Positions 1 to 64,000 of a stretch of DNA of 64,000 nucleotides are shown here, piece after piece; positions within the stretch are counted from its first letter, which is position 1; every line of letters begins with the position of its first letter. The notes beneath the pieces were generated by a model. That model had not been told where the DNA came from. It saw only the letters and a program-made list of their open reading frames with translations, and ran no database searches. Source of the DNA: Runella sp. SP2 (GTDB lineage: Bacteria; Bacteroidota; Bacteroidia; Cytophagales; Spirosomataceae); NCBI RefSeq assembly GCF_003711225.1, contig NZ_CP031030.1, forward strand, positions 1,054,001 to 1,118,000, given 5' to 3'. Both the position numbers and the translations under genes were made by a program.

Positions 1-2
1 AT

Positions 3-1601
3 GCGAGCGGAAATGCAAGTTGGGTGTCGCCAAATTTTACAGAATCCGACCCTAAAATTGGAAGTTTGACTAGCAATTTCTTGCCCAAATGGAACGGTTC
101 TACCTTAGCCAATACCCAAATTTTTGATAATGGTACCAATGTGGGCATCGGAACAAATACCCCTTCGACAAAATTGGATATAAACGGGAAAGCGAAAGCT
201 AGCCAGTTGCAACTGACTACGGGAGCAACCAACAATTATGTCCTAAAATCGGACGCCAGCGGAAATGCGTCGTGGGCAGATCCTAGCCATTTGACCACCA
301 TCTTGCAAGATGCTGACGGCAATACCAAAATTGAAGTTGAAAAAGCTGCCAATGAAGATGTTATCCACTTTTCAACGAACGGTAAAGAACGTTTTGCAAT
401 AAAAGGAGCTCAAATGGCGGTTTATAGCACGGGAGGTTCTACATTTTTGGGTTACGCTGCGGGCGAAAATGATGATTTGACCAATAACCTCAATACCTAT
501 GTGGGCTATTTTTCGGGGAATAAAACCACTACTGGCATCGGAAATGTAGCACTAGGTAGTCTTGCGCTAGAAAATAATGTGTCAGGAATTTACAATATAG
601 CCATTGGTTCTCAATCGTTAAACCAAACAACAACAAGCTCGAACAATACTGCTGTGGGGGTCTTTGCAGGACAAAATGCGACGGGGTCGGGTAATATTTT
701 TATCGGTTACGGAGCGGGAAAGAACGAAACGGGTAATAACAAGCTTTACATTGATAATTCGAATACATCTACTCCTTTGGTTTACGGTGATTTTTCTTCT
801 AATGAACTATCAGTCAATGGTAAATTGGGAATAGGAACAACCACTCCAACCCAGGCCAAATTGGTTGTGAATGGAAATGCCAGCAATACACTGTCGTACG
901 CTTATCTCAACGGAAGTAATCAGACAGGAACAGTTACCAATTACACTGCCAATTACTCCATCTATGCCTCTGACCGTGTGGCTGCTGTTGAATTTAATGC
1001 CTTTTCCGACGCGCGTATCAAAGACATCAAAGGCAAGTCAAACAATGTTCAGGACCTTGAAACCCTTTCAAAAATCGAAATTACGGATTACCAGTTCAAA
1101 GACAAAATCGAAAAAGGGAACGGCCATCACAAAAAAGTGATTGCTCAACAGGTAGAAACAGTTTACCCACAGGCGGTTAGTAAAACTACCGATGTCATTC
1201 CTGACATTTATCGGTTAGCCAACATCCAAAACAACTTTGTCGAATTGTCTAATCATCAGCTTACGGTTGGAGAAAAAGTAAAACTCATTTTTGGAGAAAA
1301 GCAGGAGGTCTTCGAGGTGGAGGCAGTGAATGAAAAAGGGTTTAAAATAAAAAATAACGGTACATCGCTCTTGGCCGTAACTTCGGTGTTTGTGTATGGC
1401 CGAGAGGTATCGGATTTTCGTTCGGTGGACTACGAAGCGCTGAGTACGCTAAACATTTCGGCAACGCAGGCATTGCTGAAACGTATTGAACAACTCGAAT
1501 CCGAAAACACAATTTATAAGAATGAATTTAAGTCGTTTCGAGCGGAATTGGAGCAATTAAAAGCGGCCGTGACGGGAGTGAACGAGACAAAAGGAAAATA
1601 G
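3..1601 (+). CDS. Tail-fibre/adhesin-like protein with C-terminal S74 auto-chaperone domain (5' end outside window)
   Basis: The reading frame is already open at the left edge. Its first residues (ASGNASWVSP) repeat inside the protein as ASGNASWADP about 80 residues on, so the true start lies upstream. The middle is rich in short Gly/Asn/Ala repeats (NVALGSLAL, NIAIGSQSL, NTAVGVFAG, NIFIGYGAG) of the trimeric-adhesin head type. A peptidase S74 (endosialidase) intramolecular chaperone motif follows: SDARIK, with Ser at codon 1005 and Lys at codon 1020 spaced five residues apart as in the self-cleaving dyad, then VIAQQVETVYPQAV. The last ~50 residues look like a coiled coil. Known of the family: S74 domains help trimerise beta-helical fibres and then cut themselves off. 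A roughly 90-residue insert between the S74 core and the coiled coil is unusual. Probably a surface or secreted fibre; no phage genes are nearby. Confidence 0.72.
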   Translation, partial: ASGNASWVSPNFTESDPKIGSLTSNFLPKWNGSTLANTQIFDNGTNVGIGTNTPSTKLDINGKAKASQLQLTTGATNNYVLKSDASGNASWADPSHLTTILQDADGNTKIEVEKAANEDVIHFSTNGKERFAIKGAQMAVYSTGGSTFLGYAAGENDDLTNNLNTYVGYFSGNKTTTGIGNVALGSLALENNVSGIYNIAIGSQSLNQTTTSSNNTAVGVFAGQNATGSGNIFIGYGAGKNETGNNKLYIDNSNTSTPLVYGDFSSNELSVNGKLGIGTTTPTQAKLVVNGNASNTLSYAYLNGSNQTGTVTNYTANYSIYASDRVAAVEFNAFSDARIKDIKGKSNNVQDLETLSKIEITDYQFKDKIEKGNGHHKKVIAQQVETVYPQAVSKTTDVIPDIYRLANIQNNFVELSNHQLTVGEKVKLIFGEKQEVFEVEAVNEKGFKIKNNGTSLLAVTSVFVYGREVSDFRSVDYEALSTLNISATQALLKRIEQLESENTIYKNEFKSFRAELEQLKAAVTGVNETKGK

Positions 1602-1683
1602 TGCGTCGGGTTGCTCACACATGTACGTCGGGTACTCACAGATGTGCGTCGGGGTGCTCACACCCCGACGTCCCCAGCGGCAC
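1602..1683 (+). terminator. Tandem short repeats ending in a hairpin between convergent genes
   Basis: Three degenerate copies of a GTGCGTCGGGTTGCTCACAC-like unit follow the adhesin stop codon. The last copy forms a perfect 10-bp hairpin, CGTCGGGGTG / CTCA / CACCCCGACG (1647-1670). There is no clear T-tract. It lies between convergent genes, so it may stop transcription from both sides. The CTCA loop recurs in other hairpins of this window. Confidence 0.55.
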
Positions 1684-3468
1684 TCAGGGAATTTCAATCC
1701 CAATTTGTCGCATCAATGCCGTCGCGTTAAATTCACGGCAAACCCCTTCTTTCAACTGATAGTCGAAGTGTAGTTTACCTTCGGTGAAGGTAGAATAAAA
1801 ACTGTAATTATGGGCAAACTGACCCTCGTTGGCCATGTCGCCCAGCTCAATGTCGTGGGTGGAAATAAACCCAGAAGCTTTTTGTAAATGAAGCTGGCGA
1901 ATGAGCGCCTCAGCACCTTTGTGACGGTCAACGGAGTTGGTACCTTTTAATATTTCGTCCAAAAAGTAAAAAACAGGAATGGAGGAGCTTTCCGAAAGTT
2001 TGAGTAAGGTTTGTAAACGCTTCAACTCCGCATAAAACGAAGAGGTATTTTCTTCTAGCGAGTCCTGTGTTCGCATACTGGTAAAAACCTGAAGAATAGC
2101 GCTTGAAAACTGTTCGGCACAGACTACTGAGCCCGACAAAGCCAAAATGGTATTGACGCCAATGGTACGTAAAAAGGTGCTTTTTCCCGACATGTTTGAG
2201 CCCGTAATGATGGCAGTTTGACCCAAACCCTGTAATTCAAAATCATTACAAACGCGTTTGTCGGCCGCAATCAGCGGATGGCCGACGTGCTTGGTTTTGA
2301 TGTAAAACGATTCGGTAGAAAGTTCCGCAAACGGATAGGCGGGATTAGAATAAGCAAATCCTGCCAAGCTACTAAGGGTTTCAAACTGACCCAAGATGTG
2401 AAACCACCGTCCAAGGTCGTCTTGGTGACGCTTTTTCCACGCTTCGAGTTGGGTCATCCACTGCAAATCCCACAATGAAGGAAGTCCAATGGCCAGCATA
2501 AAGTACGGATTCAACCGAAAATTGAGGTTTTCGGTCATTTTGGCAAGCTGTTCAATACTTTTAGACGCGGGGATGCCCGTGGTAAGTTGACTTTTGAGCT
2601 GTCGTAGTTTAGCGGACTCAAACGACTGATTTTCAATTTTTTCAAACAAAGCCGCGTAAGCTTTCAAGGTACCGACAATTTGCTCCGATTGCTCCGCGTA
2701 TGCTTTCACCGAAAGGTTTAACTTACTCAAGATAAACCCGTGAAAAAGCAATACTGCAACGATAACAAGCCAAGGAATAAGACCCAAAGAAGCGGCAACA
2801 ATCCCCGAAATTGTCAGAATGGGCAGCCACCTAAAACGCTTCCAGCGAAGTATGGATTCGTTTTCACCAGCTTTGAGCCAAAGTGATAAAAACTCGGTGG
2901 GCTGAGCAATTTGTTTTTCGAGGGCGGCGGTAGCTTCAAACTCTTGCCGCCAGTCGAGTAGGGGAACAAGCTCGGCAATGGCCAACTGACGAACCGTAAT
3001 TTCGATGGGGTCGGCGGGAGCAAGTAACCAATGCGCTAGGGTTTTCATCCCCACTTTGGTATGCGCCCGATTGATGAGTTTAAAAAGCGAGTGTTTGCCA
3101 AAAACATCCAAATCGTAAGCATACGGATGGTTGGGTGGAGCAAACTCTTCCCCCGTTTCTTTTCTCAAAAAAGAAAGCGACAACCTTGCCGTCTCTTCTT
3201 TGTTGAGCTGAGTCAAAATCCGATAAAGGTTGAGAAGTCGGGAGGTTTTTTGGTGTTTGCGCAGCACAATCGCAAATAAAACCAACCCTAAAAATCCGAT
3301 GGCAAAGGCAAGTGAAAAGTTACTTTTTGAAAACCACCAAACAGCGGCGGCTGCTAAAATAAAAATAGCAAGTCGAGCGGTAGAAAGTTGGTTATAACGG
3401 CGCTGGATTACTTCGGTTTGTGCTTGAAAAACGGCTTGTCGTTGGGTGTAGATTTCGGAAGGATTCAC
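1684..3468 (-). CDS. MutS-family ATPase with N-terminal membrane segments
   Basis: The C-terminal third is a MutS domain V ATPase: Walker A GSNMSGKST at about residues 422-430, then FLDEILKGTNS (Walker B region) and STHDIELGD. The N-terminal mismatch-binding domain of canonical MutS is absent and the ~594-residue length is short for MutS. Instead, two hydrophobic stretches (about residues 25-65 and 205-240) predict membrane anchoring. No ATG precedes the first hydrophobic stretch. The open frame can start at a TTG (3486) or GTG (3468). I chose GTG because a TACCTTTG promoter box (3484-3491) overlaps the TTG. Membrane-linked MutS-like proteins are common in Bacteroidota genomes, but their role is not established, so a function in mismatch repair should not be assumed. 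It stands alone, transcribed away from the gene at 3504-3803. Confidence 0.8.
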   Translation of the reverse strand: MNPSEIYTQRQAVFQAQTEVIQRRYNQLSTARLAIFILAAAAVWWFSKSNFSLAFAIGFLGLVLFAIVLRKHQKTSRLLNLYRILTQLNKEETARLSLSFLRKETGEEFAPPNHPYAYDLDVFGKHSLFKLINRAHTKVGMKTLAHWLLAPADPIEITVRQLAIAELVPLLDWRQEFEATAALEKQIAQPTEFLSLWLKAGENESILRWKRFRWLPILTISGIVAASLGLIPWLVIVAVLLFHGFILSKLNLSVKAYAEQSEQIVGTLKAYAALFEKIENQSFESAKLRQLKSQLTTGIPASKSIEQLAKMTENLNFRLNPYFMLAIGLPSLWDLQWMTQLEAWKKRHQDDLGRWFHILGQFETLSSLAGFAYSNPAYPFAELSTESFYIKTKHVGHPLIAADKRVCNDFELQGLGQTAIITGSNMSGKSTFLRTIGVNTILALSGSVVCAEQFSSAILQVFTSMRTQDSLEENTSSFYAELKRLQTLLKLSESSSIPVFYFLDEILKGTNSVDRHKGAEALIRQLHLQKASGFISTHDIELGDMANEGQFAHNYSFYSTFTEGKLHFDYQLKEGVCREFNATALMRQIGIEIP

Positions 3469-3483
3469 GGCTGAATTTTTTCC

Positions 3484-3491
3484 CAAAGGTA
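3484..3491 (-). promoter_or_regulatory. Candidate -7 box TACCTTTG for the MutS-like gene
   Basis: Read on the minus strand this is TACCTTTG, an exact TAnnTTTG match, 15 bases before the GTG chosen as start. The -33 position has only a weak TTTTCG about 21 bases upstream. This box is the main reason for preferring the GTG over the TTG start. Confidence 0.4.
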
Positions 3492-3503
3492 CATATCTTT
3501 CGA

Positions 3504-3803
3504 CTAATTGAGCGAAAACATCGGGAGTTTTACGGCCGTTGCGGTGTTATTAAACATCAATTCCGAAATAGTGGGCTCCATAAAATCAATCAAGGGAAAC
3601 TGCGAAATAATTTCCAAAACGTGAAATTCGGTATCAGCTTTGATAACGCACCAAAGCTTGGTACGGTCGGACGAAAGGGCATACGACGTAATTTTTCCCG
3701 TCTCCATCAAATGGTTGATTTTTTGACGTTGACGCGGGATTTTCGCTAAGAACTCCTCCGTCATTTCGTCAGGGAGGGTAAATTCTACCATGAATTGACT
3801 CAT
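3504..3803 (-). CDS. Muconolactone delta-isomerase-like small protein
   Basis: A 99-residue protein starting at a clear ATG (MSQFMVEFTLPDEMTEEFL). The layout is that of the muconolactone isomerase/ferredoxin-like fold: an N-terminal beta strand (FMVEFTLP), a helix with conserved IPRQRQKINHLMETGKI, then a strand KLWCVIKAD and a C-terminal SELMF segment. Classical members isomerise muconolactone in catechol breakdown. No other beta-ketoadipate genes are near, so here it is better read as a stand-alone family member of unknown substrate. The gene ends 35 bases upstream of the start chosen for the MutS-like gene and could be co-transcribed with it. Confidence 0.6.
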   Translation of the reverse strand: MSQFMVEFTLPDEMTEEFLAKIPRQRQKINHLMETGKITSYALSSDRTKLWCVIKADTEFHVLEIISQFPLIDFMEPTISELMFNNTATAVKLPMFSLN

Positions 3804-3941
3804 AATCCTAGAATGTTAGATTACTGAAATAACAGCCAATATACTGAAATGGTTCGGAAAGTTGTGGTTTGAGAGTTTAGAATTACTTTTGTTGCTTGTA
3901 TTATATTCGACAATCAACATTCTAAATTCGACATTCCAATT

Positions 3942-4469
3942 ATGCCTCTTCCCAAAAAAGCCAGTGAGTCACACACCATCATGACCGAAATGGTATTGCC
4001 CAACGATACCAATACCCTCAACAACCTCATGGGAGGGCGGTTGCTGCATTGGATGGACATTTGTGCCGCAATCACTGCCCAGAAACACGCACATCGGACA
4101 GTTGTGACGGCATCGGTCGATAACGTATCTTTTGCCGAGCCGATAAAATTAGGAAACATTGTAACGTTTGAGGCGCAAGTAACTCGTGCTTTTACGTCGT
4201 CGATGGAAGTACACATTAAAGTGAGTGCCCAAAACCTTTCAGCGGGAGAGGCGGCTGTGCATACCAACTCGGCTTTTTACACTTTTGTAGCGGTTGACCA
4301 AAGCGGGCGACCCATCGAAGTTGCGCCCGTGATTGCTGAAACAGAAGAAGAAAAAAGCTTTTTTCAGAGCGCATTGCGCCGTCGGCAATTACGGTTGGTT
4401 TTGGCAGGGCGAATGAAACCCGCCGATGCCACCGAATTGAAAGCACTGTTTGGAGAAAGCGGCGAATAA
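3942..4469 (+). CDS. Acyl-CoA thioesterase (hotdog fold)
   Basis: A 175-residue single hotdog-domain protein that would hydrolyse acyl-CoA to free fatty acid and CoA in the cytoplasm. The family motif is plain: NTLNNLMGGRLLHWMD (central helix with the Asn/Asp positions used in catalysis), then VTASVDNVSFAEPIKLGNIV and the strand-rich SSMEVHIKV segment. The length matches the YciA/BFIT-like cytosolic thioesterases. The basic and acidic C-terminal tail (LRRRQLRLVLAGRMK) is a feature of some members. It is divergent from the isomerase-like gene and convergent with clpS, with only 23 bases between the stop codons. Confidence 0.85.
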   Translation: MPLPKKASESHTIMTEMVLPNDTNTLNNLMGGRLLHWMDICAAITAQKHAHRTVVTASVDNVSFAEPIKLGNIVTFEAQVTRAFTSSMEVHIKVSAQNLSAGEAAVHTNSAFYTFVAVDQSGRPIEVAPVIAETEEEKSFFQSALRRRQLRLVLAGRMKPADATELKALFGESGE

Positions 4470-4483
4470 GAAGTAAAGAAAAG

Positions 4484-4509
4484 GCAGAAGTACTAAAGTA
4501 TTTCTGCCG
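4484..4509. terminator. Possible shared hairpin between convergent thioesterase and clpS
   Basis: GGCAGAA and TTCTGCC pair across a 12-base interior and overlap the last codons of clpS. The stem is short and lacks a clear T-tract, so this is only a candidate bidirectional stop. Confidence 0.3.
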
Positions 4510-4780
4510 AAATACCACGGCGACAAATCTCTTGGCGTTTGGGCACCAGTTCTTCCCAAGAACCATTTTTTACGCGGCATTTGCCTTTGTAATGAATGAT
4601 GATGGTACACTGTTCTGCTTGTTCGGGGGTATGTTCGCAAACATCCATGAGGGTTTCGATCACCCAATCAAATGTATTCACCTCGTCGTTGAAAACCACT
4701 AGACTGTACAGGTCGGTTTCCACTACTTTTTGCTCTACTTCTTCGACTACATCGACTTCGGGCATTTCAAACAGTTGCAT
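4493..4780 (-). CDS. clpS: ATP-dependent Clp protease adaptor ClpS
   Basis: A 95-residue protein with the ClpS core: YSLVVFNDEVNTFDWVIETL, where the Asn/Asp residues of the N-degron pocket are present, followed by HTPEQAEQCTIIIHYKGKC and a C-terminal ELVPKRQEICRRGISAEI. ClpS binds ClpA-type unfoldases and delivers proteins with destabilising N-termini to ClpP. The ATG at 4780 is preferred over the upstream TTG at 4786. The acidic N-terminal extension (MPEVDVVEEVEQK) fits the flexible tail used to engage the unfoldase. No clpA or clpP is adjacent. Confidence 0.88.
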   Translation of the reverse strand: MQLFEMPEVDVVEEVEQKVVETDLYSLVVFNDEVNTFDWVIETLMDVCEHTPEQAEQCTIIIHYKGKCRVKNGSWEELVPKRQEICRRGISAEIL

Positions 4781-4884
4781 GTGCAAAGATTTGTATAGTT
4801 AATGAACTGATATAACAAATTTACGAAAAATCGTATAGGTTTGCAAAAGGTATAAACACATTCTAACCTTATTTGTTCCATTCT

Positions 4885-6354
4885 ATGAGTCCATATGTAG
4901 CTCTCACCATTCTCATTGTGTATTTTGCGGTACTGATTGCCGTGTCTATTTATACCTCTAAAGGGGCAGACACCAATACTTTTTTTACGGCCAATAAGCA
5001 GTCTCCCTGGTACTTAGTAGCATTTGCCATGATAGGCACGTCTTTGTCGGGCGTTACTTTTATCTCCGTCCCTGGTGCGGTTGGAAAAATTCAATTTTCC
5101 TACTTTCAGGTTGTATTGGGCTATATTTTGGGATACTTGTTTATAGGTAGTGTGCTCATGCCGCTTTATTATCGCCTAAACTTGGTTTCTATTTATACCT
5201 ACCTCGAACAGCGTTTTGGTTTTTGGGCCTACAAAACAGGGTCGGCTTTTTTCCTGCTTTCGCGCACACTCGGCTCGGCAGTTCGGCTGTACGTAGCGGC
5301 TCAAGTTCTTCAATTGGCCATGTACAACGGCCTTGGGATTCCCTTTGAAGTGTCGGTTTTGATTACGATTGCACTTATTTGGGTCTATACTTTTAAGGGT
5401 GGCGTAAAAACTATTATTATCACCGATACGCTCCAAACGACTTTTCTGGTTACGGCGGTTGCGCTTACCATTTATTTAATTTCTAAAGAGTTAAACTTTT
5501 CGTTTGGAGGGATGGTTTCAGCCGTGGCCGATAGCGAATATTCGCGTATTTTCTTCTTCGACGATCCAAAAGATAACAAATATTTCTGGAAACAATTTTT
5601 GTCGGGGGCGTTTATCGCCATTACCATGACGGGTATGGATCAAGATTTGATGCAGAAGAATTTGACCTGTAAAAACATCGGCGAAGCCCAGAAAAACATG
5701 TTTTGGTTTACCATTACATTGACCTTCGTCAACTTGATGTTTATGAGCCTTGGGGTGTTGTTGTATTTTTATGCCCAGGCCAAAAACATTACGTTACCAG
5801 AACGTACGGATGAAATTTACTCGATGTTGGCCCTGAATCATTTTGGACTCAACGAAGGAACCGCGGGGGTGGTCGTAGCAATTACGTTTTTGATTGGGAT
5901 TACGGCTGCTACCTATGCAAGCTCGGATTCGGCACTTACGGCCCTGACAACGTCTTTTTGCATTGATTTTATGAACGTAACTAACAAACCCGAAAAAGAA
6001 CGTGCGCGCATCAAGCACTGGGTTCACATTGGGTTTTCGTTGTTGTTTTATGTGGTGATTGTACTTTTCAACCAACTCAATAGCAAAGAAGTAATTACGG
6101 CTATTTTTGACATTGCTGGCTATACCTATGGGCCGTTGCTGGGCTTATTTGCGTTTGGGCTATATACCAAACGTTCGGTAAAAGACCGCCTGACGCCCAT
6201 TGTGTGCGTTTTGGGCCCGATAATTACTTACGTGCTCAATCAAAATTCGGAAGCATGGTTTGATGGGTACAAAATTGGTTTTGAACGGCTTATGCTGAAT
6301 GGCGCAATTGTATTTTTAGGTATGCTATTGATTTCAAAACCAAAAGAATCGTAA
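4885..6354 (+). CDS. Sodium:solute symporter (SSS family)
   Basis: About 489 residues with 12-13 hydrophobic segments, the LeuT-like SSS architecture. Typical stretches are the first helix (TILIVYFAVLIAVSIYTS), SPWYLVAFAMIGTSLSGVTF (the helix usually involved in sodium binding), GGVKTIIITDTLQ and ATYASSDSALTALTTSFC, where the serines resemble the second sodium site. The ATG at 4885 (MSPYVALT) is chosen over a TTG four codons upstream. The solute is not deducible; relatives carry sugars, sialic acid, proline or pantothenate. The LytTR response regulator begins 20 bases after the stop, so the two are probably one transcript. Confidence 0.88.
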   Translation: MSPYVALTILIVYFAVLIAVSIYTSKGADTNTFFTANKQSPWYLVAFAMIGTSLSGVTFISVPGAVGKIQFSYFQVVLGYILGYLFIGSVLMPLYYRLNLVSIYTYLEQRFGFWAYKTGSAFFLLSRTLGSAVRLYVAAQVLQLAMYNGLGIPFEVSVLITIALIWVYTFKGGVKTIIITDTLQTTFLVTAVALTIYLISKELNFSFGGMVSAVADSEYSRIFFFDDPKDNKYFWKQFLSGAFIAITMTGMDQDLMQKNLTCKNIGEAQKNMFWFTITLTFVNLMFMSLGVLLYFYAQAKNITLPERTDEIYSMLALNHFGLNEGTAGVVVAITFLIGITAATYASSDSALTALTTSFCIDFMNVTNKPEKERARIKHWVHIGFSLLFYVVIVLFNQLNSKEVITAIFDIAGYTYGPLLGLFAFGLYTKRSVKDRLTPIVCVLGPIITYVLNQNSEAWFDGYKIGFERLMLNGAIVFLGMLLISKPKES

Positions 6355-6374
6355 TTTTAAAGAAAAATTCGTTC

Positions 6375-7091
6375 ATGAAAATCAAAACACTGGTTGTTGA
6401 TGATGATGTAAACTGGCAAAAAATCATTGGGAAATTTGTACAAATGCACCCCAATTTGGAGCTTGTGGGCGTGTGCGGATCTGCAATGGAAGGTTACGGT
6501 AAAATGAGCGATGTTGAAGTCGATTTACTGATTTGCGACATCGAAATGCCCGAAATGTCAGGTTTAAGCTTTGTAAAAAGCATCCGACATCGCCCATTTG
6601 TTATATTTGTTACAGCACATCGTGACTATGCCTTGGATTGTTATGAGGTATCGCCAGTGGATTTTTTGCTTAAACCGCTTGAATTAGACCGTTTCTTGAT
6701 GGCGATTGAGAAGGTAAAAGAACGTTTTGTCAATGTGGAAGAAACTAGCCACGTTGAGCCTTACTTTTTTGTTAGAGAAAACTCTAATTACATACAAATC
6801 GCCTACAAAGATGTGCTCTACATGAAAGCCCAGGAAAATTACCTGCAAATTGTGACAAAGCAGGCATCATATTCCCCGATTGTGTCTATTTCAAAAATGG
6901 AGGAGCAACTTCGTGGCGAGGTGTTTATGCGGGTGCATCGATCCTATTTGGTACATCGTTCGGCGATTCAGGCTATTACAAAAAATGAAATTGTTTTAAC
7001 CTCTGGCGATTCAATACCGATTGGGGAGCAATACCGCAACCAAATTACGCGCAAACACATTGAGGGAAACCTGATCAGTCGTATCCTATAG
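6375..7091 (+). CDS. LytTR-family response regulator
   Basis: 238 residues: an N-terminal receiver domain (acidic pocket VDDD at 8-11, phospho-acceptor Asp55 in LLICDIEMPEMSG, then VTAHRDYALDCYEVSPVDFLLKP with the conserved Thr and Lys) and a C-terminal LytTR DNA-binding domain (about 130-235: YLQIVT, VHRSYLVHRSAIQ, IPIGEQYRNQI). It should bind DNA when phosphorylated. The partner histidine kinase, usually of the LytS/YehU type in this phylum, is not adjacent; the upstream gene is a transporter. The SSS protein might help sense its solute, but this is inference. Confidence 0.9.
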   Translation: MKIKTLVVDDDVNWQKIIGKFVQMHPNLELVGVCGSAMEGYGKMSDVEVDLLICDIEMPEMSGLSFVKSIRHRPFVIFVTAHRDYALDCYEVSPVDFLLKPLELDRFLMAIEKVKERFVNVEETSHVEPYFFVRENSNYIQIAYKDVLYMKAQENYLQIVTKQASYSPIVSISKMEEQLRGEVFMRVHRSYLVHRSAIQAITKNEIVLTSGDSIPIGEQYRNQITRKHIEGNLISRIL

Positions 7092-7106
7092 CTGCGGCAC
7101 AAAGTA

Positions 7107-7136
7107 GAAGGGTGTTGGCGATTGCCAACGCCCTTC
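7107..7136. terminator. Bidirectional hairpin between LytTR regulator and HU gene
   Basis: GAAGGGTGTTGGC and GCCAACGCCCTTC form a 13-bp stem (one G-T pair) with a 4-base loop between convergent genes. T-rich sequence is weak on the plus side (ATTTG). Confidence 0.6.
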
Positions 7137-7141
7137 ATTTG

Positions 7142-7438
7142 TTATAGGCTAGGCTCAAGGAGGCTTTTTTTAACTTCTTCAATAAAAATTTTTGAAGGTT
7201 TAAAAGTAGGGTATTCGTGTGCTTCTACCTCAACAAGGGTATTGCGTTTCACATTGCGCGCCGTCCGTTTTGCACGGTGTTTGTTTTGAAAATTGCCAAA
7301 ACCGCGCACATAAATGATTTGGTGTTGGCTCAGTGAGTCTTTGATGACGTCAAACATCGCATCAAGCGTTGTTTCTACTTCGGTTTTGGTACGGTCGGTT
7401 TGTCGATAGATACGCGTTACCAATTCTGCTTTAGTCAT
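7142..7438 (-). CDS. HU/IHF-family DNA-binding protein
   Basis: 98 residues beginning MTKAELVTRIYRQTD, with the helix-helix-beta fold of HU. The DNA-contact arm region is NFQNKHRAKRTARNVKRNTLVEVEAHEYPTFKPSK, matching the GxFxxxxRxARxGRNPxTGE pattern in spacing though not exactly: the usual Gly-Arg-Asn-Pro is replaced by Val-Lys-Arg-Asn. A nucleoid-associated dimer that bends DNA. Standard size, single gene, convergent with the LytTR gene. Confidence 0.9.
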   Translation of the reverse strand: MTKAELVTRIYRQTDRTKTEVETTLDAMFDVIKDSLSQHQIIYVRGFGNFQNKHRAKRTARNVKRNTLVEVEAHEYPTFKPSKIFIEEVKKSLLEPSL

Positions 7439-7731
7439 TGTAATGGGTTTTTAGGTACAAAAATCATTTCGCATAAGAGTTTCAATAACCGTTGATGTGA
7501 GATAACTAAGTACCTTAGCCGAAGGTCGGCGGCACTATCAGTACAACAAAATTATATTCCAAAAATAGTATTTTAAAGTCCGATTCCAATTTTTTTATGA
7601 AACGGGTGCATTTGTACATAAAACCCACTATTTCGTACATGAAAATTGGAGCGGGCAAATTGGGTTGAAGATAGTGGGACACGAAAAGCGGAACGTAGCT
7701 TAATATACGTATATTTATGCCATTTAGGTAT
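7439..7731. other. Intergenic stretch without a supported gene
   Basis: AT-rich spacer upstream of the HU gene and downstream of the propeller protein. The one open frame here (about 60 codons on the minus strand) has no family features. The HU promoter should lie near 7450-7520 on the minus strand, but I could not identify clear boxes. Confidence 0.4.
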
Positions 7732-7770
7732 ATAAAAAAACGCAGGCCACTTCATAGCGTAGCCTGCGTT
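7732..7770 (-). terminator. Intrinsic terminator of the propeller-protein gene
   Basis: On the minus strand AACGCAGGC (7770-7762) pairs with GCCTGCGTT (7747-7739) around a 14-base interior, followed directly by a run of Ts. This is a good factor-independent terminator just after the stop codon at 7791. Confidence 0.8.
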
Positions 7771-7790
7771 GGAGTAAGATTTAAAAATTG

Positions 7791-10001
7791 TTATTTCTTG
7801 ACGGTATTGGTGGTAGCGCCACTAATAACATCTAAATACCTGCCAGCCCAGTAAGGAAGCAGCCAAATATCTCCCGCACTCATTTCTGAACTACCACGCC
7901 CGTTTCGGTCTAAAATAAACCGACTGTTGTTGTGGCGAATAATGCCCAGCTCGTCGGGAGGAAGTACTTCTTTGGTGGTTTGTTCGATAAAGTTGGGAGG
8001 CAATAGTTCAATGTCTTTGCGGTGGCTATTTTTTACCGTCCAGTCAATCATATCGAGGGGATATTCCTGTAAATACCAGACCGATTCTTCCAAATCAAAA
8101 TCTTGAATGCCTGTGATAGCCGTCAGAATATTCCAAAGACCATCTTTTTCGGGGCGCTCAAATTGCCAGTGGTCCACGATGGCTTTCTTGTAGTTGGCCT
8201 TCAATGTATCATTAAACGCGTAGCGATACAGCCCCCAGTAGCCCATGTAGTACATTTCGTCGTCGGAGTGGTTCCAGTCGCCCGAAAGCATCTTGCTCCA
8301 ATCGCTGGCGTTGCCAGGAGCTTGTCCGATGATTTTCATGGGACGCATCAGGTTTTCGTAGTACCCGTGTTTTTTCATCAACTCAAATGCCTTGGCCTTG
8401 TATTTTTCTTTTTTGGTAAAATGATAGGCGGTTTGGAGCATGGCTACGATGTTGGACGAATTGAGCTTGCGGTCGCCCACGTTGATGGGGAAATTATTGA
8501 CATAATCGGGGTTCCATTTTCCCCAAAGGGTCGGTTTTCCATCCCAGTCCACTAAATACATGTCATTTTTGATGATGTGGCTCATTAGTGTGTCAATCAA
8601 CGCAATAGAGCGTGATTTGAGGTCTTTGTCGTCAATCAACTCAGCCATGGCACCAAACGCAAAAATGTGTCCAATCACTTCGTCGCTGCTTGTCGTGGAC
8701 TTCCAATCCCATTCGGGGTCGTCGGTACGGCGCCAAGGTTTGTCATCGTATTTGTAACCCGTACGTTCATACGACCGCGACGGAAAACCTGGGATTTTAT
8801 TGATGTCGTACAACCGTTCCATTGCATCGAGCGATTCGCGGCAGTTTTGGAGGGCTTGTGGGTCTTTGGTAGCGGCGTAGCGGAAGATTTGCCCACCCAA
8901 ATACATGGAAGTCCAAAGCCCGTCGTTGTCAGAATCTTGCAATGTACCCGTGGCCAAATTGCCGTTTTTCATGCGTCCAAGCGTGCCATTAAAGCCATCC
9001 CGAATGTGGCGAGTGCGCACTTGTTTTTCGTAGAAAGTGGCTTTTTCTTGGAGCGTCATTTTGGTAAACATAATTTTTCCAAGCCCTTTGTCGGTCAATA
9101 CCAACACCGAGCCATCTTCACCTTGGGCGATATGCGTCACTTGGTTGGACGGAAGCCAACGTTCGGAAGCATAATAGCTGTATTTCCCATCAGGTTTTTG
9201 GTAAAAAGCCCCCTCGCTTGAACCAAACCAAAGCTGATTCCCGATGGCAGTGATGCAAGTGATGTCGGTTGAGGGAAGTTTTTGCTGGAGTGGCGTGGTG
9301 ACTTTACCCGTTTTATCCAGTTCCAAATACCCATTTTTAGTGCCTACAACGAGTTTGGAAACGGTGACCTCCAAGGCCGTGAGGTTATCGGCAGCATAGA
9401 CTTTTTTCACTTCTTTGGCCCCTTCCGCCGCCGAATACACCGCTTTGTCGGTCAATACATAAAACTGTCCGTTGGAATATTTGATGTCCAAAACGCGTCC
9501 TTCGAGCCCCGTTTCTTTCCAACCCGTTCCTTGTTTGGGTAAGTATTCTAACTGTGAACTATTGGCAATGAAGAAATTAAAATCGCTGCCGCCTGCGAAG
9601 AGGTGGGCGTCGGGGAGTGAATGTTTGAGAAACAACTTACCCGCCCAAGCATCGCTCAAAACCGATTTGTTGTCAATCAAAACAAACTGCTGCTGGTAGA
9701 GCGATAGGTTGGCTATTTTTTTATCGGCAATGGGGCGGTAAGAAACATCTTTTTCTAACGTGCCAGGATAGAGCAACTGCCCCGCATGAGGTTGGAACAA
9801 ACCCGTTTTTGTACTGATTTTGATGGTTCCATTGCGGTCAGTGAAAACACGAAGCGGCTCAACGCTGTCTTTGAAATAATACTTGATGGCGTAGTCCTGC
9901 GTAAAAGGTGTGTCGCGGTGGACGGGCTGTTTGGGTTTTTGGGCGACTAGGTTCAAAGTACATAGTACCGAGAATAAAAAAATGGATAAGAATACTCTCA
10001 T
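7791..10001 (-). CDS. Secreted protein: N-terminal beta-propeller plus C-terminal alpha-barrel domain
   Basis: 736 residues with a signal peptide (MRVFLSIFLFSVLCTLNLVAQ). Residues ~25-310 are short beta-strand repeats ending in phrases such as GNQLWFGSSEGAFYQKPDGK and EDGSVLVLTDKGLGKI, the pattern of 'two-component regulator propeller' repeats. No kinase or receiver follows. Instead residues ~330-700 are helix-rich with GLWTSMYLGGQIFRYAAT, KSTTSSDEVIGHIFAFGAM and DGLWNILTAITG, which suggests an (alpha/alpha)6 barrel of the glycosidase or glucuronyl-hydrolase kind. Conserved-looking Asp, Trp and Glu clusters (DPEWDWKSTTSSDE, WNHSDDEMYYMGYWG) may form an active site, but I cannot name the reaction. 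It probably acts on a glycan in the periplasm or outside the cell. Confidence 0.65.
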   Translation of the reverse strand: MRVFLSIFLFSVLCTLNLVAQKPKQPVHRDTPFTQDYAIKYYFKDSVEPLRVFTDRNGTIKISTKTGLFQPHAGQLLYPGTLEKDVSYRPIADKKIANLSLYQQQFVLIDNKSVLSDAWAGKLFLKHSLPDAHLFAGGSDFNFFIANSSQLEYLPKQGTGWKETGLEGRVLDIKYSNGQFYVLTDKAVYSAAEGAKEVKKVYAADNLTALEVTVSKLVVGTKNGYLELDKTGKVTTPLQQKLPSTDITCITAIGNQLWFGSSEGAFYQKPDGKYSYYASERWLPSNQVTHIAQGEDGSVLVLTDKGLGKIMFTKMTLQEKATFYEKQVRTRHIRDGFNGTLGRMKNGNLATGTLQDSDNDGLWTSMYLGGQIFRYAATKDPQALQNCRESLDAMERLYDINKIPGFPSRSYERTGYKYDDKPWRRTDDPEWDWKSTTSSDEVIGHIFAFGAMAELIDDKDLKSRSIALIDTLMSHIIKNDMYLVDWDGKPTLWGKWNPDYVNNFPINVGDRKLNSSNIVAMLQTAYHFTKKEKYKAKAFELMKKHGYYENLMRPMKIIGQAPGNASDWSKMLSGDWNHSDDEMYYMGYWGLYRYAFNDTLKANYKKAIVDHWQFERPEKDGLWNILTAITGIQDFDLEESVWYLQEYPLDMIDWTVKNSHRKDIELLPPNFIEQTTKEVLPPDELGIIRHNNSRFILDRNGRGSSEMSAGDIWLLPYWAGRYLDVISGATTNTVKK

Positions 10002-10384
10002 TATTTAGGTGATTGGTGTAATAGTAACTTTTTTAGAATACGCAGATTTAAGCACCAAGGGCTATTTAGGAGATTCAATTTTGAAATCTAAGCTACTCGC
10101 GATACGCTAAATGTGTGTATTTTTGTACAATGAAACAGAAAAGGATGTTAACCACATTTTAAAAAACAGCCTCGGAGAGGCGAAACCTTTGTAGCAGAAA
10201 AAGGCCAACAAACCATCTCCCCAAAAACCTATCGAGGCAACCTATTTTACGGAGCAGTTGTCGCCCTGATGAAGCTTGAAGGAGGCCTTTATGGATTTTG
10301 TCTCCTAAAATTTCGACTCCCTGAGGCCCTTTTGTTTTTAATGCGTATAATTTGTATTTTAGTGAAAAATAAATCAGACCATTT
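10002..10384. other. Intergenic stretch with a GGA-loop hairpin
   Basis: No gene is supported. A small perfect hairpin GCCTC / GGA / GAGGC (10169-10181) is followed by GAAACCTTTGTAG. The rest is AT-rich. A second GGA-loop hairpin occurs near 46250. Confidence 0.35.
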
Positions 10385-10825
10385 ATGAGTAAATCAATCG
10401 AATTTTTGAAGTATCTATATGATTCAGGCGCTGATACTGAGTCTATAGATGTTACAAAAAAACTGAAGACATTAGGATTTGAAAAAGAAGCAAAAGCCTA
10501 TGATTTTTTAAGTACCTTGGAAAAGCAAAAATATATACAATGGTCTGACGGACGACCTACATATACAAATGTTAGCGATTCAATCATAATGTCTATGCCA
10601 ATGCCAAATGCTGAGTTGCAATTTATTGCTAAACTTACTCTTGGAGGTCTTGCATATGTTGAAGAAAGAAAATTCAAAGTACGTAATACTAGAGCTGTTT
10701 ATATATCGATTACTGTTGCTGTTATTTTTGGTTTATCGACAGCTTATCTCGGTTATTCTAATAGAGATAAAGATAACCAAATTGAGGCTTTAAAGGCAGA
10801 GTTAGCAAAAATAAAACCGAAATAG
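10385..10825 (+). CDS. Hypothetical single-pass membrane protein, possibly frameshifted near its end
   Basis: 146 residues, family not recognised. The N-terminal ~75 residues look like a winged-helix-type domain (KYLYDSGADTESIDVTKKL, EAKAYDFLSTLEKQKYIQW, then GLAYVEERK). One transmembrane helix follows (YISITVAVIFGLSTAYLGY, about 108-126), and then a charged helix (NQIEALKAELAKI). Right at the annotated stop, frame +2 continues with plausible coding sequence to 10926: NKTEIVSNKKYFDAHLKLQ, then KELLSQQSVESSTEPKDEK. The original protein may thus have had a longer coiled-coil tail, lost through a one-base shift in the A-rich run around 10805-10822. AT-rich compared with its neighbours. Confidence 0.6.
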   Translation: MSKSIEFLKYLYDSGADTESIDVTKKLKTLGFEKEAKAYDFLSTLEKQKYIQWSDGRPTYTNVSDSIIMSMPMPNAELQFIAKLTLGGLAYVEERKFKVRNTRAVYISITVAVIFGLSTAYLGYSNRDKDNQIEALKAELAKIKPK

Positions 10826-10926
10826 TAAGCAATAAAAAATATTTCGATGCACATTTGAAATTACAAAAGGAATTACTGAGTCAACAAAGTGTGGAATCAT
10901 CTACAGAACCAAAGGATGAAAAATAG
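10786..10926 (+). pseudogene. Out-of-frame C-terminal remnant of the gene at 10385
   Basis: Frame +2 relative to the upstream CDS is open here and ends in a stop at 10924-10926. From about 10806 the translation (KNKTEIVSNKKYFDAHLKLQ...) has the charged heptad character of the upstream helix, as if it continued AELAK. A single indel in AAAAATAAAA would join the two. It could be a real mutation or a sequencing slip. Confidence 0.4.
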
Positions 10927-11014
10927 TACTAACTGCGAAATAAATCGTCACATCCGTTGTCCGTAGTCTTTCTAGGGGAGGCTGTGAGCGCATTATAGCA
11001 AATATTTTGTAAAA

Positions 11015-11067
11015 GGGTAAATACCAATTAGGTAGCTAAAAAGTGAGGATGTTGGTAAAAAAGTACC
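11015..11067. repeat. Intergenic repeat, copy 1 (GTGAGGATGTTGGT element)
   Basis: GGTAAATACCAATTAGGTAG followed by TAAAAAGTGAGGATGTTGGT. It matches a second copy at 13291-13346 and more weakly 15042-15070. It lies about 90 bases before the SGNH hydrolase start. Confidence 0.5.
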
Positions 11068-11157
11068 AATGTGGGTAAAAGACAACCAATAATCAAATAT
11101 GTGTAATTTTCGTTAAAATAAAAGCCCAAAGTGCTTTTATAGCTAAACGCACTACAC

Positions 11158-11982
11158 ATGAAAAAATGGTTCATTGCTCCCGTATTGATTTTTCTCTTTT
11201 GCTGCTTCTCCCCCGAAAAAATGACGTGGGTGGCGTTGGGAGATTCAATCACTTACCTCAACGAACACCACAATGAAACGGGCAACCGAATCACCAAAGG
11301 CTACATGACGATGGTGACGGAGAAATTGCCTCACATTCAGTATATTAACCAAGGACATAATGGCTGGACGGCCGCGCGTATTGCGGAAAAAATTGAAAGC
11401 CTTAACTTGGTCAAGGCTGACGTTTATTCTATCTTCTTGGGTACCAATGATTGGTGGGGTGGGCGACCTGTGGGCACCATGGCCGACTACGAAAACAACA
11501 CGGGTTTTGGCACACTCTATGGTTCATTTCGGATTATTATCAACAAATTTCGGAGCCTCAATCCCGACGCAAAAATCATTCTGATAACGCCGCTTCAACG
11601 CGTGGACTTTGTGTATATCGCCAACTTCAAGAATAATGCTTACGGGTCGTACAAAGACAAAAAAGGGCAATACTTGGAGCAATTTGCGGACGCCATCAAG
11701 GCCATTGGGGAGCGGGAGAAGCTACCCGTCGTGGACTTGTACCACGATAAAAAATTAGGACATTCTAAATTGGTGAAGTTTAAGCGACTCAAAGACCCAC
11801 AAACGGGACAATACAGAAACTATTCGTATCCCGATTTTGTGAATATTCCGTTCAACCCCGAAACAGATGAGTACCCTTACCCCGTCGAATCCATCGCCAT
11901 GACTTACGACGGCCTACATCCCTCTGATGCTGGTTATGAGGTGATTACGAAAAAAGTGGTGAAGATTTTGAAGAAATTGTAG
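11158..11982 (+). CDS. SGNH/GDSL hydrolase, exported (probable lipoprotein)
   Basis: 274 residues. The short N-terminus MKKWFIAPVLIFLFCCFS is a signal sequence whose LFCC may serve as a lipobox. Block I follows at once, VALGDSITY, with the nucleophile Ser30. The block III-like Asn is in FLGTNDWWGG, and the C-terminal GLHPSDAGYEVI supplies the Asp/His pair. These enzymes remove acyl groups from sugars or lipids, and in glycan loci often deacetylate polysaccharides. The gene stands near the sialidase, deacetylase and GH92 genes, in line with glycan trimming. The exact ester is unknown. Confidence 0.8.
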   Translation: MKKWFIAPVLIFLFCCFSPEKMTWVALGDSITYLNEHHNETGNRITKGYMTMVTEKLPHIQYINQGHNGWTAARIAEKIESLNLVKADVYSIFLGTNDWWGGRPVGTMADYENNTGFGTLYGSFRIIINKFRSLNPDAKIILITPLQRVDFVYIANFKNNAYGSYKDKKGQYLEQFADAIKAIGEREKLPVVDLYHDKKLGHSKLVKFKRLKDPQTGQYRNYSYPDFVNIPFNPETDEYPYPVESIAMTYDGLHPSDAGYEVITKKVVKILKKL

Positions 11983-11985
11983 ATT

Positions 11986-12062
11986 TTTATAACCACTAAG
12001 GCACTAAGTGTCACTAAGAAGAGTAATATCTTAGTGTTTCTTAGTGTCTTAGTGGTTAAATA
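11986..12062. repeat. CTAAG-type intergenic palindrome
   Basis: AACCACTAAG (11991-12000) pairs with CTTAGTGGTT (12048-12057). The inner part consists of further CACTAAG/CTTAGTG units, giving an imperfect ~75-base palindrome between the hydrolase and epimerase genes. Such elements are common between genes in Bacteroidota. It may also terminate transcription. Confidence 0.6.
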
Positions 12063-12136
12063 TAAAGCAGCTAACTTTACAAGCCTAGGGGTTGTTATCA
12101 ATACTGTTATTCATATTACACAAATCAATCACAACA

Positions 12137-13030
12137 ATGCGAATATTATTTACGGGAGGTTCAGGAAAAGCTGGGAAACACGTCATTCCGTACCTGCTCG
12201 AACAAGGACATAAAGTGTTGAACCTAGATTTAACGCCGTTACATCATCCAGGAGTAGCTAACCTAACCGCCGATATTACCGATTCGGGGCAAATGTTTAA
12301 TGCAATGACTTCCTACACGGGTTTTGATGAACTGGAATTGGGTACAGGTGTGCCAAAATTTGATGCAGTTGTGCATTTTGCAGCAGTTCCACGCATTTTG
12401 CTAAAGCCTGATAATGAAACGTTTCGGGTCAATACCGTAGGAACTTATAATGTGATTGAAGCGGCCGTAAAATTGGGTATTAAGAAGATTATCATTGCAT
12501 CGTCGGAGACTACGTATGGTATATGTTTTTCGGATGGGATGACTGACCCTCATTCGTTGCCATTGGAAGAGGATTACGACGTTGACCCAATGGATAGCTA
12601 CGGGTTGTCGAAAGTAGTAAATGAAAAAACCGCGCGAAGTTTTCAGCGTCGCTCAGGCTTCGATATTTACGCACTTCGTATCGGAAATGTGATTGAGCCG
12701 CACGAATACGCAGAACTATTCCCCCATTATTTCAACCACCCCGAAGTACGCCGCCGAAATGCTTTTTGTTACATAGATGCCCGTGATTTGGGGCAAATTG
12801 TGGATTTGTGTCTAAAAAAAGATGGCCTTGGTTATCAAGTGTTTAATGCGGGAAATGACCATAATGGCGCTGTTATTCCGAGCAAAGAACTGGCTGAGCG
12901 GTTTTTCCCAAATGTATCCATTACACGAGAACTGGAAGAACACGAAGCGCTGTTTTCTAATCGGAAAATTTGTGAGGTGTTGGGATTCAAAGAAGAACAC
13001 AACTGGCGGAAATATGTAAAATGGGAATAA
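12137..13030 (+). CDS. NAD-dependent epimerase/dehydratase family protein
   Basis: An extended short-chain dehydrogenase of ~297 residues when started at the ATG at 12137 (MRILFTGGSGKAGKHVIPYL). The upstream TTG or ATG options would put a hydrophobic tail before the Rossmann fold. The nucleotide-binding GGSGKAG, the IIASSETTYG strand and the catalytic YGLSK (Tyr-x-x-x-Lys) are all present, with the NAG motif near FNAGND. The substrate is probably a nucleotide sugar or sugar acid; uronate dehydrogenases look similar, but this is not decidable. Cytoplasmic. Confidence 0.82.
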   Translation: MRILFTGGSGKAGKHVIPYLLEQGHKVLNLDLTPLHHPGVANLTADITDSGQMFNAMTSYTGFDELELGTGVPKFDAVVHFAAVPRILLKPDNETFRVNTVGTYNVIEAAVKLGIKKIIIASSETTYGICFSDGMTDPHSLPLEEDYDVDPMDSYGLSKVVNEKTARSFQRRSGFDIYALRIGNVIEPHEYAELFPHYFNHPEVRRRNAFCYIDARDLGQIVDLCLKKDGLGYQVFNAGNDHNGAVIPSKELAERFFPNVSITRELEEHEALFSNRKICEVLGFKEEHNWRKYVKWE

Positions 13031-13387
13031 TGTAAGGCCAAAAGCAGATATGATAATCGACTGCACTCCCATCACCAATAATAACTGCAATGGTTATGAT
13101 TCAGGCTAAAAGAAGCACGTCGATACTTTTCATTAAAATGGACTGACTTTAGAGTAAAGGCTGTTTTGTAAATGACGAGCAGGAAAGGTAAAAATGTTTG
13201 CTTCGGGAATAAAATAATCTATCTCCCAAGTTATTCGCCCTCTTCCACATGGTGACTGCAAACGCAAAATAAACATCTTGTTTGTAACATGGTAATTACC
13301 AGTTAGATAAGGTAAAGGTGAGGATGTTGGTGAAAAAATATAGTACAGGCGACACCCCGCAAAATCGGCAAAGTGAGGCAAACAATT
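13031..13387. other. Intergenic stretch between convergent genes
   Basis: No supported gene. It holds the second copy of the GTGAGGATGTTGGT repeat (13291-13346). The sequence at 13040-13130 shows no RNA-gene fold I can recognise. Confidence 0.4.
13291..13346. repeat. Intergenic repeat, copy 2 (GTGAGGATGTTGGT element)
   Basis: GGTAATTACCAGTTAGATAA, then GGTAAAGGTGAGGATGTTGG. It aligns along its length with copy 1 at 11015-11067, including a 14-base identical core and a shared GTAC end. Confidence 0.5.
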
Positions 13388-14836
13388 TTATTTGTTGTTT
13401 GCTGGTTGTTTGATTATTTTTTGAATACCGACAATTAATCGCCCTATGTTGGTTCTGTTGTTTACTACGATAAAACATCCACTATTCAATTCAGGGAATG
13501 CTGTTAAGTTAGCGGTAGAGCCTTGAGTACTGCCATTGTGCTGTAACTCTCGATATATACCGTTAGTTCGTATTCCCCAACCCAACCCAATTCCATTTTT
13601 TGTGGGTTCATGCGTTAGTTTAATAATAGGGTGTTTTTCTGAAAGTTGTGCTTCTAAATAATGTAGCATGTCATTCGTAGATGAGTGAATATCTCCCGCA
13701 GGCCCCAGACATCCTCCTTCCTGAAAAGCGACCTGTTTTCCATTTTCACTGTAAACCAATGCCATTTTTTCTTTATCTGATGGGCTAAGTTTATAGCCGC
13801 TGGATTGCATTTTCAGTGGAACAAAAATGTATTTATTGAGCAAAGTACCTAAAGGCTGATTATAGACCTTTTCCATAATATACCCTAATAAAGCTATTCC
13901 CCAATTGGAGTATTCAAATTTGTAGCCAGGAAGTGTATCTAATTTTATTTCATGCAATGCCTTAAAGAATAGGATTGTGTCATAATTTTGTTCTGGAGTG
14001 AGGGGATTAAAGTTGGCTTGTTCGCCAATGTTCTGGGGTAATGTGGGCAAACGGGACGTGTGATTGGCTAAGTGTTGTAGCGTAATAGGTTGTCCTTGGT
14101 AGCTTAAATTAGGAAAACTGTCAGGTAAAAAGCGTGTAATATCATCAGTAAGCGTTACTTTTTTATCAATTATTGCTTGAGCCAATATGGTTGTGATAAA
14201 TGTCTTTGTTATGGAGCCTATTTCATAAACCGTGTGTGAATTAGGTAATTGACCCTTGCCCTTCTGTGTTTCTCCGTAGTTATATATGATTTTTTTTCCA
14301 TCTTTTATAAGACCTATAGACAGTCCAGTGGCATTGGGATCACGGAAGTATTCTCGCACAAGACTGTCAATGGCTATATCCATTTTGCTTCTAAGTGGAT
14401 TGTCATTTTTTACAGGTGGACATACTGCAAGAAGTTGGGGGGCTACATTTGAGATTCCAAAACTGCTGAATTTTTTAGTAGGTGTCACTTGCAGAAAAAG
14501 ATTTAGATCTCTGGCTTCAAGCTCCAAATGATACGAAATGCCACCTCTGAGTTCTGTTTGTGATTTTATACCAACGATATTTCCACTGTTGCGATTACCT
14601 CTCAGGTAATTAACCAATCGGCTCTCGGAAATCTTTTTTGTAAAAGAGGTATCGGCTAGCATGTAAATTCCTTTGAAATCATTTCGATTGAAACGGGCGA
14701 CAATTGAATCTTTTACTACATCAGAGATAGTTTGGTTGACTTGAGCTAAAGCAGAAAGAAGTGGTGTAATACAAATAATCAGTATTACAATTGTTGGCTT
14801 TTGGGTGAGGGAAATTTTAAGAAACTTTTTAAGCAT
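13388..14836 (-). CDS. Serine hydrolase, class C beta-lactamase/DD-peptidase family
   Basis: 482 residues with a signal peptide. Residues ~35-130 form a small alpha+beta domain of the DUF3887 type (IVARFNRNDFKGIYMLADTSF). The catalytic domain follows, with Ser207-x-x-Lys210 (GSITK), YSNWG as the Tyr-x-Asn element and HNGSTQG in place of the usual KTG. Such proteins hydrolyse esters, D-amino-acid peptides or occasionally beta-lactams in the periplasm. The HNG triad points to the esterase/DD-peptidase branch rather than to a true resistance enzyme. The gene is transcribed alone, convergent with the epimerase. Confidence 0.85.
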   Translation of the reverse strand: MLKKFLKISLTQKPTIVILIICITPLLSALAQVNQTISDVVKDSIVARFNRNDFKGIYMLADTSFTKKISESRLVNYLRGNRNSGNIVGIKSQTELRGGISYHLELEARDLNLFLQVTPTKKFSSFGISNVAPQLLAVCPPVKNDNPLRSKMDIAIDSLVREYFRDPNATGLSIGLIKDGKKIIYNYGETQKGKGQLPNSHTVYEIGSITKTFITTILAQAIIDKKVTLTDDITRFLPDSFPNLSYQGQPITLQHLANHTSRLPTLPQNIGEQANFNPLTPEQNYDTILFFKALHEIKLDTLPGYKFEYSNWGIALLGYIMEKVYNQPLGTLLNKYIFVPLKMQSSGYKLSPSDKEKMALVYSENGKQVAFQEGGCLGPAGDIHSSTNDMLHYLEAQLSEKHPIIKLTHEPTKNGIGLGWGIRTNGIYRELQHNGSTQGSTANLTAFPELNSGCFIVVNNRTNIGRLIVGIQKIIKQPANNK

Positions 14837-15041
14837 GGCAGAAATAAAATTAGTTTTTTTATTGTGCCCTATTATAATGCCAGCCTTTTAAGTTGTTGAT
14901 TTCCAGTAGTAATGGCTATGTTGTTAGGCCTTTAAATGTCCGAAATTGGACAAGCTCTTTTTAATTGTGGACAAACCCTAAACTGAGGAATTATGGGGTG
15001 TTTGTAGGATGAAAGACCATTTGAAAGTGCCAATCATATAA

Positions 15042-15070
15042 AGTAAAAGAAGGATTTTGGTAAAAACACC
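15042..15070. repeat. Weak third copy of the GGATGTTGGT element
   Basis: AAAGTAAAAGAAGGATTTTG then GTAAAAACACC resembles the 3' half of the copies at 11015 and 13291. The match is partial and could be chance. Confidence 0.3.
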
Positions 15071-15097
15071 AAAATGCCAAAAAACAAAATGAATTTA

Positions 15098-16279
15098 TCA
15101 TTGATTCTTTACTAATTTAGGATTCACCACCACGTATTTGATGGACTTATTTTTGTTGTCGGCGTGGGCAGAATAAGTGATGTGCAAAAGCCCGTCGGGT
15201 GTTTGGATGAGGCAAGGGTACGAATAACCGCCTTTGTCGCGGGGATGGTCTTCTAAGCGGGTTTTCCATTTCCACGTCTTGCCCTCGTCGTCAGAAAGAT
15301 ACAGGCTGACACGGTAGCGACCGTCTTCAATGTCGTTGCCAAGAAAGGCCAACCGCCCATCTTGCAAATTCAACAATTCGACACTCGCGGTGTTTGGAAT
15401 GTCACTCTTGACCGAAGCCGTCCACGATTCCCCTTGGTCGGACGATTCGCTCACGTGAACGCGCGTGGGCGCATCGCCACTGTCGCGGAGGTAGGCGATG
15501 AGGTTGCCGTTTTTACGTACGGCCAACGCAGGCTGAATTGGCCCACGACCCACCAAAGGAAGGCTAGGACGCCAAGTCGCACCAAAATCGTCCGAAATAG
15601 CCATCATCGAAAAATTATATCCGTCGGAATAAAGAGGCAAAACAATCCGACCGTTGTCAAACTGAAGCGGCTTGATGCGCGTCATCCATCCGATGCTTCT
15701 TTTGGTGGCATCTTTGGCGGCTTCGATGACCATGTTGTCGTATTTGGGGGCATAACCCGCCCATCCTGCGGTGTATTCGGGTAGTTTTTTGAATTTGTCG
15801 GCTACTTCTTTGGCAAAACGGTCGTCGGGTTTAAGCAAAATATTGTCTTGCCAATTCCAAACGGGCGCACCGTTGCCGTTATAATCCGTTGATGTTTTAA
15901 ACCGAAGAATCGACTGTTCCCATTGATTGGCTTGTACGGCAATCCATACCAAAAACAAAGTGCCTTTTTGGTTTAAAAACAACACAGGATTGCAGTCGGG
16001 GAGGAGTGGGGTATCGGCCATTTCAAACGGCTCGCTCCATTTCGTTTGTCCTTTTTTGAGTCGAGAACCCATGATTTTCACATCGTCGGCCGTACGTTCA
16101 CCGCTGCCATAAAACCATACCGAAAGAAAATCACCGTTGGGCAAAGCGACAAGGCTACTTCCGTGGACGTGTTTTTCTTGGGGTTGAAAAATCAGCGTCG
16201 ATTGGACGATGGGAGATTGGGCAAAAGTGGTTTTACAACAAATAAAGGCAAAGAGGAGGAAATAAAAATGAGATTTCAT
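15098..16279 (-). CDS. Exo-alpha-sialidase-like secreted protein (BNR/Asp-box)
   Basis: 393 residues with a signal peptide (MKSHFYFLLFAFICCKTTFA). Three Asp-box motifs, SDDFGATW, SSDQGESW and SDDEGKTW, mark the six-bladed sialidase propeller. The N-terminal blade has GSSLVALPNGDFLSVWF, where a sialidase would carry its arginine cluster. The family includes GH33 sialidases but also enzymes for other glycans; the typical FRIP motif is not clear here, so the sugar specificity stays open. It sits next to the ChbG-type deacetylase and GH92 genes on the same strand, likely one glycan-degradation cluster. Confidence 0.78.
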   Translation of the reverse strand: MKSHFYFLLFAFICCKTTFAQSPIVQSTLIFQPQEKHVHGSSLVALPNGDFLSVWFYGSGERTADDVKIMGSRLKKGQTKWSEPFEMADTPLLPDCNPVLFLNQKGTLFLVWIAVQANQWEQSILRFKTSTDYNGNGAPVWNWQDNILLKPDDRFAKEVADKFKKLPEYTAGWAGYAPKYDNMVIEAAKDATKRSIGWMTRIKPLQFDNGRIVLPLYSDGYNFSMMAISDDFGATWRPSLPLVGRGPIQPALAVRKNGNLIAYLRDSGDAPTRVHVSESSDQGESWTASVKSDIPNTASVELLNLQDGRLAFLGNDIEDGRYRVSLYLSDDEGKTWKWKTRLEDHPRDKGGYSYPCLIQTPDGLLHITYSAHADNKNKSIKYVVVNPKLVKNQ

Positions 16280-16310
16280 TAGTGCTTTTTTGTGTTAAAA
16301 AACTTGTTTT

Positions 16311-16380
16311 TTTGTCATGCTGAAAGCATCTAAAACGGTGGCTAATTCGTGCGGATTTTAGACTCTTACAGGGTGACAAA
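16311..16380. repeat. Long imperfect palindrome (GTCATGCTGAAAGCATC type)
   Basis: TTTGTCATGCTGAAAGCATC at the left is mirrored by ACTCTTACAGGGTGACAAA at the right, with CTAAAA/TTTTAG inside. This resembles the extragenic palindromes scattered in Bacteroidota genomes. It lies just after the deacetylase stop codon on the minus strand and may act as its terminator. Confidence 0.55.
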
Positions 16381-16387
16381 TAAGGGC

Positions 16388-17443
16388 TTACTTCACTTTC
16401 TTACGACGTTCCATTACTTCACGCCAAGTGGTGAGAATAATACCCTTGGATTGGATGTAAGCTTTCAACTCGGGGCTCATCATCGAGAACATATCGGCAT
16501 ACCGCGACCCTCCCGAAGCACTGATGTGCTTGAAAGCATCGGTGATGTCGCTGCTGTGGACGATAAACATGGCCAAGCCTGGCTGCATGGCATTGAGGGT
16601 TTCGATGAATTGTTGAGCTTTATATTTGCCCCATTCTTCGGGAGATGGGTTCGGAGTTGATGGTTTCCAGTCGCCGCTGATGGTGTGCAAATCGTCCAAA
16701 ACAGGTAAGCCCAATTGCCAAATTTTTTGTCCCACCGCCGTTGATGATTTGGTCAATTCAGGGTCGGGAAGTTTCATCCCTTCTTGCCATTTTCCTTCGG
16801 CTTTGAGTTTTTTGACCACAGGCAAATTGAGGCATTCTTTTAACAGTTTATTATTGCCTCCAGGAAACATGACAGGAATCTGGTACTCGGCTCCTACTTT
16901 GATGTAACGTTCCAAAAAAGGTTGGTGTGCAAAAAGTGTCCCCATGTGGGAGTCGAGGTGCGTAGGTTTGAGCCCCATGCGCAGTGCACGCTCCACTTGC
17001 GCGCGAATTTCTTTTTCAACGTCGTCGGCCGTGCCATTTTTCACCACTTGGGCTACTTCGTGCCATAAATTGCCTTCGTTATCGACCAAACTAGGCACGT
17101 TCTGAAAGCCCGCCAACGGCGTCCAGCGGTAGTCGCGCCACTCAGAGGTGAGGGTAAGGTGAACCCCTGCGTCCAAATTGGGGTTGCTTTTTTTGATGTA
17201 ATTCACAAAACTCGCCGACCATGCACACGGAAACATGATGCTGCATGAAGTGGCAACGCCTTGCTCCACCGATTTGATGGTACCCTGATTGGATGAATAC
17301 GACATGCCTGGGTCGTCAACGTGAAAAATGACTACCTTAGCGCCTTTGGGCCAGCCGAGTTTTTCGGCGTAGGTCTCTTGGGATTGGGCTGTGAGAGCAA
17401 GTAGAGATGTGGCTAAAAGAAGGGTTAATTTGTAGATTTTCAT
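16388..17443 (-). CDS. ChbG/YdjC-family carbohydrate deacetylase, exported
   Basis: About 351 residues. The ATG at 17443 gives a clean signal peptide (MKIYKLTLLLATSLLALTAQ), whereas the open frame upstream adds a non-signal stretch. The YdjC-type metal site is present: FHVDDPG (Asp-Asp), then DAGVHLTLTSEW and THLDSHMGTLFAHQPF (His and Asp ligands). Members remove N- or O-acetyl groups from chitooligosaccharides or related sugars. Being exported and next to sialidase-like and GH92 genes, it probably de-acetylates a host or plant glycan outside the cytoplasm. Confidence 0.8.
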   Translation of the reverse strand: MKIYKLTLLLATSLLALTAQSQETYAEKLGWPKGAKVVIFHVDDPGMSYSSNQGTIKSVEQGVATSCSIMFPCAWSASFVNYIKKSNPNLDAGVHLTLTSEWRDYRWTPLAGFQNVPSLVDNEGNLWHEVAQVVKNGTADDVEKEIRAQVERALRMGLKPTHLDSHMGTLFAHQPFLERYIKVGAEYQIPVMFPGGNNKLLKECLNLPVVKKLKAEGKWQEGMKLPDPELTKSSTAVGQKIWQLGLPVLDDLHTISGDWKPSTPNPSPEEWGKYKAQQFIETLNAMQPGLAMFIVHSSDITDAFKHISASGGSRYADMFSMMSPELKAYIQSKGIILTTWREVMERRKKVK

Positions 17444-17458
17444 TGTATTGATTTTTGG

Positions 17459-17554
17459 TTTTACCACATAGTTATCATAGGTAAGCTTCACATAGACGAC
17501 ATTAGTAAACTATGTTTTCTAAGTGAAAAATTCTATGTTTTCTATGTGGTAAAA
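17459..17554. repeat. CACATAG-type intergenic palindrome
   Basis: TTTTACCACATAG (17459-17471) is exactly mirrored by CTATGTGGTAAAA (17542-17554), with further ACATAG/CTATGT units between. It fills the gap between the GH92 gene and the deacetylase. Comparable to the CTAAG palindrome at 11986 in design. Confidence 0.6.
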
Positions 17555-17558
17555 GAAA

Positions 17559-19970
17559 CTAAAGACTCTGAGAGTAAGGCACAGATGTTTTACCCGTTGC
17601 CCATGTTTTATTAGGTTGGTCACCCATTTCAAACACCAATTCTCCACCCGCCATTATTTCGCTGTGGTCAATCCAGCTACGGTCAAAAGGCTTGCCGTTG
17701 AGGGTTGCCGATTGGATGTAGCGGTTTTTATCAGAATTGTTGTGGGTAATGATTTTGAACGTTTTCCCTTCTTTTACCCCAAAACTTACTTCGTCAAACA
17801 ACGGACTGGCGATGACGTATTGCGAACTTCCAGGCGTTACCGAGTACAGCCCCATGCTGCTCATTAGATACCAGGATGAAAGCGAACCCATGTCTTCGTT
17901 TCCACACAAACCTGCTGGCCCCGTGCGGTAGAAACGCTTGAGCACTTCGCGCACCCAGTACTGAGTTTTCCAAGGTTGAGCCGCGTAATTGTACAAGTAA
18001 GCTACGTGGTGCGAAGGCTGGTTTCCGTGAACATATTGGCCAATCGTACCCACGACGCCGACGTATTTGGGCGGGGTAATGGACGCATCCATGTTGAAAA
18101 ACGTATCCAAACGCTCAGCAAAAGCCTGATTTCCACCCAGTAGCTTTATCAGTCCAGAGGCGTCGTGCTGCACCGACCACAAATATTGCCATGCGTTTGA
18201 CTCAGTATAATGGCGGTTGGGACGGCGACCTACCAAAAGCGGGTCGAAATAGCGGTAATAATGATGCTCACCTACGGAGTCAATGGCTTGTTGGTTGTTG
18301 CCTAATGCTTCCAACCAAGCGCCATTGGCACGGCGTGGACGCATAAATTGGGTGGAGGCGTCATAGACATTGCGGTAATTTTGGGCGCGTCGGTAAAACA
18401 TGGCGGCATCGTCTTTTTTGCCCAATGCCTCGGCCAAACGTGCAATGCACCAGTCATCGTAGGCCAATTCCATGGTGTTGGGCACCGATTCGGTCGTTCT
18501 GTCGCAAGGCGCATAGCCAAGACTGATATAGTCGGTCAAACCAGCTCGGCCTGCGCTGGCAGGAATATTGGCGGGCGGTGACTCCAAGGCTTTGCGGCGC
18601 ATGGCGGCATAGAGTGCCTCTATGTCCCAGTCGCGATAACCTTTAAAATAGGCGTCCACCACGACAGGAATCAGGTGGTCGCCTACCATGCTTGGGCGGT
18701 AGGTATTGCGGAAATGTTGGGCAGGAAGCCAGCCAAATTCTTGGGTTTTGGCACCAATAGATTTGACAAAATCATTGACATGCTGAGGTGCAACAAGGGC
18801 CAACAACGGATGCTGCGAACGATAGGTATCCCAACAAGAAAACGATGTGAAAAAGCTGTAATTCTGCGCTTTATGGATTTTATGATCCATGCCCATGTAT
18901 TGCCCATCGACGTCTTGACCTGTATATTGAGACAACAAACTGCGGTAGAGAGCGGTGTAAAAAATCTCCTTTTGAGCCTCGTCATTGGTTTTGACAGCGA
19001 CTCTTTTCAGTTCTTCGTTCCACGATTCGCGGGCATCATTTTTAACTTTGTCAAAATCCCAATGCGGAACTTCGGCTTGTAGGTTTTTGCGAGCACCCTC
19101 CACACTCACGTGCGAAATCGCTACTTTGACCGTCACTTGGTCGCCTTTTTTGGTAGAATAACCCACAAAATAGCCAATATTGAGCCCTTTTTCTTCGGTT
19201 TTGTAAGGCCAATACCCTTCGGCTGATTCAGGTGTGATGTAGTCGTTGTCCCACGTACCATAGTACTCAAAAGGGCGGCTAAATTTTGCCACAAAATACA
19301 CCATCGTACCGTTAGCGTCTTTGTAACCTTCGAGGGTAGAATCGTTGACCATTTTTACAAACGAATCGCCACTCGTAGCATTTCCCCCGATTTCGTGGCC
19401 AATGTCCATCAAAATGGTCGCTTTTCGTGCTTTGGGGAACGTATAACGATGCACTCCTACGCGGGTGGTAGCGGTAAGTTCGGCCTTTACTTTGGGGTCT
19501 TTGAGGAAAACCGAATAATAACCTGGTTTGGCGACTTCGTCTTTTTTGTCATAACGGGAGCGATAGCCCGCGTCGGGGTTTTCTTTGGTCCCCGCTGAGG
19601 TTTGTACTTTGTCTCCCACAATCGGCATCAACAAAATATCACCTCCCGTGGTCATGCCTACACCGCTGAAATGGGTATGGCTAAAGCCCATGATGGAGCT
19701 ATCGGCGTAGGTATAACCCGCGGCGTACGTCCATCCTTTTACGTCGTGGTCGGGACTGAGCTGTACCATGCCGTAGGGGAGCGTTGCGCCAGGGAAGGTA
19801 TGCCCAAAAAAATCGGTTCCGTTGAACGGATCCACGTAATCGACGGGGTCTTTGGAAGACGAACCACATCCCCACCAAAGAAGGGAAGTAGCTAATAATA
19901 AAAAAGAGGCAAGATGCCTGTGAATAGTCGTCACTCGGCAAAGCCGAGCGACTGCGTGACGAAATTTCAT
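17559..19970 (-). CDS. GH92 family alpha-mannosidase lipoprotein
   Basis: About 803 residues from the ATG at 19970; the earlier TTG at 19985 is less likely. A long basic N-terminus leads to a hydrophobic stretch with lipobox LWWGC, so it is probably lipid-anchored. The GH92 pattern follows: VDPFNGTDFFGHTFPGATLP, then FSHTHFSGVGM, and the C-terminal GNEDMGSLSSWYLMSSMGLY with the acidic catalytic residues. GH92 enzymes are calcium-dependent exo-alpha-mannosidases that trim N-glycans or mannans. It is the third gene of the same-strand set with the deacetylase and sialidase-like genes. No SusC/SusD pair is present in the window. Confidence 0.92.
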   Translation of the reverse strand: MKFRHAVARLCRVTTIHRHLASFLLLATSLLWWGCGSSSKDPVDYVDPFNGTDFFGHTFPGATLPYGMVQLSPDHDVKGWTYAAGYTYADSSIMGFSHTHFSGVGMTTGGDILLMPIVGDKVQTSAGTKENPDAGYRSRYDKKDEVAKPGYYSVFLKDPKVKAELTATTRVGVHRYTFPKARKATILMDIGHEIGGNATSGDSFVKMVNDSTLEGYKDANGTMVYFVAKFSRPFEYYGTWDNDYITPESAEGYWPYKTEEKGLNIGYFVGYSTKKGDQVTVKVAISHVSVEGARKNLQAEVPHWDFDKVKNDARESWNEELKRVAVKTNDEAQKEIFYTALYRSLLSQYTGQDVDGQYMGMDHKIHKAQNYSFFTSFSCWDTYRSQHPLLALVAPQHVNDFVKSIGAKTQEFGWLPAQHFRNTYRPSMVGDHLIPVVVDAYFKGYRDWDIEALYAAMRRKALESPPANIPASAGRAGLTDYISLGYAPCDRTTESVPNTMELAYDDWCIARLAEALGKKDDAAMFYRRAQNYRNVYDASTQFMRPRRANGAWLEALGNNQQAIDSVGEHHYYRYFDPLLVGRRPNRHYTESNAWQYLWSVQHDASGLIKLLGGNQAFAERLDTFFNMDASITPPKYVGVVGTIGQYVHGNQPSHHVAYLYNYAAQPWKTQYWVREVLKRFYRTGPAGLCGNEDMGSLSSWYLMSSMGLYSVTPGSSQYVIASPLFDEVSFGVKEGKTFKIITHNNSDKNRYIQSATLNGKPFDRSWIDHSEIMAGGELVFEMGDQPNKTWATGKTSVPYSQSL

Positions 19971-20001
19971 TTTCAAATTACCCAATTTTCAAATTTTCAA
20001 A

Positions 20002-21927
20002 TTACACCGTTTCGGTAATCTCTTCTTCTTTAAAAAGCAAACTGACGAGCTTTTGATACTGCGAGAAATCAGCAATAATGAGTTGCGCACCTGCTTTCAC
20101 GAGGCGTGGGCGTTTGTCGAGGTTATAGCCAAAACGTTGCACTTCATTACTGGCAATTCCCACCGAAATCCCCCCTGAACGGCGTCCTTCACGGATTTCG
20201 TCGGGACCATCGCCCAACACCACTAATTCGTTTCCGTTGAGGTTGTTTTCGCGGATGATGCGTTCAATAATCATCTTTTTGGAGAACTTAGTGTATTCGC
20301 GGAGCGCACCATAAATACCACCGTCAAACAAATCGGCATAGCCAAGCACGGTAGCTTCGTTGCGAACATCATCCACGTCGGTACCGCTGGCGAGGTACAT
20401 GGTCACGCCGCGCGCTTTGAGTTCTTGCAAAAACGAAACCGCGCCTTTGAGGGTGTAATCCTGCCAATCCAGTTCGCCCGCTTGAAGTTTGGCAACGCGT
20501 TTGTCCACCAACTCCATGAGGGCATCGTTGTAGATTTGCTTATACTCAAACTTGTCCAAAATCTGGTCTTCGGGTACATAGCCCGCTTCCCGAACCATGT
20601 TGACCAGCCCTTCCATCTGGTAAATGGTTTGAATCCCAGTGGTTTTGTGGATAAACTCTTTGACTTGTCGTAGCACTTTGTTGTACGTCGCTTGATCGAC
20701 TGAGTCGTAGTGATTTCCCAAAATCGCCTTCATCATCACGGGTTCCATGATTTCCTCCCAGCCGTGGCGTAGGGTACTGATGGTGCCGTCGTGGTCAAAA
20801 ACGGCGTATTTGATGTGTCCAAGTCGGTCTAAAATAGATTCGTCGCAAAGCTCAATTTCGGTTTCGGGGAGAAAGACCGCTTGGCGAGGGTTTTCAGCCA
20901 AGTCAACTTGGTAGGCATAGTGCGGGTCTTGGCTGATGGCCAAAATTTCTTGCGCGTTGGCAGTACCAGTGGTAAATAGTTTTTGTACCGTAACCCCTGC
21001 CGCAAAATTGGCAAACTCAGCAGCTTCGGCTGGACTGACCCCTACCGAAAGGCAAAGGGTAATGGCGCTGATGACAGTATCGCCCGCGCCTACGGTGTCG
21101 AGGCGGCTGGTGAGTTGAAGGCCAGGTACTTCGTTGAATCCTGTGGTGTCAAAAGATGTAATTCCGCGTGCCCCGCAGGTGACAAAAACGGGTTTTTGAG
21201 AAGCAGCATGCAAAGCTTTTCCGTATTTGAGGACATCGGCACGGGGGAGAACTGTACGAGGCTCTACTTCTACGCCATTGAGGTGGGCGGCTTCTACGTC
21301 GTTTAGTTTTCGGTAAACGTTTGAAAAACGCTCGTTGAAGTGGCGAGAATCAACTAAAATGATTTTGTGGCTGTATTGGTCAAAAAGGGCATTGGCTTTT
21401 TCGATAAAACTGTCGTTGGTGATACTTCCAACCACTTGTTGGTTGAAAATCAGGGCATCACAGCTTTCTAAGGCCGACTGAATACTGGCTAAAATCAATT
21501 CATCAGTTTCGAGTGAACGCTGATTATACACCCCGAAGTCGATGCGGGGTTCTTCCACCCCTTCGACGTAGCGTTTGAGGTACGAATAGGTTTGGAAATC
21601 TTCTTTTTGGACAAAAAGCGAGCTAGTGTCGGCTCCGAGGGCTTGTAGTTGAATCGCTAATTCACGACCAAAAATATCATCGCCCACAACACCAATGACT
21701 TTGATAGAAGCAGGCTCAAGGGCGGCCAGATTGGCAACCACATTGCCTGCCCCACCAGGTGTATAATAGTGACGTTCAACGGCTTGCGCTTGTAATCCCG
21801 TTTCGATGGAGACTTCCGAATTACGGGGGTCCATGATCCAGTAAGAATCCAAACAATAGTCGCCATAGACGGCAACTTTAGCCGATTTTATTTTTTCAAG
21901 AATAGCATTGATGTGCAAGGTGTTCAT
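20002..21927 (-). CDS. Fusion of PfkB-type sugar kinase (RfaE-like) and HAD phosphatase
   Basis: 641 residues in one frame. Residues 1-330 are a PfkB carbohydrate kinase closest in look to RfaE/HldE domain I: GDYCLDSYWIMDPRNSEVSI, the TPGGAGNV substrate motif and the DTVGAGDT catalytic Asp at about 276-283. Residues ~370-640 are a HAD hydrolase: FDHDGTI near 377, YLASGTDVDD (motif II), FSKKMI (motif III Lys) and VLGDGPDEIREGR (motif IV). In HldE the second domain is an adenylyltransferase; here it is a phosphatase. The protein may phosphorylate a sugar and then remove another phosphate, but the substrate is unknown. It begins upstream of the GH92 gene, 31 bases between stop and ATG, so they are likely co-transcribed. 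Confidence 0.82.
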   Translation of the reverse strand: MNTLHINAILEKIKSAKVAVYGDYCLDSYWIMDPRNSEVSIETGLQAQAVERHYYTPGGAGNVVANLAALEPASIKVIGVVGDDIFGRELAIQLQALGADTSSLFVQKEDFQTYSYLKRYVEGVEEPRIDFGVYNQRSLETDELILASIQSALESCDALIFNQQVVGSITNDSFIEKANALFDQYSHKIILVDSRHFNERFSNVYRKLNDVEAAHLNGVEVEPRTVLPRADVLKYGKALHAASQKPVFVTCGARGITSFDTTGFNEVPGLQLTSRLDTVGAGDTVISAITLCLSVGVSPAEAAEFANFAAGVTVQKLFTTGTANAQEILAISQDPHYAYQVDLAENPRQAVFLPETEIELCDESILDRLGHIKYAVFDHDGTISTLRHGWEEIMEPVMMKAILGNHYDSVDQATYNKVLRQVKEFIHKTTGIQTIYQMEGLVNMVREAGYVPEDQILDKFEYKQIYNDALMELVDKRVAKLQAGELDWQDYTLKGAVSFLQELKARGVTMYLASGTDVDDVRNEATVLGYADLFDGGIYGALREYTKFSKKMIIERIIRENNLNGNELVVLGDGPDEIREGRRSGGISVGIASNEVQRFGYNLDKRPRLVKAGAQLIIADFSQYQKLVSLLFKEEEITETV

Positions 21928-22050
21928 AAAAACAGATGGGAATATCTACCGTTTAATTTTAATGGTAAATACTCCCATCAGAGAAATCAAGGCTACTGTT
22001 TTACTGATTAAATTCAAAGTTTATCTTCGTTTGGTGCTATGTGATTGGTG

Positions 22051-22250
22051 TTTGTGAGCAACCCTTTTGTTGGGATTAGAGAATCCCAACGCACGCGTGT
22101 GTGAGCGGGATTCTCAAATCCCGCGAAGGCGTAGTATGTGTGCAAGGGTTCTCAAACCCTTACTGTTTAAGAAATGCTTTTAAGTTTAACGGGTTTGTGA
22201 GCAACCCTTTTGTTGGGATTAGAGAATCCCAACGCACGCGAAGGCAGTGA
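22051..22250. repeat. Three-hairpin repeat, copies A (full) and B (truncated)
   Basis: Copy A (22051-22193) carries three hairpins: GTTGGGATT/AGAG/AATCCCAAC (22069-22090), GCGGGATT/CTCA/AATCCCGC (22105-22124) and AAGGGTT/CTCA/AACCCTT (about 22145-22162). The spacer GAAATGCTTTTAAGTTTAAC follows. Copy B (22194-22250) repeats the first hairpin and then decays. The region 21928-22361 otherwise contains no supported gene. Confidence 0.85.
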
Positions 22251-22361
22251 TTCTTTCTCTTTTTCTGGGGAATCAACAGAATTTTTCGTTACTTACTTTC
22301 TGAAATAATTGTACTCCTAACTACGCTTAAACCTACTAATCAAACACTGATTTTTTGTAAA

Positions 22362-23063
22362 ATGGAAGGCAGAAAAATAAAACAATTTCTCAAAAGTGTT
22401 CTTGAAAAATACATTTCTGAAGTACTCGTCATTTTTATTGGTATATCAATGTCCTTTTTCTTTGACGAATGGAGAGAAAATAGACAAGATAGAGAAACGA
22501 TGAGAAAGCACCTAGCCGTCTTGAGAGCCAACCTTGTTCAAGATACTACCCAACTGACACATATGGTGCGTTTTGGTAATAATGTTGTACGGAGTATCGA
22601 TAAACTAGTTTATTTTAAACAGGACTCAGAAATTACCGATAGTATTGTCACTTATATTGATAATGCGGCAAGTTACTTGGTGTTTAAACCAAATCTGATT
22701 GCTTATGAAGAGATTAAGCAGTCGGCACACACAAATTTAATTGAAAACGATTCTTTAAAAACGCTTTTTTTGTACCACTATACTTCCACCATCCAGAATT
22801 GTTTAGAGTGGTGTGAAGTGGATAAAACTCATACGATGACTCAGCTTATTCCAGAGATGACCATTTATTTTCCTGTGGTGGCCGATTCTCTCAATAAAGT
22901 TTCTTCAAGTGAAAAGGCAAAGGCGTTGAAGGTGAAAAAGCTTAGAAATCTACTTCTGGCAAATGCCACTTACAAAAAAGTGACTATACAGTTTTTAAAC
23001 ATAACCAAAAAGTCAACCAAAGCCCTTTTGAAAAAAGTGGATGAAGAGCTGGAGAAAGAATGA
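22362..23063 (+). CDS. DUF6090-like membrane protein
   Basis: 233 residues. A basic start (MEGRKIKQFLKSVLEKY) leads to one hydrophobic segment (VLVIFIGISMSFFF) and then DEWRENRQDRETMRKHLAVL, the layout of the Bacteroidota DUF6090 family, in which a membrane helix is followed by a W-x-E-x-R motif and a helical extracytoplasmic domain. The remainder is helical with no catalytic motif. Function unknown. It is enclosed by copies of the three-hairpin repeat on both sides. Confidence 0.65.
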   Translation: MEGRKIKQFLKSVLEKYISEVLVIFIGISMSFFFDEWRENRQDRETMRKHLAVLRANLVQDTTQLTHMVRFGNNVVRSIDKLVYFKQDSEITDSIVTYIDNAASYLVFKPNLIAYEEIKQSAHTNLIENDSLKTLFLYHYTSTIQNCLEWCEVDKTHTMTQLIPEMTIYFPVVADSLNKVSSSEKAKALKVKKLRNLLLANATYKKVTIQFLNITKKSTKALLKKVDEELEKE

Positions 23064-23066
23064 TAC

Positions 23067-23453
23067 GTTGGGATTTGAGAATCCCAACGCACGCGAGTGA
23101 GCGGGATTCTCAAATCCCGCGTCGTATGTGTTGAAGGGTTTTCAAACCCTTGTTTTTTTTTGAAGAAATGCTTTTTAAGTTTAACGGGGTTGTGAGCAAC
23201 CCTTTCGTTGGGATTTGAGAATCCCAACGCACGCGAGAGTGAAGCGGGATTCTCAAATCCCGCGTACGCGCAGTGAGTGTGGAAGGGTTCTCAAACCCTT
23301 GCTGTTTAAGAAACATTTTTAAGTTTAACGGGGTTGTGAGCAACCCTTTCGTTGGGATTTGAGAATCCCAACGCACACGAGAGTGAGCGGGATTCTCAAA
23401 TCCCGCGTATGCGTCGTATGTGTGGAAGGGTTCTCAAACCCTTGCTGTTTTAA
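23067..23453. repeat. Three-hairpin repeat, copies C, D and E in tandem
   Basis: C begins right after the DUF6090-like stop codon, D at about 23189 and E at about 23333, a period near 144 bases. Each has the stems GTTGGGATT/TGAG/AATCCCAAC, GCGGGATT/CTCA/AATCCCGC and AAGGGTT/(C or T)TCA/AACCCTT. D and E start with GTTGTGAGCAACCC, itself a small hairpin with a TGAG loop. Confidence 0.88.
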
Positions 23454-23584
23454 AATATATGCCTAAAGATTGGTTTAAGTGTTTTGTAGTCAGCTAATTC
23501 ATGGATGCTTGTGAGGGTACTATTTTGTAATTAAAAATGTAATAATAAATGATACATATCGTTACTACATAAAAACTCTGAATT

Positions 23585-24118
23585 ATGAAAAAAATCGCTA
23601 TTTGTCTTTGGCTAGTTACTTGCGTTTTGTGTGTATGTGCACAAACTTCAGTTCCTAATTTTCTAAAAATGAATACGCCTGATCCGCTTCCCGTAGGCAA
23701 GGTTGCTCCTAAGTTGGAGTTTAAAGACATGAGTGGTGAGTTAGTTAGCTTAGAGCACTTGAAAGGAAATGTGCTTGTCCTCAATTTTTGGAATATTGGA
23801 TGTAAAGGCTGTGAACAGGAACGAGAAACCCTTAACTGGTTGAGTGACTCCCTGAAAAATCAGTCAGTCAAATTTATCTCTATCACTTTAAATCATCCAA
23901 TCAAACAAAGGGAATGGTTTGATAAACATCCTATTAGTTATCAAATAGTTGGTAATGTGGACTTTATGGGGATACAAGGGCCTTCCTTTTTTAATTACCG
24001 TTGTATGCCAACCACGGTTGTAATTGGTAAAGACGGGGTTGTGAAGTATAACCAGTGTGGGCCAATCATTGGAAAAGAGGCGGCTCTGGCATTCACCAAA
24101 CACATGATATTCAAGTAG
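23585..24118 (+). CDS. TlpA-like thiol-disulfide oxidoreductase, exported
   Basis: 177 residues with a signal peptide (MKKIAICLWLVTCVLCVCAQ). The thioredoxin-like fold carries Cys73-Lys-Gly-Cys76 in NFWNIGCKGCEQE and the cis-Pro loop MPTTVVIGKDG. Members reduce disulfides in periplasmic proteins, for example in cytochrome c maturation; the partner is unknown here. The gene is isolated between repeat copies E and F, so the hairpins may serve as its boundaries. Standard length for the family. Confidence 0.83.
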   Translation: MKKIAICLWLVTCVLCVCAQTSVPNFLKMNTPDPLPVGKVAPKLEFKDMSGELVSLEHLKGNVLVLNFWNIGCKGCEQERETLNWLSDSLKNQSVKFISITLNHPIKQREWFDKHPISYQIVGNVDFMGIQGPSFFNYRCMPTTVVIGKDGVVKYNQCGPIIGKEAALAFTKHMIFK

Positions 24119-24132
24119 AAAATTCCCATAAA

Positions 24133-24235
24133 CCTTGGGATTCGCGAATCCTAACGCACGGGAGTGTGAGCGGGATTCTCAAATCCCGCGTATGCGTAGT
24201 GAGTGTGCAAGGGTTCTCAAACCCTTGCTGTTTAC
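24133..24235. repeat. Three-hairpin repeat, copy F
   Basis: Diverged first stem (TTGGGATTCGCGAATCC), then intact GCGGGATT/CTCA/AATCCCGC and AAGGGTT/CTCA/AACCCTT. It ends at the stop codon of the ALDH gene and lies between convergent genes. Confidence 0.8.
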
Positions 24236-25762
24236 CTAAAGCTCAAACTTTATCCCTTGTGCCAGCGGCAGTGTAGTACCGTAATTGATGGTATTGGTTT
24301 GGCGACGCATGTAGGCTTTCCACGCATCCGAACCCGATTCGCGGCCACCGCCCGTTTCTTTTTCTCCTCCAAAAGCTCCCCCAATTTCAGCGCCCGAAGT
24401 TCCGATGTTGACATTCGCAATGCCACAATCCGAACCTGATTGGCTCAAAAATTGCTCCGCTTCGCGCAAATGCAAGGTGAAAATGGCCGACGAAAGTCCT
24501 TGAGGAACACCGTTTTGTAAGGCAATGGCCTCGTCGAGGGTTTTGTATTTTATCAAATAAAGAATCGGGGCAAAGGTTTCGTGTTGGACGACGGGCCAAT
24601 GATTTTCGACTTCCGCAATACAAGGCTTTACGTAACAACCCGAACCAAAATCGTCGCCCGATAAAACGCGAGGTTCTACGGCAAACGTCCCGCCTAAGGC
24701 CCCCACTTGCGCTACGGCCGATTGGTAACTTTGCACCGCGGCTTCGTCAATCAAAGGGCCAACGTGGTTATGAGCGTCCAACGGATTTCCAATGCGAAGC
24801 TGTCCGTAGGCTTTGACCAACTGATTCTTGACATCTTCGTAAATACTTTCATGGATAATCAAGCGGCGAGTGGTGGTGCAACGCTGCCCTGCCGTGCCCA
24901 CTGCCCCAAAAACAATGGCAGGAATGGCCAAGGGGAGGTCGGCATGTTGCGAAACAATGATGGCGTTGTTGCCGCCTAGTTCCAACAAACTGCGTCCCAA
25001 ACGACCGCCTACCGCTTGCCCGACGGCTTTCCCCATGCGCGTGCTACCTGTGGCCGATACGAGCGGAATGCGCTCGTCGTGCGAGAGCCATTCGCCCACT
25101 TCGCGACCACCTACAATTAGTCCCGAAACACCTTCGGGTACGTCATTGGATTTCAATACCTCCTGAATAATATGCTGACAAGCGATGGCCGTCAAAGGCG
25201 TTTTTTCAGACGGTTTCCACACGCAGACATCGCCGCAGACCCAAGCCAGCATGGTGTTCCATGACCAAACGGCCACGGGAAAATTAAAAGCTGAAATAAT
25301 GCCGACAATGCCGATGGGGTGCCATTGTTCGTACATACGGTGTGAGGGACGCTCGCTGTGCATCGTCAGGCCGTAGAGTTGGCGTGAAAGCCCCACGGCA
25401 AAGTCGCAGATGTCGATGATTTCTTGTACTTCGCCGAGTCCTTCTTGGAGGCTTTTGCCCATTTCGTAGCTGACGAGCGTTCCTAATTCGGTTTTGTATT
25501 TTCGAAACTGTTCGCCCATTTGGCGCACAATTTCACCGCGTTTGGGGGCGGGAAAAAGCCGCCACGTTTTAAATGCTTCTTGGGCTTGCCCTACGACGGT
25601 GTCGTAGTCTTGGCGATTTGCAGATTGTACTTTTCCAATAAGTTTGCCATCAACGGGTGAGTACGAAGCGATTTCTTCGCCTTGGCCCGCCCAAGTGGCT
25701 AATCCCGTACTGATACCATGGTTTGACTCCGCAATGCGGAGTGCGTTAAGAATGTCTTGCAT
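24236..25762 (-). CDS. Aldehyde dehydrogenase, ALDH7 (aminoadipate-semialdehyde) type
   Basis: 508 residues from the ATG at 25762 ([16 protein letters not shown]). The longer open frame would overlap the AraC gene and adds an out-of-family tail. ALDH hallmarks: [19 protein letters not shown] (cofactor cleft), [18 protein letters not shown] (general-base Glu) and [13 protein letters not shown] with the catalytic Cys. The GQRCTTTRR and GNNAI forms are those of ALDH7/antiquitin, which oxidises alpha-aminoadipate semialdehyde/piperideine-6-carboxylate in lysine breakdown using NAD. The AraC regulator lies immediately upstream on the same strand and may be co-transcribed. Confidence 0.9.
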
Positions 25763-25836
25763 GTAAATTAAGGCCGTCGAAACGGTTGATTTTTGGATGA
25801 TTGATGAAGTTTCCGAAGCAAATGTACAATAATTTG

Positions 25837-26688
25837 CTATTGAAGTAGTGCTTTTCGATACACCGAAGGACTCTGATTTTTGTGCGCTTTGAAGACACGG
25901 TTGAAATAGGCAATGTTGCCAAAACCACATTCAAAACTTACGTCGGTAATACTTTTATCGGTAGCCAGCAAACGACAAGCTTGATTGACACGGTATTGAT
26001 TCATAAAATCGGTAAAAGTCAGGTTCATCATTTTTTTGAAATAATGACAAAACGAAGGAACGGCCAAGTGAGCTACCGAGGCTACTTCTTGAATATCAAC
26101 GGGTTTTTGGAAATTTTCTTCTACGTATTTGAGAATACGATTCAGCCGTGCTTCGTCTTTGGAATTAATTTCGAGTTTCAGTCCTTCCATGTTCAGAAGC
26201 GAGTAGTCTTGCGTATGCGCCAGCAAGTGCAAGATTTGAATAAGCTCCATCAATCGCTCAAAAGGGGATAAAGTAAGGAGTTTTTTGAGTCGTTTTTGGA
26301 TTTTGATTTTTGTCTCTCCGTGAAAACATACGCCTTGCTTCGACCGTGCAAACAACTGACGAATGGGTGTCATTTCGGGCATTTCTAAAAACTGTTCACC
26401 CCAGAAATTCTCTTTGAGTTGAACCACGATTTCTTCGTGTGTACCAATCGCTTCCTGTCCAAAACCAGAATGGGGTAAATTGGGGCCGATGAACACCAAA
26501 TCGCCATCGTCGTATTGGCTAACGTGCGTCCCCACGTGCCGCCGTCCCGAACCACCAAAAACACTGACGATTTCGTATTCGGGATGATAGTGGTATTGCC
26601 AACGAAAAAGCTCAGGCAAAACAACGTTGTGAATGATTCGGAAAGAGCTGCCCTCGTCGGGTTGGACAATCTCGTATTCGGTTTTCAT
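25837..26688 (-). CDS. AraC-family transcriptional regulator
   Basis: 283 residues. The N-terminal ~110 residues form a cupin-like sensor ([32 protein letters not shown]). The C-terminal ~100 residues hold two helix-turn-helix units: [20 protein letters not shown], then the family signature [20 protein letters not shown]. It probably binds a small sugar or related ligand and activates nearby genes. Its stop codon is 74 bases before the ALDH start. The gene is divergent from the MFS-trehalase genes and may control either side. Confidence 0.9.
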
Positions 26689-26840
26689 ACCCTGTGTTAA
26701 GCTATTTTTGGTAAAAATAAGGAAAAGATTCTTAATACAGGATAAAAAATGAACAATACAAGTTTATTTTTTATCCAAAAAAAAGTTGAATTTTGTTGTG
26801 AAAAAATTGGACTTGGCTTTATCTCACTCACCTATGATGA

Positions 26841-26875
26841 AAGGGGAGCGCTTTTAACCGCTCCCCTTCCTTTTT
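26841..26875 (+). terminator. Orphan intrinsic terminator upstream of the MFS gene
   Basis: AAGGGGAGCG (26841-26850) and CGCTCCCCTT (26859-26868) form a 10-bp perfect stem followed by CCTTTTT. Its direction is plus, yet no plus-strand gene ends here; the flanking genes are divergent. It may be a leader attenuator of the MFS-trehalase genes or the end of a short RNA. Confidence 0.6.
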
Positions 26876-26938
26876 CCCACCGATTTTCGTTCTATTGTCG
26901 CTCGACCCTTAAACGTCTAACCATAACCAATTCTCTAA

Positions 26939-28198
26939 ATGCAATCGTACTGGAAAGTTAAGCTGTCGATTTTTCTAAATTATTTCGTTTTTGCCATTTT
27001 GCTCAATAGCGTAGGAACGGTGATTTTGCAAGTTCAACGCACCTATGGTGTATCCGAAACTTCTGCTTCAGTGCTCGAAGCTTTCAAAGATTTGACCATT
27101 GCGGCTGTCTCATTTATTGTTGCTTCTTATATCAACCGATTGGGATACAAACGCGCCATGTTGATTGCCTTGGGGGGCAATGCCCTGATTTGCTTTTTGA
27201 TGCCCACAATTCATTCGTTTGGAATGACAAAACTCCTTTTTGCGGTCGCAGGAGCTGGTTTTGCACTCATTAAAGTGTCGGTTTACGGAACGATTGGTTT
27301 GGTAACGGCCGATAAAAAGGAGCACATTAGCTTGATGAATTTTATTGAGTCTTTCTTTATGATTGGGATATTAACTGGCTACTTTATTTTTACCAGTTTT
27401 ATGGATGAATCCACTCCTACGGCTTGGCTCAACGTGTATTATATGCTCGGAGGGATTGCGCTGGTGGCCTTTTTGCTTTTGCTAACGACTTCCTTGGATG
27501 AATCATCGTTAAAAGTTGATAGCAATAAGCCTGTTTTTGAGGATTTTGCCGAAATGCTCCGCTTGGTCATTTTGCCTTTGGTATTGGTGTTTGTGATTTG
27601 TGCTTTTACTTACGTTTTGATTGAGCAAAGCATTATGAGTTGGCTACCGACTTTTAATAATAAAGTACTGAAACTCCCCGCAGCTTTGAGCATTCAAATG
27701 GCGAGTTTGTTGGCGATTGCTACGGCATTGGGTCGGTTTTTGGCAGGAGTCGTGCTGAAAAGACTCAATTGGATGGTCGTACTTGTGGGCTGCTTGGTGA
27801 TTTCGGCGGGCTTGGTACTTATTGCTTTACCGCTGGCCGAAGGGGTAGATACGTCAGCCGTGACAGGCTGGGGAAATGCGCCCGTGGCGGCGTTTATTTT
27901 TCCGATGATTGGGTTGTTTTTAGCCCCTATTTACCCTGCCATTAATTCACTAATTCTGAGTTCGTTACCCGTCAAACAGCACGGAATTATGTCGGGGCTG
28001 ATTGTGATTTTTTCGGCTTTGGGTGGGACAACGGGCTCGCTCATAACGGGTTATGTTTTTGAACATTATGGAGGACAAACTGCCTTCTATTTTTCTCTTT
28101 TACCCATCAGCATTTTGACTGTAGCACTGTTTTTCTTTAGCCGTCTCCAAGGCTCAAATAGCTCAGTTGACATTAGCGGAGCGGGAGCAGGACATTAA
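26939..28198 (+). CDS. MFS transporter (sugar permease-like)
   Basis: 419 residues with 12 predicted membrane helices. It shows the major-facilitator features SYINRLGYKRAML (loop 2-3) and long helices throughout, with a cytoplasmic loop near residue 200 (DESSLKVDSNKPVFEDF). The general look (GTVILQVQRTYGVSETSASVL at the start, ALGGTTGSLITGYVFEHYGG near the end) fits the FucP-like sugar:proton branch. The trehalase gene starts 73 bases downstream on the same strand, so uptake of trehalose or a related disaccharide is a reasonable guess. Confidence 0.85.
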   Translation: MQSYWKVKLSIFLNYFVFAILLNSVGTVILQVQRTYGVSETSASVLEAFKDLTIAAVSFIVASYINRLGYKRAMLIALGGNALICFLMPTIHSFGMTKLLFAVAGAGFALIKVSVYGTIGLVTADKKEHISLMNFIESFFMIGILTGYFIFTSFMDESTPTAWLNVYYMLGGIALVAFLLLLTTSLDESSLKVDSNKPVFEDFAEMLRLVILPLVLVFVICAFTYVLIEQSIMSWLPTFNNKVLKLPAALSIQMASLLAIATALGRFLAGVVLKRLNWMVVLVGCLVISAGLVLIALPLAEGVDTSAVTGWGNAPVAAFIFPMIGLFLAPIYPAINSLILSSLPVKQHGIMSGLIVIFSALGGTTGSLITGYVFEHYGGQTAFYFSLLPISILTVALFFFSRLQGSNSSVDISGAGAGH

Positions 28199-28231
28199 AC
28201 TTCCCGAAAGTTTAAAACTTTCGGGAAGTTT
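28197..28231. repeat. CTTCCCGAAAG palindrome, copy 1
   Basis: AAACTTCCCGAAAGTTT (28197-28213) is perfectly mirrored by AAACTTTCGGGAAGTTT (28215-28231) around one base. It overlaps the MFS stop codon and precedes the trehalase gene. Related palindromes lie at 51440 and 57359. It could be an intercistronic terminator or processing site. Confidence 0.75.
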
Positions 28232-28271
28232 AAGAAGGAAGTTTCAGAATATACCAAAATAACGTTGTAAG

Positions 28272-29786
28272 ATGACTATTTCAGAAGCACAAAAATCAGG
28301 GTTTTTGTTGGCCGAATCATTGGGCGATTTGTACGAAGATGTCCAACAAAGTGCGCTATTTTCGGATTCTAAAACGTTTATGGATGCCGTAGCCAAACAA
28401 CCCATCGAACAGATTGTGGAGGCGTATCTAGTTCAGAAACAGATGTCTTCGTTCGATTTGGCCAGTTTCGTTACGGAGCATTTTTTGCTTCCTACTGAGC
28501 AGCCAACGGGATATTATAACGACGCTTCTAAACCTATCAAACAGCACATCGAAGACCTGTGGACGGTTTTGACCCGACAGCCGCAAGATACGGGTGGAAC
28601 CTTGATTCCGTTGCCTTATTCGTATGTAGTTCCTGGAGGGCGCTTTCGCGAGGTATATTATTGGGACTCGTATTTTACCATGTTGGGGTTACAAGTTTCC
28701 AAGAGAATCGACTTGATTGAGGCGATGGTCAATAATTTTGCGTATTTGATTGATCAGGTGGGTTTTATCCCCAACGGCAACCGAACGTATTACCTTGGGC
28801 GTTCGCAGCCGCCGTTTTTTGCGTTGATGGTTTCACTATTGGCCGAAGAAAAAGGGGAGGAGGTGTGGAAGCGTTATTTACCGCAACTGGAGAAGGAATA
28901 TTCTTTTTGGATGAAGGAAGAAAATGAGGAAGTTGAGGCAAGTTTTCGGCGAGTAATCTTACCAAACGGTGCCGTGCTGAATCGTTATTGGGACGACACT
29001 GCCCTGCCCCGACCCGAAGCCTACAAAGAGGATGTCGAATTGGCACACGAAGCGTCTCATTCTTTGCCCGAAACCGTCTATAGGCACGTTCGGGCTGCGG
29101 CCGAATCGGGCTGGGATTTTAGCAGCCGTTGGTTCAAAGAAGGCCAACACATGACGACCATTCACACCACCGACTTGCTTCCTGTTGACCTGAATTGCCT
29201 TCTTTTATTTTTGGAACAATCGCTTGAACGAGCTTATCGTTTGCAAAATAACCTTGTCAAAGCAGAAGAACTAGCGGGATTGGCATCGCAACGAAATGCG
29301 GCCATCCAAACGTATTGTTGGGATGCTTCGCAGTCGTTTTATGTGGATTACAATTGGGTAGAACAAGTCCCTTCCCCAAATTTGACCTTAGCTGCTGCTT
29401 TTCCGTTGTTTTTTGGGGTAGCGACTCCCGAACAGGCGAAATTGGTAGCGAGTCAATTAGAAGAAAAATTCTTGAAAACAGGAGGTTTATTCACCACTTT
29501 ACAAACCACCCCTCAGCAGTGGGATGCGCCCAATGGCTGGGCCCCTTTGCAATGGATGGCATACGCGGGAGCAAAACGCTACGGCCTTACCGATGTCGCA
29601 GATAAGATTGCGCAAAATTGGACAAAAAATTGTGAGTTGTACTACCAAAAAACGGGCAAACTCATGGAAAAATACAACGTTCAAACGGACGAGCTATCGG
29701 CCCAAGGGGGAGAATATCCCAACCAAGACGGATTCGGATGGACCAATGGGGTGTATCTAAAAATGAAGCAAGAATTGGGAGCGTAG
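28272..29786 (+). CDS. treF: Trehalase, cytoplasmic (GH37)
   Basis: 504 residues without a signal peptide. Both GH37 signatures are present: PGGRFREVYYWDSYF at 121-135 and QWDAPNGWAPLQ near 416-427, with the catalytic acids Asp and Glu in the (alpha/alpha)6 barrel. The reaction is hydrolysis of trehalose to two glucose. Lack of a leader sequence suggests it works in the cytoplasm on sugar brought in by the MFS protein just upstream. Length is typical of the family. The symbol treF is used for the cytoplasmic type. Confidence 0.94.
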   Translation: MTISEAQKSGFLLAESLGDLYEDVQQSALFSDSKTFMDAVAKQPIEQIVEAYLVQKQMSSFDLASFVTEHFLLPTEQPTGYYNDASKPIKQHIEDLWTVLTRQPQDTGGTLIPLPYSYVVPGGRFREVYYWDSYFTMLGLQVSKRIDLIEAMVNNFAYLIDQVGFIPNGNRTYYLGRSQPPFFALMVSLLAEEKGEEVWKRYLPQLEKEYSFWMKEENEEVEASFRRVILPNGAVLNRYWDDTALPRPEAYKEDVELAHEASHSLPETVYRHVRAAAESGWDFSSRWFKEGQHMTTIHTTDLLPVDLNCLLLFLEQSLERAYRLQNNLVKAEELAGLASQRNAAIQTYCWDASQSFYVDYNWVEQVPSPNLTLAAAFPLFFGVATPEQAKLVASQLEEKFLKTGGLFTTLQTTPQQWDAPNGWAPLQWMAYAGAKRYGLTDVADKIAQNWTKNCELYYQKTGKLMEKYNVQTDELSAQGGEYPNQDGFGWTNGVYLKMKQELGA

Positions 29787-29852
29787 TAATGAAGCAGTGC
29801 TTTATCTACTTAACGTATTCCTTCTTGTGGATAGATTGGAAAAGTGAACACA

Positions 29853-29886
29853 TTAAAAAAGCCCTTCTCCAGAAAGGAGAAGGGCT
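29853..29886 (-). terminator. Intrinsic terminator of the amylase gene
   Basis: On the minus strand AGCCCTTCTCC pairs with GGAGAAGGGCT (11 bp, 5-base loop), followed by TTTTTT. It lies between the convergent trehalase and amylase genes and probably stops trehalase transcripts too. Confidence 0.85.
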
Positions 29887-29897
29887 GGGGTAATACC

Positions 29898-31712
29898 TTA
29901 TTTCACTTTTTTGATTTCAAAAATCCGTACGCTGTTGGCTTCCAATTCTACCGAAACGCCGTTTTGAGCTTCTACTGTAAGGGTTTCGGGGTGCATAAAG
30001 ATTTCTTTTAACGTATAATTTCCCGTGGCCGAAAGCCCCATCGTTTCCCACGCGTGAGCAGGTACTTGAATCGTTGTTTTTGCGCCATTTTGTAAGTCAA
30101 AGTTGCAGACAATCAGGAGTTTTTGTTTGTCGGTATGGCGAAGGTACGTGAACATTTTGGCGTTGTTATAACCCGCATATTGACCGTTAGCGTATTGCAA
30201 ATCATAGAAGGCACCGTTCCGAATCGCGTCCGAAGTATTGGTCAGTTTCAGTAAATCTTGGTAAAATTTACGCAGCGTTTTTTGTTCGGGAGAAAGTTTC
30301 CCTCCGTCAAATTTTCCACCGTTAATCCACGCTTGGTATTCGGGTACGCCCCAATAATCAAACATTGTTGTGCGACCGTCTTCCCCCGAAAAACCTTCAG
30401 CGACCGTTGGTTTTACGCCTACTTCTTGACCAAAATAGAGCATCAGCGGCCCCGTGTGGAGTGTAGCCGAAACGACCATGGCAGGAATGGCGTAAAATGG
30501 ATTTTTAGCAAAATAAGTGGAAGCAATGCGGTGTTCGTCGTGGTTTTCGAGGAAACGAAGCATTCGATTGCTAAAATTACCCGATTCGTTTTGCCATACC
30601 CGCGTGATGTCACCCGTATGTCCGTGACCTTCCATCAGTCGGCGGAGTGAGTCGTACAAACCTACTTTGTCGTAGAGGTAGTCAAATTTTCCGTTGAAAA
30701 GATAATTATGGTATTCGGCAGGATTGTAGATTTCGGCAATGAAGATTTGATTTGGATAGACCTTTTTTACCTCGGGAATTACCCAACCCCAAAATTCAAA
30801 AGGCACCATTTCGGCCATGTCACACCGAAAACCATCGACGCCCTTTTGCGCCCAATACAGCAAAATATCTCTCATTTTTAGCCACGTACTCGGAATGGGG
30901 TCAAAGTGTTTTTGGCGGCCGTTGAGGTAATCAACCCCGTAGTTTAGTTTAATGGTTTCAAACCAGTCGTTGATGCTTGGTTTTGCCGCAAAAACGTCGT
31001 TCCCAGTCGCTTTGGCGGGATTTTCGGCATACGGAAACGCTTCTACCCCTGGTGGAATTGGAACGTTGTCGGGTACTTGAAACGCTTGATTTGGGAGGTA
31101 ATAAAAGTTGTTTTGAGGGTCAAATGAGACGTTTTTGTTATCCTCTTCCCCAAAATCTTTGACGCCTTTGGGCTTGACGTCCGAATGGTATTGCCGCGCG
31201 ACGTGGTTAGGGACGCAGTCGATAATTACCTTCAAATCAGCTTTGTGTGACCGCTCTACGAGGGCTTCAAACTCTTTCATTCGGTTTGGTACGTCAACGG
31301 CCAAATCGGGATTGACGTCGTAATAATCCTTGATGGCATAGGGCGAACCCGCAATTCCTTTGACCACGTACGGATTGTCTTTTGGGATTCCAAAGGCCGA
31401 ATAATCGGTCATGGTAGCGTGCTCAATAACGCCCGTGAACCAAACGTGTGAAATGCCGAACTTTTTGAGCGAAGTGAGGGCTTTGTCGTTAATGTCGTTG
31501 AATTTTCCAACGCCGTTTTCGTCGCGACTTCCGTAAAATTTGTTGGTGGTTTTTAGGTTGCCAAAGAGGCGGGTGTAAATTTGGTAAACTACAATTTTGT
31601 CAGAGGTGGGTAAAGACATACGCGGTGAAAATTTAGGTGAAGGCTGGGCAAGCGATTGAAAAGTTGATGCTACAGCAACCACCCCCAAGATGGTTTTGGT
31701 GAGTGCTTTCAT
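29898..31712 (-). CDS. Alpha-amylase family protein (GH13), exported
   Basis: 604 residues with a signal peptide (MKALTKTILGVVAVASTFQS). GH13 regions: IIDCVPNHVAR (region I), GVDGFRCDMAEMVPF (region II with nucleophile Asp), IFIAEIYNPAEYH (region III with acid Glu) and FLENHDEHRIAS (region IV with transition-state Asp). The C-terminal ~90 residues form the usual beta-sandwich. It should cleave or transfer alpha-1,4 glucans or malto-oligosaccharides in the periplasm. It converges with trehalase, and both feed glucose. Confidence 0.92.
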   Translation of the reverse strand: MKALTKTILGVVAVASTFQSLAQPSPKFSPRMSLPTSDKIVVYQIYTRLFGNLKTTNKFYGSRDENGVGKFNDINDKALTSLKKFGISHVWFTGVIEHATMTDYSAFGIPKDNPYVVKGIAGSPYAIKDYYDVNPDLAVDVPNRMKEFEALVERSHKADLKVIIDCVPNHVARQYHSDVKPKGVKDFGEEDNKNVSFDPQNNFYYLPNQAFQVPDNVPIPPGVEAFPYAENPAKATGNDVFAAKPSINDWFETIKLNYGVDYLNGRQKHFDPIPSTWLKMRDILLYWAQKGVDGFRCDMAEMVPFEFWGWVIPEVKKVYPNQIFIAEIYNPAEYHNYLFNGKFDYLYDKVGLYDSLRRLMEGHGHTGDITRVWQNESGNFSNRMLRFLENHDEHRIASTYFAKNPFYAIPAMVVSATLHTGPLMLYFGQEVGVKPTVAEGFSGEDGRTTMFDYWGVPEYQAWINGGKFDGGKLSPEQKTLRKFYQDLLKLTNTSDAIRNGAFYDLQYANGQYAGYNNAKMFTYLRHTDKQKLLIVCNFDLQNGAKTTIQVPAHAWETMGLSATGNYTLKEIFMHPETLTVEAQNGVSVELEANSVRIFEIKKVK

Positions 31713-31778
31713 TGATCATAGGTTAGTTAAAAAAAGGTTCTTTTTTCAAAAATAGGCGGATTAGCGCATATTTGCAAG

Positions 31779-32882
31779 ATGCAAGACGTCACTTCTCCTC
31801 CGCGTGTTCTTTTAGTAAGTACGGTTCATCCCGCCACCGATCCTCGGATTGTGGGGAAAATTGCATCAAGTTTACGTCAGCACTTTGAAGTGCAGGTACT
31901 TTTACCCGAGCAGCCTGTTTCGGATGATTTTTTTAACGTTCGACTTCCTTTTTTCAAACGAATTTGGCAGCGAGTCTTGGTAGCTCACCCCGTGATATTG
32001 CTTCATTTTCTGAGAACCCGCCCGCAATTCGTTCACATTTTTGTAGCTGAATTATTGCCGTTAGCCTTTGTTTTTCAGTGGTTTGGAGCAGAGGTGATTT
32101 ACGAAGTACAAGAAAATTTATACAAAAAAATTCCACTCAAAACCTATAACCGAGGCTGGCTTTGGGTGCGCCTTTTTCAATTTTTTGACCAAAAAGCTCG
32201 TAAACAGTTCAAGATTGTTTTTACCGAAGACGCTTACCTCAATGAATACCAGAACCTGACGAAACCCTATGCGGTAGTTCACAATTTTGCTGCTTCTGAG
32301 TGGCTTTTAGTGCCGCCACCCGTTCCAAATCTTGACCAACCTACCTTTTTTTATGCGGGTGTTATAAGTGTTGAAAGGGCGTTTGATACGCTTGTAAAAG
32401 CAATTGTTGTTGTCAAAAAGAAATACCCTTCGGTTCGTGTTCAGCTGTTTGGCCCCGTACGTATCCCTAACGTGACTCAATTGGAAGGCTACCAAGAAGT
32501 CAAAGATAATTTGATTTTTTACGGGTATCAGTCGCAAAAACAGGCGTTTGTGTACGCCCGTGAGGCATTGGCAGGCATCGCGCTGCTCAAGCCCGTCGGC
32601 GATTATATCGATTCTTATCCTACCAAATTGTTTGATTACATGGCGTTGTCTTTGCCTGTCATTACGTCCGATTTACCTTTGTTAACCCACGTTGTTGATG
32701 GAAGTCAATGTGGATTCTGTGTCAATCCGTATGATGCAGGTGCGTTGGCAGAACAGCTGATTAGGTGCATTGAAAATCCCCAAAATTTAAAAAAAATGGG
32801 GGAAAATGGCCGTAATGCAATAAAAGAAAAATACAATTGGGACAATGAGTCGAAAAAGCTATTGGAATTGTATCAAAAATAG
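31779..32882 (+). CDS. Glycosyltransferase, GT4 type
   Basis: 367 residues with a GT-B fold. The N-terminal half starts RVLLVSTVHPATDPRIVGKI. The C-terminal half carries PTFFYAGVISVERAFDTLVK and the donor-binding DYIDSYPTKLFDYMALSLPV, followed by ENPQNLKKMGENGRNAI and KYNWDNESKKLLELY, standard for GT4. A retaining transferase using a nucleotide sugar, probably for cell-surface glycan synthesis. No other polysaccharide genes adjoin it. It is convergent with the FGE-like gene and lies 11 bases from its stop codon. Confidence 0.88.
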   Translation: MQDVTSPPRVLLVSTVHPATDPRIVGKIASSLRQHFEVQVLLPEQPVSDDFFNVRLPFFKRIWQRVLVAHPVILLHFLRTRPQFVHIFVAELLPLAFVFQWFGAEVIYEVQENLYKKIPLKTYNRGWLWVRLFQFFDQKARKQFKIVFTEDAYLNEYQNLTKPYAVVHNFAASEWLLVPPPVPNLDQPTFFYAGVISVERAFDTLVKAIVVVKKKYPSVRVQLFGPVRIPNVTQLEGYQEVKDNLIFYGYQSQKQAFVYAREALAGIALLKPVGDYIDSYPTKLFDYMALSLPVITSDLPLLTHVVDGSQCGFCVNPYDAGALAEQLIRCIENPQNLKKMGENGRNAIKEKYNWDNESKKLLELYQK

Positions 32883-32893
32883 ATATTGCAAAC

Positions 32894-33913
32894 TTACTTT
32901 ATATCTTTCACGCAACGAAAACCGACGTGAAAAAGGCTGGTTTCGGGTGATGACGACGAGCGCCCTGATACCCGATACCCGTGACACCAAGTGGGTTCAC
33001 ACAAAAATGAACCACCGCGTTGAGCCCGTTCGGCCGAAATATCCCCCTCGCGAACGGGCATTCTAAATAACGCTTCGTAGTTGAATTTTAAGTTCGACTG
33101 CCATTCCCAAACGTTCCCGCTCATGTCAGTGAGGCCGAGGGGCGTTTTACCAAATTTTCCCACGGGCGAAGTGTATAAAAAACCATCTTCGTTGAAGTTT
33201 TTGACGGGGAATTTGCCCTGCCAAATGTTGGCATTGTACTTGCCTCCCGTCTGAATGTCGTTGCCCCAGGGGTAAAACGTGCGGCTATTGTTGGCGTTGC
33301 GGGCGGCGTGTTCCCATTCTATTTCGCAAGGTAGGCGTTTGCCAGCCCATTTGGCGTAAGCGTTAGCATCGTTCCAAGACACTTGCGTAACAGGATGATT
33401 ATCAGGTGCAGCAGGGAAGTCTGTTCCCATTGGATGATGCCAGTTGGCACCGTCTTTCAGAATCCATTGTTGCTGCGTTGACTCATCAATAATACCGCCG
33501 TTGCCAAATTTTTCGGCTTCGGTTTTGTAATTGGTCGCTTCCACAAATGCCCGAAATTCTTTTACCGTAACGGGATGTTCGTCAATGTAGAAGGGAGCTA
33601 CTTTGGCCCAAAAAGAGGGACGTTCGTGCTGATGACCATCGTCGGAGCCAATCTGTACAACCCCGCCTTGCACATAAACCATCTGTTTGGGGGCTTTGGT
33701 TTGAGCTGGTGCCGTGACCGTAGTATCCGAAGGTTTATCTAGCCCTAAGTACAAAACAGTAGCAGGAAAGCCCAGCTCTTTGACAAAGGCTTCGTTGAGG
33801 GCAACCGTTTTTGTTTCTTCTTGTTGCTGCTCCGAATTCGAATCATCCGTTGACTGACAGCTTGCAAAAAGTAAACCTATTGAAAGAAAATAGCCTAAAA
33901 AATAGCGTGACAT
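32894..33913 (-). CDS. Formylglycine-generating enzyme-like lipoprotein (SUMF1 family)
   Basis: 339 residues from the ATG at 33913 (MSRYFLGYFLSIGLLFASC), a lipoprotein leader with lipobox FASC. The longer frame would overlap radA. The C-type-lectin-like FGE fold follows: FYIDEHPVTVKEFRAFVEAT, then WEHAARNANNSRTFYPWGND and SGNVWEWQSN. Near the end RGGSFLCEPTWCHGYR keeps two cysteines five apart, matching the copper-binding pair of true formylglycine-generating enzymes, and GFRCVKD closes the domain. Real FGEs convert a sulfatase Cys to formylglycine. No sulfatase lies in the window, and relatives serve in other roles such as GldJ/GldK-like proteins. Membrane-anchored periplasmic location is inferred. 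Confidence 0.8.
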   Translation of the reverse strand: MSRYFLGYFLSIGLLFASCQSTDDSNSEQQQEETKTVALNEAFVKELGFPATVLYLGLDKPSDTTVTAPAQTKAPKQMVYVQGGVVQIGSDDGHQHERPSFWAKVAPFYIDEHPVTVKEFRAFVEATNYKTEAEKFGNGGIIDESTQQQWILKDGANWHHPMGTDFPAAPDNHPVTQVSWNDANAYAKWAGKRLPCEIEWEHAARNANNSRTFYPWGNDIQTGGKYNANIWQGKFPVKNFNEDGFLYTSPVGKFGKTPLGLTDMSGNVWEWQSNLKFNYEALFRMPVREGDISAERAQRGGSFLCEPTWCHGYRVSGRSSSSPETSLFHVGFRCVKDIK

Positions 33914-33938
33914 CGGTGTAAAGGTGTAAAAGGGCACT

Positions 33939-35306
33939 TTATCGTAAAACTTCCCCAAAAACCTCATCAAGTTTTGCAACGGGGATAATTTGGATGTTGT
34001 AGTTTTTGAAAATCAACCCTTTAACATTGTATTTGGATATGTAAATTTTCTTAAAACCGAGCTTTTCAGCTTCCGCAATTCGCCCTTCGATTCGATTCAC
34101 GGCCCGTACTTCGCCACCCAGCCCGACTTCCCCCGCAAAACAGATGGAAGGGGGGACATAAGAATCTTCGTAGGAAGAAGCAAGAGACGTAACGACTGCC
34201 AAGTCGATGGCGGGGTCTTCGACGCGAAGGCCGCCTGCTACATTAAGGAAAACATCTTGCGTTCCTAACCGAAAACCGCCTCGTTTTTCGAGTACCGCCA
34301 ACAACATTTGTAGGCGTTTGTTATCAAAACCTGTACTGCTTCGTTGAGGTGTTCCGTAGTTGGCGACACTCACAAGCGACTGAATTTCAATCTTTAAGGG
34401 TCTATTTCCTTCTAGCATTGACCCAATCGTAATGCCGCTGAGGTGCTCTTCTCGTTGGGAGATTAAAATTTCGGAAGGATTGGTTACTTGACGAAGTCCC
34501 GACCCCAGCATTTCGTAGATTCCCAGTTCGGAGGTGCTACCAAAACGGTTTTTGGTCGTGCGCAAAATGCGGTAAGTGGTATGGCGGTCGCCCTCAAATT
34601 GCAGCACGGTGTCCACCATGTGTTCGAGGGTTTTGGGCCCTGCCAAATTTCCATCTTTGGTAATATGCCCAATCATAAACACGGGAACGCCGCTTTCTTT
34701 GGCATATTTCATTAATTCGGCCGCGCATTGACGCACCTGCGACACACTACCCGCGCCTGACTCAATCAGCGACGATTGCATGGTTTGGATGGAGTCAATG
34801 ATGAGTACATCGGGGTCAAATTCTTCGATTTGGCGGAAAATATTGTCGGTGGAGGTTTCGGTAAGGATAAAGCAATTGTTGTTTTTACTACTCAAACGCT
34901 CCGCCCGCATTTTAATTTGCGATTCGCTTTCTTCTCCCGAAACGTACAGCACTTTTTGGGTAAGTGTAAGGGCAATTTGGAGCATCAACGTTGATTTCCC
35001 AATACCAGGTTCACCTCCAATCAATACCAATGAACCTAACACAATTCCACCTCCCAAAACGCGATTAAGCTCGGCATCGGAAGTGACGATGCGAGGCTCT
35101 TCTTCGTATTTTATTTCGTTGATGGCTTTCGGTTTGGGGGCTAAGCTCACCGATTTCCACTGAGCCAATGGCCCTTTTTTGTCTTCTTTCTCAATGACTT
35201 CTTCTACCAAAGTATTCCACTCACCACAAGATGGGCAACGCCCCATCCATTTTGTAGCTTGGTGGCCACAGTTTTGACAGAAATAGGCTGTTTTTACTTT
35301 TGCCAT
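33939..35306 (-). CDS. radA: DNA repair protein RadA
   Basis: 455 residues. It opens with the C4 zinc finger (Cys10, Cys13, Cys24, Cys27), then a RecA-like ATPase with Walker A GEPGIGKST (about 98-106) and LIIDSIQT as Walker B, the RadA-specific KNRFG motif at 252-256, and a Lon-protease-like C-terminal domain (DPAIDLAVVTSLASSYED, GEVGLGGEVRAV). RadA promotes branch migration in recombination and repair. The FGE-like gene follows 25 bases downstream, possibly on the same transcript. Confidence 0.96.
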   Translation of the reverse strand: MAKVKTAYFCQNCGHQATKWMGRCPSCGEWNTLVEEVIEKEDKKGPLAQWKSVSLAPKPKAINEIKYEEEPRIVTSDAELNRVLGGGIVLGSLVLIGGEPGIGKSTLMLQIALTLTQKVLYVSGEESESQIKMRAERLSSKNNNCFILTETSTDNIFRQIEEFDPDVLIIDSIQTMQSSLIESGAGSVSQVRQCAAELMKYAKESGVPVFMIGHITKDGNLAGPKTLEHMVDTVLQFEGDRHTTYRILRTTKNRFGSTSELGIYEMLGSGLRQVTNPSEILISQREEHLSGITIGSMLEGNRPLKIEIQSLVSVANYGTPQRSSTGFDNKRLQMLLAVLEKRGGFRLGTQDVFLNVAGGLRVEDPAIDLAVVTSLASSYEDSYVPPSICFAGEVGLGGEVRAVNRIEGRIAEAEKLGFKKIYISKYNVKGLIFKNYNIQIIPVAKLDEVFGEVLR

Positions 35307-35353
35307 TCGACAATGTCTTTATTTATATTGAATTGTAACTTATCAAAAATTGA

Positions 35354-35524
35354 TTATTCACTATATTCATCTATTTGAGTTGCAACGTGGTTGCTCCAAT
35401 CTAAGACAATTTCCTCATTTTTGTACTTCTTATGTACTCTATCAATAGCTTCTTCAACAGTGTTGGCCTCGATTTCAACTATCTGTGCAAGAGTTTCTTT
35501 AATCTCAATTTTAAATACTTTCAT
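35354..35524 (-). CDS. dpnD: DpnD/PcfM-like small protein
   Basis: 56 residues: MKVFKIEIKETLAQIVEIEA, then NTVEEAIDRVHKKYKNEEIV, then LDWSNHVATQIDEYSE. The beta-beta-alpha pattern and NEEIVLD motif match DpnD, the small partner encoded after DpnI in Streptococcus pneumoniae and in related accessory elements. Its ATG lies within the 3' end of the DpnI-like gene (14-base overlap), indicating translational coupling. Its function is not established. Standard length for the family. Confidence 0.8.
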   Translation of the reverse strand: MKVFKIEIKETLAQIVEIEANTVEEAIDRVHKKYKNEEIVLDWSNHVATQIDEYSE

Positions 35525-36290
35525 TTTTTAATTTTTTGTAGTGACCACGCCCATTAAATTCAATAATTCCTTTGTCTCTTAAAATCTGTAATTGTTGTCT
35601 TATTTTATCTTTTATAAATCGGTTGTTTGGATACTTTTCCTTTAAAATGCCCTCAAATTGATAAACGTCTTCAAGAATAAAATTTTCTTTTTTTACGGAA
35701 TCAATACACTTCAAAATATCTAATAGCCAGCCTTTTGCATTCGTGTCTTTAGTTCTAATAAATAAAGTCTGGTTGAATGCCTTTTTGACAATTTCGGGGT
35801 TAATAATTTGACTGTTTTTGACTATAAATACTTTTCCAAATTCAGAAATTTGGGAAATATCAATATTACAACCTACCCAACCTGCTCTTTTTGCCTTGGT
35901 AGATAAGGGCTTTCTTGGAATTATTATTTGAGGAGAAAAAAAATGCTTAGGAATAATTACGAAATTACTTACTGCCAATTGTTTTGTGTACGATAAGAAG
36001 AAAAAATTAGGATTGTTCTCTGAATTAATTCTTTCAATCATTGTTGAGTAAGCACCATCTACAATCAAATTGCCAATTTTTTGATATTTACTTTTTAGCT
36101 CAAATTCTTCTGTGCAATTTTTGCAATAAAAGTCTGCAACAGGTCGATTATTTTCAAACTCTTGTAAGGGCGTAATACCACATTTAGGACAATAGGAGTT
36201 TTTCAACACCCAATTTTCACTTAAAACTCGGGTAATTTGAGATTTCTTTGAATAATTTTGAGCCAAATCTTTGTTGAAGTTCAAATTCAT
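35511..36290 (-). CDS. dpnC: Type IIM restriction endonuclease DpnI homologue (cuts methylated GATC)
   Basis: 259 residues, closely similar throughout to pneumococcal DpnI. The N-terminal PD-(D/E)xK nuclease domain has ENNRPVADFYCKNC, EEFELKSKYQK, with Asp53, Glu64 and Lys66 at the expected catalytic positions, plus a C4 zinc cluster (Cys34, Cys37, Cys56, Cys59). The C-terminal winged helix (about 185-255) includes IRQQLQILRDKGIIEFNGRG, the methyl-adenine reader of DpnI. Known of the family: DpnI cleaves Gm6ATC only when methylated, so the host should lack GATC methylation. The gene is AT-rich next to radA and gltA, consistent with transfer. No methylase accompanies it, as expected for DpnI. 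Confidence 0.93.
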   Translation of the reverse strand: MNLNFNKDLAQNYSKKSQITRVLSENWVLKNSYCPKCGITPLQEFENNRPVADFYCKNCTEEFELKSKYQKIGNLIVDGAYSTMIERINSENNPNFFFLSYTKQLAVSNFVIIPKHFFSPQIIIPRKPLSTKAKRAGWVGCNIDISQISEFGKVFIVKNSQIINPEIVKKAFNQTLFIRTKDTNAKGWLLDILKCIDSVKKENFILEDVYQFEGILKEKYPNNRFIKDKIRQQLQILRDKGIIEFNGRGHYKKLKNESI

Positions 36291-36361
36291 TGTTTCCTAT
36301 TTAGAATCAATTAACTAGGCAAAATTAAACGCGAATAGAAATATCATTGTTAAGCATAAAC

Positions 36362-36400
36362 AAAAAGCGTTGACAGTGACTCCACCATCAACGCTTTTTT
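36362..36400. terminator. Intrinsic terminator between dpnC region and gltA (bidirectional)
   Basis: AAAAAGCGTTGA and TCAACGCTTTTT pair around a 14-base interior. Both arms end in A/T runs, so the hairpin works in both directions. It probably ends gltA transcription on the minus strand and insulates the DpnI module. Confidence 0.8.
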
Positions 36401-36417
36401 ATTAAAATGGAGACATT

Positions 36418-37704
36418 CTAGCGCTCGTTCATGGGAACAAAATCGCGAGGAGTAGCACCAGTGTAAATCTGACGTGGGCGGCCAATGGGCTCCTTGTTGG
36501 TACGCATTTCTTTCCACTGTGCAATCCAACCTGGAAGACGACCAATCGCAAACATCACGGTAAACATGTTGGTTGGAATACCCAAGGCACGGTAAATGAT
36601 ACCTGAGTAGAAGTCAACGTTTGGATACAAGCGACGGCTCACGAAGTATGGGTCGTGAAGGGCGGCTTCTTCTAAACCTTTGGCGATTTCCAATACTGGA
36701 TCGTTTACGCCCAATTTCGACAATACGTCATCCGCTGCTTTTTTGATGATTTTCGCACGTGGGTCAAAGTTTTTGTAAACACGGTGGCCAAAACCAAACA
36801 AACGGAAACCGCTTGTTTTCGCGTTTTTCGCCATGTCCACGTATTTCGCCACATCACCGCCGTCGGCTTTGATGTCTTCCAACATTTCGATTACTTCTTG
36901 GTTAGCACCGCCGTGGAGTGGTCCCCATAAGGCGCAAATACCTGCTGAGATAGAAGAGTAAATGTTGGCTTTTGAAGACCCTACCAAACGAACGGTTGAA
37001 GTAGAACAGTTTTGTTCGTGGTCGGCGTGGAGAATCAACAATTTGTTGAGAGCTTTTGAAACAACTGGATCTACTTTGTATTCTTCCACAGGCAACGCAA
37101 ACATCATGTGAAGGAAGTTAGAACAGTAGTCCAACTCATTCTTAGGATAATTTACTGGGTGGCCTTGTGATTTTTTGAACGACCAAGTAGCAATAGTTGG
37201 CAATTTAGCCAACAAACGAATGATATGAAGTTCTGTGCTATCAGGGGCTTTTTCGTCGTACGAATCTGGGTAAAAAGCGCTCATGGCACTTACTAACGAC
37301 GACAACACGCCCATCGGGTGAGCGTTTACGGGGAAGCCATCGAAAATTCTGCGCATATCTTCGTTTACCATCGTATGGACACGAATTTTATGCTCAAACG
37401 CCTCGTATTCGGCTTGCGTTGGAAGCTCTCCGTAAATTAATAGGTAGGCTACTTCCAAAAAAGTAGCTTTTTCCGCGAGTTCTTCAATTGAGTATCCACG
37501 ATACCGCAAAATCCCTTCTTCTCCGTCCAAAAATGTAATGGCACTTTTGGTTGCACCCGTGTTTTTATAACCACTGTCAATCGTTATATATCCTGTGGTA
37601 TCACGAAGAGTGTTGATGTCGATGGCTTTTTCTTTTTCCGACCCTTCGATGGTAGGAAATTCATAGGTTTTTCCTTCTACTATTAATTGTGCTTTATCTG
37701 ACAT
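36418..37704 (-). CDS. gltA: Citrate synthase
   Basis: 428 residues from the ATG at 37704 (MSDKAQLIVEGKTYEFPTIE); the upstream frame has no family homology pattern. Catalytic segments: LHADHEQNCSTSTVR, GFGHRVYKNFDPRAK (His) and NVDFYSGIIYRALGIP (Asp). The RRLYPN and RPRQIYTG motifs are those of the hexameric, NADH-sensitive bacterial type. It condenses acetyl-CoA and oxaloacetate to citrate, the entry of the TCA cycle. Single gene between accessory and secreted genes. Confidence 0.96.
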   Translation of the reverse strand: MSDKAQLIVEGKTYEFPTIEGSEKEKAIDINTLRDTTGYITIDSGYKNTGATKSAITFLDGEEGILRYRGYSIEELAEKATFLEVAYLLIYGELPTQAEYEAFEHKIRVHTMVNEDMRRIFDGFPVNAHPMGVLSSLVSAMSAFYPDSYDEKAPDSTELHIIRLLAKLPTIATWSFKKSQGHPVNYPKNELDYCSNFLHMMFALPVEEYKVDPVVSKALNKLLILHADHEQNCSTSTVRLVGSSKANIYSSISAGICALWGPLHGGANQEVIEMLEDIKADGGDVAKYVDMAKNAKTSGFRLFGFGHRVYKNFDPRAKIIKKAADDVLSKLGVNDPVLEIAKGLEEAALHDPYFVSRRLYPNVDFYSGIIYRALGIPTNMFTVMFAIGRLPGWIAQWKEMRTNKEPIGRPRQIYTGATPRDFVPMNER

Positions 37705-37881
37705 ACAGTGGGTATTTATGAATATTAGATGGATTTGGACTAAGCTACAATTTTCCGAAAAAATTTCGGATTTTCTTAGTGAAAACCTACTTTTTTTAAA
37801 CGTTTTTCGCAAAATTAGTATTGATATACGTTGTTTGCGGAGTTCTAATGTTGTTAAAAAAGTAGGGTACTAAGACCTTTA

Positions 37882-39153
37882 CTAATGTTGAATTTCTCCA
37901 TTTTTGATGACCAATTTGACATTGCGAACGTCGTTTATCCGAACGTCAGGGCGTCCTTCAACCGCCACTAAATCAGCCAAAAAGCCTGTTTTGATTTGAC
38001 CTAGTTGTTCTTGGTGGAAAACGCGGGCGTTGACCGACGTCGCCGAACGCAGCACGTCGAGGGGTTTCATGCCATAATCGACCATCATTTCCATTTCACG
38101 GGCATTGTCTCCGTGAGTAAAAACACCTACGTCACCCCCGAAACAAATCGTAACTCCCGCATCTAGGGCTTGTTGGAATGTCTTTCGTTTGTTTTTGATT
38201 CTTTCAGGTTCGGGTTCAATGCCTTTTTTCCAACCTCGGTATTGCGTAATGGCATCGCCTGCGGCCAAGGTAGGGCAGAGTGCAACGCCCTTTTCTTTCA
38301 TCAGCGCAAAGATTTCGGGCGTACCTGCATCGCCGTGTTCGAGGGTTTCGCATCCACCCAAAATCGCCCTACGCATCCCTTCGACACTTCCCGCGTGGGC
38401 AATGACGGGGCGGCCGCTACTCTGTGCGGTTTCTACAATAAGTTTGATTTCGTCAATCAAAAAAGTAGGGCGGGCTTCACCCATCAAACCCCACCGATAA
38501 TCGGCATAAATCTTGATGACATCGGCTCCTTTTCCGATTTGATTTCGTACGGCGCGTATGAGCGGGTCGCGGCCGTCGGCTTCTTCTGCGCCTTGGGGTA
38601 CGGTTACATCGGTACTAAAACCTTTGGGTGCGTAACTTCCCGTGGCAATCAGGGCTTTGGTGGCAATAATCATACGTGGGCCTGGGATAATTCCTTGTTG
38701 AATGGCTTGTTTTAACCCAACATCGTCAAACTCAGCCCCTTCTGTGCCTAAGTCACGCACGGTCGTGAACCCTGCCATTAATGTTTTTTTTGCGTGAACA
38801 ACCGCTCGTGAAGTACGAAGAGAACGTGCTTCTTTGAGCACTTGGTCGTCCCAAGTTGTTTCGTTGTAAGGGTGTAAAAATAAGTGGGAGTGTCCTTCGA
38901 TAAAGCCAGGAAGTAACGTACATCCTTTCAACTCAATAATTTCAGCTTTGGAAGATTGGGGTAAGGCGGTTATTGATTTGGCATCGCCTACGGCTACTAT
39001 TTTATCGTTTACGACCAGTAAATGCCAATTTTCGCGAATTTCTTGCCCATCAAAAATGCGGTCGGGGCGTAGCAGGTACGATTTCTGAGCGACAACGCCA
39101 TGAGCCGCCAAAAGAACTATCCAAATGATTCGATTTAGTTGATGAAGTGACAT
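37882..39153 (-). CDS. Amidohydrolase family protein, exported
   Basis: 423 residues from the ATG at 39153, which gives the signal peptide MSLHQLNRIIWIVLLAAHGV. Metal-dependent hydrolase motifs: GCTLLPGFIEGHSHLF (His-x-His), GRPVIAHAGSVEGM, then LEHGDAG and ICFGGDVGVFTHGDNA (metal Asp). The pattern resembles prolidase-like and imidazolonepropionase-related amidohydrolases often exported by Bacteroidota. The substrate could be a dipeptide or a cyclic amide; it cannot be fixed. Transcribed away from the TetR operon. Confidence 0.85.
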   Translation of the reverse strand: MSLHQLNRIIWIVLLAAHGVVAQKSYLLRPDRIFDGQEIRENWHLLVVNDKIVAVGDAKSITALPQSSKAEIIELKGCTLLPGFIEGHSHLFLHPYNETTWDDQVLKEARSLRTSRAVVHAKKTLMAGFTTVRDLGTEGAEFDDVGLKQAIQQGIIPGPRMIIATKALIATGSYAPKGFSTDVTVPQGAEEADGRDPLIRAVRNQIGKGADVIKIYADYRWGLMGEARPTFLIDEIKLIVETAQSSGRPVIAHAGSVEGMRRAILGGCETLEHGDAGTPEIFALMKEKGVALCPTLAAGDAITQYRGWKKGIEPEPERIKNKRKTFQQALDAGVTICFGGDVGVFTHGDNAREMEMMVDYGMKPLDVLRSATSVNARVFHQEQLGQIKTGFLADLVAVEGRPDVRINDVRNVKLVIKNGEIQH

Positions 39154-39289
39154 GCTTGTTAATTTGTATCCTACAAAAATAGGCGTCAAACTGTATTGAT
39201 AACCTCAAAATGTACCCGAAAGTTTTAACATTAAGCTAAAAACAGAACGTTAGCCATGATTTTTAAGAAGGTAAAAGAAGGGTTCTGAA

Positions 39290-39317
39290 ATTTTACCAAA
39301 CGAACGTTTGGTAAAAT
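39290..39317. promoter_or_regulatory. TetR-type operator palindrome
   Basis: ATTTTACCAAACG / AA / CGTTTGGTAAAAT: two 13-base arms that mirror exactly around a 2-base centre. The core ACCAAACG..CGTTTGGT is of the TetR/AcrR operator kind. It lies in the 594-base gap before the TetR gene, and overlaps a TTTG -33 box (39307-39310), so binding would block transcription towards the TetR operon. The opposite-side amidohydrolase starts 137 bases away. Confidence 0.75.
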
Positions 39318-39338
39318 AGATTTGTTTTTTCACCTTTG
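39307..39338 (+). promoter_or_regulatory. Candidate promoter of the TetR operon
   Basis: TTTG at 39307-39310 and CACCTTTG at 39331-39338 (near the TAnnTTTG consensus, first base differs) are separated by 20 bases, within the Bacteroidota range. The transcript would start near 39345, just at the first repeat unit, giving a ~400-base leader. Confidence 0.5.
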
Positions 39339-39348
39339 TAAACCACGC

Positions 39349-39734
39349 GGTCAGACGATAGTCAGACCGAAAGTAGTTTGCAAGAAGTGGTGTATCTGTC
39401 TGACTGTCGTCTGACAGAGTCGTAGTCCCTCACCATAAGGTTAGACGATAGACAGACCGAAAGTAGTTTGCAAGAAGTGGTGTATCTGTCTGACTATCGT
39501 CTGACAGAGTCGTAGTCCCTCACCACACGGTCAGACAATAGTCAGACCGAAAGTAGTTTACAAGAAGTGGTGTATCTGTCTGACTATCGTCTGACAGAGT
39601 CGTAGTCCCTCACCATAAGGTCAGACGATAGTCAGACCGTAAGTAAGTTTGCAAGATGTATCTGTCTGACTATCGTCTGACAGCGTGTATTAAGAAGTAT
39701 CTGTCTGACTGTCGTCTGACAGAGTTGGTACCTA
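39349..39734. repeat. 90-bp tandem repeats with inverted GTCAGAC arms
   Basis: Three units with an exact 90-base period (39349-39438, 39439-39528, 39529-39618) and a fourth, rearranged unit to 39734. Each unit begins with GTCAGACGATAGTCAGAC and carries its reverse complement GTCTGACTATCGTCTGAC about 30 bases further on, so each can fold into an 18-bp stem. Between the arms is CGAAAGTAGTTTGCAAGAAG; after the right arm, AGAGTCGTAGTCCCTCACC. The last unit has an extra right arm. The array lies between the operator and the TetR start codon (39748). Confidence 0.9.
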
Positions 39735-39747
39735 TAAACAACCTCAA

Positions 39748-40308
39748 ATGCCCGTTCAGAAAGTCACCAAAGAAGAAGTTGTAAAACAAGCCCTGTTTTT
39801 GTTCAAAAAACAAGGGTATCATCGTACAAGTATGTCAGACCTTGCGGTGGCTTGTGGGCTGTTAAAAGGGAGCTTTTATCATTATTTCAGCAGCAAAGAT
39901 GCTTTGATGTTGGAAGTGCTTGAAACAGTCCATCAGTATTTTGCCACAAGGGTTTTTTCTATTGCCTACGACGAAACATTACCGCCCCGAGAACGCCTTG
40001 AAAAAATGATTGCGAAACAAATTTATGTTGCTGCAAGCACAGAAGGTGGTTGTTTGATGGGAAATATGGCGATAGAAACCGCCCTAATTACGCAGGAGTT
40101 CTTGCCAAAAATGCGGGAGTTTTTTGAAGAGTACCTACGCGCATTGGCACATTTATATAGTTCCAAATTTGAACCAACGATTGCCCAAAAGTTGGCTGAA
40201 CAGGCCATAGTTGAATACGAAGGAGCATGGATTATGGTGAAATTGACCCAAAATAACCAGTTTTTACACGATGTGCATCAACGCGCTCTTGAGCGATTTG
40301 AAGCTTAA
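39748..40308 (+). CDS. TetR/AcrR-family regulator
   Basis: 186 residues. The N-terminal helix-turn-helix is clear: ALFLFKKQGYHRTSMSDLAV, then ACGLLKGSFYHYFSSKDAL. The C-terminal helical ligand domain has ASTEGGCLMGNMAIE, recurrent in the TetR group that also carries YfcR/AcrR-like ligand pockets. It probably represses its own operon through the palindrome at 39290. The alpha/beta hydrolase and DinB genes follow within 36 and 21 bases, forming an operon. Confidence 0.9.
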   Translation: MPVQKVTKEEVVKQALFLFKKQGYHRTSMSDLAVACGLLKGSFYHYFSSKDALMLEVLETVHQYFATRVFSIAYDETLPPRERLEKMIAKQIYVAASTEGGCLMGNMAIETALITQEFLPKMREFFEEYLRALAHLYSSKFEPTIAQKLAEQAIVEYEGAWIMVKLTQNNQFLHDVHQRALERFEA

Positions 40309-40343
40309 AATTATTACTTACAACCTATACAGCTTTATTGAAA

Positions 40344-41249
40344 ATGAAAGAAATAGCACTCACGATACCGACAGCCGATGGCTTTGACTTATCGGCAGTT
40401 CTTTATGAATATCCAGGCCAGCCCAAAGGAGTGGTGCAGTTTAATATAGGCACTGGAATGCGGAAAGAGTTTTACGGAAACTTAGCCCGCTACCTTGCCG
40501 AACAAGGGTTTATCGTGTGTCTTTGGGAATATAGAGGTATGGGAAAATCGCGGCCAAAAGAGAAAGAGGCTTTTGCGGCGATCAGGATGCAAGATTGGGC
40601 CAAAGACATGAGCGAAGTCTTGATTTTTTTGGATCAGCGTTATCCCGATTGGCCCAAATTAATGATTGGCCATAGCATCGGAGGGCAATTGCTAGGCTTG
40701 ATGCCTAATCATGGTATTTTAAAAGGAGTGGTATTGCTAACGAGTTCGACGGGTACGTGGTGGCGTCAGACCTTTCCGTACCGACTGAAAGCCTATTTTT
40801 TCTTTAATATATTGTCGCCGCTGACTGCTCCTTTGGGGTACTTACCAGCAAAGCGAATGAAAATCATGGAAGACCTGCCCAAAGGCTTGATTATGGAATG
40901 GCGTATGTGGTGTAATTCGGAAAATTACCTCTTTGATTTTCTAGACAAAACCATTCCACAACATTATTATGATGAAGTAAGGCTACCCATCAAATCGTAC
41001 TGGACGACCGACGACCCTATTGCTAATGCGCATACCGTTCCTGCCTTACTACGCCATTTTCGGAATGCTGATATTATGAATGAAGCCCTTCGGCCCAAAG
41101 ACTACCGTGTAAAGCGGCTAGGGCACTTTGGCCTATTTTCGAGAAAATTCAAGGACACAATTTGGAAAAAAGTAGCCCAAGACCTCGAAGCGATGGCTTC
41201 CAAAAATCACCATTATAATAATCCAGCACTTCGGAAAATCAATTTGTAA
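40344..41249 (+). CDS. Alpha/beta hydrolase
   Basis: 301 residues from the ATG at 40344 (MKEIALTIPTADGFDLSAVL); a TTG two codons earlier is less likely. The nucleophile elbow is IGHSIGGQ, preceded by CLWEYRGMGKSR (oxyanion strand) and followed by SYWTTDDPIAN (Asp) and RLGHFGLF (His). No signal peptide, so cytoplasmic. The substrate is unknown; being controlled by a TetR regulator, it may act on a lipophilic or xenobiotic ester. Second gene of the TetR operon. Confidence 0.82.
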   Translation: MKEIALTIPTADGFDLSAVLYEYPGQPKGVVQFNIGTGMRKEFYGNLARYLAEQGFIVCLWEYRGMGKSRPKEKEAFAAIRMQDWAKDMSEVLIFLDQRYPDWPKLMIGHSIGGQLLGLMPNHGILKGVVLLTSSTGTWWRQTFPYRLKAYFFFNILSPLTAPLGYLPAKRMKIMEDLPKGLIMEWRMWCNSENYLFDFLDKTIPQHYYDEVRLPIKSYWTTDDPIANAHTVPALLRHFRNADIMNEALRPKDYRVKRLGHFGLFSRKFKDTIWKKVAQDLEAMASKNHHYNNPALRKINL

Positions 41250-41269
41250 ACAATTAAACAACACATTTT

Positions 41270-41803
41270 ATGAACAAAGCAGAAGTAAAAGGACTGCTCC
41301 AAGAGCGAGTCCAAGGGGTTGTTGTGTTTTCAGAAAACCAAACATCCGAAATTTTTTATGCCAAACCCGCCGCTGATGTATGGTCGGTGGCTGAGAATGT
41401 TCAGCACCTGATTTTATCGGTGCAGCCATTGGCGCGTCTTTTTGGCGCACCTAAATCGTATTTTATTGAAAAATGGGGAAAAGCACCCCATTCGTCGAGA
41501 GCGTACGAACAGATGGTAGGGATTTACGACGCGGCGTTGGGTGGAGGAGGAGTAGCAACGGGAGCGTTTGTTCCATTGACTATGGCACCATCAAAGGAAC
41601 AACTGTTAGCGGAGTTTGTACAAATACACCAAATGTTGTTGCAATTGGTGGAAGCCAATTGGTCGGAAGAAGAGCTGGACGAGTACCCGATACCACACCC
41701 ACTTTTGGGGCTAATCACCGCCCGAGAAATGTTGTATTTTACCGCTTATCACCTCCTTCATCACCATCAAATTATGCAGAAAAGGGCAGCACAGGTAGCT
41801 TAA
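41270..41803 (+). CDS. DinB-family putative metal-dependent enzyme
   Basis: 177 residues, predicted four-helix bundle of the DinB/YfiT type. The three metal His are likely the one in WSVAENVQHLILSVQPL and two in YHLLHHHQIMQKR. The family includes thiol-dependent transferases (bacillithiol or mycothiol S-transferases) and uncharacterised stress proteins. Bacteroidota usually encode bacillithiol synthesis, which would fit, but this is inference. Third gene of the TetR operon, 20 bases after the hydrolase. Confidence 0.82.
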   Translation: MNKAEVKGLLQERVQGVVVFSENQTSEIFYAKPAADVWSVAENVQHLILSVQPLARLFGAPKSYFIEKWGKAPHSSRAYEQMVGIYDAALGGGGVATGAFVPLTMAPSKEQLLAEFVQIHQMLLQLVEANWSEEELDEYPIPHPLLGLITAREMLYFTAYHLLHHHQIMQKRAAQVA

Positions 41804-42134
41804 AAAAGTAGCCCTAAAAGCGAATTTGTACATTTTTGATAGCAAAAAGGATTATTAAATGTAGTACTTTTCCTATTTTCGTTGTACTATTTAAAGAACT
41901 TTTCATTTTTAGCAAAAATTTATTTGTACTGAACTAAGTAGGGTTTGAATTTTTCAGTCAAGAAGAAAGAGTGTTTGTACTATTCTAAGAAAAGGTTGAA
42001 ACCCAAGATATGAATTTATCAAGAGGGTGTTTTTGACCTATTTTTTTGTAAATCAAAATCTTACACCTTTGCATTGTCAAAGCGAAGTCACCGCGACTGA
42101 GCGGCACAAGATGGTACAAAAACTATAACACACT
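41804..42134. other. Intergenic stretch, leader of the secreted protein gene
   Basis: AT-rich upstream part with no gene. Near the end TTTG (42045-42048) and CACCTTTG (42064-42071) form a weak promoter candidate with a short 15-base spacing. The ~60 bases before the ATG (CGAAGTCACCGCGACTGAGC...) are GC-richer and look like a 5' untranslated region. Confidence 0.4.
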
Positions 42135-42737
42135 ATGAAAAAGATCACAATGCTTTCGACAGTATTCGCAGCTATGATGCTTGCAACCGCAGGAACTGCT
42201 TCGGCAGAAACTCACCTCCTTACCAAAGATGTAAAATTGGTAAAGCGTGACACCAAGAAGGTTGAAGTAAAAATCAACCAACCTAATGTAGGCGTACTTG
42301 ATGTAGTAATTAAAGATATAGACGGCGTAGTTGTTCACGAAGGAATTTTTGAAGTGAACGAAGGCGTGTCAACTCAATTGAACCTTAACGCACTTCCAAA
42401 CGGTGAGTACGTTATGAGTTGCTCTAACAACAATTTCTGGTCGGCACAAACACTTTTCATCAAAAATGGTAACGTGGAAATCGATGAGAATAGCTACAAA
42501 GAAGCAGTTCTTCCAAAAGTAGAAGCGATTGGTGTGAATCGTTTTGAAGTATCAACTTCTAACAAAAACGTAGCCGACATGAGCGTAGCCATCTCAGATT
42601 TGGCTGGAACACCAATTTATAACAGTTATTTGTCAGCAGGTAGCCGTTTTAACTTGAGCCACTTGCCAGCAGGTGAATACGCGTTTGAATTTACCGTGGC
42701 TGATAAATCTTTCAAGAAATTCGTGAAAGTGAAATAA
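42135..42737 (+). CDS. Secreted hypothetical protein with repeated beta-sandwich units
   Basis: 200 residues with a classic signal peptide (MKKITMLSTVFAAMMLATAG, cleavage near ASAE). Family not recognised. Two internal similar halves can be seen: VEVKINQPNVGVLDVVIKDI...LNALPNGEYVMS and FEVSTSNKNVADMSVAISDL...LSHLPAGEYAFEF. Each half is a probable seven-strand sandwich with the L(N/S)xLPxGEY motif found in secretion-sorting-like domains. The strong downstream terminator and orderly codon use suggest high expression. Probably periplasmic or surface protein. Confidence 0.7.
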   Translation: MKKITMLSTVFAAMMLATAGTASAETHLLTKDVKLVKRDTKKVEVKINQPNVGVLDVVIKDIDGVVVHEGIFEVNEGVSTQLNLNALPNGEYVMSCSNNNFWSAQTLFIKNGNVEIDENSYKEAVLPKVEAIGVNRFEVSTSNKNVADMSVAISDLAGTPIYNSYLSAGSRFNLSHLPAGEYAFEFTVADKSFKKFVKVK

Positions 42738-42804
42738 GCCAACAGTTGCAATGACTTCTCAAAAAAACAGACTATAACCACATCATCTTGCGATTTTGCG
42801 ACAC

Positions 42805-42836
42805 CCGTCGGCGGATACCCGCCGACGGTTTTTTTT
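42805..42836 (+). terminator. Very strong intrinsic terminator
   Basis: CCGTCGGCGG / ATAC / CCGCCGACGG: a perfect 10-bp GC-rich stem with a 4-base loop, followed by eight Ts. It terminates the secreted-protein gene; the holin-like gene ends four bases later on the other strand. Confidence 0.95.
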
Positions 42837-42840
42837 ATGG

Positions 42841-43179
42841 TTAGTCCAAAAACCAACCTGCAATCCATTGAATTAATGATAAACCTACGCTAAATAAAAA
42901 AGCTGCTGTAATGCTTGATACGCTGAAACCATCAACCAAATAAGCGCAAAGGTAAACAAGGGCGATGTTGATGATAAAGTAAAATAACCCCAAAGTCAGG
43001 ATGGTAATGGGGATAGACAAAAGCTGTAAAACGGGCTTTACAAAGGTGTTGAGGAGTCCCATCACAATCGCGACAATTACGGACGTAGTGAGCGTATCTA
43101 CGTAAAACCCTTGTAGCACGCGGCTCGAAACAATCACCACAACGGTGCTGATAATGAGTCGAATAATCAGACTAGTCAT
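42841..43179 (-). CDS. Small membrane protein of the phage_holin_4_2 (DUF360) family
   Basis: 112 residues with four predicted helices: LIIRLIISTVVVIVSSRVL, the VIVAIVMGLLNTFVKPVLQL helix, SIPITILTLGLFYFIINIAL and a C-terminal pair. The NTFVKPVLQLLSIPITILTLG motif is diagnostic for this widespread family. Despite the Pfam name it is usually chromosomal and not phage-linked; its role is unknown. Single gene between two terminators. Confidence 0.85.
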   Translation of the reverse strand: MTSLIIRLIISTVVVIVSSRVLQGFYVDTLTTSVIVAIVMGLLNTFVKPVLQLLSIPITILTLGLFYFIINIALVYLCAYLVDGFSVSSITAAFLFSVGLSLIQWIAGWFLD

Positions 43180-43222
43180 TGGTTTAGAGGTTTATTGGTT
43201 AGAAAAGTTGATTGTAAATAAA

Positions 43223-43246
43223 GGTCAGGATATGAGTATCCTGACC
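43223..43246. terminator. TGAG-loop hairpin (GGTCAGGATA stem)
   Basis: GGTCAGGATA / TGAG / TATCCTGACC, 10 bp, upstream of the holin-like gene and downstream of the ABC gene. Same loop as the neighbouring hairpin at 43264, different stem. Confidence 0.6.
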
Positions 43247-43263
43247 CACATTTATCAGGTTGT

Positions 43264-43299
43264 AAAGTAAGTCAGGTTGTGAGCAACCTGACTTACTTT
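43264..43299 (-). terminator. 16-bp hairpin after the ABC transporter gene
   Basis: AAAGTAAGTCAGGTTG / TGAG / CAACCTGACTTACTTT, perfect over 16 bp, two bases past the stop codon of the ABC gene (43302). No strong T-tract follows, so termination is likely but not certain. Confidence 0.65.
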
Positions 43300-43301
43300 T
43301 A

Positions 43302-45116
43302 TTAAGAAACTGCAAGGTTAGCCGAATCGAACTGCAACTTGATGAGATTGGCGTAGAGACCCTCTTCGTTGAGGGCAAGTTCGTCGTGCGTACCTGATTC
43401 TAAAATAGTACCATCTTTGATGACATAAATGCAGTCCACGTTGCGAACCGTCGCCAAACGGTGCGCAATAATAATTGTCGTTCGGTTTTGCATCAATCCG
43501 TCGAGGGCTTCCTGCACCAATTTTTCCGACTCCGCATCGAGCGAACTGGTCGCTTCGTCCAAAATCAAGATTTTAGGGTCTTTCAAAATAGCGCGTGCAA
43601 TGGCAATGCGCTGCCGTTGTCCACCCGAAAGTTTTATTCCACGTTCGCCTACAACCGTTTCTAAACCTTCAGGGAAAGACAAAATAAAGTCTAAAGCGTT
43701 GGCTTTGCGGGCAGCTTCGCGGACTTCTTCCTCGGTGGCATTGGGTTTTCCGTAGGCAATATTTTCACGAATGGTTCCGCCAAATAGCATCACTTCTTGC
43801 GGAACTACGGCGATGTTTTGGCGGTAAGCCGTGATGTCAAGTCCTTGAATGTCTTGTCCATCGACCAATACTTTTCCGCCAACGGGCTGATAATAACGCA
43901 TCAATAATTGAACAATCGTTGACTTCCCAGCCCCGCTGTAGCCCACCAGCGCAATTTTACGACCTGCGGCCACCTCAAGCGAAATATCTTTCAATACCGT
44001 TACGTCGGGACGAGTGGGGTAGGTGAATTTAACGTTTTGGAACGAAATCGTACCGCTTACGGGGACAACCGCTTTGGACGACTCAATTTCTACTTCCGAT
44101 TGTTCGTCCAAAATCTCCAATAGACGCTCCGAAGCACCCAAGGTTTTTTGGATTTGGGCGTACATATCTCCCAAGCCACCAATCGATCCACCAATAAACA
44201 TGGTATATAAAATAAAGGTCATAAGCTCTGAGAGTGGCATTTCGCCGCTTTGAACGAGCGTAGCACCGTACCAAACTACACCGATGATACCACCAAACAA
44301 CGCAAAAATAATAAACGAAACGAACCCACCACGGAAGCGTCCCGCTTTGAGCGCAGCCACAACTACGTTGTCGAGGGCTTTGCCATAGCGTTGAACCTCA
44401 AGGCGTTCGTTGGTAAAAGCCTTTACTACGTTGACTGATTGCAGCGTTTCTTCCACAATGACGTTGGCGGCGGCCAATTCGTCTTGGGCTTTTTTAGAAA
44501 GTTTGCGAATAAAACGCCCAAACACAATCGCAATCACAATCGCTACGGGGAAAGTAGCCAACATGAAAATAGTCAATTTCCACGAAATGAAGCAAATGAT
44601 GCCAATACCCACAACCACCGTGGCGAGCGAACGGAACAGTTCCGCAAGGGTAAACGAGAGAACGTCTTGCAAGGATTGAACGTCGGACGTAATGCGACTC
44701 ATTAGCTCGCCCACGCGCCGTTGTTCAAAGAAAGAAACAGGCAGCGATATGATTTTGCTATATACCGTCCGACGAATATCGGCCATGCTTTTTTCGCTGA
44801 CAATCGAGAAGAAAAAGATGCGCCCAAATGAGAATACAGATTGCAGAATTAAAACCCCTACAAGTACAAGTACCACCTGATTGATGGTGTACGACGATTT
44901 TCCTTCAATCACCGCCGTTATTTCCCCAATTAGTTTTGGGAAAAGTAAGTTGGTGGTTAGGGATAAAAACAAGAATAAAATGCCGACGATAAAGGTGCTT
45001 CGATAGGGAAGAATGAATCGAAATATCTTTAGTGTTTTTTGGAGGCTCTCTTTGGTGAGTTTACGTTTTTTATCTTCGGGCGACAACTCGGTGCCCGTTC
45101 CTCTGCCTTTAGCCAT
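43302..45116 (-). CDS. ABC exporter, fused membrane and ATPase domains (MsbA/BmrA type)
   Basis: 604 residues from the ATG at 45116 (MAKGRGTGTELSPEDKKRKL); the longer frame runs towards gldB. Six membrane helices in the first ~330 residues (IVGILFLFLSLTTNLLFPKL, LVLVGVLILQSVF, ...), then the nucleotide-binding domain with Walker A GYSGAGKST, signature LSGGQRQRIAIARAI, Walker B ILILDEATSS and the H-loop IIAHRLATV. A homodimeric exporter of lipids or drugs. It starts 65 bases after the gldB stop on the same strand, so they may share a transcript. Confidence 0.92.
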   Translation of the reverse strand: MAKGRGTGTELSPEDKKRKLTKESLQKTLKIFRFILPYRSTFIVGILFLFLSLTTNLLFPKLIGEITAVIEGKSSYTINQVVLVLVGVLILQSVFSFGRIFFFSIVSEKSMADIRRTVYSKIISLPVSFFEQRRVGELMSRITSDVQSLQDVLSFTLAELFRSLATVVVGIGIICFISWKLTIFMLATFPVAIVIAIVFGRFIRKLSKKAQDELAAANVIVEETLQSVNVVKAFTNERLEVQRYGKALDNVVVAALKAGRFRGGFVSFIIFALFGGIIGVVWYGATLVQSGEMPLSELMTFILYTMFIGGSIGGLGDMYAQIQKTLGASERLLEILDEQSEVEIESSKAVVPVSGTISFQNVKFTYPTRPDVTVLKDISLEVAAGRKIALVGYSGAGKSTIVQLLMRYYQPVGGKVLVDGQDIQGLDITAYRQNIAVVPQEVMLFGGTIRENIAYGKPNATEEEVREAARKANALDFILSFPEGLETVVGERGIKLSGGQRQRIAIARAILKDPKILILDEATSSLDAESEKLVQEALDGLMQNRTTIIIAHRLATVRNVDCIYVIKDGTILESGTHDELALNEEGLYANLIKLQFDSANLAVS

Positions 45117-45180
45117 TGGTATGAATGAATAGTGAGTTAAATAAGAGACAATCTGATGACAAAGGTAATCACAACTTGGT

Positions 45181-46164
45181 TCATTCTTCGTCCTTTTGTC
45201 CTTTGTAATTTGCTTCTTCAAAAATCTGCCGAACGTTGGTGTTTGCCATCAATTCGGCCAGCGTGGTGTTTGATTTTTTGTGCAAATATGCTCCCACAAT
45301 GCGCCAACCTACCCAACGGGCAATGCCGCCTGGGCAGTATTGACTGATTTCGGGGGTAGCGGGGCGTTCACTTATGAAGCGTTCTTTTTCGGCGTCGCGG
45401 GTTTGGTACAAAAGCTGACGGTCTAAGAAGTAAGCCCAAATGTCTTGTTGAGAAGCATAGACATCGGTAAGTTGTTCGCCCGAATAACCAATGATGAGGC
45501 TGTCGGGTGTTTCGGGAGAAACGTGTTTGACAAACTCAAACCCTTTACCGTACCAAATCATGTCGGCCAAGAGCGTTTTGTCCTCGTTAGGAACTTTGTT
45601 GTATTTCTGAGAAATGAAAAACAAAATCCCTGGGGCGATGTATTCTTTTTGGTAGCGACGAAGCTGATAATCAAAAAGTTGTGGACGGTATTTGGCTTTT
45701 GGCCCACCAAAGTAATCCAGCCCAATGACAATAATGCTGTCGGAAACGTACAGGTCAGTACCCATAAAACCCGTGATGGTGGTGACGATTTCGGGGGCTT
45801 TAAAATCAGGATAAGAAGCCTTGATTTGTCCAAAAGCTTGTTGGAGCTGGGTTTGTAAAAAAGTCAAGTCCGCAAACTGCGTTTGAAGTTCTTGGCTAAA
45901 CTGTTGTAAGTCGCGATTTGAAATATTTTGGTACAACTGATTGGTAATCATTGAGTCAGCTACGCCCGATGGTAGGCCAAAGTAATCTCTCAAAATTGGA
46001 TTTTTCTGGAGTAGCAATGATAAATCGGCGGGGGATTTTGCCGCAAAAATTTCTTTTTCGAGGCGACGAATGCCAACGGGCACTTCTTGGGGTTTTTCTT
46101 CGCAGGCACTAAAACCGAGCCCAAAAGCAATAAGAACGATGAATGAATAAATAGCTGCTTTCAT
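45181..46164 (-). CDS. gldB: Gliding motility lipoprotein GldB
   Basis: 327 residues with lipoprotein leader (MKAAIYSFIVLIAFGLGFSAC, lipobox FSAC). It matches GldB in the VTTITGFMGTDLYVSDSIIV, GLDYFGGPKAKYRPQLFDYQ and C-terminal SQYCPGGIARWVGWRIVGAY blocks. GldB is an outer or periplasmic lipoprotein needed for gliding in Flavobacterium and kept in many Bacteroidota, including non-gliders, so its presence does not prove gliding here. It is followed by the ABC exporter. Confidence 0.88.
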   Translation of the reverse strand: MKAAIYSFIVLIAFGLGFSACEEKPQEVPVGIRRLEKEIFAAKSPADLSLLLQKNPILRDYFGLPSGVADSMITNQLYQNISNRDLQQFSQELQTQFADLTFLQTQLQQAFGQIKASYPDFKAPEIVTTITGFMGTDLYVSDSIIVIGLDYFGGPKAKYRPQLFDYQLRRYQKEYIAPGILFFISQKYNKVPNEDKTLLADMIWYGKGFEFVKHVSPETPDSLIIGYSGEQLTDVYASQQDIWAYFLDRQLLYQTRDAEKERFISERPATPEISQYCPGGIARWVGWRIVGAYLHKKSNTTLAELMANTNVRQIFEEANYKGQKDEE

Positions 46165-46239
46165 TGAAAATTTTGATAACGTAGTTTAAACGTAGAAGCT
46201 GGTCAAAAAAGTTTGAAGGAAGGCTAGAAAACCACTTTT

Positions 46240-46264
46240 GGCGTTTTGAGCGTCGGAGACGCTA
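46240..46264. repeat. GGA-loop hairpin
   Basis: AGCGTC / GGA / GACGCT (46249-46263) in the gap before the acyltransferase. The same loop with a different stem is seen at 10169. Confidence 0.45.
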
Positions 46265-46424
46265 GGCCGTTTGCGCCCAAATTGTGGTTCGGGGCAAGGT
46301 AAAGTCAAGAATGTGGAAGGGGATTGTACTTTGAATCACAAATCTGACTCGTGATAAGCCCAAAAATATATGACCACTAAATAAATTAATGACCAATAGG
46401 GTAAAAATAACTTAGTTGTTGTTG

Positions 46425-46432
46425 TATATTTG
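46425..46432 (+). promoter_or_regulatory. Candidate -7 box TATATTTG of the acyltransferase gene
   Basis: An exact TAnnTTTG match 28 bases before the ATG; no clear -33 element. Short leader expected. Confidence 0.35.
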
Positions 46433-46459
46433 GGCTCAATATATCAGTACTTATAATTC

Positions 46460-47599
46460 ATGAAGATTAATAATCGAATTGGTGTATTTCATATATCAAA
46501 AGAAAATAAATCACACGCAAAAAAGTTGCCAATTATTCAGTTCATACGAGGAGTTGCTTCAATTATGGTAGTTGTTTACCATTTTAAACATGTCCTCATT
46601 GCCAATGATTCTTTTAAACAAGTGATTGACTTACTATTTTCAAATGGTGCAGCTGGGGTAGATATTTTTTTTGTTCTCAGTGGATTTGTTATGGTTTACT
46701 CAAATAACGATTTGCCTGAAATGGAAAAGTCAAGAAAGGCATACAGGTTTATAGTGAAGCGTATTATTAAAATTATACCTTTGTATTTTTTTTTAACGCT
46801 TTTGTATCTATTTATCTTAATAATTAATGAAAATATTATATTTGATTTAAATACTGCAAAAATTTTAATAAAAAGCCTTTTATTTCTTCCAGTAGCTTCT
46901 AGCGATCCGCCTCATTTTGGCTATCCGATTCTTTCCGTTGGTTGGAGTCTTAATTTTGAACTGTATTTTTATATAATATTTTGCTTGTCTTTTTTTTGGG
47001 GAAAATGGCAATACATCTTTATGCTAGTATATTTTACTTGTACTCTTCTGTTACCTGTAGCCATATTAAATAAACCTTTTACATTTGATTGTAAAATCAC
47101 CCATTTTGATAACACGTACTTTAATTTTATAACAAACCCAATTATTTGGGAATTTGTTTTCGGTATGATTATAGGTCTAATATTTAAGAATAGAAATGAG
47201 TCTGAATTGAGGAATAAACGTTATTTTTGGATAGGTTTTTTATTTACATCATTAGGTACTTGGCAAATTCTTTCAGGTTTTTGGGGAGGGCATGGTCCAA
47301 TAAATTGGGGGATAGCGTCGATATTATTTCTTTCAACAGGAGTTTTTATTTGGGGTAGAGAAAGTGTAAATAAGTATTTTAATTTTATTGGAAATATCTC
47401 TTACTCACTCTATTTAGTACATATTCCACTATTAAGTTTTATGAATATGATTCTAAAATTGACAGGGTTGGATTTTTTTGCAACAGGGTTTTCATATTTG
47501 TTTTTATTAGTATGCCTATCGATAATTTTAGCATACCATTGTCACAATTTGGTTGAGAATAAAGTTTATCAAAAACTCGTAAATATTTTTTTAGTTTAA
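46460..47599 (+). CDS. Acyltransferase 3 family membrane protein
   Basis: 379 residues with about ten membrane helices. It opens with the family block QFIRGVASIMVVVYHFKHVL (His of the catalytic pair) and NGAAGVDIFFVLSGFVMVYS. Later NISYSLYLVHIPLLSF is also typical. It transfers acetyl or other acyl groups to exported sugars such as O-antigen or exopolysaccharide. Strongly AT-rich, unlike genes on either side, and standing at the edge of the island with the duplicated hydrolases; likely acquired. Confidence 0.87.
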   Translation: MKINNRIGVFHISKENKSHAKKLPIIQFIRGVASIMVVVYHFKHVLIANDSFKQVIDLLFSNGAAGVDIFFVLSGFVMVYSNNDLPEMEKSRKAYRFIVKRIIKIIPLYFFLTLLYLFILIINENIIFDLNTAKILIKSLLFLPVASSDPPHFGYPILSVGWSLNFELYFYIIFCLSFFWGKWQYIFMLVYFTCTLLLPVAILNKPFTFDCKITHFDNTYFNFITNPIIWEFVFGMIIGLIFKNRNESELRNKRYFWIGFLFTSLGTWQILSGFWGGHGPINWGIASILFLSTGVFIWGRESVNKYFNFIGNISYSLYLVHIPLLSFMNMILKLTGLDFFATGFSYLFLLVCLSIILAYHCHNLVENKVYQKLVNIFLV

Positions 47600-47669
47600 T
47601 AGTCTTGTGCTTTTGAAAGTGTCTGGAAATTATCTAAAATATTATTGAAAAATCACATCTTTTTTTGTG

Positions 47670-48609
47670 TTTTTTTAGAGTTTAATATTTTCGATTTGGT
47701 TTTGCTGAATAATTGAGATTTGTCGTAAGTCATTACAGAACAATCGTTTGATAAAAAGGGCATATCTATCTGTAATATATTCATTAGTATAGGTTGTATT
47801 GTGACCTGAATTAGGTTGTACAATCCATTCAAATGGAGCGTTAAGCTGTTTCAATCGACTAATTACTGGATATGAGCCATGTGTAGTAAAGTAATTGCCG
47901 CAGTTGAGGACAGGGCCTGAAGTATAGGGAAGAATAGTATCATTAGCCCCCTGAAATACTAGTGTAGGTTTGAGGTTATTAGCATTGATTAAGTTCAAAT
48001 CTGTAATTGCATATCCTAGGTGACTCAATAACCCTTTGATTTTAAAGTTTCCAAGATTGGCTGGTTTTAAAGGGCCTAACTCTTGAGTAATTCCAGGGTA
48101 TAGTATTTCGAAGTTGTTTTCATCCATATAGTTTAACGCTGTAATGGTCATAGATCCAGCGCTGCTACCAGCAAGGAAAATATTCTGAGTATCAATTCCA
48201 AAACTACTGCTATTGTTCACAAAAAATGCAATTGCAGCATAGGTGTCCTGAACAGAACGATATAGTGCTTTGATGAGTGCAGAGGAAGTGCCTCCACAAG
48301 GATTTGTTTCAGAAGCATTTTCGAAACCAATTCTATAATTGATAGCGGCTGCGGCATATCCTTTTTGAGCCATTAAAGTTGCTTTCCCCATTTCCGCTCC
48401 AAGATCACCAAATAGATATGCGCCTTCATGAATCATAAGTACAAAAGGTCTTTTAGCTAAGGTATCATTTGATGGGGCGATGAATTGAAAGGCCAAGTTA
48501 ATAGGCGTTGATTGAAAGTTTGGGGCTGTAGTGTATATCCCAGCCTTTTTTTCTAATTGGGCATCATCATAAATATTAATGTCGCTGAAACGAGTACTTA
48601 TACAGTTGA
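47670..48609. repeat. 940-bp near-identical duplication, copy 1
   Basis: Identical to 48805-49744 at a constant offset of 1135 bases, as far as I compared the lines. The one difference noticed is G at 48587 versus A at 49722, which is silent. The duplicated block covers the whole shared C-terminal part of the two hydrolases and seven Ts after the stop codon. Confidence 0.93.
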
Positions 48610-48763
48610 AATTGGGTGTAGGGTTTACAATTACAGAAGCACCCTTTATAATTCTAATGGATACTTGAGGGCATGGGCTACAGTTTTGTGAATAGGTTAA
48701 TGAATGTACTGAACTAATCAGAAAACATATAAAATAATAGATGTATATTTTACTTTGTCTCAT
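47675..48763 (-). CDS. Secreted alpha/beta hydrolase, duplicate 1
   Basis: 362 residues with a signal peptide (MRQSKIYIYYFICFLISSVH). The unique N-terminal part (about residues 25-52) is Cys- and Pro-containing; from Asn53 on it is identical to duplicate 2. Hydrolase features: HEGAYLFGDLG (oxyanion region), nucleophile elbow AGSSAGSM, GANDTILPY (Asp) and PNSGHNTTY (His). The family resembles carboxylesterases and acetyl-xylan/feruloyl-esterase-like enzymes; the substrate is unknown. AT-rich island gene. Confidence 0.8.
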   Translation of the reverse strand: MRQSKIYIYYFICFLISSVHSLTYSQNCSPCPQVSIRIIKGASVIVNPTPNFNCISTRFSDINIYDDAQLEKKAGIYTTAPNFQSTPINLAFQFIAPSNDTLAKRPFVLMIHEGAYLFGDLGAEMGKATLMAQKGYAAAAINYRIGFENASETNPCGGTSSALIKALYRSVQDTYAAIAFFVNNSSSFGIDTQNIFLAGSSAGSMTITALNYMDENNFEILYPGITQELGPLKPANLGNFKIKGLLSHLGYAITDLNLINANNLKPTLVFQGANDTILPYTSGPVLNCGNYFTTHGSYPVISRLKQLNAPFEWIVQPNSGHNTTYTNEYITDRYALFIKRLFCNDLRQISIIQQNQIENIKL

Positions 48764-48804
48764 GGTGAATTAACTTTTATTAAGTAACCACAAGAACTGT
48801 GCCA

Positions 48805-49744
48805 TTTTTTTAGAGTTTAATATTTTCGATTTGGTTTTGCTGAATAATTGAGATTTGTCGTAAGTCATTACAGAACAATCGTTTGATAAAAAGGGCATAT
48901 CTATCTGTAATATATTCATTAGTATAGGTTGTATTGTGACCTGAATTAGGTTGTACAATCCATTCAAATGGAGCGTTAAGCTGTTTCAATCGACTAATTA
49001 CTGGATATGAGCCATGTGTAGTAAAGTAATTGCCGCAGTTGAGGACAGGGCCTGAAGTATAGGGAAGAATAGTATCATTAGCCCCCTGAAATACTAGTGT
49101 AGGTTTGAGGTTATTAGCATTGATTAAGTTCAAATCTGTAATTGCATATCCTAGGTGACTCAATAACCCTTTGATTTTAAAGTTTCCAAGATTGGCTGGT
49201 TTTAAAGGGCCTAACTCTTGAGTAATTCCAGGGTATAGTATTTCGAAGTTGTTTTCATCCATATAGTTTAACGCTGTAATGGTCATAGATCCAGCGCTGC
49301 TACCAGCAAGGAAAATATTCTGAGTATCAATTCCAAAACTACTGCTATTGTTCACAAAAAATGCAATTGCAGCATAGGTGTCCTGAACAGAACGATATAG
49401 TGCTTTGATGAGTGCAGAGGAAGTGCCTCCACAAGGATTTGTTTCAGAAGCATTTTCGAAACCAATTCTATAATTGATAGCGGCTGCGGCATATCCTTTT
49501 TGAGCCATTAAAGTTGCTTTCCCCATTTCCGCTCCAAGATCACCAAATAGATATGCGCCTTCATGAATCATAAGTACAAAAGGTCTTTTAGCTAAGGTAT
49601 CATTTGATGGGGCGATGAATTGAAAGGCCAAGTTAATAGGCGTTGATTGAAAGTTTGGGGCTGTAGTGTATATCCCAGCCTTTTTTTCTAATTGGGCATC
49701 ATCATAAATATTAATGTCGCTAAAACGAGTACTTATACAGTTGA
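48805..49744. repeat. 940-bp near-identical duplication, copy 2
   Basis: Partner of 47670-48609. Both junctions are abrupt: the sequences diverge right before the seven-T run and right after CAGTTGA, so the event exchanged the N-terminus and the leader of the gene. Confidence 0.93.
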
Positions 49745-49997
49745 GAGTATAATATCTCGAGGAGTCTTTTCTAACGGAATATTGACTATCTAAGGGTATT
49801 GTTTTTTGTGGGAGTTGAGTAATTGGAGGTAGTAATGGACTGGACTCATTTTCACTTACAGGCTCTGAATATGGGTATTGGCAACTGAAAACAGATGAAA
49901 AAGTATATAAAATTATGGCTATTTTAAAAAAAACTGCATTTAAAATGCAAGTGTGATGTAAAAATGGATGTGGTAGTTTTAAGCCAGTCTTGTTCAT
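48810..49997 (-). CDS. Alpha/beta hydrolase lipoprotein, duplicate 2
   Basis: 395 residues from the ATG at 49997; a GTG at 50006 is possible. The N-terminus differs wholly from duplicate 1: a basic start, a hydrophobic stretch and a lipobox (VFSC), then a Pro/Ser-rich linker. The catalytic part, from LNCISTRFSDINIY on, is identical to duplicate 1. So one enzyme domain exists here in a soluble secreted and a lipid-anchored form. Same strand, 47 bases upstream of duplicate 1. Confidence 0.8.
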   Translation of the reverse strand: MNKTGLKLPHPFLHHTCILNAVFFKIAIILYTFSSVFSCQYPYSEPVSENESSPLLPPITQLPQKTIPLDSQYSVRKDSSRYYTLNCISTRFSDINIYDDAQLEKKAGIYTTAPNFQSTPINLAFQFIAPSNDTLAKRPFVLMIHEGAYLFGDLGAEMGKATLMAQKGYAAAAINYRIGFENASETNPCGGTSSALIKALYRSVQDTYAAIAFFVNNSSSFGIDTQNIFLAGSSAGSMTITALNYMDENNFEILYPGITQELGPLKPANLGNFKIKGLLSHLGYAITDLNLINANNLKPTLVFQGANDTILPYTSGPVLNCGNYFTTHGSYPVISRLKQLNAPFEWIVQPNSGHNTTYTNEYITDRYALFIKRLFCNDLRQISIIQQNQIENIKL

Positions 49998-50148
49998 AAA
50001 ATTCACTTATCTGCATCAGAGAAGTTTTAATTATCAATATAAAAGTATAAAATTCAAGATTAATGAAAAAGTAAGAGTCAGTAAATATACATCAAACTTA
50101 TTTTCCGTTAGTTTTACCACACAATAAGTAAACACTATTTTTTCTCTC

Positions 50149-51438
50149 ATGGCCAGATATTTGATAGCATTGATGTGTTGGGGATGGATGTGTAGCGCCC
50201 TGGCTCAAAAATTACCACCGATTCAGTACGAAGACCGTACGTATGAGACGACGATTAAAACGGTAGCGATTTATCCTGCTCCCAACGATATTCAAGACCC
50301 TGCCCGAACTACCTATTCGCCCGTTGTCAACGTTGAAAGTACGAATCCATTGATTGTAGAATTTGACGACCTAAAAGCGCGCTATCGGACGTTGAGGTAC
50401 CGTATTTTTCATTGCAACGCCGATTGGACGTCGTCGGGTTTGAACGACATTGAATTTACGTACGAATACAACGACTACCCGATTAATACTTATCAGGCGT
50501 CGTTTAACACCAAAATCCCGTATTACCATTATACTTTTGAAGTACCGAGGCTAAAACTTGCGGGGAATTATGTGGTGGCGGTTTACGAAGATTCGCGGCC
50601 TGCCAAAGTGATATTTACGCGTCGATTTATGGTCTATCAATCGAAGGTAAGCGTGTTTGCTCAGGTTCGGATGTCGTCGGGGATAGCAGAACAGCGCACG
50701 CATCAGCAGATTGATTTTGACGTTGATTACCGTGGTTATGAAATTCTTTCTCCGCAAGATGATCTCAAAATTGTGATTCGTCAAAACTACCGTTGGAACA
50801 AAATGATTACGAATCTACGCCCAACCAACGTCCGTATTTTTGACCAAAAACTCGAATACCGCCCTTTCGATTTATCCAATAACATGCTGGGAGGGAATGA
50901 GTTTCGGTGGTTCGATACCCGTATATCGCGCGGGGTAGGTATGAGTGTGGACGATATTCAACAATTGCCTGACCAGACCATAGCACACCTTCGGGTTGAC
51001 CAGTCGCGGGTAGGTGGAGGAGCTACTTTTCAAGCACAAGATTTTAACGGTCAATACATAGTCTTGAACCGTGATGCCGCCAATAGTACCAATGAGGCCG
51101 ATTATATCAATACAGTCTTTACGCTTCAAAGTCCGCAATATCCTAATGCGCAGGTGTACGTGGGAGGGGCTTACAATTTATGGCAATTGGAAGATGCTAA
51201 TCGGATGACTTACAATGCGACCAAAAATGTCTATGAAGCTAGTATTTTGATTAAACAAGGAATTGTGAATTACTATTATTTGGCTGTTGGGGCCGATGGA
51301 AAAATCAACGATACGGCCTTTGAAGGAAGTTATTCGAGTACGTCCAACGATTACGAAATATTTGTCTATCATCGCCCACCCGCCGCTCGTGCTGACCAAC
51401 TCATTGGTTATCGTTTGGTTGAATTTGGACGGCGGTAA
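50149..51438 (+). CDS. Type IX secretion system plug protein (DUF5103)
   Basis: 429 residues with a signal peptide (MARYLIALMCWGWMCSALAQ). The domain order is that of DUF5103: a first domain with YETTIKTVAIYPAPNDIQDP and LRYRIFHCNADW, EFTYEYNDYPINTYQASFNT, a middle part FTRRFMVYQSKVSVFAQV, and a C-terminal carbohydrate-binding-like sandwich ending PPAARADQLIGYRLVEFGRR. The plug protein closes the SprA translocon of the type IX system from the periplasmic side. No other T9SS gene is adjacent except GldB a few kilobases away. Confidence 0.85.
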   Translation: MARYLIALMCWGWMCSALAQKLPPIQYEDRTYETTIKTVAIYPAPNDIQDPARTTYSPVVNVESTNPLIVEFDDLKARYRTLRYRIFHCNADWTSSGLNDIEFTYEYNDYPINTYQASFNTKIPYYHYTFEVPRLKLAGNYVVAVYEDSRPAKVIFTRRFMVYQSKVSVFAQVRMSSGIAEQRTHQQIDFDVDYRGYEILSPQDDLKIVIRQNYRWNKMITNLRPTNVRIFDQKLEYRPFDLSNNMLGGNEFRWFDTRISRGVGMSVDDIQQLPDQTIAHLRVDQSRVGGGATFQAQDFNGQYIVLNRDAANSTNEADYINTVFTLQSPQYPNAQVYVGGAYNLWQLEDANRMTYNATKNVYEASILIKQGIVNYYYLAVGADGKINDTAFEGSYSSTSNDYEIFVYHRPPAARADQLIGYRLVEFGRR

Positions 51439-51439
51439 A

Positions 51440-51490
51440 AACCTCCCGAAAGTTTTAAACTTTCGGGAGGTTATAAACTTTTGGGAGGTT
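51440..51490. repeat. CCTCCCGAAAG palindrome, copy 2 plus extra half
   Basis: AACCTCCCGAAAGTTT (51440-51455) is mirrored by AAACTTTCGGGAGGTT (51457-51472), followed by a degenerate third arm AACTTTTGGGAGGTT (51476-51490). It sits between the plug gene and LysE. Relative to copy 1 two stem bases changed together (CTTCCC to CCTCCC), keeping the pairing. Confidence 0.75.
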
Positions 51491-51505
51491 GAAAATAGTA
51501 GATAT

Positions 51506-52138
51506 ATGATTGACTATCAACAATTTATTGTATTTGCCTTTGCGACGTTAATGCTGAACCTAACGCCAGGTTCGGACATGATTTACGTCGCTACTCGAAG
51601 CACCTCACAAGGAACAAAAGCAGGAATTGTTTCGGCTTTGGGAATTGCGGGAGGGTGTGTAGTACACACATTGGCCGCTGTATTGGGGCTGTCGGTACTG
51701 ATTGCCGAATCGGCTTTGGCGTTCAATATTGTGAAGTACTTGGGTGTGGCTTATCTGTGTTATTTGGGAATCATGGCACTCAGATCGACGAGCAATTTAT
51801 CAACAGAGGGTAAAATGGAAGCCATTTCCTTGAAAAAAATGTTTTGGCAAGGGGTTTATACCAACGTGTTGAATCCCAAAGTGGCGTTGTTTTTCTTGGC
51901 CTTTTTACCCCAATTTTCCGACCCACATTCGCCCGATTTCAAATGGCAAGTATTGGGTTTAGGAATTTGGTTTAACTTTTCGGGAACTGTTGTTAATTGT
52001 TTGGTGGCGGTATTGTTTGGAAAAGCAGGTGCTTACTTGAACCAATTGCCCAATTTTGCCCGCATTCAAAACAAAGTAACGGGCGTGATGATGCTCGGGC
52101 TTGGGGCTTATTTGGCGTTGGCAAAACGCAGTCAATAA
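51506..52138 (+). CDS. LysE-family translocator
   Basis: 210 residues with six predicted membrane helices. The start at 51506 (MIDYQQFIVFAFATLMLNLT) gives the family N-terminus; an upstream open frame would overlap the plug gene. The PGSDMIYVATRSTSQGTKAG loop and GVAYLCYLGIMALRS, GVYTNVLNPKVALFFLAFLP are standard for LysE/RhtB exporters of amino acids. It may share the plug gene transcript, although the palindrome lies between. Substrate unknown. Confidence 0.88.
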   Translation: MIDYQQFIVFAFATLMLNLTPGSDMIYVATRSTSQGTKAGIVSALGIAGGCVVHTLAAVLGLSVLIAESALAFNIVKYLGVAYLCYLGIMALRSTSNLSTEGKMEAISLKKMFWQGVYTNVLNPKVALFFLAFLPQFSDPHSPDFKWQVLGLGIWFNFSGTVVNCLVAVLFGKAGAYLNQLPNFARIQNKVTGVMMLGLGAYLALAKRSQ

Positions 52139-52139
52139 A

Positions 52140-52466
52140 CTACTTGAGCTTCTCGTTTTCGTGGTGGCGCGTCGCGTCGCGTTTGGTTTTTTTGTCCAAA
52201 TTTTTCTGAAAAGCCTCTGTCAAATCGACGCCAGTTTGGTTGGCCAAGCACATGAGTACCCACAGGACATCGGCCATTTCATCCGCCAAATTCTTCTCTA
52301 AATCGGATTTTTTGAACGATTGGTCACCGTAGGTACGGGCCATAATGCGGGCTAATTCTCCCACTTCTTCGGTCAAAATAGTCATATTGGTCAATTCGCT
52401 AAAATAGCGTACCCCGTAGGTTTTAATCCACGTATCTACTTCTTGTTGTGCTTGTTCTAAAGTCAT
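52140..52466 (-). CDS. MazG-like nucleotide pyrophosphohydrolase
   Basis: 108 residues from the ATG at 52466 (MTLEQAQQEVDTWIKTYGVR). The all-alpha NTP-PPase motif EEVGELARIM ... LADEMADVLWVL gives the ExxE and ExxD metal ligands. Members hydrolyse nucleoside or deoxynucleoside triphosphates to monophosphate and pyrophosphate, as house-cleaning enzymes. It lies 59 bases downstream of pyrR on the same strand. Confidence 0.85.
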   Translation of the reverse strand: MTLEQAQQEVDTWIKTYGVRYFSELTNMTILTEEVGELARIMARTYGDQSFKKSDLEKNLADEMADVLWVLMCLANQTGVDLTEAFQKNLDKKTKRDATRHHENEKLK

Positions 52467-52525
52467 GGGATTGACGAATTTTATCAATACAATTAACCAA
52501 ATAACGGTTAACAAATAAATGCTCC

Positions 52526-53062
52526 CTAATCAACCAACCAAATGCGGTCGGCGTCGTTGCCTTGTTCTTTCCATTCAACCAATACACGCTGAGAATCAAG
52601 GGTGTTGACTTTCATGCCTGTGTAATCGGGTTCAACGGGGATTTCGCGGTTGTACTGACGGTCGATGAGCACCAAAAGCTCCACTTTGCGGGGGCGACCG
52701 AAGGCTTGCATGGCATCGAGCGCAGCGCGAACCATCCGACCCGTGGCAAGCACATCGTCAATCAAAATCACTTTTTTGCCTTCAATCACGAAATTGATTT
52801 TGGTGGCGTTGGCTTTTAAGGGTTCGCGACGACGAAAATCATCGCGGTAAAAGGTAGCGTCCAAATATCCAAGTGGAATATTAGAACTAGTTATTTGGCG
52901 AAGTTCGTGGGCAACGCGTTCGGCAAAATAAATACCACGGGGTTGAAGCCCCAACAAGACAGAATCCGAAAAATCTTGGTGGTTTTCGAGCAGCTGTTGA
53001 CACAGCCGACTGATCATAATTTCGAGCAAAGGACTGCTCAGAATAAGGCGATTTTGATTCAT
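52526..53062 (-). CDS. pyrR: PyrR-like phosphoribosyltransferase
   Basis: 178 residues from the ATG at 53062; a GTG at 53074 would overlap the PIN gene stop. The PRPP-binding loop VILIDDVLATGRMVRAALDA and the PyrR-type block LLGLQPRGIYFAERVAHEL are clear, with VLIDRQYNREIPVEPDYTGM near the end. In Bacillus PyrR binds pyr mRNA and has uracil phosphoribosyltransferase activity. No pyr genes or attenuator are near here, so the enzymatic role is more likely. Eight bases after the PIN-domain gene. Confidence 0.88.
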   Translation of the reverse strand: MNQNRLILSSPLLEIMISRLCQQLLENHQDFSDSVLLGLQPRGIYFAERVAHELRQITSSNIPLGYLDATFYRDDFRRREPLKANATKINFVIEGKKVILIDDVLATGRMVRAALDAMQAFGRPRKVELLVLIDRQYNREIPVEPDYTGMKVNTLDSQRVLVEWKEQGNDADRIWLVD

Positions 53063-53070
53063 GCGTGCTA

Positions 53071-53484
53071 TCACATTTCGAAAAATTGATTAAAACCTTG
53101 ACGTTTTAAGCCATCTTTAATGGGCTGGTCGTAGGTCCAAAATAAGCAATCTAATTGAAGAGTTAGAGCTACAAAGGGAGTGTCTTTTTCGTCAATAAGT
53201 TTGCATAGCCGATAAGCTTCTACGAAACTTCCAATCGAAATAAAATCTTCATTGATGAAGGTGATTTTCTGTAGAAGAAGATTCAAATACTCGTAGAATT
53301 CATCTTCTAATTGAGCATTATTCTTTAAAATTTTTTCTTTGTGTTTGAAAATTTCTACAATTAAAAACTTTGGAGCGTAAAATCTGTATTGTTCTTGAGA
53401 AAGAACTTCTCTTATAATTGAATGTTTCAAACGCAGTGCTTTGAATACAATGTTAGTGTCGATTACAACTGCAATTTTACTCAT
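53071..53484 (-). CDS. PIN-domain ribonuclease, toxin of a type II pair
   Basis: 137 residues from the ATG at 53484 (MSKIAVVIDTNIVFKALRLK). PIN acidic residues: Asp9 in VVIDTN, Glu in FLIVEIFKHKEK, the DEKDTPFVALTLQ aspartates and Asp in WTYDQPI. Length and layout fit VapC-like toxins that cleave RNA. The upstream antitoxin overlaps by 8 bases. A typical coupled pair inserted between ligA and pyrR. Confidence 0.82.
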   Translation of the reverse strand: MSKIAVVIDTNIVFKALRLKHSIIREVLSQEQYRFYAPKFLIVEIFKHKEKILKNNAQLEDEFYEYLNLLLQKITFINEDFISIGSFVEAYRLCKLIDEKDTPFVALTLQLDCLFWTYDQPIKDGLKRQGFNQFFEM

Positions 53485-53692
53485 TAATAAAACGCTCCTT
53501 GTTTTTACTCCACCAATCACTTTTGATAGTTTCACCTATTTCTTCAACCGATTGGTCAAAATCGAGTTGATGAGCTAGTTCCTCTGTTCGTAGTTTTTCC
53601 ATCAAACGTAGTAACCACTCTTTATCAAACATAGATTTGTCAAGAGTGATTAAGTACTTATCGCTGCTAGTGTCTAATTGAATAGTGGACAT
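53477..53692 (-). CDS. Putative antitoxin of the PIN pair
   Basis: 71 residues from the ATG at 53692 (MSTIQLDTSSDKYLITLDKS). It has a beta start followed by helices (WLLRLMEKLRTEELAHQLDF) and an acidic, Trp-rich C-terminal tail (ETIKSDWWSKNKERFI) suited to toxin binding. No named family recognised; the position before an overlapping PIN gene gives the role. Confidence 0.7.
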   Translation of the reverse strand: MSTIQLDTSSDKYLITLDKSMFDKEWLLRLMEKLRTEELAHQLDFDQSVEEIGETIKSDWWSKNKERFINE

Positions 53693-53730
53693 GTGCTTTG
53701 TTTTTGTACAAATATAGAAATAACCCACCG

Positions 53731-55821
53731 TTACTCGCCCAACATTTCCAAAAACTCCGTTTCAGAAATCATTTTGACGCCTAATTTCGTGGCTTTGTCG
53801 AGTTTGGAAGCTCCCGCTTTTTCACCCACAATCAAGAAGTTAAGTTTTCCCGAAACCCCGCTAACAAGTTTTCCGCCGTTGGCCTCAATTTTATTTTCAA
53901 GTTGTTCGCGGCTCATGCTGGCAAACGTGCCTGAATATAAGAACGTTTTCCCTTCGAGGGTGTTTGATTCCATTACGACAGGAAGGTCGTCGGTTTCCAT
54001 CTTGAGACCTGCGGCACGGAGACGCTCAATGTAAGCACGGTTTTGGTCGTCGGCAAAGTATTCTATCAAACTTTGGGCAATTTTTTCACCGATTTCGGGG
54101 ACGTTACGCAGTGCTTCCAAATCAGCATTCATCAGCGCGTCGATGTTTTTGAAATACGCAGCCAATTTTTCGGCCACCGTAGCACCAACAAAACGAATTC
54201 CGATGGCAAACAAAACTTGCTTGAACGAAACTTGTTTTGATTGTTCAATCCCCTTCAAAATATTTTCAACCGTCTTTTCCTTGAACCCAATTCGCTTGGT
54301 TTTTCCCGTTTCTTCGTCGGTGATGACTTTTTCCAAACCAAACAGCTTTTCGTAGGTAAGGTCGTACAAATCGGCGGGGGTTTGAAGGAGTCCTTTGTCG
54401 AACAATAACTCAATTTTTCCTTCGCCCAAACTGTCCAAATTCATGGCTTTACGGTGAATAAAATGCTCGATTTTACCACGGATTTGGGGAGGGCAACCGC
54501 GGTCGTTGGGGCAATAGTGGTTGGCTTCGCCTTCCTTGCGAATGAGCGGTGTAGCGCATTCGGGACAGTGCGTCGGGTATTGGATGGGCGTGAGCGAGCG
54601 GGAGGCTCGTGCTGCGGTGTCCACGCCCGTAATTTTTGGGATGATTTCACCGCCTTTTTCCACAAAAACCACATCGTTGAGCATGAGGCCAAGGCGTTCG
54701 ATTTCGTTGGCATTGTGCAAGGAAGCACGTTTCACGCGGGTGCCCGATAACCAAAGACCCTTGCCGTCTTCGTTGAGGTTGTCTAAGTTGGCCACGGGCG
54801 TCAAAGCCCCAGTTCGCCCGACTTGGTACGAAACTGAACGCAAAACACCTGGCTTGTTTTCTGCTTTGTATTTGTAGGCAATCGCCCAGCGCGGACTTTT
54901 GGCCGTAAAGCCTAATTCACGTTGTTGGGCGAGCGAATTTACTTTGATAACAATCCCGTCCGTCGCCAAAGGAAGCGTATGACGCTTTTGTTCCCACTGG
55001 TGAATGTAAGCCAGAACGTCGTCGATGGTAGCGCATTTTTCCCACGAAGGCGACACGTTGAAGCCCCACGCTTTGAGGGCTTCGAGGCTCTCGGAATGGG
55101 TTTCGAACACCTCTTCGTCGCTCAAAAAATAATATACGTAACAGTCCAATCCACGTCGTGCTGACTCCGCAGAATCTTGAAGTTTAAACGCGCCCGACGC
55201 CGCATTGCGTGGGTTGGCGTAGGTTTGTTCGTCGGCCTCTTCGAGTTCTTTGTTGAGTTTTTCAAAGGACGAAATAGGCATAAAACCTTCCCCACGGACT
55301 TCAAACGCAGGGGGCAAGGGGCGAAGGGCAAAGTTGGATTTCGACTCTTGTACTTTCAACGGCATTGTTTTGATGGTTCGGACGTTGGCCGTGATGTCAT
55401 CGCCTCGAACGCCGTCGCCCCGAGTTACACCTCGTACTAATACACCATTCTCGTATGTCATACTGAGCGAAATTCCGTCAAATTTTAATTCGCAAACGTA
55501 TTCAAAATCAGCGCCATTGAGCCCTTTTCTTACCCGTTCGTCAAAGTCACGGAGGTCTTGCTCGTTGTAGGTATTTCCCAACGAAAGCATAGGGTAACGG
55601 TGCTCGACGGTTACAAAATTTTTGGTAATAGTCCCTCCTACGCGTTGGGTGGGAGAATCGGGGCGTTTGAGGTCGGGGTATTGATTTTCGAGCGAAGCAA
55701 GCTCTTCCAGAAGTTGGTCAAACTCGTAATCGCTGATTTCAGAAACGCTATCTTGGTAATACCGATGGTTGTAAAAATTGAGACGTTCGGTCAGTTCGTT
55801 AATGCGGTCGGCTACAGACAT
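53731..55821 (-). CDS. ligA: NAD-dependent DNA ligase
   Basis: 696 residues. The adenylation Lys113 is in CELKFDGISLS; the N-terminal Ia domain has FYNHRYYQDSVSEISDYEFD. The OB fold, a C4 zinc finger (CPECATPL ... HYCPNDRGCP), helix-hairpin-helix repeats (FVGATVAEKLAAYF, ALRNVPEIGEKIAQSL) and a C-terminal BRCT domain (LEGKTFLYSGTFASMSREQL) follow. Seals nicks in replication and repair. Full family length. The PIN antitoxin begins 38 bases downstream. Confidence 0.97.
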   Translation of the reverse strand: MSVADRINELTERLNFYNHRYYQDSVSEISDYEFDQLLEELASLENQYPDLKRPDSPTQRVGGTITKNFVTVEHRYPMLSLGNTYNEQDLRDFDERVRKGLNGADFEYVCELKFDGISLSMTYENGVLVRGVTRGDGVRGDDITANVRTIKTMPLKVQESKSNFALRPLPPAFEVRGEGFMPISSFEKLNKELEEADEQTYANPRNAASGAFKLQDSAESARRGLDCYVYYFLSDEEVFETHSESLEALKAWGFNVSPSWEKCATIDDVLAYIHQWEQKRHTLPLATDGIVIKVNSLAQQRELGFTAKSPRWAIAYKYKAENKPGVLRSVSYQVGRTGALTPVANLDNLNEDGKGLWLSGTRVKRASLHNANEIERLGLMLNDVVFVEKGGEIIPKITGVDTAARASRSLTPIQYPTHCPECATPLIRKEGEANHYCPNDRGCPPQIRGKIEHFIHRKAMNLDSLGEGKIELLFDKGLLQTPADLYDLTYEKLFGLEKVITDEETGKTKRIGFKEKTVENILKGIEQSKQVSFKQVLFAIGIRFVGATVAEKLAAYFKNIDALMNADLEALRNVPEIGEKIAQSLIEYFADDQNRAYIERLRAAGLKMETDDLPVVMESNTLEGKTFLYSGTFASMSREQLENKIEANGGKLVSGVSGKLNFLIVGEKAGASKLDKATKLGVKMISETEFLEMLGE

Positions 55822-55889
55822 GGCTATGAGAATGTTTGCAATAGGATAGGCCGCGAAGTTAGAGAATCTAAACCAAAAAGCCTACCTTC

Positions 55890-56504
55890 TTACCATCCGT
55901 GGTGGTACAACAAAAAGCCGAATACGTACAACCAAAGCACATCAACAAAGTGCCAATAAATGGTGATGAGTTTTATTTTAAGCTGATTGGGAGGGTTGAC
56001 ACTAAAGACAAAAGCGTCCACGTAGCTGTGGTTTTTGATGGATTGATACACCGCCCACGCCAACACCGCAACCCCGATGACAATGTGTAGAATATGAAGA
56101 CCAGAAAGAAGGTAAATAAAGCCAACAGAAGGATTATTGACGGTTGAAATGCCCGCCTGAATAAGCTGAACCCAACCCAAAAATTGTAAAATGACAAACA
56201 AGATGCCCAAGCCAAGGGTGGCTCCAATAAAAGTACGGAATTTGGGAAACTGGTCTTTTTGTAAGGCAAGATTAGCACCGTGCAGGGTAACACTGCTGGC
56301 AATAATCAGGCACGTACTCACCCAAAAAAGTGAAGGAAGTGGCACATCCGTCCAATGGACTCCCACTGATTTTCGCATGACATACACCCCCAACAGAAGC
56401 GTGAACAGAAACAGACTTCCCGCTAGCCCCAGCCAAAGCATAAAGTTGAAAGGTTCACGGCGTTTGGTGAAACGATTTTCTTTTTCGATGAAGGCTTTTG
56501 CCAT
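55890..56504 (-). CDS. Cytochrome c oxidase subunit III-like protein
   Basis: 204 residues with five membrane helices: FMLWLGLAGSLFLFTLLLGV, WVSTCLIIASSVTLHGANLA, LGLGILFVILQFLGWVQLI, LSGLHILHIVIGVAVLAWAV and the C-terminal ITIYWHFVDVLWLYVFGFLL. The HILHIVIG and YWHFVDVLW motifs are diagnostic for heme-copper oxidase subunit III. Other oxidase subunits are not in the window, so it may belong to an alternative oxidase elsewhere. It follows ispE by 30 bases and precedes ligA. Confidence 0.87.
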   Translation of the reverse strand: MAKAFIEKENRFTKRREPFNFMLWLGLAGSLFLFTLLLGVYVMRKSVGVHWTDVPLPSLFWVSTCLIIASSVTLHGANLALQKDQFPKFRTFIGATLGLGILFVILQFLGWVQLIQAGISTVNNPSVGFIYLLSGLHILHIVIGVAVLAWAVYQSIKNHSYVDAFVFSVNPPNQLKIKLITIYWHFVDVLWLYVFGFLLYHHGW

Positions 56505-56534
56505 GGTGTTTAGCGGTCAAGTGAAGGTCAAAAA

Positions 56535-57344
56535 TCAAGTGAGTTCTCCATTCCAAACGGTGTAAGGACTAAAAATGTTCTGTAAATCGGTCACTTTCTC
56601 AAAAATTCCAAACACGGTTGAACCCGAACCCGTCATGCTGGCGTACGAGGCGCCGTGTTCGTACAACTGGGCTTTTATTTGAGGTAAAACGGGGTATTTT
56701 TGAAAGAGACCGTTCTCAAAATCATTCTTTACCCAATGACGCCATTCTTCGATGGGGCGTTGCAATGCTTCACGTAAATCTACCTCCGTTTTTTGGGGAA
56801 CCACACCCGCGTAGGCTTCGGCGGTGGAGATGTGGAGGTTTGGATAGACCAGGACAATGCCTTTACCTTTGAGTGAGAGCGAAATGTCTTCAAATTGGTC
56901 TCCTTTTTCAAAACAGAACTGAGGTTGGTTTTCGATAAAAAAAGCACAGTCGCTGCCCAAGCGTCGGGCATAATTTTGGAGGTCGGCCGTAGAAAGCGAT
57001 AGTTTGAAAGTATCGTTCAGGAGTTTCAGCACAAAAGCAGCATCCGAAGAACCACCACCCATACCCGCACCAATGGGGACGATTTTGAGTAAGTGCATGG
57101 CCACTGGCGGCAAATCAAAATCAGCCTTCAGCAATTCGTAGGCTTTTACACAGAGATTTTTGGCAGGGTCGCCTGGGATATCAATGCCTGAAGAACTAAA
57201 ACTAAATTCAGTGGTGGGAATGATTTCAACGACATCTGACCAACCTACGGGGTAAAAACAAGAAGCAATGTTGTGAAATCCGTCGGGGCGTTTTTCGGTG
57301 ATTTGAAGCCCGATATTGATTTTGGCGTTGGCAAAGGCGACCAT
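56535..57344 (-). CDS. ispE: 4-diphosphocytidyl-2-C-methyl-D-erythritol kinase
   Basis: 269 residues of the GHMP kinase fold. The N-terminal FANAKINIGLQITEKRPDGF holds the conserved Lys and His region, PIGAGMGGGSSDAAFVLKLL is the ATP-binding loop, and MTGSGSTVFGIF the third motif. It phosphorylates the CDP-methylerythritol intermediate in the non-mevalonate isoprenoid pathway. Single gene; a stem-loop (57359) lies just upstream. Confidence 0.95.
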   Translation of the reverse strand: MVAFANAKINIGLQITEKRPDGFHNIASCFYPVGWSDVVEIIPTTEFSFSSSGIDIPGDPAKNLCVKAYELLKADFDLPPVAMHLLKIVPIGAGMGGGSSDAAFVLKLLNDTFKLSLSTADLQNYARRLGSDCAFFIENQPQFCFEKGDQFEDISLSLKGKGIVLVYPNLHISTAEAYAGVVPQKTEVDLREALQRPIEEWRHWVKNDFENGLFQKYPVLPQIKAQLYEHGASYASMTGSGSTVFGIFEKVTDLQNIFSPYTVWNGELT

Positions 57345-57358
57345 ACTTTTAAAAGAAA

Positions 57359-57390
57359 AACTTCCCGAAAGTTTAAATTTTCGGGAAGTT
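57359..57390. repeat. CTTCCCGAAAG palindrome, copy 3
   Basis: AACTTCCCGAAA (57359-57370) pairs with TTTCGGGAAGTT (57379-57390) around GTTTAAAT. It lies between the serA fusion stop and the ispE start on the minus strand, and is followed on the minus strand by TTTTTCTTTTAAAAG, so it could terminate the serA transcript. Confidence 0.75.
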
Positions 57391-57403
57391 GGGAGAAGTC
57401 TAT

Positions 57404-59308
57404 TTAGTATAACATCCGAAACTTAATCGTTTCTTCAACGTTCTTGATTTCGTCAATGAACCCGTCCTCATAACTGCGTTCTACGTCCATAATGACGTAG
57501 CCAATTTGCTCGTTGGTTTTGAGGTATTGACCTGTAATGTTAACATTGTATTTGGCAAAAATGTTGTTGAGTTTGGCCAAAATACCAGGTACATTTTTGT
57601 GAATGTGCAACAAACGGTGCGAGCCTTTGAGGAGCGGAAGTTGCACTTCAGGGAAGTTGACACTGCCCGTTGTGCTACCGTTGTTGATGTATTCGAGTAA
57701 GCGCTCAGGCACGTAGTGGCCAATGCCTTCTTGGGCTTCTTCGGTGCTACCCCCAATGTGCGGAGTTAGAATCACGTTGGGCAATCCACGAAGTTCGCTT
57801 TCAAAAGGTTCGTTGTTAGTCTTGGGTTCATACGGGAACACGTCAACCCCAGCGCCCCATACTTTGCCGCTTTTGAGGGCTTCCACCAAGGCTTCGACGT
57901 CCACCACGTGGCCACGGGCAAGGTTCAAGAATACTACGCCATCTTTCATCAACTCAAACTCACGTTTGCCGATGACGTTTTTATTGTCCTTCCGACCGTC
58001 GATGTGCATACTCACCACGTCGGCAATACGCAAAAGGTCGTCCAACGACTTGAGTTTTTTGGCATTTCCGATGGGCATTTTATCCACTACATCGTAGAAA
58101 TAAACCTCCATACCGAGGGCTTCACCGATGACCGAAAGCTGCGTTCCGATGTGGCCATAGCCAACGAGGCCCAGTTTTTTACCACGAACTTCAAAGCTAT
58201 TGTTGGCCGATTTGTCCCACTTACCTTCGTGCATCCCGTTGCTTTTGGTCACCACGTTACGAATGAGCATAATCATTTCGCCCACGGCCAATTCCACCAC
58301 CGAACGCGTGTTGCTGTAAGGGGCATTAAAAACGGCGATTCCTTTTTCGGTAGCAGCTTTGAGGTCAATTTGGTTGGTGCCGATGCAAAAAGCACCGATG
58401 GCAATCAAACGCGGCGCATTTTCAAGAACGCGACGCGTAACGTTTGTTTTGGAACGAATGCCCAAAATGGTAACGTCCTTGATTTTTTCAATCAACTCGT
58501 CTTCGTCCAAAGCACCTTTTAAAAACTCTACGTTAAATCCTTGTTCCTCAAATGCTTTACGAGCTACAGGATGGACGTTTTCGAGCAAAAGAATCTTGAT
58601 ACGGCTCTTTGGATATGATTGTGAACGAGGTAAATTGTTCAAAAACAAAAACTCATCCAACGACGGTACGACGTGGTCAGCGACGCTTGTTACTTTGGTC
58701 CGCTCCACGTTTTCGGTGAAGGCATAAAAACGACTTGCTACGCCCGCTTCGCGGAGTTCGTAGTCGGTATAGCCATCGCCAATGACGCAGACATCGCCAG
58801 GCAGTGCCAGCGATTCGAGCAATTTTACTTTTCCTTTATCTTGCGACAACACGTTTTCGTCGTCCACGCCAATGATGTTGTCATCGGCGTCAAAACGGAA
58901 CGTATTGGCATACACATTTTCTTCTTTGAGCCCTAATTCAGTAACGATAGGGACAATAAACTCCTTAAAACCACTCGAAACGATAAGGATAGAGTCGGAA
59001 TAGTCGCGGAGGAACGCTCGGTTGCGAGCAAACGAATCTGATACTTTGGTACGCAAAAAATCAACCAGTGCTTCGACGTGGCTGCGATTTGCTTGAAGAA
59101 GCGAAATACGCTGGCGCAAACCTTCCGCAAACGACAGTTCGCCGTTCATGGCGGCATCGGTCAAATCACGGATTTGTTGAACTACTTTTTCGCGGTTGGG
59201 ATTGCCCGCGAGGGCAATGTTAGCCAATTCGTCCAGACCTTCGACTTGCGTAAACGTGCTGTCGAAATCAATGACGTAATAGGTTTGTTCAATCGTGTTG
59301 GTGAGCAT
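57404..59308 (-). CDS. serA: Phosphoserine phosphatase-phosphoglycerate dehydrogenase fusion (SerB-SerA-ACT)
   Basis: 634 residues, three parts. Residues 1-215: HAD phosphatase of the SerB type (DFDST at 14-18, LIVSSGFKEFIVPI, CVIGDGYTDYELREAGVA). Residues ~225-550: D-3-phosphoglycerate dehydrogenase (NAD loop GLVGYGHIGTQLS near 379, NLARGHVVD with Arg, TPHIGGSTEEAQ with His). Residues ~560-634: an ACT-type regulatory domain (HKNVPGILAKLNNIFAKYNV) which in SerA senses serine. It would combine the first and last steps of serine synthesis in one polypeptide. No serC in the window. Confidence 0.9.
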   Translation of the reverse strand: MLTNTIEQTYYVIDFDSTFTQVEGLDELANIALAGNPNREKVVQQIRDLTDAAMNGELSFAEGLRQRISLLQANRSHVEALVDFLRTKVSDSFARNRAFLRDYSDSILIVSSGFKEFIVPIVTELGLKEENVYANTFRFDADDNIIGVDDENVLSQDKGKVKLLESLALPGDVCVIGDGYTDYELREAGVASRFYAFTENVERTKVTSVADHVVPSLDEFLFLNNLPRSQSYPKSRIKILLLENVHPVARKAFEEQGFNVEFLKGALDEDELIEKIKDVTILGIRSKTNVTRRVLENAPRLIAIGAFCIGTNQIDLKAATEKGIAVFNAPYSNTRSVVELAVGEMIMLIRNVVTKSNGMHEGKWDKSANNSFEVRGKKLGLVGYGHIGTQLSVIGEALGMEVYFYDVVDKMPIGNAKKLKSLDDLLRIADVVSMHIDGRKDNKNVIGKREFELMKDGVVFLNLARGHVVDVEALVEALKSGKVWGAGVDVFPYEPKTNNEPFESELRGLPNVILTPHIGGSTEEAQEGIGHYVPERLLEYINNGSTTGSVNFPEVQLPLLKGSHRLLHIHKNVPGILAKLNNIFAKYNVNITGQYLKTNEQIGYVIMDVERSYEDGFIDEIKNVEETIKFRMLY

Positions 59309-59319
59309 TCTGCAAAAAA

Positions 59320-59655
59320 TTATAAACTGAGATAAATATGTCGAAGTTTCGTTAACAGTACAGGTAAGTTTTGTTGAACTGTATTGTAAATTGTTTGGGA
59401 AGAGATTCCAAAATATTCATGGGCAAGTTTATTACGCATTGCCCTCATTAACCTCCATTCAACTTCAGGGTATTTTTGTCTAAACTCTTCAGAAAGATTA
59501 GCCGTTGCTTCCCCAATGATTTCAAAACTGCGATACACAGCGTCTTGAATGAGAAGGTTTTGACTAAATTCAAATTCAGTTTTTTCCCCAATATAATTAA
59601 ATATAAGCTCAATACTTTCAATTATATCTTGCATATATACACGTTCATCCCTCAT
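59320..59655 (-). CDS. hepT: HepT-like toxin (DUF86 ribonuclease)
   Basis: 111 residues of the HEPN fold. The catalytic R-x4-H-x-Y motif is intact: RNKLAHEYFG. Relatives cleave or act on RNA and are silenced by AMPylation from their MntA partner. The gene overlaps the MntA-like gene by 4 bases (ATGA), a coupled toxin/antitoxin arrangement. It lies between serA and sbcD, convergent with neither. Confidence 0.85.
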   Translation of the reverse strand: MRDERVYMQDIIESIELIFNYIGEKTEFEFSQNLLIQDAVYRSFEIIGEATANLSEEFRQKYPEVEWRLMRAMRNKLAHEYFGISSQTIYNTVQQNLPVLLTKLRHIYLSL

Positions 59656-59933
59656 ACTAATCGGATTAAATCTTTGATAATATAGGGGCGAATCGAGGGC
59701 TTAATGGCACTAAATTCAACAATATCAATTTTACGTTGCGTGAGTTTTTCTAAGTCTTCCTCCATTTGCAACAATTCAAAAAATGTCATTCCCTCTTTTT
59801 CAATAGCTAAATCAATGTCGCTAAATTCATGTTGCTCACCACGAGCAAATGAGCCAAACAGTGCTGCTTTGGTGACACGCTGCTGACGTAGATAGTTTTT
59901 TATCTCGTCAAAAAAAGCAAAAGAAGAAACCAT
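59652..59933 (-). CDS. mntA: MntA-like nucleotidyltransferase antitoxin
   Basis: 93 residues from the ATG at 59933 (MVSSFAFFDEIKNYLRQQRV); an ATG at 59981 is possible, but a TAAATTTG promoter box lies between them. The minimal nucleotidyltransferase motif is complete: ALFGSFARGEQHEFSDIDLA, with KIDIVEF as the third acidic strand. In the HepT/MntA systems it AMPylates the toxin tyrosine of the RxxxxHxY motif and so neutralises it. Confidence 0.85.
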   Translation of the reverse strand: MVSSFAFFDEIKNYLRQQRVTKAALFGSFARGEQHEFSDIDLAIEKEGMTFFELLQMEEDLEKLTQRKIDIVEFSAIKPSIRPYIIKDLIRLV

Positions 59934-59956
59934 GCGCTCTTTCGTAAAATTTACTG

Positions 59957-59990
59957 CAAATTTACCGTTCCTTTTTGGCATTTTTGCAAA
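59957..59990 (-). promoter_or_regulatory. Candidate promoter of mntA-hepT
   Basis: On the minus strand TTTG (59990-59987) and TAAATTTG (59964-59957) are separated by 22 bases, a fair TTTG / TAnnTTTG pair. Transcription would start near 59950, in line with the ATG at 59933. Confidence 0.4.
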
Positions 59991-60050
59991 CTTGTCAAAA
60001 AATGGAAGGTTCTTTTAGAACTTTGTCAATACAATGGCAGAAAAAAATCC

Positions 60051-61265
60051 ATGAAAATACTTCATACCGCCGATTGGCACTTAGGTAAACAACTGCATAA
60101 ATACAGCCTCGAAGAAGAGCAAAACTTGTTTTTGAACTGGTTAGTGGCGTTGATAAAAGAACGTGAAATTGATGTGTTATTGGTGTCGGGTGATGTATTT
60201 GATACTGCCAACCCCTCTAACCAAGCCCTGACTCAGTATTATGGTTTTCTCAAACAATTGGTGGGCACGGGCTGCCATGTGGTGGTAACGGGGGGGAACC
60301 ACGACTCCCCAGGCGTCCTGAATGCTCCGCGTGAATTGCTGCGTTTTTTGGACATAAAAGTCATTGGAAATGCGCAAGACCCGATTGAAGAAGAACTCGT
60401 GCATCTTGTTCTTGCAAAGGGAGAAGTGGTGATTGCAGCGGTTCCTTATTTACGCGATGCTGATTTGCGAAAATCAGTCGTGGGTGAGGGGTATGACGAC
60501 CGTTTGTTGGCGTTGCGCCAAGGGATTCGAGGGCATTACGAACAGCTCGCGCAGTTGTGTGCCGAGCGTTACCCTGCCCAGTGTGCGATTGCGATGGGGC
60601 ATTTGTACGTCAACGGTGCGTCGGTGAGTGAAAGTGAGCGCGACATCCACGTGATTGGGGGAGAAGCGGCCTTCTCGGCGGAGTATTTCCCAGAGGGGTT
60701 TGATTACATCGCCTTGGGGCACATTCACAAACCGCAACGCATTGCTAATTCGGACGTAATTCGGTATTCGGGCTCGCCGATTCCGTTGAGTTTTAGCGAA
60801 AGAGACGACCGAAAATACGTGCTAGAACTTACTCTCAAGGACAATAAAATTCAAGCCATTGAGCCGATTTCGGTGCCTCTTTTTCGAGAATTACGTTGCT
60901 TTACGGGCAATTTGGAAGAAGTAGAAGCCGCACTCAATGCGTACGAAGTCACGACTCCTCTGCCACCTTACGTGGAAATCCACGTGACTGAGCCTTTTGC
61001 TGACCCACAAAAAGAGGTGTATTTCGGTTATTTGATTCGAGAGTTTGAGGCGGCACCTTTCAAAATCATCAAGCCACGTTTGTCTTTTACAAACCGCACC
61101 CAAGGGGCTGACGAACTTTATGTAACAGGTACTTCGATTCAGGATTTAACACCACGGGATGTTTTCCAAAAACGCCTTTTAACCGAAAACCTTGACGAGG
61201 AAACCCAGCAGCTTTTGGCCGAAGCTTTTGATGAATTGTGGCGGGAAGTGGCCGAGCAAAACTGA
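60051..61265 (+). CDS. sbcD: Exonuclease subunit SbcD
   Basis: 404 residues. Calcineurin-like phosphoesterase motifs in order: HTADWHLGKQLHK, LVSGDVFDTANPSN, VTGGNHDSP and AMGHLYVNGA, IALGHIHKPQR. It forms with SbcC a Mre11/Rad50-like complex that cuts hairpins and DNA ends. sbcC begins 8 bases downstream. Confidence 0.96.
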   Translation: MKILHTADWHLGKQLHKYSLEEEQNLFLNWLVALIKEREIDVLLVSGDVFDTANPSNQALTQYYGFLKQLVGTGCHVVVTGGNHDSPGVLNAPRELLRFLDIKVIGNAQDPIEEELVHLVLAKGEVVIAAVPYLRDADLRKSVVGEGYDDRLLALRQGIRGHYEQLAQLCAERYPAQCAIAMGHLYVNGASVSESERDIHVIGGEAAFSAEYFPEGFDYIALGHIHKPQRIANSDVIRYSGSPIPLSFSERDDRKYVLELTLKDNKIQAIEPISVPLFRELRCFTGNLEEVEAALNAYEVTTPLPPYVEIHVTEPFADPQKEVYFGYLIREFEAAPFKIIKPRLSFTNRTQGADELYVTGTSIQDLTPRDVFQKRLLTENLDEETQQLLAEAFDELWREVAEQN

Positions 61266-61273
61266 TTTCATTT

Positions 61274-64000
61274 ATGAAAATTCTTCGACTTAGATTCAAA
61301 AATATCAATTCGTTTTACGGCGAACATCCTTGTATTGATTTTACGACCAATCCGTTAGCGATTTCTGGTTTGTTTATCATTTCAGGGCCAACGGGGGCAG
61401 GAAAGTCAACGTTGTTGGACGTTATCACGCTGGCCTTGTACAATGAAATTCCGCGTTTTGGCAGTATTTCAAAAACAGAAATTGAAAAATTAGGCTCCAT
61501 CGTCAACCTCAAAGCCACCGAAGAGTCTAGGGCCGAAGCTTATGCTGAAGTAGAATACGAGGTGAAAGGGGGGCAATATCGTTCGCGCTGGAGTATTTCG
61601 CGAAATCGCAACGACAAATGGAACAATTACCAAATGGAAATCGCTGAACTTCCCTCTGGTAATTTGTTGGATATTAAAGGGTTGTCGCAGTTTCCGAAAA
61701 AAAATGAAGAACTTATTGGACTTACCTACCAGCAGTTTGTGAAATCAATCGTGTTGGCGCAAGGGAGTTTTGCTGAGTTTTTACGCGCCAAAGCCCACGA
61801 CCGTTCTAAGTTATTGGAAGACATTACGGGGCAACGAATTTATCGTCAAATCGGGGCGGCTTCGTATCTAAAAGATAAACACTTTAAAGAGCAACTTGAA
61901 CTCAAAGAAAAAGAGTTGAAGCTGGTTTCGATGCTTACCGAAGAGGAAGTATTACAACTACAACAAACCAAAATCACGACCGAAACGCATCAGGTTCAGG
62001 CGGAGAAAGACGTGCAGTTTTGGGAAAAAGAAAAGTCGGTACTGGAGCGTTGTTACGACCTTCAACAAAAATTAGAGAAAGTATTCAAAGAAGTACAAGT
62101 TCTTGAAAATGAACAAGAAACTTTTAAGCCAGATGCTTTTAGACTGCTCCAACACGAACAAATAAGCGAATGGGCGGGGGAACTGGCAACTTTGCAATCA
62201 CAGCAAACACAGTTGAAAGGGCTAGAAGAGCGTAGAAAATCGCTTCAAACCCAGATAGAGGCGCAGACAACTACCATCGAAACGACGCATCAACAAATTA
62301 CTCATTTGGTGCAAAAATCGGTTCCGAAAGAGCGTTTGTTGGCAGAATTGAACGTTTTTGAAGGCGAAATCTTACAACTTGATACGGAAATTGAAAAACT
62401 TAACGCTGAAATCCGACCTGTTTTTACGGCAATAAAACAAGAAGTTTCGACAACCAATCATCCTTGGCTTAGAACACTTTCGGTTGAAAAGTTAGACGAA
62501 GCGTATGCCGTTCTCCAGCAAAAAAAACAAGAAATACAGCAAGAGGTTGCGCGTTTTCGGGTAGATTTTGACGCAGAAAAAGAGCTTTCTCAGTTAACAA
62601 CCCGTCAAAATGCCTTGATGGAACTCAAGGCAACTTTGACGCGACGAAACGAATGGTATGCCCAAGGACTTGATGCTAAAAAAGCGTTGGAGGAATCGAC
62701 GGCAAAAGTAAACGAACGACAGCCTCAATGGGCCGCACTTCAGCAAAAAATGACTGAAATGGAGGCCAAATTGAAAGTTCTTCAAGTACAGAAGGAAAAA
62801 GAACAGCAAAAATTCAACCTCGAAGACCTTCGCAATGCCCTGCAAAATGGAGAGGAATGTCCGTTGTGTGGTTCGACCCACCACCCGTACGTCCATGCCT
62901 ACGTGAATGCGCTTTCCAAGGTGCAAATGGAGCTAGATTTGCTCGAAAAGGAAAAGAAGGCGGTGGAGGCTTCTATGCAAAAAGTAGGAGCAGAGCTAAA
63001 CCAAGCGCAGGGGTCAATGACAAAAGTGTCCGAAAACTTGGTCAAGATTCGCGATGAGTACCGAAAAGCCAAAGAAGAAGGTGAAAAAACGTTGGCGGCG
63101 CTGGGATTGGCATCGGATACTTCAATGGAGCAATTGGTTCAAGAGCAAAAGCAACTAAGTGACCTGCAAGAACAAATTACTAAGTGGCAGAAAATCAGTG
63201 ATATTAATGCCGTGATAGGTAAGTTGTTGGGGCAATATGAAGTGCTTTTTGAGCTTCGGGTACGAAAGTCGGCGAAGGAATTGGAAAAACAACAACGTTA
63301 TACTGGAAAGGATATTCGTGCCGAAAGCCAAGCATTACGGAATACGTTGACCAACGCGGAAACTACCTTACAAATAGCGCAAAAACAAAAAATAGAAACC
63401 GAAAACGCCATTGCAGAAGAGAATGAGAAAGTTAAGGTATTGACTGATGCATTGACAGCTAATTTAGCCACCAAAGGCATTGAAAGTATTGCAAAAGCCA
63501 ACGAACTTTTGCTTCCCAACCAAGAAGTTGAAAAATGTCGTACCAAACGTAAATTGCTAGAAGACCGCGAAAAAGAGTTGGTTATCAATCGTAAGACTTG
63601 GGAAGAACAACTATTTGAAACGGCTCAACTTCGCCAAGCTGAATTACCCTTAGAAGACGTTGATTTTAAATTGAAAATCAGTCGAAGCTTGCGAGACCAG
63701 TATTTTCGAGAGGTGTCGGAAATTGGGGCTAAATTATCAAATCACCAGACCCAGCAGGCCAAATTTTCAACCCTACAAACGGAGCTCGAACAATTAAGCA
63801 AGGAACGAAAAAAATGGGATTTACTCAATCGCTACATTGGCGACCGCGAAGGCAATAAGTTTAGCAATTTTGCCCAAAACTTAACGCTTTCAAACCTAAT
63901 TGGACTGGCAAATCAACGTCTGAGACACCTTTCAGACCGCTATATTTTGGATAAACCGAAAGAAGATACCGAAAGTCTTTTTGTGATAGATACCTACCAA
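61274..64000 (+). CDS. sbcC: Exonuclease subunit SbcC (3' end outside window)
   Basis: 909 codons are present and the frame stays open to the edge. MKILRLRFKNINSFYGEHPC begins the ATPase; Walker A SGPTGAGKST at 37-46, then the Q-loop ASFAEFLRAKAHDRSK region. A long coiled coil with a zinc hook in the middle (CPLCG, Cys529 and Cys532, followed by THHP) and a second coiled coil follow. The final visible part FAQNLTLSNLIGLANQRL leads towards the signature and Walker B motifs outside. Full-length SbcC is about 1000-1100 residues, so roughly 100-150 are missing. Confidence 0.95.
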   Translation, partial: MKILRLRFKNINSFYGEHPCIDFTTNPLAISGLFIISGPTGAGKSTLLDVITLALYNEIPRFGSISKTEIEKLGSIVNLKATEESRAEAYAEVEYEVKGGQYRSRWSISRNRNDKWNNYQMEIAELPSGNLLDIKGLSQFPKKNEELIGLTYQQFVKSIVLAQGSFAEFLRAKAHDRSKLLEDITGQRIYRQIGAASYLKDKHFKEQLELKEKELKLVSMLTEEEVLQLQQTKITTETHQVQAEKDVQFWEKEKSVLERCYDLQQKLEKVFKEVQVLENEQETFKPDAFRLLQHEQISEWAGELATLQSQQTQLKGLEERRKSLQTQIEAQTTTIETTHQQITHLVQKSVPKERLLAELNVFEGEILQLDTEIEKLNAEIRPVFTAIKQEVSTTNHPWLRTLSVEKLDEAYAVLQQKKQEIQQEVARFRVDFDAEKELSQLTTRQNALMELKATLTRRNEWYAQGLDAKKALEESTAKVNERQPQWAALQQKMTEMEAKLKVLQVQKEKEQQKFNLEDLRNALQNGEECPLCGSTHHPYVHAYVNALSKVQMELDLLEKEKKAVEASMQKVGAELNQAQGSMTKVSENLVKIRDEYRKAKEEGEKTLAALGLASDTSMEQLVQEQKQLSDLQEQITKWQKISDINAVIGKLLGQYEVLFELRVRKSAKELEKQQRYTGKDIRAESQALRNTLTNAETTLQIAQKQKIETENAIAEENEKVKVLTDALTANLATKGIESIAKANELLLPNQEVEKCRTKRKLLEDREKELVINRKTWEEQLFETAQLRQAELPLEDVDFKLKISRSLRDQYFREVSEIGAKLSNHQTQQAKFSTLQTELEQLSKERKKWDLLNRYIGDREGNKFSNFAQNLTLSNLIGLANQRLRHLSDRYILDKPKEDTESLFVIDTYQ

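What the first reader, a model, noticed from the sequence alone, without database searches (positions are those of the whole stretch)
39290..39747. 90-bp tandem hairpin array as the leader of a TetR-controlled operon
Seen: a perfect-arm operator (ACCAAACG AA CGTTTGGT) overlaps a -33 box, and from the expected transcript start (near 39345) three 90-bp units and a fourth rearranged one run almost to the TetR start codon. Every unit has 18-base arms that are inverted copies, built from GTCAGAC/GTCTGAC heptamers, so the leader RNA could form at least four long hairpins, or the DNA offers a row of heptamer binding sites. The spacer sequence is conserved too. Inference: this may be a second control layer (attenuation, RNA stability or a protein binding array) on top of the TetR repressor. 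I know of no described system with this layout.
Basis: partly seen in the sequence, partly recalled or inferred. Interest (0 to 1): 0.75.

Follow-up and report, generated by a model that had tools for sequence, protein, structure and literature searches.

The report
REP repeat cluster before tetR gene
The tandem hairpins in front of this regulator gene are a local cluster of a short palindromic repeat that is scattered through the Runella genome together with a matching transposase gene, so they are most likely an ordinary repeat insertion rather than a special control switch.

Summary
In detail: a perfect palindrome precedes three 90-bp tandem units and a rearranged fourth, the last core ending 27 nt before the tetR start codon. 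A dedicated second control layer is not supported. Each 'arm' is itself a small imperfect palindrome (GTCTGAC-TRYC-GTCTGAC) of a genome-wide REP family: 127 + 52 exact cores in this 7.6 Mb Runella genome; 173 of 192 copies examined lie outside long ORFs. A REP-associated tyrosine transposase (RAYT) gene elsewhere in the genome is flanked by inverted copies. The four Runella genomes with a RAYT at least 77% identical hold 127, 117, 57 and 21 cores of the first pattern; the other nine hold 0-4. At the orthologous tetR locus the palindrome is kept in 11 of 11 genomes, but REPs number 9, 2 and 3 in three close species and 0 in eight: a leader insertion, later expanded in tandem. REPs at matching places are usual between this genome and R. 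defluvii (22 of 28 clusters, one doubtful), so retention here is not special. An effect on tetR mRNA is possible but unshown. New member of a known kind.

The parts
39295..39312 (.). Perfect palindrome, likely TetR operator (perfect arms reach 39290-39317)
   Evidence: kept upstream of tetR in 11 of 11 orthologues
39307..39338 (+). Inferred Bacteroidota-type promoter: TTTG 39307-39310 and CACCTTTG 39331-39338 (consensus recalled, from no call)
   Evidence: sequence; inference
39349..39683 (+). Tandem array, period 90, 3.8 copies
39350..39367 (-). REP core 1
39398..39415 (+). REP core 2
39440..39457 (-). REP core 3 (2 mismatches)
39488..39505 (+). REP core 4
39530..39547 (-). REP core 5 (1 mismatch)
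39578..39595 (+). REP core 6
39620..39637 (-). REP core 7
39664..39681 (+). REP core 8
39703..39720 (+). REP core 9
39748..40308 (+). TetR-family regulator gene, 186 aa
40344..41249 (+). alpha/beta hydrolase gene downstream of tetR
41270..41803 (+). DinB-superfamily gene
37882..39153 (-). divergent amidohydrolase gene (start codon uncertain)

Best explanation
The array is a cluster of nine copies of a dispersed REP (repetitive extragenic palindrome) family. One REP is an 18-nt core, GTCTGAC-TRYC-GTCTGAC, that can fold on a single strand into a hairpin with a 4-nt loop and a T.T (other strand A.A) mismatch in the stem. Shown by calls: copy number, paired stem feet, inverted neighbours, a RAYT gene flanked by cores, core numbers that follow that RAYT within Runella, and tetR leaders without REPs in eight other Runella genomes. 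Inferred: the RAYT, a single-strand HUH/Y1 enzyme, spread the REPs; a pair landed between the tetR promoter and start codon in the ancestor of three close species; in the window's species a REP-spacer-REP unit was then multiplied in tandem (slippage, unequal recombination or RAYT action). The most likely role at this locus is none that was selected: a tolerated insertion in a 5' leader.
For: 127 exact cores of GTCTGACNNTCGTCTGAC and 52 of GTCTGACTNCCGTCTGAC in the own genome, 0 for the reversed control patterns. In 49 fetched blocks, 192 cores with up to 2 mismatches; the base pair at the stem foot, not used to collect them, forms in 94% of 138 non-redundant copies against 51% with right flanks shuffled, 0 of 2000 shuffles. 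Neighbours within 150 bp are inverted in 107 of 136 pairs. 54 clusters: 36 tandem, 14 convergent, 3 divergent, 1 unclassed; 173 of 192 copies outside ORFs of 90 aa or more. RAYT ORF G000:C1:610914-611516 between an inverted pair of cores; a profile of 20 homologues finds one PDB sequence up to E 0.1, E. coli TnpArep 4er8, E 6.3e-6, and all 20 match NF047646 at E<=0.001. Core numbers follow this RAYT in 13 Runella genomes. tetR leader: 9, 2, 3 and, in eight genomes, 0 REPs; palindrome-to-ATG distance 435, 126, 164 and 51-54 bp. The spacer is found only in this array.
Against: No GT[AG]G tag near the hairpin foot (GTAG 4, GTGG 4 of 192; controls 6 and 3), so this is not a canonical GTAG REP. The own RAYT is below the curated cut-offs of PF01797 (20.9 of 23 bits) and NF047646 (35.8 of 80 bits). 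In G086 the two cores nearest the RAYT are in the same orientation. In a second genus (g36), G097 holds 29 cores with a RAYT only 46% identical and no cores beside it, and G105 and G113 hold 7 each with no RAYT match at E<=1e-5. The divergent leader position is rare for the family, 3 of 53 classed clusters. Copies were collected by the core, so core and mismatch conservation is partly a product of the search.
Confidence: 0.85

Rival explanations
1. The REP cluster, whatever its origin, has been co-opted as an RNA element of the tetR leader (stability, attenuation or translation): a second control layer over TetR autoregulation.
For: It lies between palindrome/promoter and ATG, folds strongly as RNA (z -8.55) and is present in three species. 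A divergent/leader place is unusual for the family (3 of 53).
Against: Number and spacing differ between close species (9, 2, 3) and eight orthologues have none. Retention is ordinary: 22 of 28 R. defluvii clusters (one doubtful) lie where this genome also has REPs. A strong fold is expected of any REP cluster.
Confidence: 0.1
2. The heptamers are a row of double-strand binding sites for a DNA-binding protein (TetR or another regulator).
For: GTCTGAC heptamers 11 bp apart, about one helical turn.
Against: About 179 exact cores sit at many loci; they do not resemble the conserved operator; stem-foot pairing shows that the palindrome is kept.
Confidence: 0.03
3. A plain minisatellite made by local slippage, with no link to mobile DNA.
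For: The 90-bp tandem and its spacer are local.
Against: The palindromes are genome-wide and flank a RAYT gene. Slippage may still explain the last amplification step.
Confidence: 0.02

Closest known systems
RAYT / TnpA-REP subclass 2.6 (PMC6006769; passages and sections 13 and 25 seen)
   Same: Mostly Bacteroidota; NHxH and YIH[QN]NP motifs (own RAYT NHFH, YIHQNP); genes flanked by 'atypical secondary structures' with copies elsewhere in the genome.
   Different: Their figures are not held, so their structures could not be compared; by my reading the third motif is FRQ, not WQ; their class table gives NH[LIV]H, here NHFH; Runella has 0 occurrences in the main text.
REP/BIME and REPIN elements (PMC2817692, passages; PMC3116915, abstract and section 12)
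   Same: Short imperfect palindromes, above 100 copies, extragenic, inverted pairs, tandem clusters, RAYT gene flanked by REPs.
   Different: No GTAG-type tag; the stem foot varies between copies while staying paired.
E. coli TnpA-REP and its REPs (PMC8266576, passages; PDB 4er8)
   Same: A conserved irregularity in the stem; a distant sequence match of the enzyme.
   Different: E. coli REPs are longer and GTAG-tagged with a two-base bulge; here an 18-nt core, 4-nt loop and a single mismatch.

Membership tests
REP/BIME elements (broad sense) | short palindrome in high copy number | tested here: met
   179 exact cores; three array copies folded as hairpins
REP/BIME elements (broad sense) | extragenic, mainly in tandem or convergent gene gaps | tested here: met
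   173 of 192 copies outside long ORFs; 50 of 53 classed clusters tandem or convergent (naive ORF calls)
REP/BIME elements (broad sense) | neighbours in alternating orientation | tested here: met
   107 of 136 neighbour pairs inverted
GTAG-tagged REPs | unpaired GT[AG]G at the hairpin foot | tested here: not met
   within 8 nt 5' of the core on either strand: GTAG 4, GTGG 4, GGAG 7 of 192; controls 6, 3, 6; CTAG 12 against 4 is the only excess
RAYT | HUH motif and tyrosine motif Y...NP | tested here: met
   N53 H54 H56 Y132 N136 P137 invariant in the 20 homologues aligned; among all 30 located, my pattern missed the first motif in L211 and the second in L219
RAYT | gene flanked by two inverted REPs | tested here: met
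   nearest cores inverted in L192 (own), L193 and L195; in L194 (G086) cores lie on both sides but the nearest two are in the same orientation
RAYT | score over the curated model cut-off | tested here: not met
   35.8 of 80 bits NF047646 (E 6.6e-9), 20.9 of 23 bits PF01797 (E 4.1e-4); a threshold of the models, not a biological property
RAYT subclass 2.6 | YIH[QN]NP motif and atypical flanking structures copied in the genome | tested here: met
RAYT subclass 2.6 | falls in the subclass in a tree with its reference sequences | not tested
   no tree was made
RAYT | cleaves its REP as single-strand DNA | not testable with these tools
   needs biochemistry
TetR operator | palindrome conserved at the promoter of tetR orthologues | tested here: met
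   11 of 11 orthologues, in G075 with one end base changed
TetR operator | bound by the TetR protein | not testable with these tools
   needs EMSA

The most novel reading that the evidence does not exclude
A RAYT/REP system without a foot tag, in which an 18-nt hairpin core with a T.T mismatch is the recognition signal, kept letter for letter in several Cytophagales lineages; and the tetR leader array works as a copy-number rheostat, REP gain and loss between strains tuning the level of a repressor.
Probability: 0.08. Interest if true: 0.5.

Novelty: new member of a known kind. Interest (0 to 1): 0.22.

Why it matters
It keeps an ordinary repeat cluster from being taken for a new regulatory layer. 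It also gives a countable RAYT/REP pair of a Bacteroidota type whose flanking structures the paper I saw calls only 'atypical' (PMC6006769, sections 13 and 25), with an untagged core and close species that differ in copy number: a usable case for asking how untagged REPs are recognised and spread.

Tried and rejected
Rfam scan of 38700-40800 gave only one hit up to E 1, a miRNA family at E 0.64, far under its gathering score. A PF01797 search of the own genome found one RAYT-like gene, L031, whose REPs are of another family; the REP-flanked RAYT was found by reading the DNA around the cores. One search lists two more weak RAYT relatives in the own genome (near C1:369,500 and C1:1,252,000), not examined. 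An AlphaFold model of the R. defluvii RAYT on a two-row alignment was unusable (mean pLDDT 41.9), so no fold search was run. phmmer of the single RAYT against the PDB gave only weak hits (best E 0.48, a transposase, 2f4f). Binding-site row and plain minisatellite were considered and rejected (see rivals).

In-place flips of REP cores as a general rule were tested and are rare; pairs with at least 11 of 14 flank bases alike on both sides: own vs R. defluvii 33 same, 2 flipped; own vs R. limosa 0 and 1; R. defluvii vs R. limosa 3 and 2. These are pairs, not loci: the flips fall at two loci only, and the last two are one locus held under two ids.

Literature: searches. 'Runella' with 'REP sequences': 0 papers; 'Runella' with palindromic, repeat, transposase: 0. 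The library holds open-licence papers only. PMC12306157 (RepRanger): one passage seen, Runella 0 occurrences.

Full report
What was seen. The coordinates and anatomy hold. A perfect palindrome (39295-39312) is followed by an array of period 90 (39349-39683, 3.8 copies) with repeat spacings 90, 90, 86 and 39, and tetR starts at 39748. The 18-base arms are exact inverted copies only in the fourth unit; by my comparison they match 17, 16 and 17 of 18 in units 1-3. Each arm is itself an imperfect palindrome; the three of nine that I folded form a hairpin with a 4-nt loop and one mismatch.

The palindromes are a genome-wide family. GTCTGACNNTCGTCTGAC occurs 127 times in the 7.6 Mb own genome and GTCTGACTNCCGTCTGAC 52 times; the reversed control patterns occur 0 times. 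The listing was cut at 100 places, so late copies of the first pattern were fetched only where one search also pointed. In 49 blocks (144,667 bases) I found 192 cores with at most two mismatches. In 138 non-redundant copies the pair at the stem foot forms in 94%, against 51% with shuffled right flanks (0 of 2000 shuffles reach it); pairing is also in excess at depths 2-4 (57 vs 28%, 49 vs 29%, 35 vs 25%) and not beyond. The foot was not used to collect the copies. The centre mismatch is T.T in 190 of 192, but those bases belong to the search core.

Where they lie. Of 54 clusters, 36 lie between genes of one direction, 14 between convergent genes (2 of these inside an ORF by my naive calls), 3 between divergent genes and 1 could not be classed; 19 of 192 copies fall inside ORFs of 90 aa or more. 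REPs of other bacteria are reported to lie mainly between unidirectional and convergent ORFs (PMC3733652, passages). The tetR locus is one of the 3 divergent ones, so its place in a 5' leader is unusual for the family. Neighbours within 150 bp are inverted in 107 of 136 pairs.

The transposase. Between cores at 610893 and 611619 of the own contig lies a 201-aa ORF with NHFH and YIHQNP motifs. It matches NF047646 (REP-associated tyrosine transposase) at E 6.6e-9 and PF01797 at E 4.1e-4, both under the curated cut-offs. Of 30 homologues located I aligned 20; the ten left out are L197, L200, L204, L207, L208, L211, L212, L215, L217 and L219 (some fragments, some near duplicates, L211 and L219 lacking one motif by my pattern). 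The profile of the 20 finds one PDB sequence up to E 0.1, 4er8, E. coli TnpArep, and all 20 match NF047646. Cores also lie on both sides of the orthologues in G103, G086 and G134 (L193-L195); the nearest two are inverted in the own genome, G103 and G134, but in the same orientation in G086. Of the 26 more distant loci (L196-L221), at least 13 show a palindrome or core-like repeat on both sides of the gene in the listing, mostly of other sequence, for example GTCCGAC-TATC-GTCTGAC in L209, L210 and L212; others, such as L197, L198, L203 and L204, show no such pair.

REPs follow this RAYT inside the genus. In 13 Runella genomes the counts of the first pattern are 127, 117, 57 and 21 in the four with a RAYT 77-100% identical, and 4, 2, 4, 0, 1, 4, 0, 0, 4 in the other nine (one-sided rank probability 1/715, not corrected for kinship, three of the four being close relatives). 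Against a simple pairing: of 150 genomes of the family, 16 hold a core, in two genera. In the second genus, g36, G097 holds 29 cores with a RAYT 46% identical that has none beside it, and G105 and G113 hold 7 each without a RAYT match at E<=1e-5; these are incomplete assemblies. A named scan found 120 stretches with the exact 18-mer before it stopped at its limit; of the 80 listed, 56 are Runella, 6 Arcicella, 10 unnamed Cytophagales MAG, 5 Marivirga, 1 Thermoflexibacter, 1 Cyclobacteriaceae and 1 Oscillospiraceae. Single hits in remote taxa can be chance in a collection of 257 billion bases.

History of the locus. TetR orthologues were found in 11 of 13 Runella genomes. All 11 keep the palindrome before the gene (in G075 one end base differs, which is why one search lists 10). 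The own genome has 9 REPs, G103 2, G086 3 and the other eight 0; palindrome-to-ATG is 435, 126, 164 and 51-54 bp. G103 is probably R. defluvii (same copy spacing, and the same tetR-leader flanks in L117 and L223); G086 is probably R. limosa (inference from genome and contig layout only). The three share both ends of the insertion, so a pair probably arrived in their ancestor, and the 90-bp tandem is seen only in the window's species. The spacer occurs three times in the own genome, all here; a 90-bp query finds elsewhere only single palindromes or pairs at 72-78% identity. Retention is ordinary: of 28 R. defluvii clusters from the 27 listed loci, 22 have own-genome REPs at the matching place, with varying numbers (L099 among them is doubtful: one flank 66% identical), 4 had no match in the fetched blocks and 2 one flank only; for R. 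limosa 10 of 14, then 2 and 1, and 1 too short to test. Because only REP-bearing own blocks were at hand, sites empty in the own genome fall under 'no match'.

How it works. Best reading: RAYT-linked REPs inserted between promoter and start codon and were then multiplied locally; the leader tolerates them. Spread by the RAYT is inferred from known systems (PMC2817692 and PMC8266576, passages; PMC3116915, abstract and section 12) and not shown here. REPs can affect mRNA decay and translation in E. coli (recalled), so some effect on tetR is possible, but no result here points to selection for it.

What is known. Subclass 2.6 of the TnpA-REP superfamily is mostly Bacteroidota, with YIH[QN]NP and 'atypical secondary structures' copied elsewhere in the genome (PMC6006769, passages and sections 13 and 25). 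This system fits that description. It fails the GTAG tag test of canonical REPs. I therefore file it as a new member of a known kind, with that difference stated.

Noticed in passing
window 22105-22161, 23066-23443, 24170-24228; L031: A second REP-like family: hairpins with a TTCTCAAA core whose arms differ between copies but stay complementary. The same core surrounds another RAYT-like ORF (NF047646, 96.6 bits) at G000:C1:3780849.
   Followed up: partly
G000:C1:1732141 and 1732222 vs L142 and L074; tetR leader L223 vs L224: At two loci REP cores lie reversed in place in a related species while the flanking arms are kept, as if the hairpin had flipped.
   Followed up: partly
L079, L089, L123, L146 (Marivirga), L143 (Thermoflexibacter), L082, L119 (Arcicella): The exact 18-nt core also occurs in other Cytophagales; in L079 the flanks extend the palindrome.
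   Followed up: partly
window 39295-39312: Palindrome ACCAAACG-N2-CGTTTGGT-like, kept before tetR in 11 of 11 Runella orthologues and, in its strict form, at one place in the own genome: a one-target autoregulator is likely.
   Followed up: yes
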